Positions 1 to 64,000 of a stretch of 64,000 nucleotides of DNA are shown here, piece after piece. A program made the position numbers and the translations under genes. Below the pieces are notes generated by a model. That model was not told where the DNA came from. It worked only from the letters and a program-made list of their open reading frames with translations, and made no database searches. This DNA is from Tomocerus qinae. Taxonomy: Eukaryota; Arthropoda; Collembola; Entomobryomorpha; Tomoceridae. Location: positions 120,702,375 through 120,766,374 of the forward strand of contig CM034546.1 of NCBI GenBank assembly GCA_020055645.1, given 5' to 3'. How positions within the stretch are numbered: position 1 is the stretch's first letter; each line of letters opens with the position of its first letter.

Positions 1-3000
1 ATTACGTAGTAAAGTCTACGTTTAATAGTGTATAGTATGTATATAGTATGATAATTACCCGTTAACTTTGTTAACATTAGAAAATGATTAAATAAAAATG
101 GTTAAAGAATGTGAATGACGAAAATCGTCATGCAACCGGGGCAGTTGCGTTTACCACAACAGAAAGTGCGCTGAAGGCTTTTATTTGAGCAGCTCGACTA
201 CACAGAGAATGCTGTCTGTGCAGTGTATCCTTCTCAAAAAAGTAAAGATAGGCTAGATAGGATTGGATGTAAAATGTGGGTAAAAAATCAGATTTTTTTG
301 TGTGCATACAAGGAACGATTTTTTTGTTTTCCATTCCCCCAACTGTGAGTGTTAGTCTCTGCAAGTCTCCTTCTAGTTTCTGCTTCGCCTTCGCTTGTTT
401 TGCTCCATGAATTTTTCTTCTACGACGATCGAGAACGATTTCTTGCTTCTCTCGCTGCCTTTAATGCCTTTGCCACTACTTTTCTTTTATGCACAGGATG
501 AAGGAGTCATTCGTATAGCATAGTAGACCACAACACAAGAAGAGTAGTGACTAGACTCAAACCTAACTTGGAATGAAGTGGAATCTAGATACATAATAAT
601 GTATGTTCTCTTGTAGTACTTAGAGCTAAAGTAGACTTCAGCTGATAACCTCAGTCAGTAGATTAGATACACACTATAGCTAAAATAAGTAATACGAGTC
701 TAATACGTGCATTAGGGATGGTTTATATATTGTGACTTAATATGCAATAGCTAACTCTCTTGTAAGTTTTACGTTTGCCTACTTTCCTTCCTCCCATCCC
801 AACTTCTTCGGTCATTTTCTTTAAGTTTTTTGCTTTCGTCTTTTTTTGTCGAACTGACTGCGACTGCTGAAATGTAGCCTAACTCTTAGCCCTAGCTCCA
901 TTTCAGTTCACGCAAGTCTCAGTTTGTTAATACTGGGTACGTCTTATAATTTGTCCTTACGGTGCACTACGAAATGTTCACCTTGCATGTTACTCTAGTC
1001 AGTGTACAGTATACACAGTTCGACAAAACTTGAGACTGACACTGTAGAATAAGTAGGCATCTAATATAGAGATTACAGAATAATATATTATACCATTGCC
1101 AGTGATTTTTTTCAGTTCATTTCTCCTTGGCGGTTCACATCGTGAGTATGCAATTTAGCCAGCCCTATGAAACTAACAGGGGAACATTTAGTCACTAGTC
1201 ATACACAAAGATTGGGTTAGGTTTATTTTTACATATGTAAATAGCGTAGACATTATAAGAAAATTAATAGTTATTGTTTTCGGAATTTGAAAAAGTATTT
1301 TCGAAAAGTTTCATTTTTGATGATGAAAATATTTAACCCTTTATGTACACAATGCCATAGTCTCTACTAAGTAAAATGGAAAATTCCTATTTTCGTATTT
1401 CAAGTCATTTGACAACATTTCCGCTTTAAATACAGTTACAATTACGAATGCAAACATTTAAAGTAGCAATTTACGCGTCTCACCGGTTGGGTTCCCTTGT
1501 CAGTCTAAGAATGGTAACATGAAGCCGTATTTTTGTATCTGACAATGAAATGTATACGAAAGATTAAGATTATATTTAATTACACAATTTAACGATTGAT
1601 ATGTAACACGTAAAATTGCAACGTGAGTAATATGTATCCAAATAGGAGTTCATTTTACAGAAATGCACACAGAAAGGGTTGAGTAGTTTTGAATGTTGAG
1701 TCGAGTGTAGTTGATAGTTTTTTCTTAGTATCTCAAGTGTCTAGAATCGGAACACACATACTCAAAGCTAGAAGAGAGCAATTAAATTGCAAGCCAAGTT
1801 TTGAAAAGAGTTGTTTTCCATTTGAGTTCATCTATCTTACCTTGTTTTTTATTAGCATCGGAATGATTGTGAGATTGGGCCAGCAGACTAGGCCCAGACT
1901 AGACTCGGGCTTATTCAGTGATATAGAATAGATTAGAGATTATATGAGAGCCCTTTCGGAGTAAAGTACATGTTGGAGTTGAACTCAAAAAGTCGACGTC
2001 CACACATACCCCATCAAAACATTGGTTGCATTCACATGGTTTATAAAGCATTGCCTTATAAGTATATCAGACATTAGCTTTTCCCTCTGTGTCTTGTAAC
2101 CCTCCCCTGTGTTTTTGTCGGACTACGATGTAAAAAACCAGAATATTATACGTAGCACGTAGAAGTTACGTAGGTTGTTATACAGAAATCACAAATTCTT
2201 TACTTATAGTTTCAGTTGGCTAGTACTCGTGTGCAAATGCATGTGAAGGCCGTATAAGTAGTAGGTACCTGATACATTCGACTAAAATAAGATAAAAGGC
2301 CACATCACTATCTTCTATGTCTCTAAAACTATAATATGGTTATTACAATATCAGTTAGTGATTTGATTGCATGAGTGTCTATATAAGAGATAAAAGCAAA
2401 TAGAAATAACGTAACATATAGGTACATGGTACAAGGCATGCAGCGTAAAACGTACACATTCCACGATAGTTGAACACCAGAGGCGAAGTGCATAGGCCGA
2501 GGAAGACTGTGAGATGAGAGTGGAGGAGAGTCACATCAAGTTCAGTCTGTAGTAGTGTTTGCATATATGCAGACGGAGAAGTAGGTAGGAGCATTCTTCT
2601 CTCACTTACTCACTTCTGTTATGGAATATCATAGTTATCATATAAGTTAATAACACGAGTACGTTGTTCTGTTACTACAACGTGTGTACTGTTACGTTCT
2701 CAAGTGGAAGTGTAAATCTCGATGTCTTTATATCGCTTGTGCAGTTTTCCATAACCATTCGCCACTTGCTCTACACACGGACCCAACAAGCGTGCAACTT
2801 GGATTTATCCTTCATTAATTTCTTACATTCGAACTGTGCAATTGGTCGAGTAAACACTAGACTCTTGACTTGTCTCTTATCTTCCAATATAGTACAACAT
2901 TATTTGTCTATAGGTAAACTGTCGATACATTTAATGTCAACATACACTATAGTACATATACTTTAACAATTTGATACAGTGATTAACCTAGTTACAAGTT

Positions 3001-3314
3001 ATACATAATCTTTGTACTTTAGATCAAATAGTATTCAACAACAAATATCATACATTCCAGCTTCATGTACGTATTTTAGTTCTAATGTGAATTCTATGTA
3101 AACTACAATGTGCTAAATCAGTTTGAACATCGAAATTATTCCTTTAAACTGTTTAATACTAGTAAAAATTGGTTAGAACGTTTTCAATGATAAATTCTTG
3201 TCACGTGTGCACGATTTTAATACAAATCATGAAAGACCAACATAAATATTAGGACAAAATCAACCTGAAAGTGAACCGTATAGTTTTACTCCTATTGTCG
3301 TGTCTAATGTACAG
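1..3314. other. 5' flank of NAB, no recognisable coding gene
   Basis: I see no coding exon, RNA gene or clear mobile element here. The open frames present (for example 1689-1931 plus and 128-364 minus) show no family motifs and no consistent splice structure. A good splice acceptor (pyrimidine-rich run ending in CAG at 3312-3314) precedes the first NAB coding exon, so a 5' untranslated exon and the promoter of NAB probably lie somewhere in this stretch or beyond the window. I could not place them. Confidence 0.5.
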
Positions 3315-3320
3315 GTAACA

Positions 3321-6300
3321 ATGAAAAAAATGGGATTTAACATTGAAGGTGGAGGAGAGCGTGAGAAGGAGTTGAATAACGAATTCCATACTAAAGGAAA
3401 TAGTCCTTCAAAGAATGACGAGATTGCTAAATATTCAATTTCAAATGGACAGGGACACTATAACTATTTTCCTAAATCAAACAAAAGTTCCATCTCTTCT
3501 GGAAAATCATATCCATCTTCTCCATCTCATCACGTAATGCCCACTGAAGATGTTGGAATGACTATCTCTAATTCAAATGGACATAACAATAACATTTCTC
3601 ATGCTTTGACATCCCGACTTGGCAATTCTGTCGCTGCGGCTTCTATTAATGCCGGCTCCATGCACGGTCACATCTCCAAATCTTCAAAAACCAATACACT
3701 ACTTGTTCCCAACTCACACCAAGATATACGTCATTCTCGATCGCCAACAGCGACAACGCTAATTGAAAGTAAGTAGCCACTACTGTAATTAATAGCCTTG
3801 AATCTACCATTGTATTCCGACATTCACACATCTGCTATATGTAAATCAATGCATTTTATCAATTATAACTTATTTATTTAGCTTCTAATTGCATATTTGA
3901 TAACAGATCAGGACATTTCTGATGAAAAGAAACATTTCAGGCTATTGGTATCACATTTAAACATTTTACATGTAAATAAAACTGAACTGTAATGACTAAG
4001 AGTGCAAAAAGGGCGGCTTCCCATGCGTTCCACTGTAGTTTTGCACTTTCTTGTCCACTACCTAAAGTAATGCACAATTCTACATCCATAAAGTAGATAA
4101 ACAACAAAGTAGTAATTAAAATTGATAAGAAAATACACAAAAAAATAACAAGTATTCTTAGGTGCATTTTGTAGTTGCATTTTACATTGCATTTGCTTAG
4201 ATGACTCGATGTAAATTGTTGATGTAGACTTTTATTGAAGAAGTCACATAACAATAACAAAAATAATCATTGCTAGAATCACAACAATGTACAAGTAAAC
4301 ATTATAATATGCGAATCTATTATAAGTAATAGAAAAAACTCACCGAGAGAGTGTATTTAGTGATGTTAAGTAAACCATGCATACATTCAACCTATCAGGT
4401 TAGTTGCAAATTGCACATTAATAAATAGTTTACCTATCAGAAACACCCATATGCATAGACGCATTATTATAACATCTTCTAAAGGTCATTTTGTGAATAT
4501 CTTTGCTGTTTTTCCTCTTCTGCTAGAAAATGCATCTCAGTTTAACGAAAAAAATTCCCACACGTGTTTCCTTGTTTCTCGATTAGGTACTAAGTATTAT
4601 GTACCGCACCTACTATATGGTTCCTACTTGGAGAACTTATGCATTTACTTAATACCACTTAATACCTACCTGTAGCTATATAGCTAGACATGCGAATTGT
4701 ATAATTGAGAGGTGAGCTTTTGGAAAAGTGCTTTGTAATATTCTGTATATCTTTACTAGTACTAACGGATCCAATATCCGGTGTCCGTACAAATAATAGC
4801 TAATATTTACCAATTGTGACCAGTCTGTAAATTATATTTTAATGTTTGAATCTATAAAGAGACATTCATCTTTTCATCCCGATAGTATCGGAACTCAGAA
4901 CAATACAAAATTCCAATGCAAGCAATTTATTACTACTTCTTTATGTAGGCCATGCCGATGCCCTAGTTCAAAGCCTAAGAATATAATGTAACGACTAAGT
5001 AATTACATGAATAATTTTGTCCAATTACAGATGCAGAACATTTACAACAAATCGAAGCGATGGCTGGACTGATGAGAAATAACGCAAATCCTGCTACTAG
5101 ATTAAATAATTTTCAGGCAGTCAAAAGTGATCATAATAACCTGATGAATGGAAAATCCGCTGGTCAAAATTTAAATGGTAAGCACCTTTTTCATCTATTT
5201 TTCAAAAGTAATTTATTCATTGCGAAATATTCTTAATAATCTGGGTCATTCATTGCTATTGTCACACTATGGCTTTACTAGTCGAGTAGTGAGTAGTTCT
5301 AATCTTTCTGATAATCATAAATATGACTAAAAAAGTTGAGTTTGAGGTATACAGCATGTAACGTAAACGTTATATCCCAAGGGATTGACGTGTATACAAA
5401 GACTTTTAGTTTTCTTTCATAGGAAGATATAATTATTATCGTCTCACCTTATACTAAGCTGTAGGTAATCATTAATACAGGGAGAAATATCAAAATCAAT
5501 GCTACCCCCGCTACTTGGTTGAATGAAGACTATCTAACGAGTTATGACAATGACGCACGAAGATTAGTCATTTGGTAAACTATAATAATAATGAGATACA
5601 GTGTATGTTCACATAAGAAGTTTTGCAAGTTGTTTTTTACGTTTTCACACAATAGAAAAGTAGAAATTGAGAGATATATTTAATAATCTTTTACCCAAGG
5701 GTAAAAACGATAACCTATACCCGCAATGCATATAATAAGTAAATCAAAGGGTACCTTGCTTATTACTTTGCACTATGCATGCAACTCATTCTTAGCAACT
5801 TCTTATTATAGGTTGAGATTCCAAGAACGATAAAAATTATGTTATAAATTCTCACTCATCTAGAATTAAAAAGTTTAGGTGCTAAAAAACTCATGTACTT
5901 TTTCTGATCCTATATTTTCCTATTATAAATTATAGTTCTTTGGTACAAAAGTAGTTCATATTATTTGCGTGTAGGGAATAATATCAAATGTAGTTAAGTA
6001 TATAGATTAGCCTAGTAATCCAACTTCAGAATGTCATTTCAATGTCTCTTCAGGTCTCACCGATTAGTCATTAGATTTATAAATTTTGGCCACGCAGTTC
6101 ATATCATTATAGCTTCCATTAAAGTTTTTAAATATGAAAACGAACTGAAACTTCTTCTGACTGTATACGTGTACGAAATTGTTACAGTAGTAGATGACTG
6201 CATCGTAGTAGATGTATGGCATAAAATATCAAAGAATCAACAATGAATATTCTGACATCAATCAATGTCCTTGCCTCCGAAAAGCGTGATAATTAATAAA

Positions 6301-9300
6301 TGGACTGCACGTGGTCACTGTAACGCTAAATGGGCAATATGGAAATCTTGCATAAGGAACAGCGTCTTCATTCATTACAATTCCACTTAATCTTCCTGTA
6401 CTTTATATTTCAACATTTTACTTTTTGGCAAATCCAAGCAAGCCTATTATGCAACCTTCTTCTAGTTATACTTAGGCATTTACTTACGATGTGTTATTTC
6501 AGTGGCCCTGTAAATCGATAAGAATAATTAATGTCTTGAAGCATGTATCGATTCCACGTACTGTTTTATATCCATATTCCCATTTGCTATTAATAGCAAT
6601 ATGAACTTTGTATTTATTGAAAAAAATTGCTTACTCTTTTGCAGACCTTGCTTACTTTTTTGCAGTTTAGTAGCAATTTTAATCTTGGGAATAAAATGTA
6701 AATTTTCTTTGTTAACAAGTTCTTTATTAGTATTTTTCGGCAGAAAATTCTAAAATTCGGCTAATTATGAAAAGAGCTATTTCTAAATCTACTACAACAA
6801 TTAATTCTTGAAGAAAGTATGTAATTTTTGTAGGAAGTAATAAAGGAGCAACGTGTCAAAGTTAGTGATATCTTAATAGGAGACAGGATATAATATGTTT
6901 GAAAGACCTTTCATGAATCCGCAAGTGTTTACATGTATCGACCTTTATTGCCCAACCTTTTCGGAAACGAATGTGTTTACTTACAGGTTGTGTTATTGTC
7001 AATTGTATATCAACGATAGGTCTAAATATTGGGTATTGAGTGTATAAATATAATCCTTTGCCCTTACTTTTGCTCTCCGTATGCATTCTAACCGTAAGTG
7101 GGCTTTAAAATAGGTTCCTTTCAATATCCTATCTACTACGTATCGAATTATTATATCCTCTAGTTCTAAAGACTGTTTCGATATATATTTCATGTGGTAG
7201 ATCTTTGACTTGTGTGTCAGATCGTCTATATTAACTCAGTGGGACAACATATTGATATGTATATAGGGTTACCACTATTATCCACCGCTTCAACACATTT
7301 GGATAAAAACGCCATTGTATTCTTTGTCACTTGGAAATCTATCTTATTTATTGGGGCTTGACAAATGTATTATAATACCAATGACATAACTTTGGCTAGT
7401 TGCCTATACTTATAGAGAGTGATTAATCATTAAATACCCCATAATGGAATTAGAAATCGATTTGTTCCGGATTATATACCATTTTAATCGTAAACCATCA
7501 ATTTCAGTCAATTTATAATATTCTATACAAAAGTTAGTGGTTAATCACATGTCAAAGATGTCAGGTATATTTTAAGAAATTTACCCTGTTACATTACAAC
7601 TTAGCCATTTAGTATAAAAAGTTTTAAAATTTAAGCAACAATTTAATGCCCTAGAATATTTACTTTTATAGCTATTTTATTTACATACGTTTGTTGTAAT
7701 CAGATGTTCCTCTTCCATTATATTGATCTCAAAGTTCATCTTAGATACGATTTGAAGACGTTATTGACGCATTTTTTTATTCAGTGGGTTTACCACAGCT
7801 GGTCACAAATTGTTTCAGTTGCTAGTGTAGGTAGATACATACATAGAGATACGCAAATATACAATTAGATTGCTTACTTGCTTACTTAGGTGAATGTTTG
7901 GAAAGCAGACTAGAATATCAATATTTAAAGATCAAGTTTAATGTTATGCACGAAAGCGTTGAAAGCGTCTATTCAGCAGAAATTTAATCTTAATTAATAT
8001 TCGGTTCACGGAAGAAGTAAATGATTTTCTTTCCCTATTCAAATGATTTCTTTTTGTTCATTATTACGTTACGGACACACTAGCACATTATGCATAAACG
8101 ACTAGAATGATGTGCTGCTTCAGTGTGGAGCATTCCTTTTTGATATGCAAATTTTTTAGAGAATCCAAAGGGATTTTTTTAATGTGTAGGAATACATTAG
8201 TTGAAAAAATGTCCTCTGCTTTGTCATAGTTATTTATTTATCTTCTATATTGATGTAGATGAAACAGCACATTACTGTCTGTGCATGTATATACATGCAA
8301 GAATATTATAGATGCATCTTTCCCATGTACTTTTGTGCTTTCTGTGTCATCTGAGTGAGCATAGATAACAGAGCCATTACTTGTATGAAATGAAACAGTA
8401 AATACTCACCGTCCTCTCTGCTCCGGTACAGATAGTCAATCCTTCCTCTTTACCGGCTTAATCGTACGTGAGATTTTTATTTGATGAGCTGTATCCATGT
8501 GCCCGTTATAAAATGCATTCATTAATAGTTTCTGTAACTTTTCACTTAAGAATACAGTTTGAGCATATGCTATCCTTTTTAAATATTTTTATATTTCACA
8601 AGAATCTGCATCTGCATGTCATTACTCTTTTCAACGGAATATGATACGTGAAGATGCATAATAATTGTAACAAAGACAATAGAAAATGTCGAGTTAAACG
8701 AATAACCTATTTTGTACATATGCTATCAAGATTTTAACTGGTTAAGTACATCCTTGTTCTAGTCACTTCAATTTTAAATGAGATTTTTATTGAATCTCCA
8801 GAATAAACGGAAATGGTAATCGGCATAGATAATATCAGTAGAAAATAATATTATACAGGATGGCGTTGCTTTTTATTGGCAGAAAATACCACTTAGTTGG
8901 TGAGAGGAGACCAAACTATCCTCCCACAAGTGGCACTTTTTGATTCAAATGAAGAAGGATTGAAATTATGTACATAAATATACGTCCCTATGAATAACCA
9001 AATGAAGTAGAAAAAACTTGTATTTGTAGGTAAAATGTTTTTGTGAATTTTAAGGACGTTTTGTTATAAATGTATGTATAGTTCGTGCGTCATCATTCAA
9101 GTTTTATGCATCTTGATCGCGTGGAAAACAAGAAATTGAGTAGCTATTTAGATACCTTACCGCATTCTCGATTTTACATAATGATATGTATGTCTAAGTA
9201 ATCTTTAATCTTGAACAAAAAACGTATGGGAAAGGGATGTCTCAACTCTTGGTAGATGTGGAATGTACTTAATAGCCCGAGAATCAATGTAGAGTATAAT

Positions 9301-12300
9301 AGTGATGATCAGGCAAAGCATAGCTGAGTTTTGTTCTGGTTTACTTAATACGAGTCATTCATTTTGTATTCCGTCCGGGTATCATATTCCTTACGTACAC
9401 ATTCTCTCTATCTACACATGCTTACGTAAAAGAAAGGGTAGCACTATAAAAAATCATCGTGTACTCAAAGTACTCTGAAAAACTTCCTACAGAAATTTCT
9501 CAATGATGCTTCCTCGCATTATTGCATTCAAAGGTAGTAGCTATACATTCAACGTACGTATGTGCTACACACTACACACACAATCTACATATTATTATTA
9601 TATGCATAATAGAGTACTCAGGTATACAGGTAAACTTCTATATTAATAGTATTATTTTATTTCCCCACCTTAGATTACAGATATGTAGAATAAAAGAGAA
9701 TTTTTTGAAAAAATGCGTGCATGTGTTAAAGAGGATTTTAATATGCATAGAAGAGCGCTTTGAGCTACGAATAATCTAAATGCAACTGGGCTCTGTTTTA
9801 TTGGTTGGAGGATTAATATTATGGTATAGGCAGTTGGAATACAATAGAGAGTTGACAGAAGAGTGTAAGAGTTCACCTTATTACCACATCCAAGACTATC
9901 CCTCATAATTTTATTCGGTGTATGCACAAGAGCTCCTTTTGTTCTTCTTTTCTAATAATTTTTAAACTTGAGGCGAAACGCAGAGAATGAAGGGTGAGAC
10001 AGAAGGGGAATTTATTTATATATAGTCCATTACGCGAGAGTTAGATAGTTACACACACTAAGGGTCCCTTTGCTCTACCTCGGAGAGAGAAAGGAAGAGG
10101 CAAAGGTGAATAGGAGCATCGCCAGTTGAACCTTTGATTCATTTCTCTCATTCATCAATCAAAAAATAAAAAAGCTTTCACTAATTTTTTCATCTGTTCA
10201 AAAAGACATTTTTATTTTTGTCTTAAGAGATTCTCAATTTGCATAGCTCAAAGAACAGATAACGTTGAGAATAGCCTACCTTGATGCATTTATTTGCATT
10301 GTCTCTGTCTGTTTTAGATTCTCCGTAGGACGTCTTTTTAGTTTCACAGTTCCCCTCTTTTGTCATATTAGACTACCATTCTCCCAAATTTTTATTTACT
10401 TCTGAGTCTTAAATCCTTTCAAGAATTTTTTCAATTTATTTTTATTTCAGCTTAGCATATGCTAATGCACTTTAATATCTGCTACTTACTGCTGCATGAG
10501 AACTTTGAGCAACACTCTCTTCCTAAAGCATTTTTAACTTTCTTTCAAAAAGATTCAAAGGGAAAACTTTGTGTTTAACTTCCCTCACGCAAAGACTGGT
10601 ATAATTACAATTCTTGCAAGTAGACACAAAATAGGTCGAGTTCTAATTCTGCTGATGCATCAAATCACATTTTTAAAATATGAACTCTGTATGTAAAAAT
10701 TTGAAGTAGAAGCTGAAAAAAATTAATGGACTTTGGTTATCGTTTATTTCTTGTATTCGTCTGTAAAGCAGTCTTATGTACTGGAGTATGAGAATTTTCG
10801 ATGTACAAGATAATGTATACCACATTCAGAAACATTAGTGGTTACATTTACATTACATAAATTGTTATTGTTACATCTAGAATTGATCCGTACTTGGCGA
10901 AATGGGCATTAAGTTGCATGAAGTACAGCTTAAACTGCATAACTGTAAATACAGTATCATTCGCTAAACCTCCTTCATTGGTTCTTCACAGACGCTTCTT
11001 AGTAGAATTTATTATACCAGACAATCCGTCTAATATGTAAATTATGTGCACTGTATTTTAGGGTAGCTCTGTAAGGAGCTTTGGCTACTTTTGTCAAGAC
11101 ATAACTGCATACATAATCAATCACAATGTAACCGGATATTCGTTATTCAAATTTCCTACTGGCTGTATATGTTAGATAAGTATAGTCGACAACCAGTGTA
11201 TAATTTTGCATTTCTTAAACTAGAATAGACTTATTTGCTTCGGCTTACAATATATTCACACTTTTATATGTAGAGACAACTGTCACACTTCAATTCAAAT
11301 CCTGCACTCTAATAAGGCTACTGTAGAATTTTTAAACAAATATTCTCACCCTCAACTCTCTTTTACCAGTCATGGTCATGTCACAATCCATAAGCATGTG
11401 ATTCTATTAATCTCTAGAAAGGATCTACTATTTACTAATTCACGCATTAAAATAACCATTTCCCATGGAATATTTTCAATAGACATACTTAAGATGTTAC
11501 CTACAATTACACTAATATCCGCCAATGGTATCTAGATTTTAAAAAGTAGTTGAAGTTAATTACATAAAGGAGAACAGTCATTAACTTGAAAAATTAAAAC
11601 AAAGAAACATGTCAATTTCATGCGTGCCCGATCTGCAGATGATAATTAACTAATTATTTCAACCATTAAGAAGTATGATAAGTATGCATTAAATTATTAG
11701 GAATCAGCTGTAAGAAAACACGAAAGGTCCAATTAGTAAATGGTATATATTTAGTGTAGATTATTTTTGGTCCAGGATTCAGGATGTAAATATAATTGCA
11801 TTATGTACGAGCTTTTACTTAAGTATGTAGTCTGACATGTCTGACAAGAAATTGTGATGTAAATAAAATTCGACAATTATTGCACAAAAAATTGCATTAC
11901 TCTTTTAATAAGCTGTATCTGCGCAATAACCTCTATAGCTTTAAATTACAGATAAAGAAATAATTCAGAGCAGTCATAGGTTTGTAATGAAAAAATGCGA
12001 CTGGATGCAGCATTTAATGTAACAGGTCAAGTTTTAATCATATGCAAATAAGAGAATAGAGTTAGTAACTTGTGCTTACTCAACTTCATACGTTATCCAA
12101 TCATAGATTAGTTTAATCGGAGCAAGAAAACTTATTTTTTGTCTTTGAACATTCTTAATAAAAATAAATATTTACAAATTCCTATTTACGTGCGTAAGCC
12201 GAAACGTGTTTTCGAATTTAATAGTTGTATTAATTATAGCGGCCTTGTGTGTTATATAAAATGTGTAGTAAATCGTATCAGTGAGTTTTTACGTCCATCC

Positions 12301-15300
12301 GTTGGTACAGGAGGATAAAATGGAAAAAAAGATATCTACGTAAATAGATGCATGTAAATGTCATGTAGATTTCTGCCAATATTTTATTTGGCTTAGTTAT
12401 GCATGGATGTTATATAACGCAAGAATAGCCATGCACAGCAGAGAGTGTAGGATAAAGATTTTATGTGTATAGTGGTTGCTATTTGATGAGTTAGTTAAAG
12501 ATGTTGAATGTGGATGGGTTGTCTGAGAGTATTAAAAGACAACTGAACTGCAACGATTGACGTCAATGCTGTATTTTTCTTGCATGAAAGAAAAAAGTTC
12601 AAAGCGAAGTTGTTTTTCCCATGATAATTCTAAAATCTAATGGTCAGCTCTACACACTCACCACATACATGCATAGCTCTAGCTCCTCACCACCTTTACA
12701 TGTAGCCCATTCCATTACAAGAGCTCAACTTGCATCCAAAAGAAATTTAGGCAGAACATGTTCCATTTGTTTTATGTAGCTTAGACCATTACTACTTATA
12801 AAAGATGCCTAGCAAAAAATCAAACCGGTTTCCATCGTATAAATGCTTTTCTGTGGAAAAAAATTTCAGTTTGACTTCAAGAAACTATACGTTCATTTTG
12901 ATTTGAATAAAAAGAGGAGGCATGGCTATGACGATGGAAGAAAGACAATTTGACGGTCAGTGGTCATGATCAAGTATTACGTGGAAATGTGGTGTGCATA
13001 AAATATGCAATACTATTACGTGGATCAAGAATTAACACCATGTAGTACTCTCTAATCTATTCGAAGAAAAATGTAACGTGCTACAAGAACTTTCATAATT
13101 ACGAGCAGTAATATTCAAACCATCTTTTGTCCATATTCTATTACACTATGTACTGTATGCCAATACTTTTTGAACAAGGAAGGGACTAGGAATAGAATCC
13201 GATTAGATAATTTTATTGATGAGCAAAAAATTACATTTTAATTTATATTTTCCTTCTTTCTAACCCTTTACGTAAGTGATGGCAATGATATGAATCAAAA
13301 AAGTCTGCATACTACGTGCAGCAGGCATAAAGGTTTGTTTCTAAATGTGCGAAGCAACCATTTATAGCCATACACTGTATTCTGTACTAGTTAGTTGCAT
13401 AGTTGTAGTATGTACTAATTAAAACTACCATGTCTTGCAAGATTCTCATCCACTTATACATATACACATGGTAGATAATTAAATGATGAATAACAAAAAA
13501 TGGGTGCATGCTGTATGTAAAGAAACTCGTCTGTATCTATCCACATATAGAGCTGATTTATTATCGAGCTATTTAAAAGGTAGATATTTTCTAAGACTGT
13601 AATGACCACAATTTTGTAAATTGTTGTTGGATGTTCGATTGGTAATTATAAAGTCCGTAAAATCAATTTTTTTTCGTGATTGTAAACCTTTTTTGATTTG
13701 CAGGCCCGGTCTCGACAACCCCAGGTGTTCCTTCAAATGAATCCGAGATGCAACTGTACCGAGTTTTACAAAGAGCGAATCTTCTACGCTATTTTGATGT
13801 AATGATCGAATTAGGAGGAGATGATGTGCAACAATTGTGCGAAGCAGGTGAAGAAGAATTCCTTGAGATAATGGCACTAATCGGCATGGCTTCGAAACCC
13901 TTGCACGTTCGACGACTTCAGAAGGCTTTGCAAGAAGTGATTCAAGAAGCTGCTGCTCGACCAAGTAATTCAATTTTTAAATGTTTGCGTTTTTAAGGTT
14001 GTGATGAGTGTCTAATAATAATGTTTGTATCTACAGATCTATATCAAGCAATGTCTTATTATCAATCAACAATGCCTTTCAACAAAGCTGTAATGCCATC
14101 AACCGCTCATCCATATACTCCTGAAGTCACAGAATCTCAAGCTCAATTAAGCAAATACATGCTCAACCAAAATCCAACTAAGTCTTTACCTCAGCCGCAA
14201 AACAAAATCCCAATCAGACCGATAGCTTATCATTCCGGGGCTTCCTCTTCAGTGCCAACAACCAAGCCTCCTTACGTTGATCCCATCGAGTTTAAAAACC
14301 TTCAGTCGAAACTCCACTATTTGCGTCCTTCGGACAACCACAGTTATCACAGTAGCAGCAATAGCAATAGTCCTACAAATAATATTCCACCAATTCAGAG
14401 CAGTGCTCATTTGAATATTCCAAATGCCTCTACTGGCGCTTCCAAAAGTCCAAATCATATAAGCACCTCAAGTAGTAGTAGTAGTCACAGTCAGTCTTCA
14501 GGGAGTTTTCAAATCCCAAGCATTACCATTCAAAGAGCATTTTACGACGAGCAAGACAAAGATCCAGAATCCATGAGAATTTCTGTAGACCAAGTTATTC
14601 CAAGTCATTTTCTAGAACAACGAATTCGGACGAGGAGTGAGCCGAATTCTCCTTCTCCTTCTGTATCTCCTCGACCTGCTGTATCACCCATTCCTTTTCT
14701 CCAGGATGTTGAAGTACAAAAACTGTCTGAAGCTGCCATTAAACTAATACAAACTCTACCACCTGCTGTCTCTGAACCTAGAATGTCTGCCAGAAAGAAA
14801 TCATGTGAAGATTTTGAAGCTGTCGTCAGAGTTCCAGAAAAGGATCCTAAGCGAATGGAAGAAATTCGAAAATATGCCGCCGTTTATGGCCGCTATGACT
14901 GCAAGAGAAAATTGTCAAAGCCTTTGACACTAAACGAGCTTTCTGTTAATGAGGCCGCGGCTCAGCTTTGTAAACACATTCCCGCTCTTCTCACACGCCG
15001 TGACGAATTATTTCCACTGGCAAGACAAGTAGTTCGTGACTCGGGACTTCCTTACTGCACTCCTAGTGGTGCTAATTTAAGTATCTCACTAATCCCAACC
15101 ACCAACACTAATAACAACTTAAATTCCAAAGCTCTAGTTCCAGAAGATAATAGTCATTCTGGATATAATGGCTACCACAGCAAAAGACTTCGACTTGATG
15201 TCCGAGGAATTGAAATTCATGTATGTAAGAACCATTAAACATGATTTACAGTTATCGATTTCCAATTTACAACATTTGACATCATTTTTTATTTGTAACT

Positions 15301-15830
15301 TTCAGGAGTATAATCGACCCCCTTCCAATAGCAATGATTCTTCCAATTCAGACGAATCTCTACAAATTCCCACTACTGTCGGCAATATTATTACCCCTAA
15401 TCCCTTCCATTGTAATACCAACACTCAATTGCAGATACCATCTCCACACGAGGTACGTTTTCCACTGTGAGTCAGTTGAAACTCCGTTTGTTAGAATTAC
15501 AAATGAAATCACAATTCAATTAATCAATTATAATTAGGTTGTATTATCCTTTGTATTGTTTGTTCATCATATGAATTGGTGTATTTACAGAGGGTTACAA
15601 TTACAAGTGTCCGGAAAAAATCGTTAACAACCTTCCAACCACCAGAGAGTCCTGCAGGCTCTGAAGGAAGTAATTCCGCCACTAGTGGAGGAGGGATTTC
15701 ACACAGTGTAAATAGTCTTACTAATAATCACAGTTCAGACAAAGTAAGTAATGGAGAAAGCTTTGAAGGGATGAATATCACAAGCGAACATGATGGTCAA
15801 GTAACAGTGAAAATTGAAGCCAGTGATTAG
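3321..15830 (+). CDS. NAB family transcriptional co-regulator (NGFI-A/EGR-binding protein), six exons
   Basis: Coding exons are 3321-3768, 5031-5177, 13704-13964, 14037-15220, 15306-15452 and 15591-15830. They total 2427 nt, or 808 residues plus TAG. All junctions are GT-AG and phases match (1,1,1,0,0). NAB proteins bind EGR-type zinc-finger factors in the nucleus and repress, or sometimes enhance, their targets. NCD1 (residues about 214-286, multimerisation and EGR binding) contains the near-invariant [23 protein letters not shown]2 (about 514-626, repression) contains [16 protein letters not shown] and [17 protein letters not shown]. Between them lies a Ser/Pro/Asn-rich linker. ATG 3321 is the first in-frame ATG after a stop at 3243 and sits just after an acceptor at 3314. 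An upstream coding exon in phase 0 remains possible. The N-terminal extension of about 210 residues before NCD1 is unusually long. Family assignment is very secure; the exact N-terminus is less so. Confidence 0.93.
3769..5030 (+). other. NAB intron 1
   Basis: A 1262-nt intron from a strong donor (GTAAGT at 3769) to an acceptor (TTACAG ending at 5030), phase 1. It holds no convincing internal gene. A 107-codon minus-strand open frame at 3937-4260 encodes two hydrophobic stretches but has no recognisable family, and I treat it as chance. Confidence 0.75.
5178..13703 (+). other. NAB intron 2 (8.5 kb)
   Basis: This phase-1 intron separates the Asn-rich N-terminal exons from the NCD1 exon. Donor GTAAGC is at 5178 and acceptor TTTGCAG ends at 13703. 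The flanking exons join in frame without any internal exon. No coding exon was recognised inside. Two small structures stand out: a 20-bp duplication of an acceptor-like motif at 6627-6665, and a perfect 12-bp palindrome around a cAMP-response-element consensus at 12556-12567. Its size makes it a plausible site for enhancers, which is inference. Confidence 0.7.
12556..12567. promoter_or_regulatory. CRE-consensus palindrome ATTGACGTCAAT
   Basis: A perfect 12-bp palindrome contains TGACGTCA, the consensus site of CREB/ATF bZIP dimers. It lies inside NAB intron 2. The match is seen directly; binding and function are not shown. Confidence 0.35.
13704..13964 (+). CDS. NAB exon 3, NCD1 domain
   Basis: 261 nt, phase 1 at both ends. 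It encodes residues 199-286 and essentially the whole NCD1 domain: [18 protein letters not shown], then the invariant acidic block, then [18 protein letters not shown]. Vertebrate NAB1/NAB2 have nearly the same residues in this segment, and this is the strongest identification in the gene. An antisense open frame across the same bases (13569-13973) is a shadow. Confidence 0.95.
14037..15220 (+). CDS. NAB exon 4, linker and NCD2 domain
   Basis: 1184 nt, residues 286-680. It starts in phase 1 after the acceptor CTACAG and ends in phase 0 at a GTATGT donor. A second possible donor four bases later (GTAAGA at 15225) would put a stop in the next exon, so 15220 is preferred. The first two thirds is low-complexity (Ser, Asn, Pro, Gln) with a run of serines. 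The last third holds NCD2 from [15 protein letters not shown] to about residue 626. An [16 protein letters not shown] stretch before NCD2 offers proline-directed phosphorylation sites, which is inference. Confidence 0.92.
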
Positions 15831-16080
15831 TTATACAATTTACACTAGAAAACTTATTATGTATCATATTAGATCGTTTTTGTAGAATTAAATACTATCT
15901 ATTGTTAATATAGTGAGTAAACCAAAATGTGCAAACTGTAAGTAAAAGAAAACTAGCCAGGTACTTATTTTGATGTACTTTTCACCTTAATGCCTGAATC
16001 TTAAGATTATTTGTTAATAATGTATCTGTTAACTATGGAATAATGAATTGGGAATCTACAAATACCCAGTAAATGTGTCA

Positions 16081-16086
16081 AATAAA
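16081..16086 (+). terminator. Candidate NAB polyadenylation signal
   Basis: AATAAA lies 251 nt after the NAB stop codon at 15830. No earlier AATAAA was noticed in the 3' untranslated region. Cleavage would be expected shortly after, within about 150 nt of the convergent hydroxylase stop codon. Confidence 0.6.
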
Positions 16087-16124
16087 AATTAAACTACTTT
16101 TTCATGTAATGAAAGTTTCAACAT

Positions 16125-16130
16125 TTTAAT
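16125..16130 (-). terminator. Candidate hydroxylase polyadenylation signal (ATTAAA)
   Basis: ATTAAA is read on the minus strand 107 nt after the hydroxylase stop codon at 16237. It is the common variant signal. With the NAB signal at 16081-16086, the two convergent transcripts would end within a few tens of bases of each other or overlap. Confidence 0.4.
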
Positions 16131-16236
16131 TCACACTTTCTTTTTCTTACGTTGACAATTTTCATATTAAATACCATTCGCGTACAATTACATTACATTA
16201 ATCTGGATAGATTGTTTAAACTCTTCAATTGCTCTG

Positions 16237-19200
16237 TTAATTTGAAAGCTTAAGATTCATGCTGTCAAATTGAAACACAAGGGGACACTTTCGCAAGAAC
16301 ATTTGATCACTCGATCTTATCCATTTGTTTGCAACTGGAAAGAGAATTAAGAAATAATGATGATTATAATTTATACAAATTGATATTAAGCGTTTATCTC
16401 TATGTTATAATCGTAGACTTGATTAAAGTAAATTTTGTTACCTATGTTATGTAATATATGTATCTATGTCTGGAAGAGAGAGCCGAAACGCAATTATAAT
16501 ATTATGCACTATTTCCAGCAATCTCGACTAAACTATAGGTAGTATCAGTATTCTTTTAAATGAAGACCATTTGAAGATCGAAATGTAACAAATCTGGCAC
16601 CATAAATACGAATTAGGCTTAGTTGGGCTATTTGTCCAAGTTCGTCTAAAATGGTCTAAGTTTATCTAAGTTGGTCTAGGTTCGTCTAAATTAGTCAAAA
16701 TTGATCTAAGTTCGTCTAAATTGGCCTTGGTTCGTCTAAATTAGTCTAAGTTCGTCTAAATTCGTCTAAGCTAGTCTAACGTGCGCTACATGGGTTTAAA
16801 ATATATAAATAGGCATATTGTGTATTTGGTGCAATTGTATCATGTACGTTCATGAATTATTGCATATCATAATATAAATGAACAAAAGTATAAAACTACT
16901 GTTTAGACCAATAATTACGACATTTTCTACTAAAATTCATTTTGGTGTGAGACAAAGTAGGACTTATAGTAAAATGTACTATAAATGTGTTTAGCCTTAC
17001 AAGAATGTGATAAATAGGCTTTAATGATAATAACTTACTCCATTTTTGTCCATACAATACTGGACAGCCACCATGCAACATTTTATTATTGATACTTCCA
17101 TCAGAATGTACATTGTACCAAAATACGGCAGAACCTTTAACCGGTTTAACAGCAATTTTCAATTTAGGGAAAACAGTATAGCCTCCTGCTTCTACATTTG
17201 ACAGCTGGCATAACATAAAATACATTTCAAAATGTAAAAAAATGCACATGAAGAAAGAAATTGTGTATTTATCAATAGCTGTGTTTACGTAAAACATAAA
17301 TGTTGATATTCGATCTCCCCGATTAATTTCTGCTTGGTTAATATAAGGCATAACCTTTGAATAGACAAAATTGAAAATTAAAACGTTTTATATTTATATG
17401 GGTATAGAAGCTATGAAATGTAACATGAAATTGTACTCAACCTCTGGGTCAAAAATTGCATCCAGATGAGCAACGTAGTGGCTTCCTGGTGGGTAATTAG
17501 CGATTTGAAGATTTTCGGTTGTCTCATACTTTCTTAAGTCAAAATTGACAATTCTACCAACCCTTTTGTATAGATATTGAAACTTTGTTACATTCCAATC
17601 CTGGATCCACGAATTGGATGAAGTTCGATAGGGACTTGTTTCTCCATTTGAGTTTCCATTCAAAGCTATAGTTCTAGATCTTCTCATCTCATATTTTACT
17701 TCATATTTCAAATCTCTCATTTCTACCTCGCTTAGTACATCATAAATTTGCACTACCAATGGATCCTCATGATGGACTTCTACTTTTAATGGAGAAATTA
17801 TCCAGCAAGGATGCGTTTTTGTTTCCAAGTAGCACTGTAACTTGTTCGTCTTACTTTCATTCTTCTATAAAACATCAAAGAGTTGTTCAAACAATTAGAA
17901 ACAAAAACAAAACCATACAAAATCCCAAAATCTAGATTTTACCGGAAATTTTTCTTCTCTGCACAATTTCTGAAATTTTGATATCAATGCAATCGGAATT
18001 TCTTCAGCTTCCATCTTAGGATCAAGCATTACAGACATTCTGTTACGGAAGTTGGATGAATTCCTCTCATCCAAATATCCGTGAAAAATGAATGGAAGGG
18101 AATCTTGCATATAATCTTTTTCTTCCAACCCAGTACGTAATTTATGATCGTGCTGTCGATTTTCAAACATGTAAAAGAATCCAGAAATATACCAAAATTT
18201 ATATGATGTATTAAAGCTAAATAATTCCGGTGATCAAGATCTCAGCCTAATGTATACATAATTTATACTTTAAGTACTAAATTTAAATTTATACTTTACT
18301 TCTTTTATCATTTGCGTCAATTTGTTTTCAATATCTTCAATTTCCAAAGCTGAGAATGGAAAATCTATATCTAATTCCATTTCCAGTGCTTTGTTCAAAA
18401 AATCTATAGCCTGAGAATACCAAGAATTGTTATAAGCATGCAAACCAATCTCATAACATTGTCGTGCTGTTAGACCACTGTTTGTATTCAAATGGCCAAT
18501 TTTTCCAATTGCGATCTGTAGAGAAAATAAAAGGATTTTGACAGAATAATAATTTTTGACAAATATTACCAAGTCTAAAAAATCATAAATTCTGTAGTAT
18601 ATACATCATCTATATGCAAATTGTATATTTGTTTCAATCTTATAATAGCTTGAATCGCAGTTTCAAAATCTTCATACACCGGGTATGGAATTTCATTAGT
18701 TAACTCTGTTAACTGTTTCTCTGTAAACATCCAAACTTATATAGTTACAAACTTGCTTACTAAAATGCACTTTTGCAGTATAAAACACTAGAAAATGTAA
18801 TTTATGGTTAATTGTGCTATGAAATTGTACTTAGGTCATCTTTCGGTGAAATTGTATTTAATTCTTCATGAATTTCCGGGAGATAAAGTACAATTCTTCG
18901 GATGCAGCGGAAAGTCATTAAAGCATGATTTACTACTTCCTCTGCTAAAATGTCTCCGTCCATTAAAGATACCCTTTCAAAAGTAATCAGACTTCTTTCA
19001 GCCCCAATTCCTTGTAGTAGACTTGAAGTAAAATCTGAAATGTAACTGGGGTTGATAGAAATAGATTTAGTGTTCGTTTTCATAATATTTAATGAATTAG
19101 TATGAATTTCATTATCACCTTGTAACTGTTTCCAATTTCCTTCTGCTTTTTCCCGCAAAAGTGGTCAGTACTTTAATAATTTTATACTCATGCTTTATCA

Positions 19201-19342
19201 AAACTTTCATATCCTCCGTAGAGGATGCGTAATCTATTTTGTTGTCATCAAACGGATTGAAAGCACAAGTCAAAATAGTTACAAATGTAATGATGCAGCA
19301 TTGTGCCAAGATAACATTAAGGGAACACCTCAGATCACCCAT
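16237..19342 (-). CDS. Prolyl 4-hydroxylase alpha subunit (collagen type), with apparent frameshift in exon 1
   Basis: Exons in transcript order are 19342-18831, 18720-18605, 18515-18300, 18152-17943, 17864-17442, 17354-17289, 17204-17039 and 16334-16237. All introns are GT-AG with matching phases. The enzyme hydroxylates proline in procollagen in the ER lumen using Fe(II), 2-oxoglutarate and ascorbate, in a complex with protein disulfide isomerase. Visible parts are a signal peptide (about residues 1-26), the N-terminal dimerisation region, the peptide-binding region around LTARQCYEIGLHAYN, and the catalytic domain. The Fe-binding HxD is H484/D486, the distal His is H558, and the 2-oxoglutarate Lys is K568; the His-Lys spacing of 10 equals that of human P4HA1. 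NVEAGGYTVFP and GSAVFWYNV are family hallmarks. Exon 1 needs a one-base shift near 19147-19160. Allowing for it gives 601 residues, longer than the usual 530-550 because of a long N-terminal linker. Convergent with NAB. Confidence 0.9.
16631..16780. repeat. 15 tandem 10-bp units, consensus TTNGTCTAAR
   Basis: Fifteen consecutive decamers run without any insertion or deletion, each a variant of TTCGTCTAAA or TTNGTCTAAG. The array lies inside the last intron (17038-16335) of the hydroxylase gene. GTCT is kept in nearly every unit. Period and boundaries are read directly. Confidence 0.85.
18831..19342 (-). CDS. Hydroxylase exon 1: signal peptide and N-terminal domain in two frames
   Basis: The first frame, from ATG 19342, encodes a hydrophobic leader and then YASSTEDMKVLIKHEYKIIKV, which resembles the start of the P4HA N-terminal domain. 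It then runs into a stop near 19115. The plus-one frame opens right after a TGA and reads REKAEGNWKQLQ and, further on, NHALMTFRCIRRIVLYL, matching the HPxNAFxLxKRL region. The second frame joins exon 2 in correct phase. A 29-nt intron would be too short and out of phase, so a one-base indel in the T4 or A5 run (19147-19160 plus strand) is the simplest reading. I cannot tell whether this is a sequencing or assembly error or a real mutation. Confidence 0.75.
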
Positions 19343-19730
19343 TAGAAAAACAATTAAGAAAATACACTCTCAAACGTTTTAGGGAATAGAAAAATGTGTA
19401 CGTGTTTTGTATAGTAAGTAATTTGTAAAATGATCATCGAACTCCCTAATGCATTTTTCATCCGGCATTAATTGCATAGTAAATTACATTAATAAGTCTT
19501 GCTAACAAGGCGATGTTGGACTGCAAAAGCTTTTTAGATAATTCACAGCTTGCATATAACCAGATGTACAAATGTTTGCTATTACTGAATTAACAAAAGG
19601 ATCCATGCTAGTGCATACCATCAAGTGCTGTGGCATTGAAGTTTTAAGTTTGCTTGAACTATCCAAGTGTGTGATTTTCCCAAATATCAAAAACATGTTA
19701 CATTTCCGTGTGGAAACTTGCAATATACGA
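19343..19730. other. Hydroxylase 5' flank
   Basis: A non-coding stretch upstream of the hydroxylase ATG. No obvious TATA box or initiator could be singled out. The hydroxylase promoter is probably here or in the adjacent duplicated block. Confidence 0.4.
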
Positions 19731-20475
19731 AATAGGTAAAAACCCATACAATATGTACTAGGATATGTATATAGTGATTTGACTCGGACCGAATACTCTA
19801 AATATTTCATGTGCGGATTTTTGGACTGCGAATACTCTAAATATTTCATTACTGTTAGAGAGAATTGGATGCATACCTACAAATAAAGTTACGGTTTTAT
19901 TTATTACTTTTAAAATCACAAAAATGGCATCAAGCTAAATATTTTATAATCAAATTTTTAAATGGCTTGTAATTTTTAAAATTATTTGAGTTGACCAAAT
20001 GAATTTTTTTTTGCAATAAAGTCAAGGCTATCAATCATGGAGTGAGCTATTCTGTCAGCTCTGCATTGGGACTATCATACAAAATAGGTAAACACCCATA
20101 ATTATGTACTAGGATATGTATCGTGATTTGACTCGGACCGAATACTCTAAATATTTCATGTGAGGATTTTTGGACTGCGAATACTCTAAATATTTCATGC
20201 GAGGATTTTTGGACTGCGAATACTCTAAATATATTTCATTACTATTAGAGAGAATTGGATGCATACCTACAAATAAAGTTACGGTTTTATTTATTACTTT
20301 TAAAATCACAAAAATGGCATCAAGGTAAATATTTTATAATCTAATTTTTAAATTTTGGCTTGTAATTATTAAAATTATTTGATTTGACCAATACTTCAAT
20401 GAATGCTTTTTTGCAATAAAGTCAAGGCTTTAATCATGGAGTGAGCTATTCTGTCAGCTCTGCATTGGGACTACC
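19731..20475. repeat. Direct tandem duplication (two units of about 345 and 393 bp)
   Basis: Unit 1 covers about 19731-20075 and unit 2 about 20083-20475. They share long near-identical blocks, from an AATAGGTAAA start through TGGATGCATACCTACAAATA and AAAATCACAAAAATGGCATC to CTGTCAGCTCTGCATTGGGA. Each unit contains nested 39-bp repeats: two copies in unit 1 (19790-19850) and three in unit 2 (20139 to about 20240), the last of each partial. The open frames here that repeat a KYLEYSQSKNP motif are products of the 39-bp unit (13 codons) and not genes. Confidence 0.85.
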
Positions 20476-22208
20476 ATTTGGGTATGTACTTTAATTTTCT
20501 ATGAATGTAAGCCAGATTAGATCCAATCTCTAGTTATACCAATACATGAGAAATTTAACTTATTTAAAAAGCAGAGCACAAAAGCAGCACACGGATGGGG
20601 GCTGTATTAATTGATAATGTTTACCAACCACTTTGAAAATTTGGCTTCAACATACATGCAACCAAATAGTAAACAATTCCCTTTTGTGTTGTCATTGTAC
20701 ATACAACTAGATATGCTGGCTACATCTCTAACAACCGTCAAAAGTATTCCTGCAAAGATAATGCAAAAAAAGTTAAATACACCTTATGGTAACTGTGCAT
20801 TATACCTAGGCATTATACTTACATTTTCCAAGCTAATTACAGCATGCGGCTGCAGTCTATTAAAACTTGTTCCCAATACGTTTAGTTAAGGGATGTGTGT
20901 AATATGAGAAATTCGAACAATGGAAATATTTAAAGTAGATTTTACCAACATCCTCATTCACCTATGGAGAACTTACCTACTCTGTGGTAATAAGTATTTG
21001 CGCATTAATAGCAATTTATGTAGTAATTTACTCTCCAAAAATATATATTCACGTACAGTAGTATATATTTCCTATGTGTGTGATTCAACACAACATCGTA
21101 ATTTCCTTTCGTATAAAACGTCATCGGTAATCACAAATCACACTACGCAATCATAAGAATCACAAATCACTAATTAATCCCTTCATTGAGTTAAATACGT
21201 AATAGGTGTAAAATCCCAGTTTAGACAGTATTTTTATTTCAACATAAAAATGTGGTGGTTCCTTCCTCTTAACGATAATAATTGCTATTTGATCCGGACT
21301 TGCGCCATTATAGTTGCACAATTAGTGACTTTGACAATTTCAATTAATTAGACTTGTGGTCGAATGAGGTTTAATAATTACTATTCTTAGATTCATACTA
21401 TATAGTATAATAGCGAAGGGTTAGGCAAGCATTAAGCAAAAACAAATAACATAGCTTATTAACTGACGTCTTAAATGCAAAAATGAGAGATGGGGAAATT
21501 AGAGTTTCAAAAGTGTTATCCAGCTTTAATTTTTAGCTTCATGTTGATAGAGTATCTCTATGTACATACCGTATATCACAGTAAAGATATCTAGGTTATT
21601 TTTTATATTCACATACAAATACTTAGTCATTTATCTACTAATTTAGCTATTCACAAATCAATGTAGCTAATTTACATTAGATGTACTACTATTTGACAAG
21701 CAGAACTACTTGTAATGGAACTAATAATCGTCAGGTAGGAACTGATTAAAAATCCAATTCTGACTGGTTACGTTTATCACGATTAAATTACAGACATAGG
21801 TATTTCATATAACAAAAGGTAACTAAAGCATTAATATTTTCCTGTATTTTTCATGTTGACAATAGCATCTTCGCAGAAATATCCGTAATCTATATCTTGT
21901 GGTATTATATCTGTTATTTAGTAATGACTGTCTAATTACATTGGTTGATATCGGTGGTAAAGAAAGTGACTAAAATACTTTGAAAGGAAAACATAAACTG
22001 TCTTTTCTGTTTTAGAGCCCTGTTTAAAAGAGCATCGAAATGTGGTTACAATTGAAAATGTAGCACGATTCAATAGTATCAAATAATCAATCGTCCTCTT
22101 GACCTTATATACTCCCATTTGAAAGTAAACGGAACATTACTAAAATAACGATTACGATGAATACGAAAATAACAGGAACAGAATCATAATAACAAAACAT
22201 AATAAAAA
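20476..22208. other. Intergenic, downstream of the GTPase gene
   Basis: No coding exon or RNA gene recognised. It presumably contains the 3' untranslated region of the GTPase gene at its right end. A TTTATT (AATAAA on the minus strand) occurs about 1 kb from the GTPase stop, but I could not assign a polyadenylation site with confidence. Confidence 0.5.
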
Positions 22209-23253
22209 TTAAGAAACCACACAAGAATTCCGGCGATGAAACTTCCACTTCATGGCTACTCTTACAGCCTCTTCAAATATGACATCTAGGTTATTGCGGT
22301 TTCTGACAGAACATTCGAAAAAGGCTGCAGCTCTTATCTGCATCTTGAGGTTTTCTCCTTCCTTATATTTGACAGGGTCAGGCACTTTGGGCTTTAGGTC
22401 TCTTTTCATACCTTTTCATATCATAAAACAAATTATTAGCACATAAACGAATAATCACTCAAATAGCTATATCAAAGGAATTATTACCAATTAAAACTAT
22501 TGGAGCTGAGACACAATACTTTCTTACTTCAGGTACCCACTTCTTAAAAACATTTTCAAATGACTCCCTATCATCGACGGCATAACAGATTAGAAACACG
22601 TCAGTCTGAAAAATTAAAATATCACCATCAGTATATAGCAGTACAACTTACCATAAAATATGCACAGACAAATATTACCATGAAAAAATATCTTTTAAAT
22701 ATTCAATGCACTACCTACACAGTAAATAGTGCATTACTAGTACTTAGTAGATCATGTAACGATGTAAATGCATAGAGAAATTATGAAAATAATCTACAGC
22801 ACGTGCCTACAATAATAATTTTACTTTCGAATAACTTACTTTAGGGTAAGCAAGAGCCCTGACTCTTTTTCTTTCATGAGCTCCAGCTAAATCCCAAATA
22901 GTCATGTCATATTCATGTCCATCCACATTAATCTGCTTTGAATGACTGTCAAATCTGGAAAAGTTAAAGAAAATTAATAAATGTGTTTTAATTACTTTAA
23001 AGAAAAGTTTATGCAATTAAAACGGGAGAATTTGATTAAATTTGAGATAAATTGCTTACAGAGTCGGTTCAATAATATCCGGGAATTTGCTGGCCATAAA
23101 CCAAGACAAGAAGAATGTCTTTCCGACATTTGCGTCTCCAACGACCACAACTTTTAAATACGGATCAAATTCTTTCATACTGAGACTGCTAGTCGAAAAA
23201 CGTTGCAGATGGAGAGATGAAGAAGACTGAGCTGGTTGCATCACTTCTTGCAT
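22209..23253 (-). CDS. Atypical Rho-family-like small GTPase, four exons, CAAX end
   Basis: Exons are 23253-23060, 22954-22840, 22605-22488 and 22411-22209; 630 nt, 209 residues, all phases consistent. Small GTPases of this kind switch between GTP and GDP forms at membranes to control actin, polarity or traffic. Seen: a 30-residue Ser-rich N-terminus; P-loop GDANVGKT (39-46); switch I EPTLFDS with Thr64; switch II WDLAGAHERKRVRALAYPK; the Rho-like TDVFLICYAVDDRESFENVF and KKWVPEVRKY; a G4 motif MKRD (144-147); a G5 motif ECSVR; and a basic tail ending CVVS, a prenylation motif. Relative to Rac/Rho, the Gly12 position is Ala41, the Gln61 position is Ala90, the G4 Thr/Asn is Met144, and the Rho insert helix is about 12 residues short. 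Slow or absent GTP hydrolysis, as in Rnd proteins, is inferred. Family certain; subfamily unknown. Confidence 0.88.
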
Positions 23254-23352
23254 TGTCTTGAATTTCCTTCAGCTCTCACAGAATGTATAGCAACTGTCTA
23301 GATAAATTTTTTTTGTGATGGAATAGATTTTGTTGTTGAGGTAAATTTAATG
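23254..23352 (-). other. GTPase 5' untranslated segment of first coding exon
   Basis: On the minus strand, a pyrimidine-rich tract ending TTCTTCTTCCAG (AG at 23354-23353) is a strong acceptor. The exon would start at 23352 and run into the ATG at 23253. No in-frame ATG upstream of it was noticed. Confidence 0.55.
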
Positions 23353-23426
23353 CTGGAAGAAGAAAATAATATGTTTAATAGATATATTGTGAAGTAAGTT
23401 TGGGTAATAAAAGTAATATTATATAC

Positions 23427-23490
23427 CTGAGCACGAATCAACAAGCTGGACGACCCTGGAGAGAGAAGTCAGTTCGAGTTGATTCTATTA
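23427..23490 (-). other. Probable GTPase 5' non-coding exon
   Basis: A donor GTATAT (23426-23421, minus) follows a CTCAG exon end at 23427. With the acceptor at 23353 it would define a 74-nt intron (23426-23353), similar to the 72-85 nt introns elsewhere in the window. The upstream boundary (transcription start) is a guess. Confidence 0.4.
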
Positions 23491-23499
23491 TAGTATGGT

Positions 23500-26400
23500 C
23501 GTGGGAACTGTGAGAATTACTAACAATACCAATACTTGAACTTGGTTTTTTAATGTCTTGTGTACTATCGTAATACAAGTTAATAGAATAAATGCAATGT
23601 AACGTAATGTATAATTTTTGTTATTTCTTATTCTGTTGGGTAGAACATGTAAAGAATGAATAATTTCATGTAAGTATGTATTAGTAGTGTTCTTCTATTC
23701 ACAACTAAACCACGAATAAGCATCTTATTGTATTCAACGACTAGAAAATAATTGTATCTATGTGTCTTTCTTAAGTACCTATCTCTTTACATACAAAATA
23801 GATTATAATAATGCCAATGCATTTATAATTGAGTTGCCCATTGTTAATACAGCATTCAAGTGAATTCAAGTTAGAAATAGATTACGACCAACACTTCCTT
23901 TTGTTTCTGGGGTAGAAATTGTGGCTCATCTTCCGGCTTATCTAGTGGATAAGATATTAATGTCGTTAAAAGCAGTTTGAATAGGTTCATTCCAAGCCTA
24001 ACGAAGTTCTGCCTTAGATTATTATGCTTTCAGCCACTAGAAACCAAGGTAATTTTGCGGCTTAGGAGATTGTGATAGGCAATGCTTTACTTTTACACTA
24101 ACTAACTACATAACTATTTGTACTCCTATGTCAGAGCCCTATATTTGTAATACCTTCTATACACCTAACCTGTACACGTAATTATACTTATATGAATTAT
24201 CATATTTACTTGCAATACAAAACATGATAAACGAAATTAGCTCTTATATTGTTGTTATTCTCTCATTATGCTATTACTAGATCCACGTTAAATGGTTATT
24301 CCCCTCGGTGACTTCATTACTTCATGTTAGTAAGGCAGGTCTGACTAATAAAGCAAATGAGACATCGATACCAAACGATCGTGCTTTCGCACACGTATCG
24401 GCTCTATTAGTACTTTTTATTCAATTCATAAATGTATTTCTGATTTAGAGCACAATACAAATGCAGCTTGACGTATTCTTGTAAACTACACTTCTAGTAC
24501 GTATAAATAAGTCAGTACTCTGATTTGGCTCTCTTGCCTGTGAAATCCCTTCATTTTTATTTATTGGCACAGTTCCTATTTATTGGGAGAGGAAGGAAGT
24601 AATTCTGTAATCTAAGAAATTATAATTACATATAAAAGCAAAACCTATAGGTATTCTTATAATACGTCATCATACATACATGAATGTCTGCTACCAATTG
24701 TTCAGTAGTTCACTGTAAGGTATTGTTAAAACCTTACATATTTAGTCACCTTTTCTCAACTCTGCTTTCAGCTTAAAAAGTATAATTCATTTTGTTATGA
24801 TTCTACTTGTACGATAAGGTCTCTAATTATGTCACATCCGTACTTCTAAATTCAACTTGCAGAATGACAGAATTGACATGACAGATATGTCATGACAGAA
24901 CGGAATGTGTCAGGTATAGGATTTTAATCATAGACTAAACTCATAGCCGGCAGTCAAAATTTCATACATCATTTGCATTTATAACCAGAAAAATCATTCT
25001 CAATAGCTTCCTAATCTATTTTTGTGAGTAACCCATTCATTTATGGTCACATCTTTATGAAAAAAGAAAAGATGCATTGCGTAAGTGTATAATAAACACT
25101 TTTGCAATTTTCATATAAATACAATATGAATCATAAAATGTACTTCAAACGCTGCATAAAAATTTCAAACCTTGAATTATTTTATCTACAATTATTAAAA
25201 TTAAATAGATCTCTTAGCTCCCTTATGCCGGATTAAAGTAAAACAGACTAAATCTTTCATATAATTTGTACATATAAATAGAAGTTCTTATAATTGGGAA
25301 TTGGAGCCACGATTAAACATCATCTATTTATAGATAGAGGATATAAACGGAGCTCTTATAAAATAATGTTAAATTAGTCTAAAATCACATTGCGTAATTT
25401 ATTATTTCAAAATTTCAGACTAGGTTTACAAGAAATAATGCTAATTTAGTTGAAGCCCCTGAGAGGGACTTTTGATTATACCTTTCTATTGATAACTCAG
25501 TATTAGCTTTTTTATAAAAAATAAATATACATGCTAATATCATTACTTACATTTATATTTACCTATAACATGTATATACTTAGCCCACCATGTAAAATGT
25601 AATGGTCCTTCTGCGATGCATTTGGTCTCACGTTAGTCTTACATAAACACAGTAAAGAACATCGTGTTGAAAATTAGGAAACTCAACAAAATTCGAATTC
25701 ACTGACAGTGTACTTTAATTATCTTTTGTCTTGTCTTATTAGTTAAATTATTTCATTCACATCATCTACAATTTAGCCAAGGCCATCTCAATATATGTCG
25801 TCAGTAGGTATTCGCAACAAAACAGTTATTTATCATAAATCATAAGTTCTCCTGTACAGTCTAAAAAAGAGTGCCGAGTGGAATCGTTTACTTTTACAAC
25901 TCATTGGGATACTCGAATGAAAAAACCAAAAAGCGAGTTTCCCGTATATAACTATGTTTGATGAAAAGACAGAAATGTGTTATTATTTGTTCCGTGGCAT
26001 TTGCAAAAACTTTATTGAGATGAGGGGTTGGTAGATTTGCTCATTGGTTAATGTCTATACTAGGCCATTCTAATGAAACTTCTTGGCTAATGTCCGAATC
26101 CAATTACTTTGTCAAAAATAAGTATGTCAACTTCCAATACACCATATATAGCTATTGGACTTAGATTATATAACTAGTACACTGTAGACCTAGATACGAC
26201 ATACGGTCACATGATTAAACTTTGTTTACATTTGGAATTTGGGTAAACTGAGGCAAATACAAAAATGCCGCTTGCCTAATACAATATGACAATCTCAATA
26301 TTCTCAATGTTGTCAAAAAAATCAATAGAGCTTTTAAATGTCCCGCTTTTTACCCAATTCACTCTTAAGTCTGTCCTTCGCAGGTCATAAAAACGCAATA

Positions 26401-29400
26401 CATTAAATGAATGGAGATGTCATATCTATCCAAATCTATGCTATTGGATAAGCAGGTGTAGAGGATGGTATAGTAGGTTCAGCACAGGTGATAGTTAGAA
26501 TACATGGCAAATGACAATATGTATCTGGGTAAGATTGTAGAAGAATATTGAAGATGTCGAAAGAAGAGGGTAGAAGTTGCAGAGTAATTCATCATGGTTT
26601 GTTTTCTAAAGAAGATTTTCAAATGAGTGTAATTGATAATTTGATTCTATTTAAGAATCCAATACAAGTTACTAGAGATGAATAAAGTAAGTAAAGTGTG
26701 ATAATTGCTAAAGGAATTGTAGTGATAATTACAAACACCTGTTTTCTGAGTGCATTAGCATTGTTCTACTTGTTTTAGTTGGGTAGCAAAAAGAGTAGTT
26801 GGTTGTTGTAGTTGCCAATAAGGAAGGCTTAGTTTCCACTTTTAGTGAATTTTATATGTTGGAAGCAAATGGCTTAATCCTTTGGTGGTGATAAGTATGT
26901 AGTGTATATTTTCAGTATTAAGTAATGAGTTTGTTTGGTAAGCCTGATATTTATTTTAGTATGTAGTATTAGGTAAAAGATAAAAGTGAGACGGGCTGAG
27001 TGTTCTGGTGGGACGGAAGGAGTGAGGACAGGGAAGCAGGAGTCTGTAGATGACTACCTATGTTGAAGATAAAAAGTTCAGGGGAAACTGCATTGTCTAA
27101 ATAGTAATGGTCTTTCTTAAAAAGAAGCATTGCAATTGCAGTTGAGTCTGGATGGGTATTAGAATTTTGATCGCTTGTCCTGTCGTATTGCATGTAGACA
27201 GACAAGACGGAGGACGAGGACAGGTTCGACTCTCAAAGTTGGCATCTTTCTCTTTCTCTCTCAAGATTGAACAATGTTTACTAGTGAGTAAGTAAGTAAT
27301 ACATAATGTGAGTAGGTACAAGTTTTGTTTAGCTATAGCATTAGTTAGTAAGTATTTACAGATATGTCGTTGCAATAGAGAGTGGATTAGGAGAGGAGAT
27401 AGTGGAGGAGACGCAAGAAGTACCTCTGTATTTATATAGAGCAGTGAGAAAGAGGCAGGGAGAAGCTAAGTAGGCTATTCTACGGTTTTGGTCGTGTTTG
27501 TCTGTTCTGTTATGTCTATTCTTCCCTAGGATAATGTAATGATAACTTTTTGAGGCACATCAAAAAGTCTGTGTACCTAAAAGAAAAAATGAGTTCTATT
27601 TCATCGTTGGTAGTTACAATTACGAGTTGCAACAACGAAATGGCAGTAGTTTAGACAAAACTGAAGGAAGAACTGCATCAGCCATCCAACTCGACTAAAC
27701 TTTATTGCTAGGCATATTAATATCGTTTATATAACTCCCGCAATAATAGAGAACCTTATATTCTAAGGAACTTGTCAGTCCCTCTTATATTACTACATTT
27801 TGGAGAGCATCCAACATTGATTTCCTCTTTCTTCAGATGCACACAAAAGTGGAAACCAAAGAAAAACCTAGAGTACTTACAATACATACAGACACAGTAC
27901 TACTACTACCAGATAGACAACAACACACATAACATATACTACTAAATACGACTCAACTCTTACTACTACTTACTTACTACTCTTCTGTAGTAGTAGTAGT
28001 AGTAGTAAGTAGTAGTGCCTACTTCTTATATACTAGTATATCTTATTATACAAGTATATACATAGATAGTCTACATCATAAGTACATATACATAACATTG
28101 CATAAATGTGATACGGGTACTACCATAGTTCGGATATCCATGCGGGTTTGTTTTCTTGGACTGCTCCAAACAAATACAATATTTGATTGTATAGAGAGAG
28201 AGATAGGACAGGATTGAATTGAACTTAGTAGCTGCAGTACTAGTATTTAATAGAACTGGCCCAAAGAAACTGTCTCACTTCCAGTTGCATAAATACAAGA
28301 GAGAGAGGAAGAGATCGGTTTGTTGCTGAGTCGGTATGATCTCTTGAACTCCCTGTCTCCAGACCCATCATTGATATCTTTCATACTTTTACTGGTCAGG
28401 AATATTTGCAGCGGGTTTCCTGCCTCACTCAACTCTCATACAATTCACATTACAAATAAATAAGAATGCAATGCACTCGCTACCAGTGGACATAATACAT
28501 GAAAGCAAAACTACATTTTTCTACTTGGCTGCTTTCCTTGCCTCAACTTATCTTCTCCTTGTCATTCCGACACATTCGTCACACAAAATACTATGGAATA
28601 CTGACGTGGAACGAAATCACATAAAAATGCATCCATATACTATACCTAACAGACAAATTATATCTATTTTATACATATTTATAACAGTACACTGACAATG
28701 AGACTACAGAATAAAGGACACCAGACGCTGTTTCAATGCACCCACCCCTGCCCTGTTAGTAGTACATTGTTAACCCAATCTATATCTTATTTACTACTTA
28801 GTCTGATGACGCTATCTACTACAATCCATACTATTTTGTTAGGTACTTTCACTCTTCTACAAATATTTATTCTATACTAACGTACCTATTTTATATCCGT
28901 AATATTAAATCTTAGCTTTATGACTATACCTACTAAAATATGGTTCATATACAAGCCTTTGGTAAATTACTATTTGTTTTGACTGTCAAACTGGTTTAAA
29001 AAGACTAAACACAACAATAAAACTTATCAACTATCGATCAAGAAGTTTTGCATATTCGAAAAAAATTGCATTTTGTATTTTACCCTGATTTTTAAAGACT
29101 TCGTGGTTAGATGCTTGATATTTAGTACTAAATCATCAAATCTGGACATCGTAATATACTTGATTGATTTTCCGGTGCTTCTATTGATAAAAATAGCAAG
29201 TACACAATTAAATTAGCGACAAATTAATTGACATGTACTTAGGTATGCATAGGAAAGTGAAAGAGATAATTCGTTGAGAAGAAATGGTATCATTAAATTT
29301 AATGTGATTAAATTACAAGTTAACTTACGTCGCGACATGTACTTACCTTGTTTATATCAATGGGCAAGCAAACCTTGTAAAGAGCCTGGAGACAATGTAT

Positions 29401-32400
29401 TGGATTATTTAGAGATAATGACTCGTTGTTCAATGCTATACCTCCTCTTCATCAGATCCGAACGTTGGATACATAGTAAAGTATAGATTAGAGATACATA
29501 AAATATACTTAAAGCCTAACTCAATGAAAATCTCCATTACAAATTCGCAATCACCTGATAGAAAAAGGTTTTTCTTATTTGTTGGATTTTTCCTTATGTC
29601 TCCGGTGACGCCTTTGTATCGTCTGAGTTAAATGATTCAAGTATTACATACTTCACTTAGTGTCTGATGTTGGCAGAGTAATTTAAAACGGAAGAGTAGA
29701 GGGCTATGTAGATCACACAAGAACACGCCAATTTTTATCGAGTGCATAATAATATTGCATCCCTTGATGCTGCCGAGTGCACTGGCTCCAATAAATGTAG
29801 CTGACCAGTAGAAAAAATGAGGCCTCTTCTGAAATGAACTTTCTTGGCTTTGTTAACAGAGCCCTTTGCATGTTAACTTTGTTATTGCTAAAAATATTTC
29901 GCGATTTTTTTCAGAAGAGTTCGCGTTTGCCTTTGTAAGATAAACACGTAGAGTGCAATAGTACAACACGATATGCTATCAGGTTTTATTTCAGTTACTA
30001 CAAATGATTTGTGTTCATCATCACAGCTGTGTGGTACAGCGAGGAATAAATTATGCATTAAAAATTATGAAATTATCATGCATCTGAGCAATCAAAATAT
30101 AAAAAATATATAAATGCTGTTTTCGTTTTCCTGTTTATCCTTGACTTGGCGTTATTATCAAAATATTTGAACGATTATTTTGATTGATAAGGGACAAGTT
30201 TGAAATGAAGCAGTTGGTGGTATTTTATTGAAATCCTTACTGAACACCAAAATGATTTTGGGAGAGTCAGCAGTTATAAAGTTTGATCGTTGAACTGAAC
30301 CTTGACTGGCCTCGGTCCCCGATAAACACAAGAATTGCATCTGTCAGAACGTGTGGGAATTCTGGTTTCGACTGCTGGGCCCTTGCGGAGAGTGTGTGAT
30401 ACAGATAAAGAGCCTTTTCTTAACAACTGACGACTTTAATCACTGTAATTATCTACTGCATTCTGTAATTTTTGACCTTACTTACGATTACAAGCTGCCC
30501 AACTGGAATATGTGCAATTGCAATTTGCAAGCTCTTCTATTCAACAGTTCCCCTTATTCATTTTATATTACCCTAAATCGCAGATGTTCGATCAAAAGAT
30601 TGTATTGTTTAGATAGATAAAGATACCTGTAAAATATAAATACTAACTGGACTGGATTGCAGAGATACAGATACAATGCACCAAGGGGAAAAAATTACGA
30701 TCCTGATTTTCATATTCATGGGTTCAAGGAAGACCGAAGTTAAAAATGATCTCATGAAGATATTTGTAGTAATTGACCACACACCAAAACTATTCCAAGA
30801 TTACAGAGATTTGCATCACAACTTCAAGACGTCGGAATCACTTCCAGGTGGATTTTAAAGCATTTTTATAGCGATTTTCATGGAGGAGTTTGCATTTGTA
30901 GATAGATTTCTTGAAATCTAGGTGAATCATCTCTTCTATTTTTGTTGCATTTGTTATTCTACACGCTCGTTTCTATCTTCTCGTAGTCCGCAGTCCCAAC
31001 ACAGTTTTCGCATCATCTGTACCTTGGCATTTTTAGCTTTCTGAGAAATAATTTTGTTTATGTCTCGTAGCTTATTGTTACTAAATATATCACGGACTAT
31101 CCTTTCCTTCCATTTGCCTCGAACTTGATTAGATTTCACATGCAGATACATCAGTTGAACAAACAGTTGATTGGGCAAGTGTCGAAAACTTGATATTTAT
31201 CATAACCTGTTCCCCTTGATCAGCTCTCTAAGCTAAATATTTTCATATCATATGTAAGTAAATAACACAGTTGAATTAAGGAAGATATATTACGTCAGTA
31301 TATGCATGAATGAAGTTTTATCTTTTATCAACAATGGCAAGATACTAATTATACTATATCAGTAAGACAACAAAGAATGACTCACTCACCTTTCGACTCC
31401 TTCTTGGTTAATGTACGAATAATTGTTTCCGAAAAGTAAAGAGTTGTGGTTCTAAAGGGGTAAAATAAGTCTCATTTCCTCTATTTGCTTTGATGTATGG
31501 CACCACAACTATGACCCGATGCCTTCAAGACGAGACAAACCAATTGAATCCGTAATTTTCATCCATTTTCAGCATAAAACTGGCACCGCACAACTGATTG
31601 AAACAAAGACTTGCCTTTGCCCTCATTCCTTGCCTTTTTCCTTTGTTCCTACTAATTCCTAAAACTACCAAAGGGACAGATAATCAGAAGTAACAGAATC
31701 CTCCTCATACTAGTCAGTTGTAAACCATGTGCTATTAACCTCACCTGGGTGTTACGAAGGAGGTCACGCCAAATAAACTTTTAACACATCGAGATATTTC
31801 TTTCATAAATCGGTTATAACATCAATGTAATTATTCTTCGATTTCGAATACTGGAAAGTGCACGCAGAGATTACTTTAATACGCAGTTTACCTTTTACTT
31901 ACACCATGTTTTGTATATAGCATGAGCTCCCATACGTGGGTACCTACACTACTTATACAGACAGGTGATCCAACTTGACTCTCAGAGTTAAATGTATTAC
32001 TTTCATGGGAAGCAATTTAATCAGGTTTCCTTATCATTGTGTTAACAAATAAGCAGCACTTAAATCTACCACAATTAAAATTTTATGTAATATTCATATG
32101 AAAACAATAAAATTAGTTTTCCTGTTTGAATCATAATAATACTATACTTGTGTTTAGACAAGATAAAGCTTCTTATAAAAACTAATGATCTTGATAACAA
32201 ATAAGAGTTCACATGGAGTGTTCTTATCAATTGAGTATATCACTCACTATGATAGCTACCTACTTTCCGCAGATAGGGTGTAAGGTCTAAAGGATTATTA
32301 TACGGTTGTAAAAATTGTGTATTGAGATTAGTCTGTCAAGAATCATTGCTTGGTTATCCTTTTCCTAACATTTGCTGATAGATTGGGGCTTCCGATTTTC

Positions 32401-35400
32401 TCTTGATTTTAGTGAGTAATGCGAAAGTTCTAACAATAACTGGTTATAGGTACTGTTAATGATGACATTAGAGTGTGTTGTAGATTTAGCATAGCTAATA
32501 ATTTGTAGGATGTCAACGAAAGCCGTTTGGGAAAACATATCAGGGCGATGACAGACATGAATGTTTACCTGCTACCTACGCGAGCATTGAACGTCCACCT
32601 ACAAACACAGTTACGAGATTTCACATAGAAGTAGAATACTACGACGTATCTGAAGAGTAAGTAGATCGGAGCACATGGACTTTTATTATGACATAGATCC
32701 ACACATGGTATTACGCGGTTTGGTTTTTCGGGAAGACCTTGAGCCTTGAGCAAGCAGCACGAGCTCTGTTTATTTAAGTAGGGACACGTGCCGTTAGCTA
32801 CTTATTGCCGTAAAGTACACATGCATAATATTCACTTTGGCAGTGAGATGCAAACTTTGTTCTTCGTCCTGGGAAATGATAATAGTTTAACAATTGAAGG
32901 TTGACAATTCAGATGACCCGTGACATATTTTTAGTCAATTGCTTAGTGTGAAATACCTTTTGCCTTGACAGAATTACATACAAGGATCAGTGCACCATCA
33001 GTGAAGACATCAAAATGTATAGCATACTAAATAAATGAATTCGCTAGAGTAAATAGATAAATAGTTTGCAATATTTTTAAGAATATGGACTGTGTCTATG
33101 TATTGTTAGTCATTTTATTATGATTGCTCAGTCCAGCGATGCAGACAAGGCCAGTTCAGGTTCATAAAACGGACACAAGCCATCAATCTCTTGCATTTTC
33201 TAGTCCCCCTCCCGGGTTTTCCCATTGTATTTCACTCACCGCTCTCCGAACATTTTCTATGTATGTATTTGTTTACAACTTCCATCCGGATAGAGTTCCT
33301 TGAATCTCGCATAAAAGTCTTTACAGGGTTTTCCCTCTCTACCATCCAAATATCTACATACATTTCCTAACAATCTAAAATTTCATGGCATACATGATAT
33401 TGTTACAATCTGCTAACGTTCAACCAAAACCTCTCACCCCTCACAACTTACCATCTCTCTCCCTTATCCTCTCAACCAACAACAACAACAAATTACATAC
33501 AGATACTTTACTCTGTGAGAATAAAATGCTTACAAAGGACGAGTAAAAGAATGTCATGCTTTCCCTTTCCTTGTGCCCCAAATGAACTTGTCGCTACAAT
33601 CATATACAATATATATGTAAATATATTAAAGTTCGTGGCCCTCGTATTCGTAGTAGCCAGTACTAGTCTAAAACGTCAATCTGTGAATAGGTCAAGCATA
33701 GCCAACTTTAGAAGGTACACTTCAGCAAACAGTAAATATATATTTATGTGACTTATTATCTTCCGCTAGACAGAAAATAAGTACATAATCAAAAAATAGT
33801 CCATCTATTCCATACAACCTCCTGGTGACTGCTGAAGATCTACATCTTTTATTTTCCTGGTTTAAATTCATTTTCTTTGTATATGCAACAGTAAAGTATA
33901 ACAATAATATAATACTCTGAACAATACGGGTTTTATTTACTGGAATTCATTATCTTCAAAGTGCTAATGGCTTTATTATAACATAGTTCAAGTAGTCAAA
34001 CAAATATGTCACATGGATGAAACTAGATCAATTCAGCGTCATAACAGAAATTATAAGAACCACTCAAATCTAGAGAAAGTCTGATATTATGAAAAATGAG
34101 TCGTAGTATGCATTTAATCGGGTAACATCTTCCATGTACAAACAACCAAGAGCTACTTCATATAGTATAACACAAGATAACAGAGTACCTATATTTGATA
34201 ACAAAAAGCACTTCTTTGTTGTGTATAACCCACAATGCATCAGACACACTATAAAGATACACTAAGCAAGTGCATTCCCAACTCGCTGTTAGCTTTTCTA
34301 TAGAAAAAGTGAAAGTAAAGAAAACTGGGCAAAAAAGAAAGCAAAAACTAAACACGTAGCAGTTGTACAAAATGTGTTTTTCTAGTCAGAGTAGTAAGTA
34401 ATCAGTTATATTGGAAAAATGCTATCTACTACTACAAATCCATTTCTAAGGACAAGAACCGAGAAATATATTACTAAAATTATCTGTCTGCCAAAATATT
34501 TCCATCCAATGTAAGTCAGAATGAATACATAACATTATACTGAAATTATAACATCTAGGTATACATCTGGACTATCAGATATCTTCCCACTTACCTTCAC
34601 TAGGATATTTAAATCTCAAAAGTGCTTCATAAAAGTAAATTAATACACCGTAACATATTATGATGGTCTTACATTAGTGTTTTAGTTCCCTTTGTGGTAT
34701 AATTGATATTGCCACTGTATCCGTATTTATACTAAAACTACAAAGTAATCTACCTACCATACGCAAGAGAGATCATATACAAGCTTATTTCAGTTCCGGT
34801 TTAGCAGATAACATTTTAGCTTTTCAATTTCTGAAAGGACTCAAAGGAATATTCACGGTAGACTCTGTCAGAGAGTAACAGATTTTAGACTAAAGTGCAT
34901 CATTATAAATACTTAGCAAATAAGACACTCTATTTTTCAAATGCAACTTAGTAATGCTGTATCTAGCTACATCATTCATTATCTACCATTACCATTTCTC
35001 AGCTGTATCCATCACTGTACCCTACGCCAACCAATCCTTATATTTTGTTCCATAATTAGATTTGTTTGACTAGTACAGTGGTACTTTTGCTCTAACTTAA
35101 TAACATTCCACTGAACCAACACGCCTAGCTAAAAATATGGGGTACTTTACAACAGTTTTATTTCTACCATAACAATAAAGTGGCAAAGTAGCACAAGCAA
35201 ACATCAGGATAATGCAAATAATCTTTTCTACTTCCCTACAAGATAAACCATACCAAAAATTCAAGATTCTCCTGTATCAATTGACAACAAAAAAGTGGAA
35301 CGTTTTAATGAAGTATTTAAATTACATAAGAAATATGCATTCCCTTTGTGTAATTATATGTGTATCTAGTGCAAATGGTTTCATTGAGACATAATTAGTA

Positions 35401-38250
35401 ATTACCTCATCACCATAATCATATGCGTCACCATTCATAGGCGAAAAACATTTTAGTACAATGCGCACTTAGGTGTTTGTACTATGTACATATGGTCAAA
35501 CCAATATTAATACAAAGGTACTTTATAGTTGTAGAGCAGAGAGATAAGCTTTAAGTATTAGTGCACTCATTCAGCAATAACATTGGTACCTATATGCGGG
35601 AATTACTAATTACTATGGATGATGTGGTCATTGTTTAGAATGTGATGTTAGAAATGTTATTTAGATGTTTATTGTCTTTAATTTATTTATTGAGATCCGT
35701 GAGTAGGATTTTAAGTATAGGTAGAGTTACAAGTATTGGATGAGATAAGAGTTTATTTTTCTGGTTTTAATGTTCTTTTTAATGTTTTGATACCTAAATC
35801 ACGTCAACAGAACATCTGGGTAGAAGATATAGGCTTATAGTACTTATATAGAAGAGTTGAAGGATTAGTTGTATGTGTGGAATAATAGAGACGTAATTTC
35901 TTCACATAGGAGGAGTAGGGAAGGAACACACAGAGAGTGGCAAAGAAATGGTCCCAATGATGCGAGTAGTAAAGTATTGTTATTTAGTAAAGTACCTATA
36001 GAATGTATTTGTCTCTATGTTTACGTACTTATGGCTAGGCGAGTGCGAATTTATCTTTTCAAATAGGTTATACGAAGAGGATCTGTGGAATTCCACTATT
36101 AGTCGTAGGTAAGTTTCGGCTGGTTACTTATCGTTATCAGGAGTAGCGGGTAGATAGCTTACTCACTCAGCTTAACCTTGTACCTTGACTTGCCTTAATG
36201 TGGCTTTCATCCTTGTTACTACGATATAAACTATAAAAAGAGTTGATTGGTATACTTAGTTGTGCTTAGACAGTAGTGGTAGTCCGTTTCACGGTACTTA
36301 AAGTATCTACTGCCTACTCTTGATGGGGCTTGTTGGATAATATACGTGTGGACTCTGCCTGGGTGCGATTGGTAGTTGTTGAATTGGATGCGTGGCTTTA
36401 CCAAATGAGCGTGGGAGGTTTTTGATTGGGATTTATTACGGCTTTTTGTGTAAATAATGGAGAAATAAGTTGGAGATGCACTCTAATGAAAATACATTGA
36501 TGCGTCGGTTAGGAAAGGTGAAGGAGCCGTATATTACTTAAAGATTCTCGAATTGTGTTTTATTTCCTCGACTACTCCGCCCCACTCCGTCAGCATCTCT
36601 CCTATATCTATACCAACATCTCTATATACGTCACTGGACACGAGTAATTTTATATCCATCTCTAATAACTATGTATACTAGTATGTACTGATATGTCAAA
36701 AGAACATTTTACTATTGTGTGCCTCTGAGTCACAAATACTGGATCCAAACACACAACTCCATATAAGTAGTTATCCATATAATAGCTATACTAATATCTA
36801 TTGGTTTGTTTTCCAAATCTGAGAAACATGAAGTAGATACTATTATTGTGGTCTGCAGCCACAGGAAACCGCTGTAGAGTGCACTGCACGTTCATGTGCT
36901 CCGGGTACTATTAGTAATAACATGTGAATTTGCTGGACTTGGATCTTTCCAACCTACAAATCAATCCACTCCTTAAGACCAATACGTAACGCAATTACTT
37001 TCTTGTTCAGTTCTATTGCCTTCCATACGCGCTCCACACAAGACTAGTCTTCTTTTTTAGGCATTCAACTTTTGCTTCAGATTGTTTCGCTTTGGCACAA
37101 CAACTATCTACTAGTACAAAAAAATGTATTTAGTACATTCACTTGATTTCTTGTTACAATATCATTTCATACTGTTAGATAATTCCGATATGGGACAGTA
37201 TTTTTAATATCTCTTAATGTAGTTTCCCATGCTATATGATAATATGCATTGTAAATTAATACATAAATAATAAAGTCATTTCTTTAACTGTTTCTGTTAT
37301 ACAAGAACATTTTAAGGCGTCGAAAATTCGGTATATGTAATCAAACTTAAGCTGAATCATGCAGAGGTCAAGAATTGGAGTTAAGAATGTGCAGTATACT
37401 ACTGCATAGAGTGAGATTCTTTAGATATGCTTCACTAAATTGGATTGGTACCTAATAAGTAGACAAAGCTACTAACTGGAGAGAATAATCTTGCTGAGAG
37501 GAGGAATAACTACAGATTCTTCTGTTCCGTACACAATAGGAATAGAAACGATGTTTCCGCTACATTGTATATCCGTAAAAAAAGTGTGTAAATTGTTTAC
37601 TACAGCAACTAGCGCAGCAAAAGTGTACTGACTGACTGAACTTAAGGTGGCTGTTCCTCTTTTATTTCGAAATTCGAAATTTTTAAATATTTCAAAATTC
37701 AAATAAAAATATGCTTCTAACGGTAGCCGAAACCCATAGCCCTACTAACCGAAAAACTAACTGGAGATAACCACACAATCGCAGTATTCGACGCTGGGCA
37801 GTATATTGCAATACTTCAAAATAACAAAATTGAAAGTTTCCAAGGAAGTTCCTAATTTTGAATGGTATGTAGCTATTTAACACAGGGAGCCAATAGCAAC
37901 AGCAATCTGCACTGCAAAATCTTCATCCAATGTGCACAAGAATTTGTTCATGCCATGAACTGGCTACATTTGGATGTAGAGGCACATTTGCATTTCCACA
38001 CATTATTTCGAGTATTGCACTGCTATCTCTTGGGTGGGACATCAGTAACCATGGGATCGAATTACTACTGACTGTAATCAAGCAATGACACTATGAAAAT
38101 TATGACACCATCAGCGTTGGCATAGAGAAAAACTCTATGCTCTAGCTCATGTCAAGTTGATATCAGTCCATTGCTTCAATGTCGGATATTCTATGACTTG
38201 CACATCCGGTCAAGTATGAGGCAGTTTACATTTCAACCTTTTTTATGAAA
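23500..38250. other. Large intergenic region, left part
   Basis: About 15 kb with no exon, RNA gene or recognisable transposon protein. It contains simple repeats: a TAC/GTA hairpin at 27961-28016, a short GA run near 28193, CAA near 33479, and a 20-bp-arm imperfect hairpin near 37661-37707. It also shows stretches of opposite strand composition: G-rich about 26450-27500, C-rich about 27550-28850, G/T-rich about 35600-36550, C/A-rich about 36550-37050. Open frames up to about 90 codons show no domain motifs. Confidence 0.55.
27961..28016. repeat. TAC/GTA simple-repeat hairpin
   Basis: A run of TAC/TTAC triplets (27961-27980) is followed after six bases by GTA triplets (27987-28016). The two halves are self-complementary and could form a stem of about 20 bp. 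A further TAC array without the inverted partner is at about 44276-44322. Confidence 0.75.
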
Positions 38251-38255
38251 CTCTC

Positions 38256-38573
38256 TTTGCTATTTTTGATATAACTTCCAGAGTTTTACTCCGATTTTCT
38301 AATGATGTACATTTTCGGAAAGGCAAACGCATTGGCTAGGATTTAATTTGGGAAAATGTTCGATTATTGCCTCAGTTTTTATACATGTCACACTTTAATG
38401 ATGACATCTGGATAGAAATTCGCATAAAATTTTGAACCATTGCTACTGCTAAATAATCAAAAAAATCGAAAATTTTCCCAAATTAAATCCTAGCCAATGT
38501 TTTTACCTTTCCGGAAATGTACTTCATTAGAAAATCGGAGTAAAACTCTGGAAGTTATATCAAGAATGGCAAA
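38256..38573. mobile_element. Foldback (long inverted repeat) element, about 109-bp arms
   Basis: Arm 1 (38256-38364) is matched in reverse complement by arm 2 (38465-38573) with about eight mismatches counted by eye, around a 100-bp centre. Shared blocks include TCCAGAGTTTTACTCCGATT and GGCTAGGATTTAATTTGGGA. No protein is encoded. This is the structure of a non-autonomous foldback or MITE-type element, or an inverted duplication. Target-site duplications were not identified. Confidence 0.65.
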
Positions 38574-41500
38574 AAATTTTAACATGTATTTTGATAGTCA
38601 CCAGAGATTCCCAAATCGTATACACAGTCACCTTAACGAAAAAATCTTATGTAACAGTGTAACTAGTAAAGACAAGCAGTATTACTAGTAGACAGTGCAT
38701 GATGCAATGGTTTAAGCATAGCCATAGTATTATAATAACCTGTTCGTCTGTAGCTTCTACTGCTACTAGTACCGTAATGATGGGTATATTGGGACATTTA
38801 CACAAAATAATAAAAAATATATTTTGGCCTACATTGACTTGTACTTGATGCACATTGAATTTTAGTAGAATGATAATTTAACTAGTATGTAGTAGGTATA
38901 GGTAAGTAATACTACGCAATTTTTGTAAAATTATTAACACACGATTTTAAAGTTTAAACCCCTTACGAAATAAATTGTGATGATTCTATAATAAATTAGA
39001 CAATATGTATTAAATTGGTTTATAATGCAAATGTTCAGTGTAAGTACTTTGGAAAAAATATCAAAAGATGAGATACAGTCAGAATATAACGTATTTCTTA
39101 TATTTAGTAGAATATAAATGGATTGGGGTCTGTATAATAGCAGTAGGATAGAAATCACCCCATTTTACGGTAGATGACAACGAGGTAGATCTGCACAGTT
39201 CCCGTAGTTGTGAAACTTTTGTTTGAAAGTCGGATAGTGAGTTGGTTGCATCTCCATAGTTGTATGAGAGTATCAAATATGAAAATGAGTAGTTGTGGAG
39301 AGAGAGAGAGAGCTAGCGAGCGAGAAAGAGAGGACACGTAGAGAAGCGATCCTTAAATGGGAGAGAAAGAGTCCACATTTATTCAGTTTGGGCGAAGGAA
39401 AACGAAAGCATTTTGAAGGAAATAAATAGGAATGGATGTAAGTATGTAGTAGGAGCATGGAGAGAGGTCTATCTTGGGCTTGGCCTCAATCTCAGTGAGA
39501 TCACTAAACCAAACCAACAACTTTTATCTCTTCGCCCATTATCAAAGTATATAAAATAAAACTAAATGTTATGGGCATTTTTTCCAGTGAGGTCGGGAAG
39601 GGAAGGAGGAGAGCAAGTGAGTGTGTCGTGTCTGGCTAGCGTAAGTCTAGCTCCCGTCCTAAAATCAAGTTAAAGCCAATAGTCCTTTACTGTGTATTCT
39701 ATGGATCATACAGCTCGCGATCGGATCAGCTTTAGTTGGACATAACTTTCGTCGCTGTAAAAGATAATAAGTCTCCGACTCTGTATCAGATACGACACAG
39801 TTTAATTGTCCGTGTCCCTCTCCAGTAACTGCAACTAGAATAACTAGGCTCTCATCCCCATGTACATACTTATGTATACATTTCCGAATACCCTCTACTG
39901 TACTTACATCAATAGCTTTACTTAAAACAACTTCAACTGCTCTCCTTTCACTTTCTTCCCACATCCCTCATACTAATACACCCAGTCAAACTTTTTCTGA
40001 TCAACTCCAACAACACAAAATCCGATTTCAAACATACTAAAACATTTAAAATTCTTTCCACTCAATCAAATTCCCAACAATACTATTCTGCAAACCTAAG
40101 CAATTATTCATCTCGTTTCAGTAGGTCTAGATTTATATCCTAGCACTTTACAAAAATGTATTAACATGATAATTAGGTCTTATTAAGTATACATATCTAA
40201 CTGTATACATTATAATATGAAAATATATAAATACTTCATCCTTTACAGTTAAGTATGTATATCACATTTTTTGTATCCATTTGTCCATTAGAAAAGTAGA
40301 GTAAGTATGCTTACATAAATGATATAATGTCATCTGGTGTAACATATCTTATCTATTCACAAACAATAAGTACAGAAGTTGACTAACATTTAATACTATT
40401 CTTCTATTATGAGAGTTGTATGAATAGATATCTAAGTAGTATAGTACACTGATCCGGGTAGTATGTACAAATTTCATGTACCAATACATAAAAATCCATA
40501 ATTACCTACTTACACTATGTACACATTACAAACTATAAGTATATGCGTGTATTATTACCTACTACCATTATAAATGTTTAGCTAGAAAAGCAAGTGGGAC
40601 GTATGCTAATAAAAGCAGTTCGCACATATACACACGCGATGTAACATTGAATGTATCACATAAAATGATGTGTGTGGATATATAATATGCTGATTGAGGC
40701 AAAATGAAGTGAACTTTAGTAGCATTTAGTCTTAATAAAAAATATGCAAGTGAGTAGGTGCACAATTACACAACTCATTTCTTGGATTTCCATATAGAAC
40801 ATAGGATCTAAGGGAAAAGGGTGTCATCATGATGAGTTTCTGTATAAACCTTCGGTAACTGTATTCCGTATATAAAGTACATTGCATGGAATTAAACGGG
40901 AAAGAAACTTAGTATAGGGAGCACAATCAACAGAACTTTGGCTGTAGTGAGTAGTAGTAGTTGTTCTGTGTGTGTGCTACTCATCGTACGTATTCTACTG
41001 TATGTACTAGTATACGAAGCAGGCAGAGTTGGGACAGAACACGACTGACTATCTCTCTCTCTCCATCCGAACCACGGCTTTATGTATATTCGCAGAAACA
41101 GAAACGACTTAAGAGAGAGTAAGCCAAGTAGTCTACCGTCAGTCGACCAAATGGTCTTACACGAAACACTCACTTATTTAGCATAGACACATCTACACAC
41201 AAACTACTCTCTCAGTATCTACAGACACACAAACACTTCAATAAAATCTGAAAACTTGTTTCCAATTCTGCCCCACAAATAACTTGAGAAGACGACAGAC
41301 ACAATTTGCATAATCAGCATAACAAAATTGCAATAACAGTGTACTATACGTACTTATTTGGGGATTGGTTGGACACAGAGGTACCAGATCCGGACGGTAA
41401 TTAAATATTATTCAAGTGAACTCATTTGTCGGCAAATCAGAAAGAGAAAGTTATTCACCTTCCGTCCTTCGCCTGAAAAAGTGAGGAAAAACTAGTCTTT

Positions 41501-41644
41501 GCGGATCTCCTTCTAATTTACCTAACCAAACAAAACAGTTGACTGTTCACCTCAAGTTACATCCTCCCAATTGGTTACATTGGACTGTCTGCCTTCACGC
41601 TCTCAATACGACACTCGACTCTTTTCTCTATCAACTGAGCCAAC
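38574..41644. other. Intergenic, upstream of the chordin-like gene
   Basis: No recognised gene. It contains GA repeats (about 39297-39330), a CT run near 41050, and alternating composition blocks: G-rich about 38870-39450, C-rich about 39480-40100. A 99-codon minus-strand open frame at 39665-39964 is unassigned. A TCAGT motif, the arthropod-type initiator, occurs at 41212-41216 about 430 nt before the chordin-like start codon and is a possible transcription start. The last 150 nt before the ATG are C-rich and presumably 5' untranslated. Confidence 0.45.
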
Positions 41645-44600
41645 ATGGGAAAACTTAGCTACCTGCATATCATCGTAGCTTTCATCTTCACCTGGGCTGT
41701 ACAAGGTAAAATCTCATACTTCCTGTTACATAGCCTGATTTATCGATACATTTTACGCAGTCCTTTATATAAATAAATACTAAAACTACTTAAGTGATAG
41801 TTAATTACTGTTTTTACTTATCTCAAGTTGCGGCACTGTTATTAGAGTAAATAGATTAATTGAATAATAGCTAGTTAACATATCATTCAATCCTGCTGCA
41901 TACTAGATTGTAATTACTGGGAGTGTTATCAATTTATGTAATCTTAAGACGTGGTTTGCCACTCGGGATGTAATGAGCAGAGTAAGTGGTTTGAATGAGT
42001 AGGCTAATTTTTTTACAGGGACTGTGATAAGTACAGCATATTGACATTCCACTGCATTGCATTGCACAATGCACATCTTGCACATTGCATTTATTCCCTT
42101 TCTGCCTTGGTTTCGTTTCGTTTCATTTCTTTTGGCATGGCATGGCATGGTTTGGCTTACACCGGCACTTGCTTGCTTGCATTGTACTTGTGACACGATG
42201 CCGCTGGCTCAGCTATTATATATATCCCCTGCTACTCCTATTTTGTGTCATATGAGTGCTAAGCCAGAAGCTCAATCGATGTGACTTTCCTCTCTCCCAG
42301 AGCCTATCTCTATTCACTCCAGTTGACAATTGTCTTATCTCCACTCCATTTCAGATCTCTTTTTTGCATCTTCTTCTGCTTAGGCATTCATTTCTAATGT
42401 CTTGTCTCAGTAGTACTACGTGTACACATACAGCACTACATACACTACCATCCTGCACTCAACTGCACTGTCTCTCTCTCATAGTCCTACCTAAATGCAT
42501 CCTCGCCAGCCTTCCTTCGTTTGCAGCAATGAGATGTAATCAGTTGAGACAAGAGCAGAAACAAAAAGATAAGTACGATACCAATACCGAGACTTGTCTT
42601 CACCAACACAAACGTATATACAACTCCCATACCTAACTCAACATAACCCGTAGTAGCGTAGATTTGACTTAAATTGTCTACCCCTTTTTCCTCCACTTTC
42701 CATCCTCTTCCATATTATATTTTCATATCATAAATGCATTTCGTATCTTTCTTATGAATTTTATTTGTTTCCTGATCTCTGACTATACAACCCCACACAT
42801 CTCTTATTTTTCTCTCCAGCATACTTTCCTCTAATGCAAAATTCATCACTGCGTATGTAAATACTCTTTTACAACAGATCCTTATTACATACTCTATTAT
42901 TTACCATTCTAAATACATACGTTAACGAAACATGCTTCTTACTATATAGTATGTAAATAAAATTAATATTTACTTAGCATTTATTATGGTAGGTATATTA
43001 CTACTTACTAAATCCTATTGGTAACATGATCTATGATATTTCAACAAGTAACAGCGTTATCGTTTGTTACGTATGGGTATACATGAGACTTTGGTGATAA
43101 TGCTGATAAATATCGCCAATAAATTCACGCAATTTACTAGCAATGGCTATCTCATCAACACCAGAAAAATGATTTTGCATGCTGAAACGCTTAACTCCAG
43201 TTCTGGGTAAACGTGACGTTGTAAACGTCACGTTGTAAGTTGAGACGGTTGGATTATTGTAACATGTAACTTTTTCTTTAGATCCATATGATAGAAAGAT
43301 TGAATTGACTCAAGTCTTATTTAAGCAAGAATATTGTAAACGAGGGAATTATTCTTTGTCGTGATTTCGTAGAAGGAGACTTAACTGATAGGCTATAATG
43401 GAGCGTTCATTAGAAAGCTCCTTTGAATCTTAAGAGTTCCGAACGAGATGGTAGAAAATTCATTTGCTCTTTTGGAGAAGTATATTTTTGTTATCACCAT
43501 TGGCTAGGTTTATACTATATCCCTTTATTGGCAGTTTTATGTGTGTATTTTAAGGAGTGAAATGTGTTGAGTTGCTGATTGTAGCATTTTCAGTGGTTGG
43601 CCTGTCAAGACATTTTGCAAAAGTTGTGTGTATTTGTGTAGAAGGAAGAAAAATGGTATACACATAGATATGTAATTAGAGAAAGTATATAATACAGTAT
43701 ATAGTTGCACCATTAATTGAATAGGATACGCCAGCAAAGCCGGAGAGTAGTTAGAAGTTGTGGATAGGAAGGATCGGATAAGTCGTCTCGTGCAAAACCA
43801 AAAAGCAGACATTCTATCAGGAAAATCATCGACATTTAACATTTGGCCTGACTTGAAGCCTAGTTAACTTGGGTAGTTATGTATGTTATATTGCATGAGA
43901 GGACAAAAGGAATCGGAGTTGCCCTGCATTGAACTGAGCAAACTAAGGAACATGATAAAGGATGATAAGCTCGATTATTTCTGATATCTCCGGAATAGTT
44001 CAATCAAGTTTAAAGAGTTTGCTTAGACCAGTCAGTTAGGGACGTTGTCTGAGTTGTGCCGAGAGAGAGAGAGAGAGAGAGGAGTAAGGCAGACTACATT
44101 TTATACACTGAGCAAACTTGACTGGAGTAAACTGAAGTAAAAGTAAAGTCTGGCGGAAGAGAACAGCGGAAGGATTTGCAAGCAAAGATACGATGTTTTG
44201 ATAATACACATAGTTTACGATGAAGATTACAATAATGACGATGACCAAACAAAGCCTCACTTGACTTTCTTACTACTTACTACTCTCTCGTACTACTCAC
44301 TACTACTACTACTACTACTACAACGTAACTTTTTCATATGCCACTCACTCACTCACTACTATATGTCTGTACTACTACAACTTTGGTTTAATCTTTAGTT
44401 TACTACCACTGCCATTACTACCTAGTAGACACGAGTCGGTTACTACACCGATTACATCCAACGACATGCCAAATAATGCCTAACTTGAGTCCGACTCCCC
44501 AATTCCAAAAGGTAATTTAACTGCAGACACTTACACAGCTACACATAAATACATACATCTTACTAACCTACCTTAGTACATTCAGATGTGTACTAGATAA

Positions 44601-47600
44601 GTACACACGTTTCATATTTGCGGCGAAAGTATTATTCATTCTACTAACGTACAGACAGATCCGTAGTACTTTGCTAACTAACGTACCCAAACTAACAATA
44701 CAATTGCACCGAGTGCAAAAAAACTACGGTGATCCCATTTCAAGTAGCAAAATAAATAGAAGAGAGCACTTTAATGATAAGACATACTATATATATATTG
44801 GTAGCAATAATAATTGAGTAGTATATCTATATAGTGGTCGTTATAGTATAGTAGTAGTCTGGCTTTGACCGGATAAGGAGATTGGTGTAATTTTTGATGT
44901 AGGTACTACTTTAGACGGATAGTATAGTTATTATCGTTTGTACTTATTAGGTTGAAATATAGATACATTGATAATTTAGGAGAGGGAAGGAAGTGTAGAA
45001 AACAAAGGGATGGACCACGACCACATCCACGATGAAAGGTCGTGCGACAGCTTGATTACTAAGACAGATAACAGTTAACGATAATTACCGTCAAGCTCTG
45101 CCGAACGGAGATGATGTGAATTGTTTTATAAGGAACGAGCCTGGCTGATTGTGACTAAGTGAACTCCCCGAATCATTCGCCAGAAAAATTGAGGAAAGCT
45201 GCATAGTTGGCAGATTTCTACCTAATGGAGCAAGTTGTACAGGTTGACCGTAATCTATGAGTTCTTAAGCCCAACTCCCAACTCGGAACAGTGCAACTGA
45301 TTAGTGTTTTTGGCACTCACATCACATCTAGGTATCCATCCAATAGAGACCTTGTTATGTGATTACTGTCTACCTCAACCTCACTCCCTATTACACAGAG
45401 TCACCCACCATGTTATTTTACCTAACAATAAAATAAACTTGTGCAATGTGTTTTGCTATCTTTACCAATTTCTCTTCGCTCCGTTAGATAAATAACTAGC
45501 TTACGTGTGCAACTGCATTTAAAGATTTACTATAATTTCCTACTACTAGTTCAAATGCTATTCCATAACATACTTTTTCACATCACAGCATTTGTGGATT
45601 CAACATTTTACTTATAAATACTATTATAGCCACAGAACCTGATTTATTAATGCTCTTCCTTTACTCCTATCACTCATTAATGGTAATAAACCTGCCCATT
45701 CCACCCAGTCAATTACCAATGTAACTTTCTCCACTAAAATTTCTCTCTCATACTATACCACTACCATTTATCTGTCTAATGGCAAATTCGAGACAACGAG
45801 AAACTTTCCAGATTACTTGCTTTCAGTTGGAAAAATAAAGCGCTTTTTGTCGGAAACTTAATCTACTTAAGAGATTTTAAGGAGCACAAACCTATGCCAC
45901 TCAAATACAATGTCACTAAACACAAATTGACAAGTTCTTCAATGTCCGATTCTCATTTCACCCCTTAGAACTAAAATTCAACAGGATTTGTATTTTTTGC
46001 ATAAGACACTTATACATACTTAAAATAACATAGGTATAATTAATAATTGCACCTCAACTGAAAAAATTAGTCTATTTTCACTGGTTATGATTTACATTGG
46101 CATTACAGATCTAAAACGTGCGTAATGCATGAACTATTTATAAACTTCCTTATTTTTGGTAGAATATTCTGTGGTTTGTCCTCTGGTAAGCATTATATAC
46201 AACGTACCATGCAAGCTGTGAGCACGTGTGTATAAGTATATTCAAGTGCATCTGGTGTAAACTGACCTTTAGCTCTGATGGGCACAATTTGCATAATTCT
46301 CAACTTGCCATCATTTTTTAACTCAATTATTCCATGACATTGTATCAACAAAAACTGACCTTTAAGAAATCGATGATAGCTGGTTTGTACAGTTAGTTCT
46401 TTGTATAGGGCATTTTTGAGTCGAAAATCGACTACATAGCTTAATACTATGTAATTAAAGAATTCTAAAATACTTCGTTACACACATACTAAAAGCAATG
46501 GCTTGACTCAATTGCATGGTGAGGTTAAAATAAAATATTATGATTAGATGCATTGGATAGGAAGTAGTATATCAAAGTTTTATCGATGGAGTTAGATCTA
46601 GGTCTGTTCCAATTGAGAAAGTATTCTTGCAACGTAAAGTAATGTGTTACACAACACAGCAATGCGTTTCAACATTATCTGTTTCTATTTGCAGACCAAA
46701 AACCAGCCAGCCAGTTCGAGAAAGCAGACAGACAGTAAAAAACTTGCAGTGGTGTAATGTATAAGTATCTACTAATGCTTTTACCATCGAACCTTTTTGT
46801 CCATTTCATTTGACTTTGTGGAAAAGGTCTAAAAGGTGCTTTCTCCTATTCAGCTTTTGACAGACTGCAGCAAAAGTAACGTGTTGTAGGACATTGCTAT
46901 AGTTTACTTTGTAGGTTACTGACAGACGCTACTTACGTTCCCACATTGTTCCAGCACCAGAACAAACATACTAGTCATGTTTATGTACATTCTACTACAT
47001 CTGTCTTATCTTCATAAATACCACCGCCAGCCTGCCACTCTGCTTTTCACTACAGATTTAACTCTTATGCCCCACTTTAATTTTCGACCTTTTTTTTATC
47101 TATTTTTAGATATTTACCTACTTTTCGTTGGTACTATTAAGCGCTAATCAATAGGAGTTCTTTACTTGGTTTGGAAGTTTTTTGTATTGTTTTATCTTTT
47201 CTAATTTGGGTACATTTAACTCAGTTTAAATTTTTAAAGTTGAATCGGTCCAATCCAAAATCCAATCCAACTCGGTTCAATCCAGTTCAAAGATAAAAAT
47301 TCAGTCCAATTTGGTAAAAATTCAGTCCATTTGGTAAAAATTCAGTCCAATTTGGTAAAAATTCAGTCCATTTGGTAAAAATTCAGTCCATTTGGTAAAA
47401 ATTCAGTCCAATTTGTTAAACATTTAATCCAATTAGGTAAAACTTCGGTCCAATTAGGTATAAATTCAGTCCAATTGGGTAAAAAGTCAGTCCCATTAGG
47501 TAAAAATTAAGTCCGATTCGGTTCAATTCGGTATAATTCAGTCCAATTAAATCCAATCCAATTGAACAGGAAATTATTTTATTTGCAAGTCGAGGGCATA

Positions 47601-50600
47601 GTGAGAGATTCTTTCAGAATTCTACAATTTATATTTACCTAATGTTGAAATAAGGAAAATTAAATCAATAAACAGAAGCAATTTTTTTGGAACTTGCAAT
47701 AATAAAAGATTAATGTTTTCCTACGGTATAAATTATTGTTTCTGTCTTGGGTTGTTCCTTCCCTCCCCTTGATTACTGAATGTCCGGCTGAATTACTGAA
47801 CTTGGACTTGTCAGAGTGGGGAATTAACACTATTGTCTCACGCATTATCACACATTTCTACTCTCAGTCATTATCACACTTTTCTATTCTCGTTCTAACA
47901 AACTATCGTTCTTTTCTACTTATTTAACGCTATCAAGTAATGAGATTGTAACAGGGCTCCTTATTTTCGTACACTATGCTCTTACGTTTAACAAACATTG
48001 TGCGAATACTTAAGCGATGCGATGCTATCTCCTTTGTTTACTGATTTCATTTGGACACCCCTCTCTGAGTAATTTGATTTGGTCATCGACATCTTTATGA
48101 ACGTCAGGGAAATTACATTACTGAAATTGACGTTTCATCTGCCTAATTTTCTTTTATCCCTTCAACCTTAATTCTCTCCCCTCCCCTACCTATTAAGTTA
48201 CAATTACGTTACAAACCTAAGTACCTTCTTAAGGAACAAGCTTGATCCGACACCTTATCTATAAAAGAGGATATGAGCCCTTATTGTCGTTATTGTATTG
48301 TTTGTTACATCCACAAAATCTCTACTAGCACTAACTTTGGTACAAATAGTAATGTATAGGTACAAGTTGTATTATCATTTCCAATTCTGGTATCAACTTT
48401 TCCAGAAAATAATTTTAAATGTTCGTGACTGCGTATTGCGTTGAAAGAAGAAAAACAAACGCATTATTTTTTGATTAGGGAGTTCCTGAAGATGAACTTT
48501 TATATGAACTTTTAGTGAATAATCCATTAGCTGTTACGTAGATTATAGCCAAATCTATTATCTAAGCGTGTAACAACTTATACCTCAATTACACGCAAGT
48601 TACACACACCAATAGAATTTCATTTGCAGGAGGTTTACACTTACATACTATTATTTACCCAATTTGAGAAAAGTCTTTAGGCGTATACATAAGCGTTAGA
48701 TCTATCAGCTACAACTTTGATCGCTCTTTTCGCTTTGGACAACGTACTGATGTTATGTTATTGCGTGCGAAAGACAATAATAGTGTCCGTGCACTTAATC
48801 TCAATTTCTAAGGCTTTGGATTTTCTGTTGCTAATCGCAAGTGTTTGTCTTGGCCACTTGGGCTGCCTTTTCATTATGATGCTCATAATTCTGGTTGTCC
48901 ATTAAGATCTCTTCCTCCTCGAGTGCATTGACTTTCTATCACCACTGAGCTACTTAACTTTATTTCCGCCATTCACTTAACTTTCCTAATTCAAATTACC
49001 ATCATCAACATTTCTTACACTTTCACCCAACCAGATATCAACCAGACAAAGAGAATCACAATCACATTTTTTTCCCTTCTTAATCCTGCCGGACATTTTA
49101 CAGCTTATAGAAGCAGTCAAGGGTCAAGACATTTCAACACAATTTAGTATCAAAAGCTATCAAATACACGTTCCCATTTAATTTGTAATTTAGACGCGCT
49201 TGCACTTTTGTTTTTAAATTAAGTCAAATGCATATCTGCAGATTCGTTGTACTAAAAGAAGATCATCATTCCAATGCCAAATAGCAGTATGAAAATATCT
49301 ACACTAATTTTTATCATAATGTTTACATGCATAAAGTCCATAACTAATAGTTTATAAAAATACTAACTTACTGTTAGTGGATACGCTCATACGGAATTCC
49401 CATCGTGTAGCTCAGATATAAATAACCAGGATGAAGATGTCAAAGTTTAATGTAAACAAACACAGTCGTATCACTGGGCCAGTTATTAATTGCTAAACAT
49501 TATCTCATCCTGACTAAAATATAATAGTAGACTAGAGAATTATTAAGAGCAATAACTTGCATAGTGCTCATAAATACATTTAATTGCAAGTAGCTTGTTC
49601 TGAATTAGGTTGATGGTCAGACAAAGAATCTGTGAATATAAATACATCTGAAACGAATCTGTATAAGTCAACTCTGTGTGAGAGAATATAGAACGTCATC
49701 ATCATCACAAAGGGCTTTATGAATGAGCATTAATTTTTACAACTTAGTTAGCAGAAAACAAGTTCAAAGTCGTGACCTCGTTGAAGGCAATTTAGACTAC
49801 CTCCCTTGGGGCTTCGTACTGCAATTCACTATATCTAGTTAGTTAGTGTAAACAGTTTACACAGCAAATTCACGATGCGGATGCAATAAAGGAAGAGGTA
49901 ATACAAGACTAGGTAATATTACCAGATAAATCAAACTGAGCAGCACACTTAAAGAGACTTGACAAACGAAAATGGATCTATTTACAGCCACATTGAAAAT
50001 TCTATACGCATCAACCATATCTTCCCATTAAACTTTGAATATACTTTATTGTAAACAATTTACTGATCCTTGATCCAGTTTTCCATACTTTTTGCGACTT
50101 TATGTGCCTTGTTGGCTGTAATATCTATTCAGTCACCACCTTTACTTTGTCCACTATGTATCCCCATTTAAACACTATTATTAGTACTTGGTTAGTCCCC
50201 AATTCAAGTTTATTACATTCTTCATGGCAATCCTTTGTGACATTCACCAACCAAAGTACCAACAACACTCAACGGACAGAGGAACTCATCTCATTTACTA
50301 AATGTTTAATTCGCATTACGGAAGAGACTCTATTATTTGTGCTAATGTGTTTCAGTTGACAAATTGCCTCATTCAATCTTTTATTCTGTTTTATTTCACT
50401 TTTGGGACCTTTCCATACTCTAATTACACTCGAATCTAGGCTAGTTTGTTGCTCAATGGGCAAAGTGAACGTATTTCCCCGACCTCTATTCTCTTCCTAG
50501 TTTTTATTGTTGAAAAACGTAAGAAAATGCTCATTTTAATTATTTTTGTGTGGGTGGACAAAACCAGTATCTACCAATGAATTCCGCAATTGAGTAAAAA

Positions 50601-53600
50601 TAATAAATCCCACTGTGAGGACTGACACTGTACTTACCTTCTAAGTAATCAATCCCAAAAACAGGTAAAACGTTATTCTGTAACAGTAATAAAACCTTTA
50701 TTGGTCTACGCTTGCACTCTGGTAGATTTTGTGCACTGACACACATGTCACCCATTTATTGCGTCTGCTATAATAAGATTGTACTTATTTCTATTACCCT
50801 GCGTAAGCATTTGCATAAATCGCTTTTGCTCGTCTAGCCTCATCCATTTTGAATTTTCATTAGTGTCTCGCACTTTTCTTTGTTCCATTTATTATTAGGG
50901 AGATTTCGAGGATGAGATATCCATGGACAATAGAACTGATTGAAATGCATAGAATCGTTAGATAAATAGTAATTGTGAAAATACGACAGGAAGAGGATCT
51001 ATTTAGGGACAGAAATAGAAATAGCTGTATGTGGTCGGAACATTTACTGTTACTAGAAGTTCATTTACATTTATAATGGTGTCTTCGTAATGATGAAACA
51101 TCATTCCGGGCGGTTCAAACCAGATTTTTCTGGATCTCTATGTATTTATGCGTTGTAATAATGGGCTATTTAAACCAAAACTGGTTTCATCAACTTTCTC
51201 TTTCTAAGTAATCCACTAAAACTATGTACCATGTACTTACTCTGTAGGCTAAAACACTCTAACATTGATGATAATTACGACATTAAGGGATCTGGTGTGC
51301 CGCAGCGTTACTGTAAACGGAGATGTTATTACACACGTAAATGGTGTGTGTATCTAAGTGTCCTTTCCTAGTAGATTTCCTTCCTGTGCTTTCGTTACTC
51401 AAATCTTCTCTCGAAAATGCTTAATAATCCAATAAATAATCTTCCATGGGTTATAATAAGAAAAGGGAAGAGAATACACTCTCTCTAATAGATTATCAAA
51501 TGTTGGTTAGGTTATATTTGCCTTGAGTTCCGACTATGAATTCTGTTATTACTTTATCCTCGCAAAATTTCATCCTGAAGTCTAAATAAATAAAATCATA
51601 AAAAAATAAGTTGTGTATCTAAATAGGGAAATGATTGGACAGAGATTGTATAATAGTTTGAGTGTAATTTGGGGTTCTCTTGTACTTTACAGGTAGTTCC
51701 AGTCAACATCATTCCCAAACGTTACCTCAAAAAACATTCTGTCGGTTCCGGAACAAAGAATATTCCCCAGGCGATATGTGGTACCCATCGTCATCCGCAT
51801 CTCTTGGATCTAACTGCGTCATTTGCACTTGTCTTATGGTAACATTCGTAACATCCATTTAATTCAAGTTTTATTGCTAATGCTATATTTAGTTCAGTCA
51901 TTCGTCAACCAATGGTGCAAGGGACAAATAAATGCATGTGCATCAATCCCATTATGTTTTATTTCAACGAGCATATAGCGAGTAGTAAAGCTGTCAACAT
52001 CTCTCAAAACTAATGCCTATTCACTTACTATATATCAGAGTGGGAGACAAAATTGCACGAAGCAGGAATGCCCCACGGACTGCCATTTAGATCGCTCAAC
52101 CCCACAACATCCTTGCTGCAAAGTCTGCGAAGAGAGTAGGAAATTTCAGACACATTTTTCTTATTTTTATTTTGTATTCTTGTCAATTAATATGATTTAA
52201 TTATTAGGAGAATCAGACTCTGCTCAAAGTGCTAGCCAAAACCAAGGAGGCAGTGGAGGAAACTTACCATTCGGAGGTGTCGTTTCTGATAGGGACTCTG
52301 GAGAAGAAGAAGATGATGACACGGAAATTGGGGCTGATATTTCTGAGTTCGTCTCCTGTCTACATCAAGGGAAAATCTACAAAGATGGGGAATCCTTTAC
52401 TGCTAATATGTCTGGCCTGCCAATTTCTGTGCAAGATCAATGCATGCAGTGCATTTGCCAGGTATCTTAAGCCTAAATATATGTAGTAATAATTGTAATA
52501 CCGGAGACACTCAAGACTAAATTTTTCACATCATCATGCCCCATTGTCTATTTAGAGTGGAATGGTACTCTGTCAGAGTACACCTTGTTCCGATCTCAAA
52601 TGCACCAGCTCTGGATTCTCTCTCACCTCCACTTCAATATCCAACTCTGGTGACACTTGCTGCCAACGCTGTATAGGTAAGCTCAATTTAATCTTGTTCT
52701 AACTGAGAAATTTTGCGACGACACATCTACAAGCATCGTAAGATAATATTTATGGATAGTTTTGGTTAATTCAGTTACGACACCGAAATAGACAAATAAT
52801 TACATCTTCAACATTTTCACACAGTACAATGATACAAATATTATTTGAAATCGCTATACTTTTTAGAATTTGCCACATTGCCACTCAAAATGGTACTTAT
52901 CTAAAAATTGAAGTATCTATTTTTAGCATGCCAGAATATTTTTATAGGAAGTAGATATAGAGATTTTTTGTAGTAAGAATTTTCATAAAGACCAAAAACG
53001 ACGGTAACTGCCAATTAGTCCATATCAGGAATTGACATGAATGTATGCTACAAAACTTTCGCAGTAAAGTTATTTTTGTCCACTAAATCGTAGCAATTAT
53101 ATTAGGATTAGGGAATGATGGCATTTTAAAAATGATAGTAAGAGTTACTGAACCAAAGACTCTTTACAAAAGTTTATCATAGACTAGTAAAAGGGAAAAT
53201 ACTATACTGTCATCCAAGTCCTAAGTATTCAGTGACAGTATACATTTGATACAGTTTCAGTATAACTCAAAAGGTTTTCTTGCAAAGTTGCAAATTACTG
53301 TCCTCCTAGCTAGGTTACAGTAAATATTGTTAGAATTATCAAAGACCTTTCTACAAAACCCAAGAAAAGATTAAGTGAGGTTGTTAAGTATACAACTTGC
53401 GTGTCTGGGTGCGTGTGATTAAGTTTGTATTGAAGAGACTTGATTATTTATACTATTTCGTTCCCAATCCGAGAATACAGCGTTACAGTAGGTAGTTACA
53501 GTGTTTTTGGTACACATTAATGAGTAATACCTATCATTTTCTACTTAAGAAACTTCTCTGATTGGTTCTGTTCCACGTAAATGGATTTAAAGTTGACTAA

Positions 53601-56600
53601 GTACCTGTATTGTTCCACTTCTGTAGCTACAAAGTTTGTGCGGGAGGAATAACTATATAGGTAATTTGCTTGGCATGTGAAAGTAAACTCTGTAACTAAA
53701 TTAGAGGAGTTGTCAGTTGTTACACATGTTACAAATTATTCTTCTTTCCCAAACATATAATACATGTATATAAGTGTAGGAATCTTATATGTATGCTGTC
53801 AAATGCTAGTTATATAATATCTTCACATGTCAGCTTTTATTTATAATGTCAAAATATATTTTATAAGTACATAATCTCATGTATTAATCTCAACTTCTCA
53901 AAAAAAATGGATTACAAATATATTACATTGTGAAAAATTGGAAAGGTAATTGATAACTTGAAGTGCATGTAATTGTAACCATGCAAGTATTACCTATCGT
54001 GTCAGATAGTACTACAAAAGAAATAAATGATCACTCTTTGGCAAATAATTTGTATTATTAAACGTCTAGGCCAACGACCATGAAGGACTAGTCCAGACAG
54101 AAGTTAGATTTCCGTCTATATGAAAAATGTAAACATTGTCGACTCTGTCAATTTATAGCTATAGCGTGTGTAGGAGTAAGAAAGTATGGCTTTTGATTTG
54201 CAGAATCACATTATATCTCAGGTTCATAAAAATGTTTCTGCTTGTAGTAAGTATGTATAGTGTAGGTGGAAATTATAATGCTACTTAAGTATATTGTATA
54301 GATTACTTTTATAGGTATATTTGGAGGTTATATAAGTAATAGAATGGCCAGATGTGAGTAATGTTCATGGAAAGGGTAGATATATCTCACCGAGTAAAGA
54401 AAGATAAACGGAGGCTGAAACAGAAATAAAAGTGAGACGAAGTACAAACAAGTGATGTCCGTATTACATCGATTCCATTAGGCTAACTACCCGATAAAAA
54501 ATATGCTGGCACGTGGATTGAATACGTTGAGGTTAAATAACTCTTATTGTTGTTATTATAGCCAGTGCGAGGTAGACTGAATTGGATTAGTTTAGCGTAG
54601 GCGTGGATTTGTGTTAACTTCCATGTTTTCGTCGATAAAATTGAGAAAATGCAGATTGACGAGAAATCTGTCTGCTCTGTGTTACTCCTGAAAGCATACG
54701 GTCTGTTTGTAAACAAAAAATCTTCAAAGTGTGCCTTCCCTTTTACTTGAGTGACTAAGGCATCAGTAAACTAGATTAGGTAGGTAGGTAGCTTTTTAGA
54801 AGGTGATTCATACTAACTTTGGTAGGATCTTCTTACTTTTTCTTATTGCACTGCATACTGCATAGCTACCTTTTGCGTGGGATGTTTGTTGGTTTTTGTA
54901 ATTGGGTTATCACAGAAGTGAAATTGTTTGTTTCTTTTATTTTAGTTTGTATAACTGCATTCAGTGCATTCATACTAGGAGATAAAAATTATTATCTTAG
55001 AAAAAGGCATTTAGCTTTTCTTGGCAACTGTAACAATTAATTTGAGAAAATTAATCCAATGCTATCGAATTCAATTAGAGTTGATGGCAACACTCCAGCT
55101 AAAGTAAATTAGTCTGGGATTTATTTTATGTTCTGTCGGTCGACTATTTGACGGGCTTTTCTCTCTAGTTTGCCACCCACGCAAGGCTGAACTCAATTTA
55201 ACGAGAGATACCTCACGTACCTATAACTAGATTCTTTCTAAAACCTTTTCCTGCTAATAACATGTATACAATGAGCGAGAGAGTTTTATTGACACTGAAA
55301 ATATTAGCTGAACATTTCACCTATACTTGACACAATGAAAGCTATAAACCAAGTCTACAATTTATTATATCGTTTACACCATCGTTATTCCTACCCTGGT
55401 GAATCAACCCTTTCCGACACACGACCAGACACTTTAAATATTTTGCAATATTTTGACAATATAGACATTCCTAGAGTTCTTAACTATACTCTCTATCCAA
55501 ATTCCATTCTTCTTCTCTAAACCACATCGTGTCTCTACAGCTACACTAAATTATTTTGTCTCCTCGTACCAGCCACACAACGACAGATCCTTTTCACTTA
55601 ATTGTGGGCACCCATCTCCCACCATGCACAAATAAATTTACAACTATTTCATTCTAAACGTTATTTCAACATTTGTCATTTTATTGCCAAATTAACGCTA
55701 CTGTCTCATATTTCCAAAAATTTTCATTTACTGAGATATTACATAGATACAAATTGTGCCTTTCTAAAAGAAATTGGTGTTTACATCCCAGATGAAAAAA
55801 ATTTAGATCTAGTCTTTGTTCATGATGATTCTTATACACCCTCTACCTTTTATAGATAGTTCCGTTTGATCCTGGAATTCTAAAAGTAGAGAATGTTGTG
55901 AATGTCTTTAATTCAAAAGAAACCTATTTATATTGTATCATCATCTACAGCAGAAATTTTCTTGATGCGCAGAAAAATCCCTTGTATTGTTGTTAAACCT
56001 GAATAGAAGTTTACTAGCTTGAAGTTAGTACATCTCGTGTGGGTTGACATTTGGCATACACATAGCAATAAACTAAAATACCTGGAATATATACTTTCTA
56101 TACTATTCACGCAGCTAAATCTGTATCTTTCATTCATATTTTCAATTTTTTCAACTGCTATACTATTTGCAACTACATCAGAAAATCTACTTTATAGTTC
56201 TACTGAAACCACTAATTCCTTGTTTTTAAAGAAATACTAAGAACTTGTTTATGTTTTGTAAAGATCCTACAACAATCGAGTCTACAGACAAATAACTTAA
56301 CCTGTAGGTATACTAATTGGGTATTTAATGTAACGGAACATCGTTACAATTTATAATTTACGTAGTTACTCAAAATAAGTCATTAGACAGTTTGAGATGT
56401 TAAATGGAGCCAAAAATAAAACTTTTCTAGTTATTACTACGCATTTAAGAGTCGTATCAAAATACTAAATTATCGTGACTCGTTTATGCAGTAAGATTGG
56501 CTACATTTTTGTGTATGCATAAAATTGTTTGTATTCCTCGTGCTTTGATTTTATACAACTGTTGTGTATAAGTATTAATAGCATGTGTGTAGCCGTTTAT

Positions 56601-59600
56601 AATATGGTTATTATTGCTTGGAAATTCTTTTGTCCATTAGAAAATTACCCCCATTTAAGATTTTTGAGGAAAAGCAGAAAAGAATAAATAAGAGTTTTCT
56701 AATAAATAGACAAAGTTTGTGCATTGAAAGCAACACGGATGTGGTCTGAGAGTTAGTAAGTACTTTGTCTGAGACTATGGTAAACCATTTTGTCTTTTTT
56801 ATTTCTTACTTTCTCTTAACTGCCGTTTCTTTCACATACTTTCTCTTAGGTTTTCTAAATAGCTGAAATGCCTATATAATAACAAGCAGCCAAGTTGTCG
56901 TTGTCTAGCATCAGTATTTTACAAAGAGTGCTCATGAATAAAGAGCTGTCATGAATGCACATTCTCTGCTTCCTTTACATTACAATGCGTTACGTGGGTG
57001 GGAATGCGTGCCTTCTTGACTACTTTCCTCTTACTTACAGCAACCTTTCCAAAGGTTACAAAAAGCAAAGTTACACAGATACAAAGCTTTGTATCTGTTA
57101 CTTTTACTTTGCTTTGTTGTCTGTCTATGCAGGATGAACTCGATACTGAAATTGCCGACTGTATCATTATCTATTCCACAACATTCTATACCTCCCACCA
57201 TACCTTTTATTTAAGAAACCCACTTATACTTAAGACCATTCATGACACTAAACAGTAGAGCTTTCAGACTCAGAATGAAAAATGAGACTTTTGAACCTAT
57301 CAATATGCCAACCAAAACGTTAGAGGTGGGCAGTCTAAAAGAAAACCGATAAGCCACAACGTAGGTTGAGTTGAACCAAAACTTACCTCGGATCAAATGC
57401 CGAATGTAAACCGCTTGAATTTTTGTCATTTTTTCCTCCTACTTACGTTTATATAATGTTTAGTAATACGAGAAGCACAAGAATAACAATCGCTCTGACT
57501 TACAAGTCAATTCAAATATCATAATAACCTATTATGATGATATTAATATTTACTAGGGAAATTATCTAACAGATTATCTAACAATAAGTAGATCTTGACA
57601 AACTTGGGTATTATTTTTGTTGCGACTCAGAGCATTCAGTTGTAAAATATCTGTATAATAATAGTACTTGTATTATATTATAGTTTGAGTAATGATACTA
57701 ATGCCAATCATTCCTCCTCCAGTTTAGCGCGTATTGATAGTGCATTTATATATTGTCCATCGCTGAAATTGTAAAGACATTGCAAATTGGTTTAAAGAAA
57801 ACATTGACAGCTTTAGCGGCTCAATCCGATGACGTAGTGATGTAAGCCAGGATATGCGTCAGTAAAACATGAAATGGAACATGCTATTCATTCTGAAGAT
57901 AAATATTATCTCGATAAAGACTACTATAATGTTATCTAAGGCCCTAGAGTCTGTTTTCTCTAAACACTATATAAATCATGGGATAGTTTTGCTTGTTACA
58001 TCAGAATGATTGACCGACTGTACGACTTTCTATATACTTAATTGCCTATCTGTAAACCTATAAATATTTTAAGTTATTCAGCCACATCCTACGCTTTTCC
58101 TTCGTGCTAGGTACCAATATCAGTGTATTAACATTTTAGAATAAAGCATGTTACCCCGCTTGACGTTTATTGCGTTTCCTGCTATAAGAATAGACAGAGG
58201 AACGTAACGGCACATGACACCCAGTCAGTAGGCATTTTTCAATACCAGAGACAAGTGAGTGAGCAAAGGTGAACCTATATTAGAAAGTATAATGAATGAA
58301 AGCGGTTGGAAGCGTATGCAGAATATTTATTGTTGAAGTCAGAGTAAACAAAACCTCCACCCACGTATATTTTCTTGGAAACCAACGCTTATCTTATATA
58401 GAGCGGGCATTGCATTCTAAACCTGACACAGAGAGTGCCAAGGCTTTCTTACCGGTAGACAATGGAGGATGGGAACGATGACGTGTTTGGCCACGAACAA
58501 ATCCTAACGAGTGACAATAAGGTCAATACAATCTGCATTATGGACTTTCAATGTCGGTACAGGGTTACAATGAAACAGCGGAATAAACCAAATGTTATCA
58601 GTGATGTCATGTTTAGGGTTAATAACATTTTTGAAGACTCAGCTCTCTCGTGCCAATAATAACATACAAAAGAGTAGGCACTAGGCACAGTTCCCAGTTA
58701 AAATTATCTATCATAATTCTGCACAATGACATTTTGGTACACTTGTCAATTATGTTTGTCACAAGATTCATTTACTCCTACACATCATATCGTTATGCCA
58801 CTACCAAAAATTGTACAATAAGCATTTGCCAAATCAGAAAGCTTTTGTCAACATTATGCAATTATTGAATGTTCTCTTGTAGATATTATGTTCTTCCAAA
58901 TCAGCAATAAAAGTATAATTTCAAACGTCCCACAGCGAATATAGTAACCTTTCTACTTCGCACTGAAATAATGTTGAGCATGCTCTATAATCTATGCATA
59001 TGTTAAAGATTTCTCAATGTTGATAATCCAGAATCAACAGATTTTTATGGTATTAATACAAAATTGAAACTGATTTGTGCTTTTATCCTATCTGTATTTT
59101 GCTTTTGTAACAAAGCCGACTCAGAACGAATGTTAGAAAAATAATTTAGGTTTACTAGATGTTGCAGGAAAAATAGAGACATTAATATTTATCCGGAATG
59201 CCTATACAAAGTGTGTTGCAATTTTTTGATGCCTATTTCTCAATCAGTGCATGTTAAAGTATATTGTAGGATTCGTTACCCTCATTGACCACATTTTGAA
59301 TGTAGGAGTATTTTTATAACTTTGGTGATAGTTATCGTAAATGGCTGAAGGAATTTTTTCAACTTTTTTCATGTTTTTTAAAGTCCTGTTTAAATCCAAG
59401 AATGTCTTGACGTGAGGAATGAAAATAGAAATTATTATTTGGCAAGATTTTTGAGTTAACATATAGGCATGTCCAAGAAAGGGAAAATGTTTGTAACATA
59501 CTGTGGAAGAAAGAAATGAATATTATAGGGTTAGTATAAAGACCGATGCCATTGACGCATTCAGCATTGGGGAAGGTCATGCACATCGGCAATGAATTTC

Positions 59601-61888
59601 TAGTCAAATTGTTTGTTTTGCTTGCCTGAAAGAACTATTTATGGGATACGGTGAAGATTATAGATGTGTCTCTACGCTACTCTCTCAGTGGGTACTTTAG
59701 TTAAAGTGGGCAAGAAATAAGAATCAAAGCAATTCATTAACATGCTCTTAGATCTTGGCAACCGTCTCGGTTTAACTATAGAGGAGAGTTGTGGGACTTG
59801 TTGTCATCCTAAGTACTAGAAACTTCGAAATTCTTATAGGGATTTCTACTAAGGACGACTACATTTATGCAGTCTGTGATGTAATAAAGTATAGCACTGC
59901 AGTATATGCATTATTCACGGTTTAAATTCATAAAGTAGCCTATGCTGCAAGATGACTTACGAATAGAGTGGAATACATAAGTCAATGACTTTAGACTGTA
60001 CGTAAGTGAACGTGACCCGAGTGCACAAATGCAAATAATAAATAATTACACTAGGCAATTACAAAGCCCAATTACAAATCCCTCCTTCTGACAAGAACAT
60101 TTTGGCAAAGACAATTTCTTAATTAGTGAAAGTTTCTCTAGAATTTTCTATGCTATCAGACTCCTTTTTGCTATTCTCAATAAAAATTGTCATTTTATAG
60201 AAATGTATTTGATGAGGTTGACAGTGATGTTGACAAATGTAATGTTTTAATTAAATTGATTTACTTTCAGCTTGGAAAAGTGGTAGTAAAACTGATCGGT
60301 CAGATACAGTTGAAGAGAACCTCAGTGGATTTGGAAGACCTAGTGATCAGAATCAAAGAGGATTCATTTCAAACTCAGGTCTGGCGTCTATTGCTCCAGA
60401 AAGCTCTATAACATTTAGAGACACGAGCAACAGTCTAGGAAATCTGAATGGAAGAGATCGAAGCAAGCAAATGGACGATTGCATTTCCGGAGGAAGGTAA
60501 ATTTAGTTAACTACGCAGTCAACTTTTTTTTCTACATTCCAAATCTAAGTAGTTGTGATTTCCTATTTTAGGTTTTACATGCATGGTTCCACATGGCATC
60601 CTGTAATCGGTCCTTTCGGAATGATGGAATGCGTCGTGTGTAAGTGCACCAAAGGACAAATAGATTGCGGGAGACTAAAATGTCCTCCGAAAAAAGATAT
60701 GCCCTGTCAGAAGCCAGCTAAAGTAGAAGGTCACTGCTGTCCTATTTGCACTACAACTGCAAGTGCTGGTACAACATTTGTTTTATAACTACTAATGACT
60801 AATTGACTGTAGTTTTTAGCGGTGGATGACCCACTTTTAGAGTGCCCTGTGAATTGTTGTCCAAACCACCTTTACTAAGAAATAAAACATTAATATTTTG
60901 TAGTTACTCTCTTTACATGTATCGATTTCTTATGAAATATGTCTTAAAGACGGTTCCAAAATGTGCGTATCTGGAAAGCAAGATGTGACAGCTTACCGCT
61001 CTCACGGTTTCGGCAACAACGGCACCGAACTCATTATATTTGGATTTGTGAAACAGAGACGTAATGCAGAGTCACAGGTTGACCAGCATGAATGGACCTT
61101 GAGAGATGGAGAGATTGTTCAGTTCGCTACCAAATATTTATCCAATTCCGAATTCATAGAGTTGAAAACTAGGCAAACGTTCGTATTACTTGGAGCTACT
61201 AATGACAGTATGTTACATTATCCTTCTAAATCCACAAATTAAATTGATACATACATATATGCAATTTTAATTCTTTAGAATAACTTGGAAATTGTGATAA
61301 GGGTGGCTCTTACCGGGGTAACTTGAGCTTACCCTTTGTGTGTATTCCTTAGGATTAGAGTATTGTCCTTATTTAGTAACCAAAAGTCTTCAAAATTTCC
61401 AAAAAGTGGCGGAAGATGAATACCTCGGACTTGTGGCTCCAAAAAATTAAAAAATGTGATGCATTTTGATAGCGTTAGCGGAAAAACATGATTTTCCGCC
61501 ATAATTCAAAACTTATTAGAAATTTCAAATTTATCAGAGCCTCAAGTCCAAAGTATTCACCTTCCGCCACTTTTTGGTGCGAGCACTTTCAAAGACTTTT
61601 GGTTAATAAATTAGGGCAATACTCTAAACCTAAAGTAGTTATACATACAAAGTGTATACTCAAATTACCCCGCTATTAATCACCCTTAAGTAAATTTATG
61701 ATGATGATGATGAATTTTATAAATTTTCAGAAAATTTGGAAAAGTTTACAAGACGAGAGAAGAAGCTAGAAAAAAGATGTGCAGCTCGATGTAGTGTACG
61801 AATCTCAAGCTTAGAACGTTCCCTCCGCATTCACAGACTCACTTCACGAAAACAATGTCTAACTCATGAAAGGATTGTCAGCACATAA
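41645..61888 (+). CDS. Chordin-like secreted protein (three VWC repeats plus CHRDL C-terminal domain), nine exons
   Basis: Exons are 41645-41705, 51693-51838, 52039-52135, 52208-52461, 52556-52676, 60271-60496, 60572-60768, 60950-61207 and 61731-61888; 1518 nt, 505 residues, all GT-AG with matching phases. Chordin-like proteins are extracellular and modulate BMP/TGF-beta ligands through cysteine-rich VWC domains. Order: signal peptide (about 1-20); VWC1 (Cys37-Cys99); acidic linker (SGEEEDDDTE); VWC2 (Cys152-Cys225, starting CLHQGKIYKDGESF); a polar linker; VWC3 (Cys297-Cys361, FYMHGSTWHPVIGPFGMMEC); and a C-terminal region (368-505) with VDQHEWTLRDGEIVQF and a final Cys-rich LEKRCAARC. Three VWC repeats followed by this tail is the CHRDL1/CHRDL2 plan (about 450 residues in vertebrates); chordin/Sog has four repeats and CHRD domains. 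ATG 41645 is chosen because it gives a clean hydrophobic leader. The family is assigned with good confidence; exact orthology is open. Confidence 0.88.
42058..42073. promoter_or_regulatory. C/EBP-like palindrome
   Basis: TGCATTGCACAATGCA is a perfect 16-bp palindrome whose centre, ATTGCACAAT, resembles a C/EBP dimer site. It is located in chordin-like intron 1, 350 nt from the first exon. It lies in a local cluster of TGCAT/TGCA words, so it may be chance. Confidence 0.25.
43210..43234. promoter_or_regulatory. Inverted pair of TGACGT/ACGTCA half sites
   Basis: AACGTGACGTT and AACGTCACGTT form perfect 11-bp inverted arms around a GTA centre. Each arm contains a CRE-like TGACGT core. It is in chordin-like intron 1. 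The structure is seen directly; function is unknown. Confidence 0.35.
47246..47566. repeat. Tandem repeat, about 21-bp unit
   Basis: Roughly a dozen degenerate copies of AAAAATTCAGTCCAATTTGGT occur, with unit length 20-22 bp because of small indels. The copies around 47299-47420 are the most uniform and those at both ends are more diverged. It is a minisatellite within chordin-like intron 1. Confidence 0.85.
51693..52676 (+). CDS. Chordin-like exons 2-5: VWC repeats 1 and 2
   Basis: Four exons separated by short introns (200, 72 and 94 nt). Exons 2-3 build VWC1 and exons 4-5 build VWC2. Each repeat is split just before the conserved SGR.NC or SG..LC segment, the same internal position in both, which supports an origin by repeat duplication. 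Each repeat ends with the typical CC..C (CCKVC, CCQRC). The long open frame at 52229-52486 is in the wrong frame; the correct frame is fixed by splice phase and the VWC cysteines. Confidence 0.88.
52677..60270 (+). other. Chordin-like intron 5 (7.6 kb)
   Basis: A phase-1 intron between VWC2 (donor GTAAGC at 52677) and the linker exon before VWC3 (acceptor ACTTTCAG ending at 60270). No exon was recognised inside. A perfect 24-bp palindrome with extended arms lies at about 57055-57120, and a short TAGG tetranucleotide run is near 54778. Confidence 0.65.
57055..57120. repeat. Hairpin with a perfect 24-bp spacerless palindrome
   Basis: The core 57075-57098 (ACAGATACAAAG and its exact complement) has no spacer. 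It is flanked by further matching arms containing AAAGCAAAGT and ACTTTGCTTT, offset by a few extra bases on the right. Confidence 0.7.
60271..61888 (+). CDS. Chordin-like exons 6-9: linker, VWC3 and C-terminal domain
   Basis: Exon 6 is a Ser/Asn/Gly-rich linker ending DDCISGG, the start of VWC3. Exon 7 completes VWC3 (CVVCKC, CCPIC). Exon 8 (60950-61207) carries the C-terminal domain core, where HEWTLRDGEIVQF aligns with the HVWTIRKGILQHF segment of CHRDL1. Exon 9 ends with two cysteines (CAARC) and a third near the end, as in CHRDL proteins. The junction phases (1,2,1,1) all fit. VWC3 has no split before its second half, unlike VWC1 and VWC2. Confidence 0.87.
61296..61690. mobile_element. 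Foldback/MITE-like element in the last intron of the chordin-like gene
   Basis: The left arm (about 61296-61442) and right arm (about 61541-61690) are diverged reverse complements. They share AACCAAAAGTCTT, AAAAAGTGGCGGAAG, GAGTATTG and a GGGGTAA block near the ends. The centre holds a small GCGGAAAA/TTTTCCGC hairpin (61478-61499). The outer ends are GGGTG and CACCC. It fills most of the 523-nt intron 61208-61730 and codes for nothing recognisable. Confidence 0.7.
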
Positions 61889-64000
61889 TCTATACGCAAC
61901 AAAGCAAAACGTGTTCCTCAAACTATTGAAAGAGTTACTACAATGTACTTCTAGTAGCGAACTGTACTATGTATGTACACCTAATTACTATGCACTAAAT
62001 GGTAAGTAATTATAAGGTGAAATGTAAACTTACACTAAATCGCATCTCTGAATCTTTAGAGAAAAATCAAACTCAATACCTTAATTAAGATTTTTAAGCA
62101 GAAAAACAGCACTGGATTGCTTTCCATGCTCCAAGATAATGACTTTTTTAGTGTGTTTACCTCTGTTGGTACTGTTGGCATTCAACTAGTAAGATTTTTA
62201 CATGACCTACATTATAAAATACTTTCTTTAGTATCCATATAGGTAATTAATATAAAATAATTAGTATTATCAAGTATTTATTCAATAAACCCACCTACCT
62301 ATACCTACTTACTTAGGTAGTTAATATACAGTCAGAAGTCGGTGTCGGTACTCACTCAGTGTACTGTTCGTTAGAAATATTTTTATATAATGATACTTGA
62401 TTTATTGACAGCGAGAAAGGTAAACATAGGCCCAAACTGAGTTGATTTCCCTTCTGAGAATGCATGTACTATTTGTAGAAGTCTTGCAAAAACTATGATG
62501 ATGAAGGATTTTATAACTTTTCCATTTCATGGATGATAATGTGTAACTACTAAATACAGCATAGCAAATATTATTATTTAACAAGCATTTATTGCTGGTA
62601 TTACTGCAAGTCCACCGTTGTTTTTTCATTATTAATTTCAAATGTACTTAGCAATGAAAAGAAATTAATGTTGTTGACTCCATCGTTATTACAGCATAAT
62701 ATTCTATTAGTAATGTAATTACTATTAGTAAAAATAGTCTTGTAATGTATTTTCAACGGAAAATCCCTTTGAAGTAAACACAATCATCTACTACACATAC
62801 CTACCTATTGTAAATCAAGTATTGTTATATCGAAATTTTCTAGCTTTGTCGATGGCTAATTGTTTAGTAAAAGATAAAGATACAGGGTCAAAAGTGTGCA
62901 TTCTGATGAGCATTTTATACTTTTTGGATTTCAGTCATAGCAGTCTGCAACTGCACAGGTATTAGAATACATTCAAGGCGACAAAATATAATCCAATTTC
63001 CGTTTTTAGGACGCTTTAGATTGAAGTTCAATTATCACGGACAACGGATTGTGATCTTATGCAGATTCTTTGAATATGATTTTAGAGAAAGGTTTTGATA
63101 AGATTTCTGATTTCAAATAATAAATTAGTTATGTTGGTCTTGAATGTAAAGATGGGTTTTGTAGCTCTTGCCAATCAATGTCATGAACAGAAACGTAACT
63201 TATGATTCGACATTGTGCGTAGGAACTGTAGAAATTGTACAATATGTATAGTATTATATGTCAGTTGCCATTAAATAGTTTTATACTTTGTGTCCAATGT
63301 GTTTGCAGGTGTCAGAACTCGTACTTAGTAGACAGTAATTCATTTAATGTGTGAACACCGAGACCTAGAGCTACTCCACCAATCGTTGTAAATGAGATTT
63401 CTCATAGTCTGAAATTCACTTGGTAATTTTTTCCTCGCCATGTTACACTTACACATGAAAACTTTGAACTTTCCCTTCACTTTTACTCTTACCAAAGTGA
63501 AGTGGAAACTTTCACTTCAAAACGTGCTTAGGGAAGAATTTTCTTAGTCTCATTTACAGGATGTTATCTCAAATTCGTTATTCTACCTACTAAAATGAAT
63601 TACAATGGTTATCTCACAATCATGAATGAACAGATAAAGTAATGAAGTACTTATGCTGAATATCTGTAATTTTGTAGAAATGTATTTATGTAAGTATTCA
63701 TTACCTCAAGGTGCTTAAACATTGTATTGCATAATGTTCTTTGATGTTTATAAGTTAGAATCACTAACCATAACATATTTAGAGAAGTACGAAAGAGTTT
63801 TCACAAACATCTCCATAATAATATTATGCCTACTTAAATTATGTTTCAAATGTCATACAAAACTAGATGGATACTATAGAAAAACTCTGGAGCTAAAGTA
63901 ATGACTAGAAAAGCATGATTAACCGGGTTAACCAAAGCTAAAGGATAACAATATATTGGAAGTAGTAACCTACTTAAATTATTACACTACAAACATTGTT
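61889..64000. other. 3' flank of the chordin-like gene
   Basis: The first part is its presumed 3' untranslated region. After the candidate polyadenylation signal no further gene, RNA or repeat was recognised to the window end. Open frames here (62402-62641 and 62601-62783, minus) have no domain features. Confidence 0.5.
62284..62289 (+). terminator. Candidate chordin-like polyadenylation signal
   Basis: AATAAA lies 396 nt after the stop codon at 61886-61888, the first canonical signal noticed downstream. It would give a 3' untranslated region of about 0.4 kb. Confidence 0.5.

Follow-up and report, generated by a model that had tools for sequence, protein, structure and literature searches.

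The 64,000-nucleotide stretch of Tomocerus qinae DNA analyzed here (the window, C1:120702375-120766374) contains a gene for a small GTPase in which the residues equivalent to Gly12 and Gln61 of Ras are both Ala. Judged by comparison with other GTPases, the gene is most likely a fast-evolved member of the Rho family that descends from RhoL. Its product is best read, with about even confidence, as a RhoL-type protein that would bind GTP, resist RhoGAPs, and be controlled by its level. Among the papers listed in a literature search, neither this gene nor an Ala/Ala form derived from RhoL was met, judging by titles and abstract openings.

Gene structure and splicing

The gene lies on the minus strand at 23253..22209 of the window, where four coding exons are joined into a coding sequence of 630 nt, i.e., 209 amino acids and a stop codon. 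The spliced gene for a Rho-like protein that an earlier note had proposed at this place could thus be reconstructed. Coding exon 1 (23060..23253) encodes an N-terminal extension, the P-loop GDANVGKT, and switch I up to EPTL, with Thr35 kept. Coding exon 2 (22840..22954) runs from FDSH through the G3 motif DLAGAHE and switch II to AYPK, and coding exon 3 (22488..22605) covers the Rho-like core from TDVFLICY via KKWVPEVRKY to VLI(G). Coding exon 4 (22209..22411) specifies the G4 motif MKRD, a shortened insert segment, the G5 motif ECSVRN, a basic tail, and the CAAX-type end CVVS, followed by the stop codon. All three introns, also on the minus strand, are of the GT..AG type: intron 1 (22955..23059; 105 nt) reads GTAAGC..TTCCAG, intron 2 (22606..22839; 234 nt) GTAAGT..TTTCAG, and intron 3 (22412..22487; 76 nt) GTAATA..GAAAAG. 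They are located after EPTL, after AYPK, and inside LIG, respectively, and no match to these positions was found among the introns readable by eye in the Rho1, Rac, Mtl, and Cdc42 genes and the Rho-type loci L031-L035 of the same genome (see below). The GC content at the first, second, and third codon positions is 0.49, 0.35, and 0.37, respectively, vs. 0.255 in the introns. The N terminus has three candidate starts, M1, M5, or M26, and the sequence alone suggests a possible 5' UTR with one further GT..AG intron at 23254..23500 on the minus strand.

The acceptor of intron 3, directly 5' of the codons for MKRD, is weak and has a poor pyrimidine tract. Among 16 AGs checked around it, seven are in frame, and the G4 motif survives only with the one at 22412. 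Since the other six delete the motif, the presence of G4 hinges on the choice of splice site.

No near-identical DNA for positions 20500-25500 of the window was found in plasmids by megablast, and no Rfam family reached the gathering score within the window. A Nab-type corepressor gene is present at 13697-15238 on the plus strand (SAM_NCD1, 1.9e-40; NCD2, 2.6e-44). Exons at 16896-19164 on the minus strand resemble those of the prolyl 4-hydroxylase alpha subunit, with a sub-threshold Pfam match to 2OG-FeII_Oxy_3 (5e-5), and an exon at 52201-52470 on the plus strand shows a weak VWC match (0.0039), which is below the cut-off.

Assignment to the Rho family

Residues 34-195 of the protein match the Pfam Ras family above the cut-off (5.9e-40, 136.9 bits), and NCBIfam reported only the small_GTP domain. 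In a search of PDB sequences, RhoA was the best match (1.4e-40), with Rac1 soon after, and the best 60 of the 818 sequences under 0.001 were all RhoA/B/C or Rac1. In BLAST comparisons with 19 rows, the top score was obtained with Drosophila RhoL (155 bits, 42% identity); the rows for Drosophila RhoL and for RhoH are provisional sequences. Scores were 150 bits (38% identity) for Rho1b and 149 bits for Rho1 of the same genome, 144 for RHOA, 141 for RAC1 (41%), 116 for RND3 (34%), and 113 for RHOH (33%), and the lowest Rho row was L034 of the same genome with 103 bits. The 17 Rho rows thus scored 103-155 bits vs. 74 and 66 bits for a Rab and a Ras protein of the same genome, and the Rho branch was supported at 99/98 in the tree. 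These results bear out the Rho-like core recognized in the earlier note. An origin from Rab or Ras was dropped on the basis of the scores and the Rho branch, although the AU test alone did not reject it (p 0.10 for Ras and 0.07 for Rab).

Relatives in prokaryotes or viruses were sought as well: there were two pattern matches in viral contigs and nine in genome contigs, none of which was confirmed by tblastn. Similarly, none of 14 pattern matches to the provisional RhoL sequence in viral contigs was confirmed.

Rho proteins typically carry an insert of some 10-15 residues in the segment from G4 to G5, which is reduced here. This segment comprises 26 residues in the query vs. 36 in Rho1, Rac1, Cdc42, Rnd3, RhoU, and RhoD; elsewhere, it comprises 31 residues in L032 and 23-24 in Ras and Rab proteins of the same genome. 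The shortening reported earlier is therefore real, but it amounts to 10 rather than about 12 residues. Because the insert is not of the usual length, assignment to the Rho family depends on the core, and the protein is more modestly described as Rho-type with a reduced insert. Miro also lacks the insert, and there are studies that have set it apart for that reason.

Residue changes in the nucleotide-binding pocket

Alignment of GDANVGKT on GDGACGKT/GDGAVGKT and of DLAGAHE on DTAGQED places Ala41 at Ras position 12 (codon 23133..23131 on the minus strand, in coding exon 1) and Ala90 at position 61 (codon 22881..22879 on the minus strand, in coding exon 2), just as the earlier note had read them. 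The residues it gave for G4 and G5 are likewise correct. In G4, which reads GMKRD, M144 occupies the N/T position (Ras 116), and K145 and D147 are retained. In G5, CSVRN, the Ala at Ras position 146 is replaced by V178, which aligns with RAC1 residue 159, and an Arg is found at Ras position 147. Neither MKRD nor SVR occurs in the other 19 rows of the alignment. Further changes are Y32 to I61, Y40 to H69, and T58 to L87. The residues K16, T17, F28, T35, D57, A59, G60, K117, D119, and S145 are unchanged. A working pocket is defined by residues that contact the phosphates, Mg, and the base, and most of these are in place (GKT, T35, DxAG, K117, D119, F28, and S145). The C terminus, CVVS, is preceded by basic residues and would be a substrate for prenylation, so the CAAX box noted earlier is also present.

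It is barely conceivable that the unusual codons result from errors in sequencing or assembly. The reading does rest on the assembly, but unusual residues are found in all four exons, in frame, and the remaining frame is intact.

A more serious alternative, though an unlikely one, is that the protein is a pseudo-GTPase or a fast exchanger with little or no affinity for nucleotide, which would serve as a scaffold or sequester effectors or GEFs. The changes at M116, V146, R147, and L58 would be disruptive, and the uniqueness of MKRD and SVR among the alignment rows fits this idea. Also, the use of an intron 3 acceptor further downstream would abolish G4. RAC1 A159V and RHOA A161V appear among tumor mutations, and RAC1 A159V is treated alongside the fast-cycling P29S (PMC9029563). 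The loss of the residue at N116 together with A146V could lower nucleotide binding as such, which counts against the preferred reading of a GTP-bound protein. However, GK[T], T35, DxxG, K117, and D119, the hallmarks of GTP and Mg binding, are all kept in the gene model used, and Rnd3, which equally lacks the G4 N/T (CKSD), is nevertheless described as GTP-loaded (PMC13236570).

Kinship with RhoL

In a maximum-likelihood tree of 20 rows and 193 columns, the query grouped inside the Rho branch with the provisional RhoL sequence (support 95/88). The pair was also obtained when the long rows or the outgroups were left out (96/89 and 97/92, respectively), and, with six rows omitted, it was found on one side of a branch supported at 94/92. 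The two halves of the alignment recovered it separately (87/79 and 87/82). When a random 20% of the RhoL row was masked, the pair was present in the best tree in three out of three cases, but support fell to 69/19, 40/0, and 89/77. Overall, all nine trees that contained RhoL had the pair in the best tree, and removal of the RhoL row left the query unplaced within the Rho group. The branch leading to the query is very long (2.17 changes per column).

The query shares several features with RhoL. Its G4-G5 segment of 26 residues is close to the length in the provisional RhoL sequence, 27 residues (29 in the provisional RhoH sequence), and both proteins have a CAAX-type end. In switch I, both have a His at Ras position 40 (FDSH in the query and, presumably, FDNH in RhoL), a residue also found in L032 and L033 of the same genome, and a similar stretch, RNxNLxxVFEEAVR, is present in both. 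The short insert therefore looks like a RhoL-type trait rather than a separate oddity. Unlike the query, RhoL presumably is a normal switch, with GDG, DTAGQED, GTKLD, and CSA.

Ten alternative placements of the query were evaluated by AU tests. Placement with Rnd3 (p 0.017), RhoH (p 0.012), Cdc42 (p 0.0018), or Rac (p 0.038) was rejected, whereas placement with L034 (p 0.21), Rho1 (p 0.069), L032 (p 0.068), or L033 (p 0.057), in addition to Ras and Rab (see above), was not. Descent from Rnd is rejected by this test, and so, with the provisional RhoH row, is descent from RhoH. The place in the Rho family that was claimed earlier is upheld by the tree.

A parent other than RhoL is rather unlikely. 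Rho1 or the L032/L033 group, which has FDxH in switch I, could have given rise to the gene if the attraction to RhoL is artefactual, as might be created by the small number of rows and a single provisional RhoL sequence. The four Rho placements left standing by the AU test are compatible with this, and L032 also has FDNH and a G4-G5 segment five residues shorter than that of Rho1. Then again, RhoL scored best and paired with the query in every tree in which it was included, and the length of the insert, the His in switch I, and the RNxNLxxVFEEAVR stretch all match it. Because the RhoL row is provisional, descent from RhoL is the best-supported origin but is not proven. This alternative concerns descent and is compatible with each of the functional readings.

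Small GTPases of the same genome

The genome (334,443,149 bases in 115 contigs) was searched, with 150 of 199 candidates scored and 145 places listed; about 31 clusters, some at 60-76 bits, lay outside the reading. In the loci read, tblastn searches with the query and visual inspection gave at least 12 copies of the Rho type: the query itself, two Rho1 genes (L003 and L011), a Rac (L041), two Cdc42 copies (L052), an Mtl (L056), and L031-L035. An ordinary RhoL was not seen among these loci. Two of the 12 copies differ at both positions 12 and 61: the query, with two Ala residues, and L034, with two Ser residues. In L033, position 12 is Ser but Gln61 is retained. The other nine have Gln61, and Gly12 wherever the relevant exon was covered (for Rac, the reading did not include the first exon).

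L034, also recorded as L012 (C4:14112000-14118500), resembles the query in having both positions changed in a Rho-type core (GDSGVGKT, DTAGSE), and its nearest PDB matches are RHO1 and RhoA. It differs by its Ser residues, a normal G4 motif (NKTD), a full-length insert, and a single open exon, and its frame as read has no CAAX-type end. In the best tree, it is on another branch than the query. A separate origin of its altered state would fit this tree, and a common origin would also be compatible with the AU result given above.

Several other loci were observed. L031 and L032 (C1:36.47 and 36.70 Mb) are a divergent Rho-like pair in which switch I reads PTVFDNH and the insert is shortened. The frame of L031 is interrupted by a stop at the Trp that precedes DTAGQ, and this copy appears pseudogene-like. 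L033 (C4:14471000-14477000) is Rho-like, with the P-loop GDSYSGKS, PTVFDTH, and a normal DTAGQE. L003 (C2:38.29 Mb) and L011 (C3:39.88 Mb) are nearly identical Rho1 genes, and the coding region of L003 has no introns, so that it may be an intact retrocopy. L052 (C4:24220000-24229500) contains two adjoining Cdc42 genes or copies on one strand. L035 (C2:50492000-50497500), with GDGGCGKT and EPTVFENY, is somewhat RhoD/F-like by eye, although RhoDF is missing for D. melanogaster from Table 1 of PMC7600811 (see below), and it takes no firm place in the tree. L004 and L005 (C2:43.42 Mb) are neighboring Ras-type genes, one with DTAGT and the other with DTAGA, the latter combining Ala61 with Gly12.

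Changes at single positions are common in the superfamily. Of 38 P-loop strings from the fetched loci, 20 lack Gly12, and 17 of these belong to genes outside the Rho group, where the replacing residue is mostly Ser but also Gln, Thr, Pro, Leu, Arg, and, once, Ala. Among 42 G3 strings, 14 lack Gln61, three of which are exon ends, and L017, L022, and L024, all outside the Rho group, miss both residues. As the strings were drawn with a permissive pattern that overlooks part of the genes, these counts are a caution rather than a frequency. The claim that hydrolysis-critical positions are changed stands for the pair of replacements in a Rho-type core, but a single replacement carries little weight across the superfamily, and the argument for GTPase deficiency needs both the RhoGAP mechanism and the Rho-type core.

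The frequent differences at 12 or 61 in small GTPases outside the Rho group weigh against the preferred reading of a GAP-resistant protein, and they agree with the notion that the protein still cycles because another residue or a dedicated GAP substitutes for Gln61, as in other small GTPases, in which case the two alanines would not keep it switched on. In Rap, for instance, catalysis involves a different residue. Still, the core is of the Rho type, Rho GAPs use Gln61 together with an arginine finger, and no evident replacement residue is present beside A90, which is followed by H91 and E92. A cycling protein is therefore considered quite unlikely.

Decay or function

The earlier note argued that the gene is not a pseudogene. 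Neutral drift was simulated in 300 runs starting from a single gene, an intact Rho1 copy of the same genome, under one simple substitution model. The frame remained open in 19 of 300 runs at 80% protein identity, in one at 60%, and in none at 42%, where 7.5 stops had accumulated on average. The open frame of the query thus argues against long drift, and an old pseudogene is rejected by this result at the divergence of the query. A recent loss of constraint is possible. That the gene is a former RhoL or Rho copy in decay, with relaxed constraint and stops not yet gained, is very unlikely on balance. The long branch, the weak acceptor of intron 3, the coincidence of several G-box changes, and the visibly broken related locus L031/L018 would fit decay, but 209 open codons, three in-frame introns, retained Mg and phosphate ligands, the CAAX-type end, and the outcome of the simulation speak against it.

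Predicted mode of action

By analogy with known GTPase-deficient proteins, a constitutively GTP-bound state of the protein, as the earlier note suggested, is plausible. GTP loading would be aided by a weaker binding of the base, due to Met at position 116 and Val at position 146, which would speed up exchange. Intrinsic hydrolysis of GTP would be poor and, for want of Gln61 and owing to the side chain that position 12 adds to the P-loop, the arginine finger of a RhoGAP would be unable to complete the active site. Prenylation of CVVS would attach the protein to the membrane, and its output would then be set by transcription, turnover, or competition for effectors rather than by a cycle of GEFs and GAPs. 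In fly, RhoL is described as required, with Rap1, for transepithelial migration of hemocytes (PMC4194352). As RhoL is the fly Rho protein for transmigration of immune cells in that report, a locked form would be directly testable in this pathway.

Comparison with known GTPase-deficient Rho proteins

Loss of Gly12 and changes at positions 12, 59, and 61 go with GTPase deficiency in RND, RHOH, and RHOBTB, which are described as escaping from GAPs, GEFs, and GDIs (PMC13236570; PMC9029563). Rnd1, Rnd2, and Rnd3 are reported there as GTPase-deficient and GTP-loaded (PMC13236570; PMC9029563). Like the query, Rnd3 in its PDB sequence (GDSQCGKT, DTSGSP, GCKSD) lacks Gly12, Gln61, and the G4 N/T, but it is only 34% identical to the query and has a full 36-residue insert, and Ala59 is kept in the query. 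For RHOE, position 61 is given as Asp in PMC9029563, vs. Ser in PDB 1m7b (DTSGSP).

RhoBTB is classed as GTPase-deficient (PMC9029563), with a C in G4 and S(V/I/S)(F/V/Y/L) in G5 (PMC7600811). The SV of G5 thus occurs there as in the query. However, RhoBTB carries BTB domains and lacks a CAAX box, whereas the query ends after the G domain with CVVS. The trees contained no RhoBTB row. RhoH is described as GTPase-deficient as well (PMC13236570).

For D. melanogaster, Table 1 of PMC7600811 has no entry under Rnd, RhoDF, RhoUV, or RhoH. Since Rnd and RhoH, the GTPase-deficient Rho proteins that end in a CAAX box, are both missing from that table, a RhoL-derived protein of this type would represent an independent origin of a switch that is controlled by its amount. 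Tentatively, an insect-type lineage that lacked Rnd and RhoH may have evolved a permanently GTP-bound, membrane-anchored switch from RhoL by joining a hydrolysis block at positions 12 and 61 to a change at position 146 that promotes exchange, with L034 having become GTPase-deficient separately; this scenario is possible but doubtful.

Rnd had been put forward in the earlier note as a natural example of such a protein. As a functional analogy this stands, but a sister relation to Rnd3 is rejected, and the likeness to Rnd3 and RhoH would be convergent because neither pairing is accepted. RhoH, with Ser at position 12 and Asn at position 61, resembles the query in that both positions are changed and the G4-G5 segment is shortened, but the two are only 33% identical. 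Functionally, the protein would be a convergent counterpart of Rnd and RhoH on a RhoL-like frame. Its kind is already known, since Rnd3 in the PDB and, presumably, RhoH also lack both residues. With positions 12, 61, and 146 altered together by nature, the protein offers a ready comparison for mutants of the type found in tumors.
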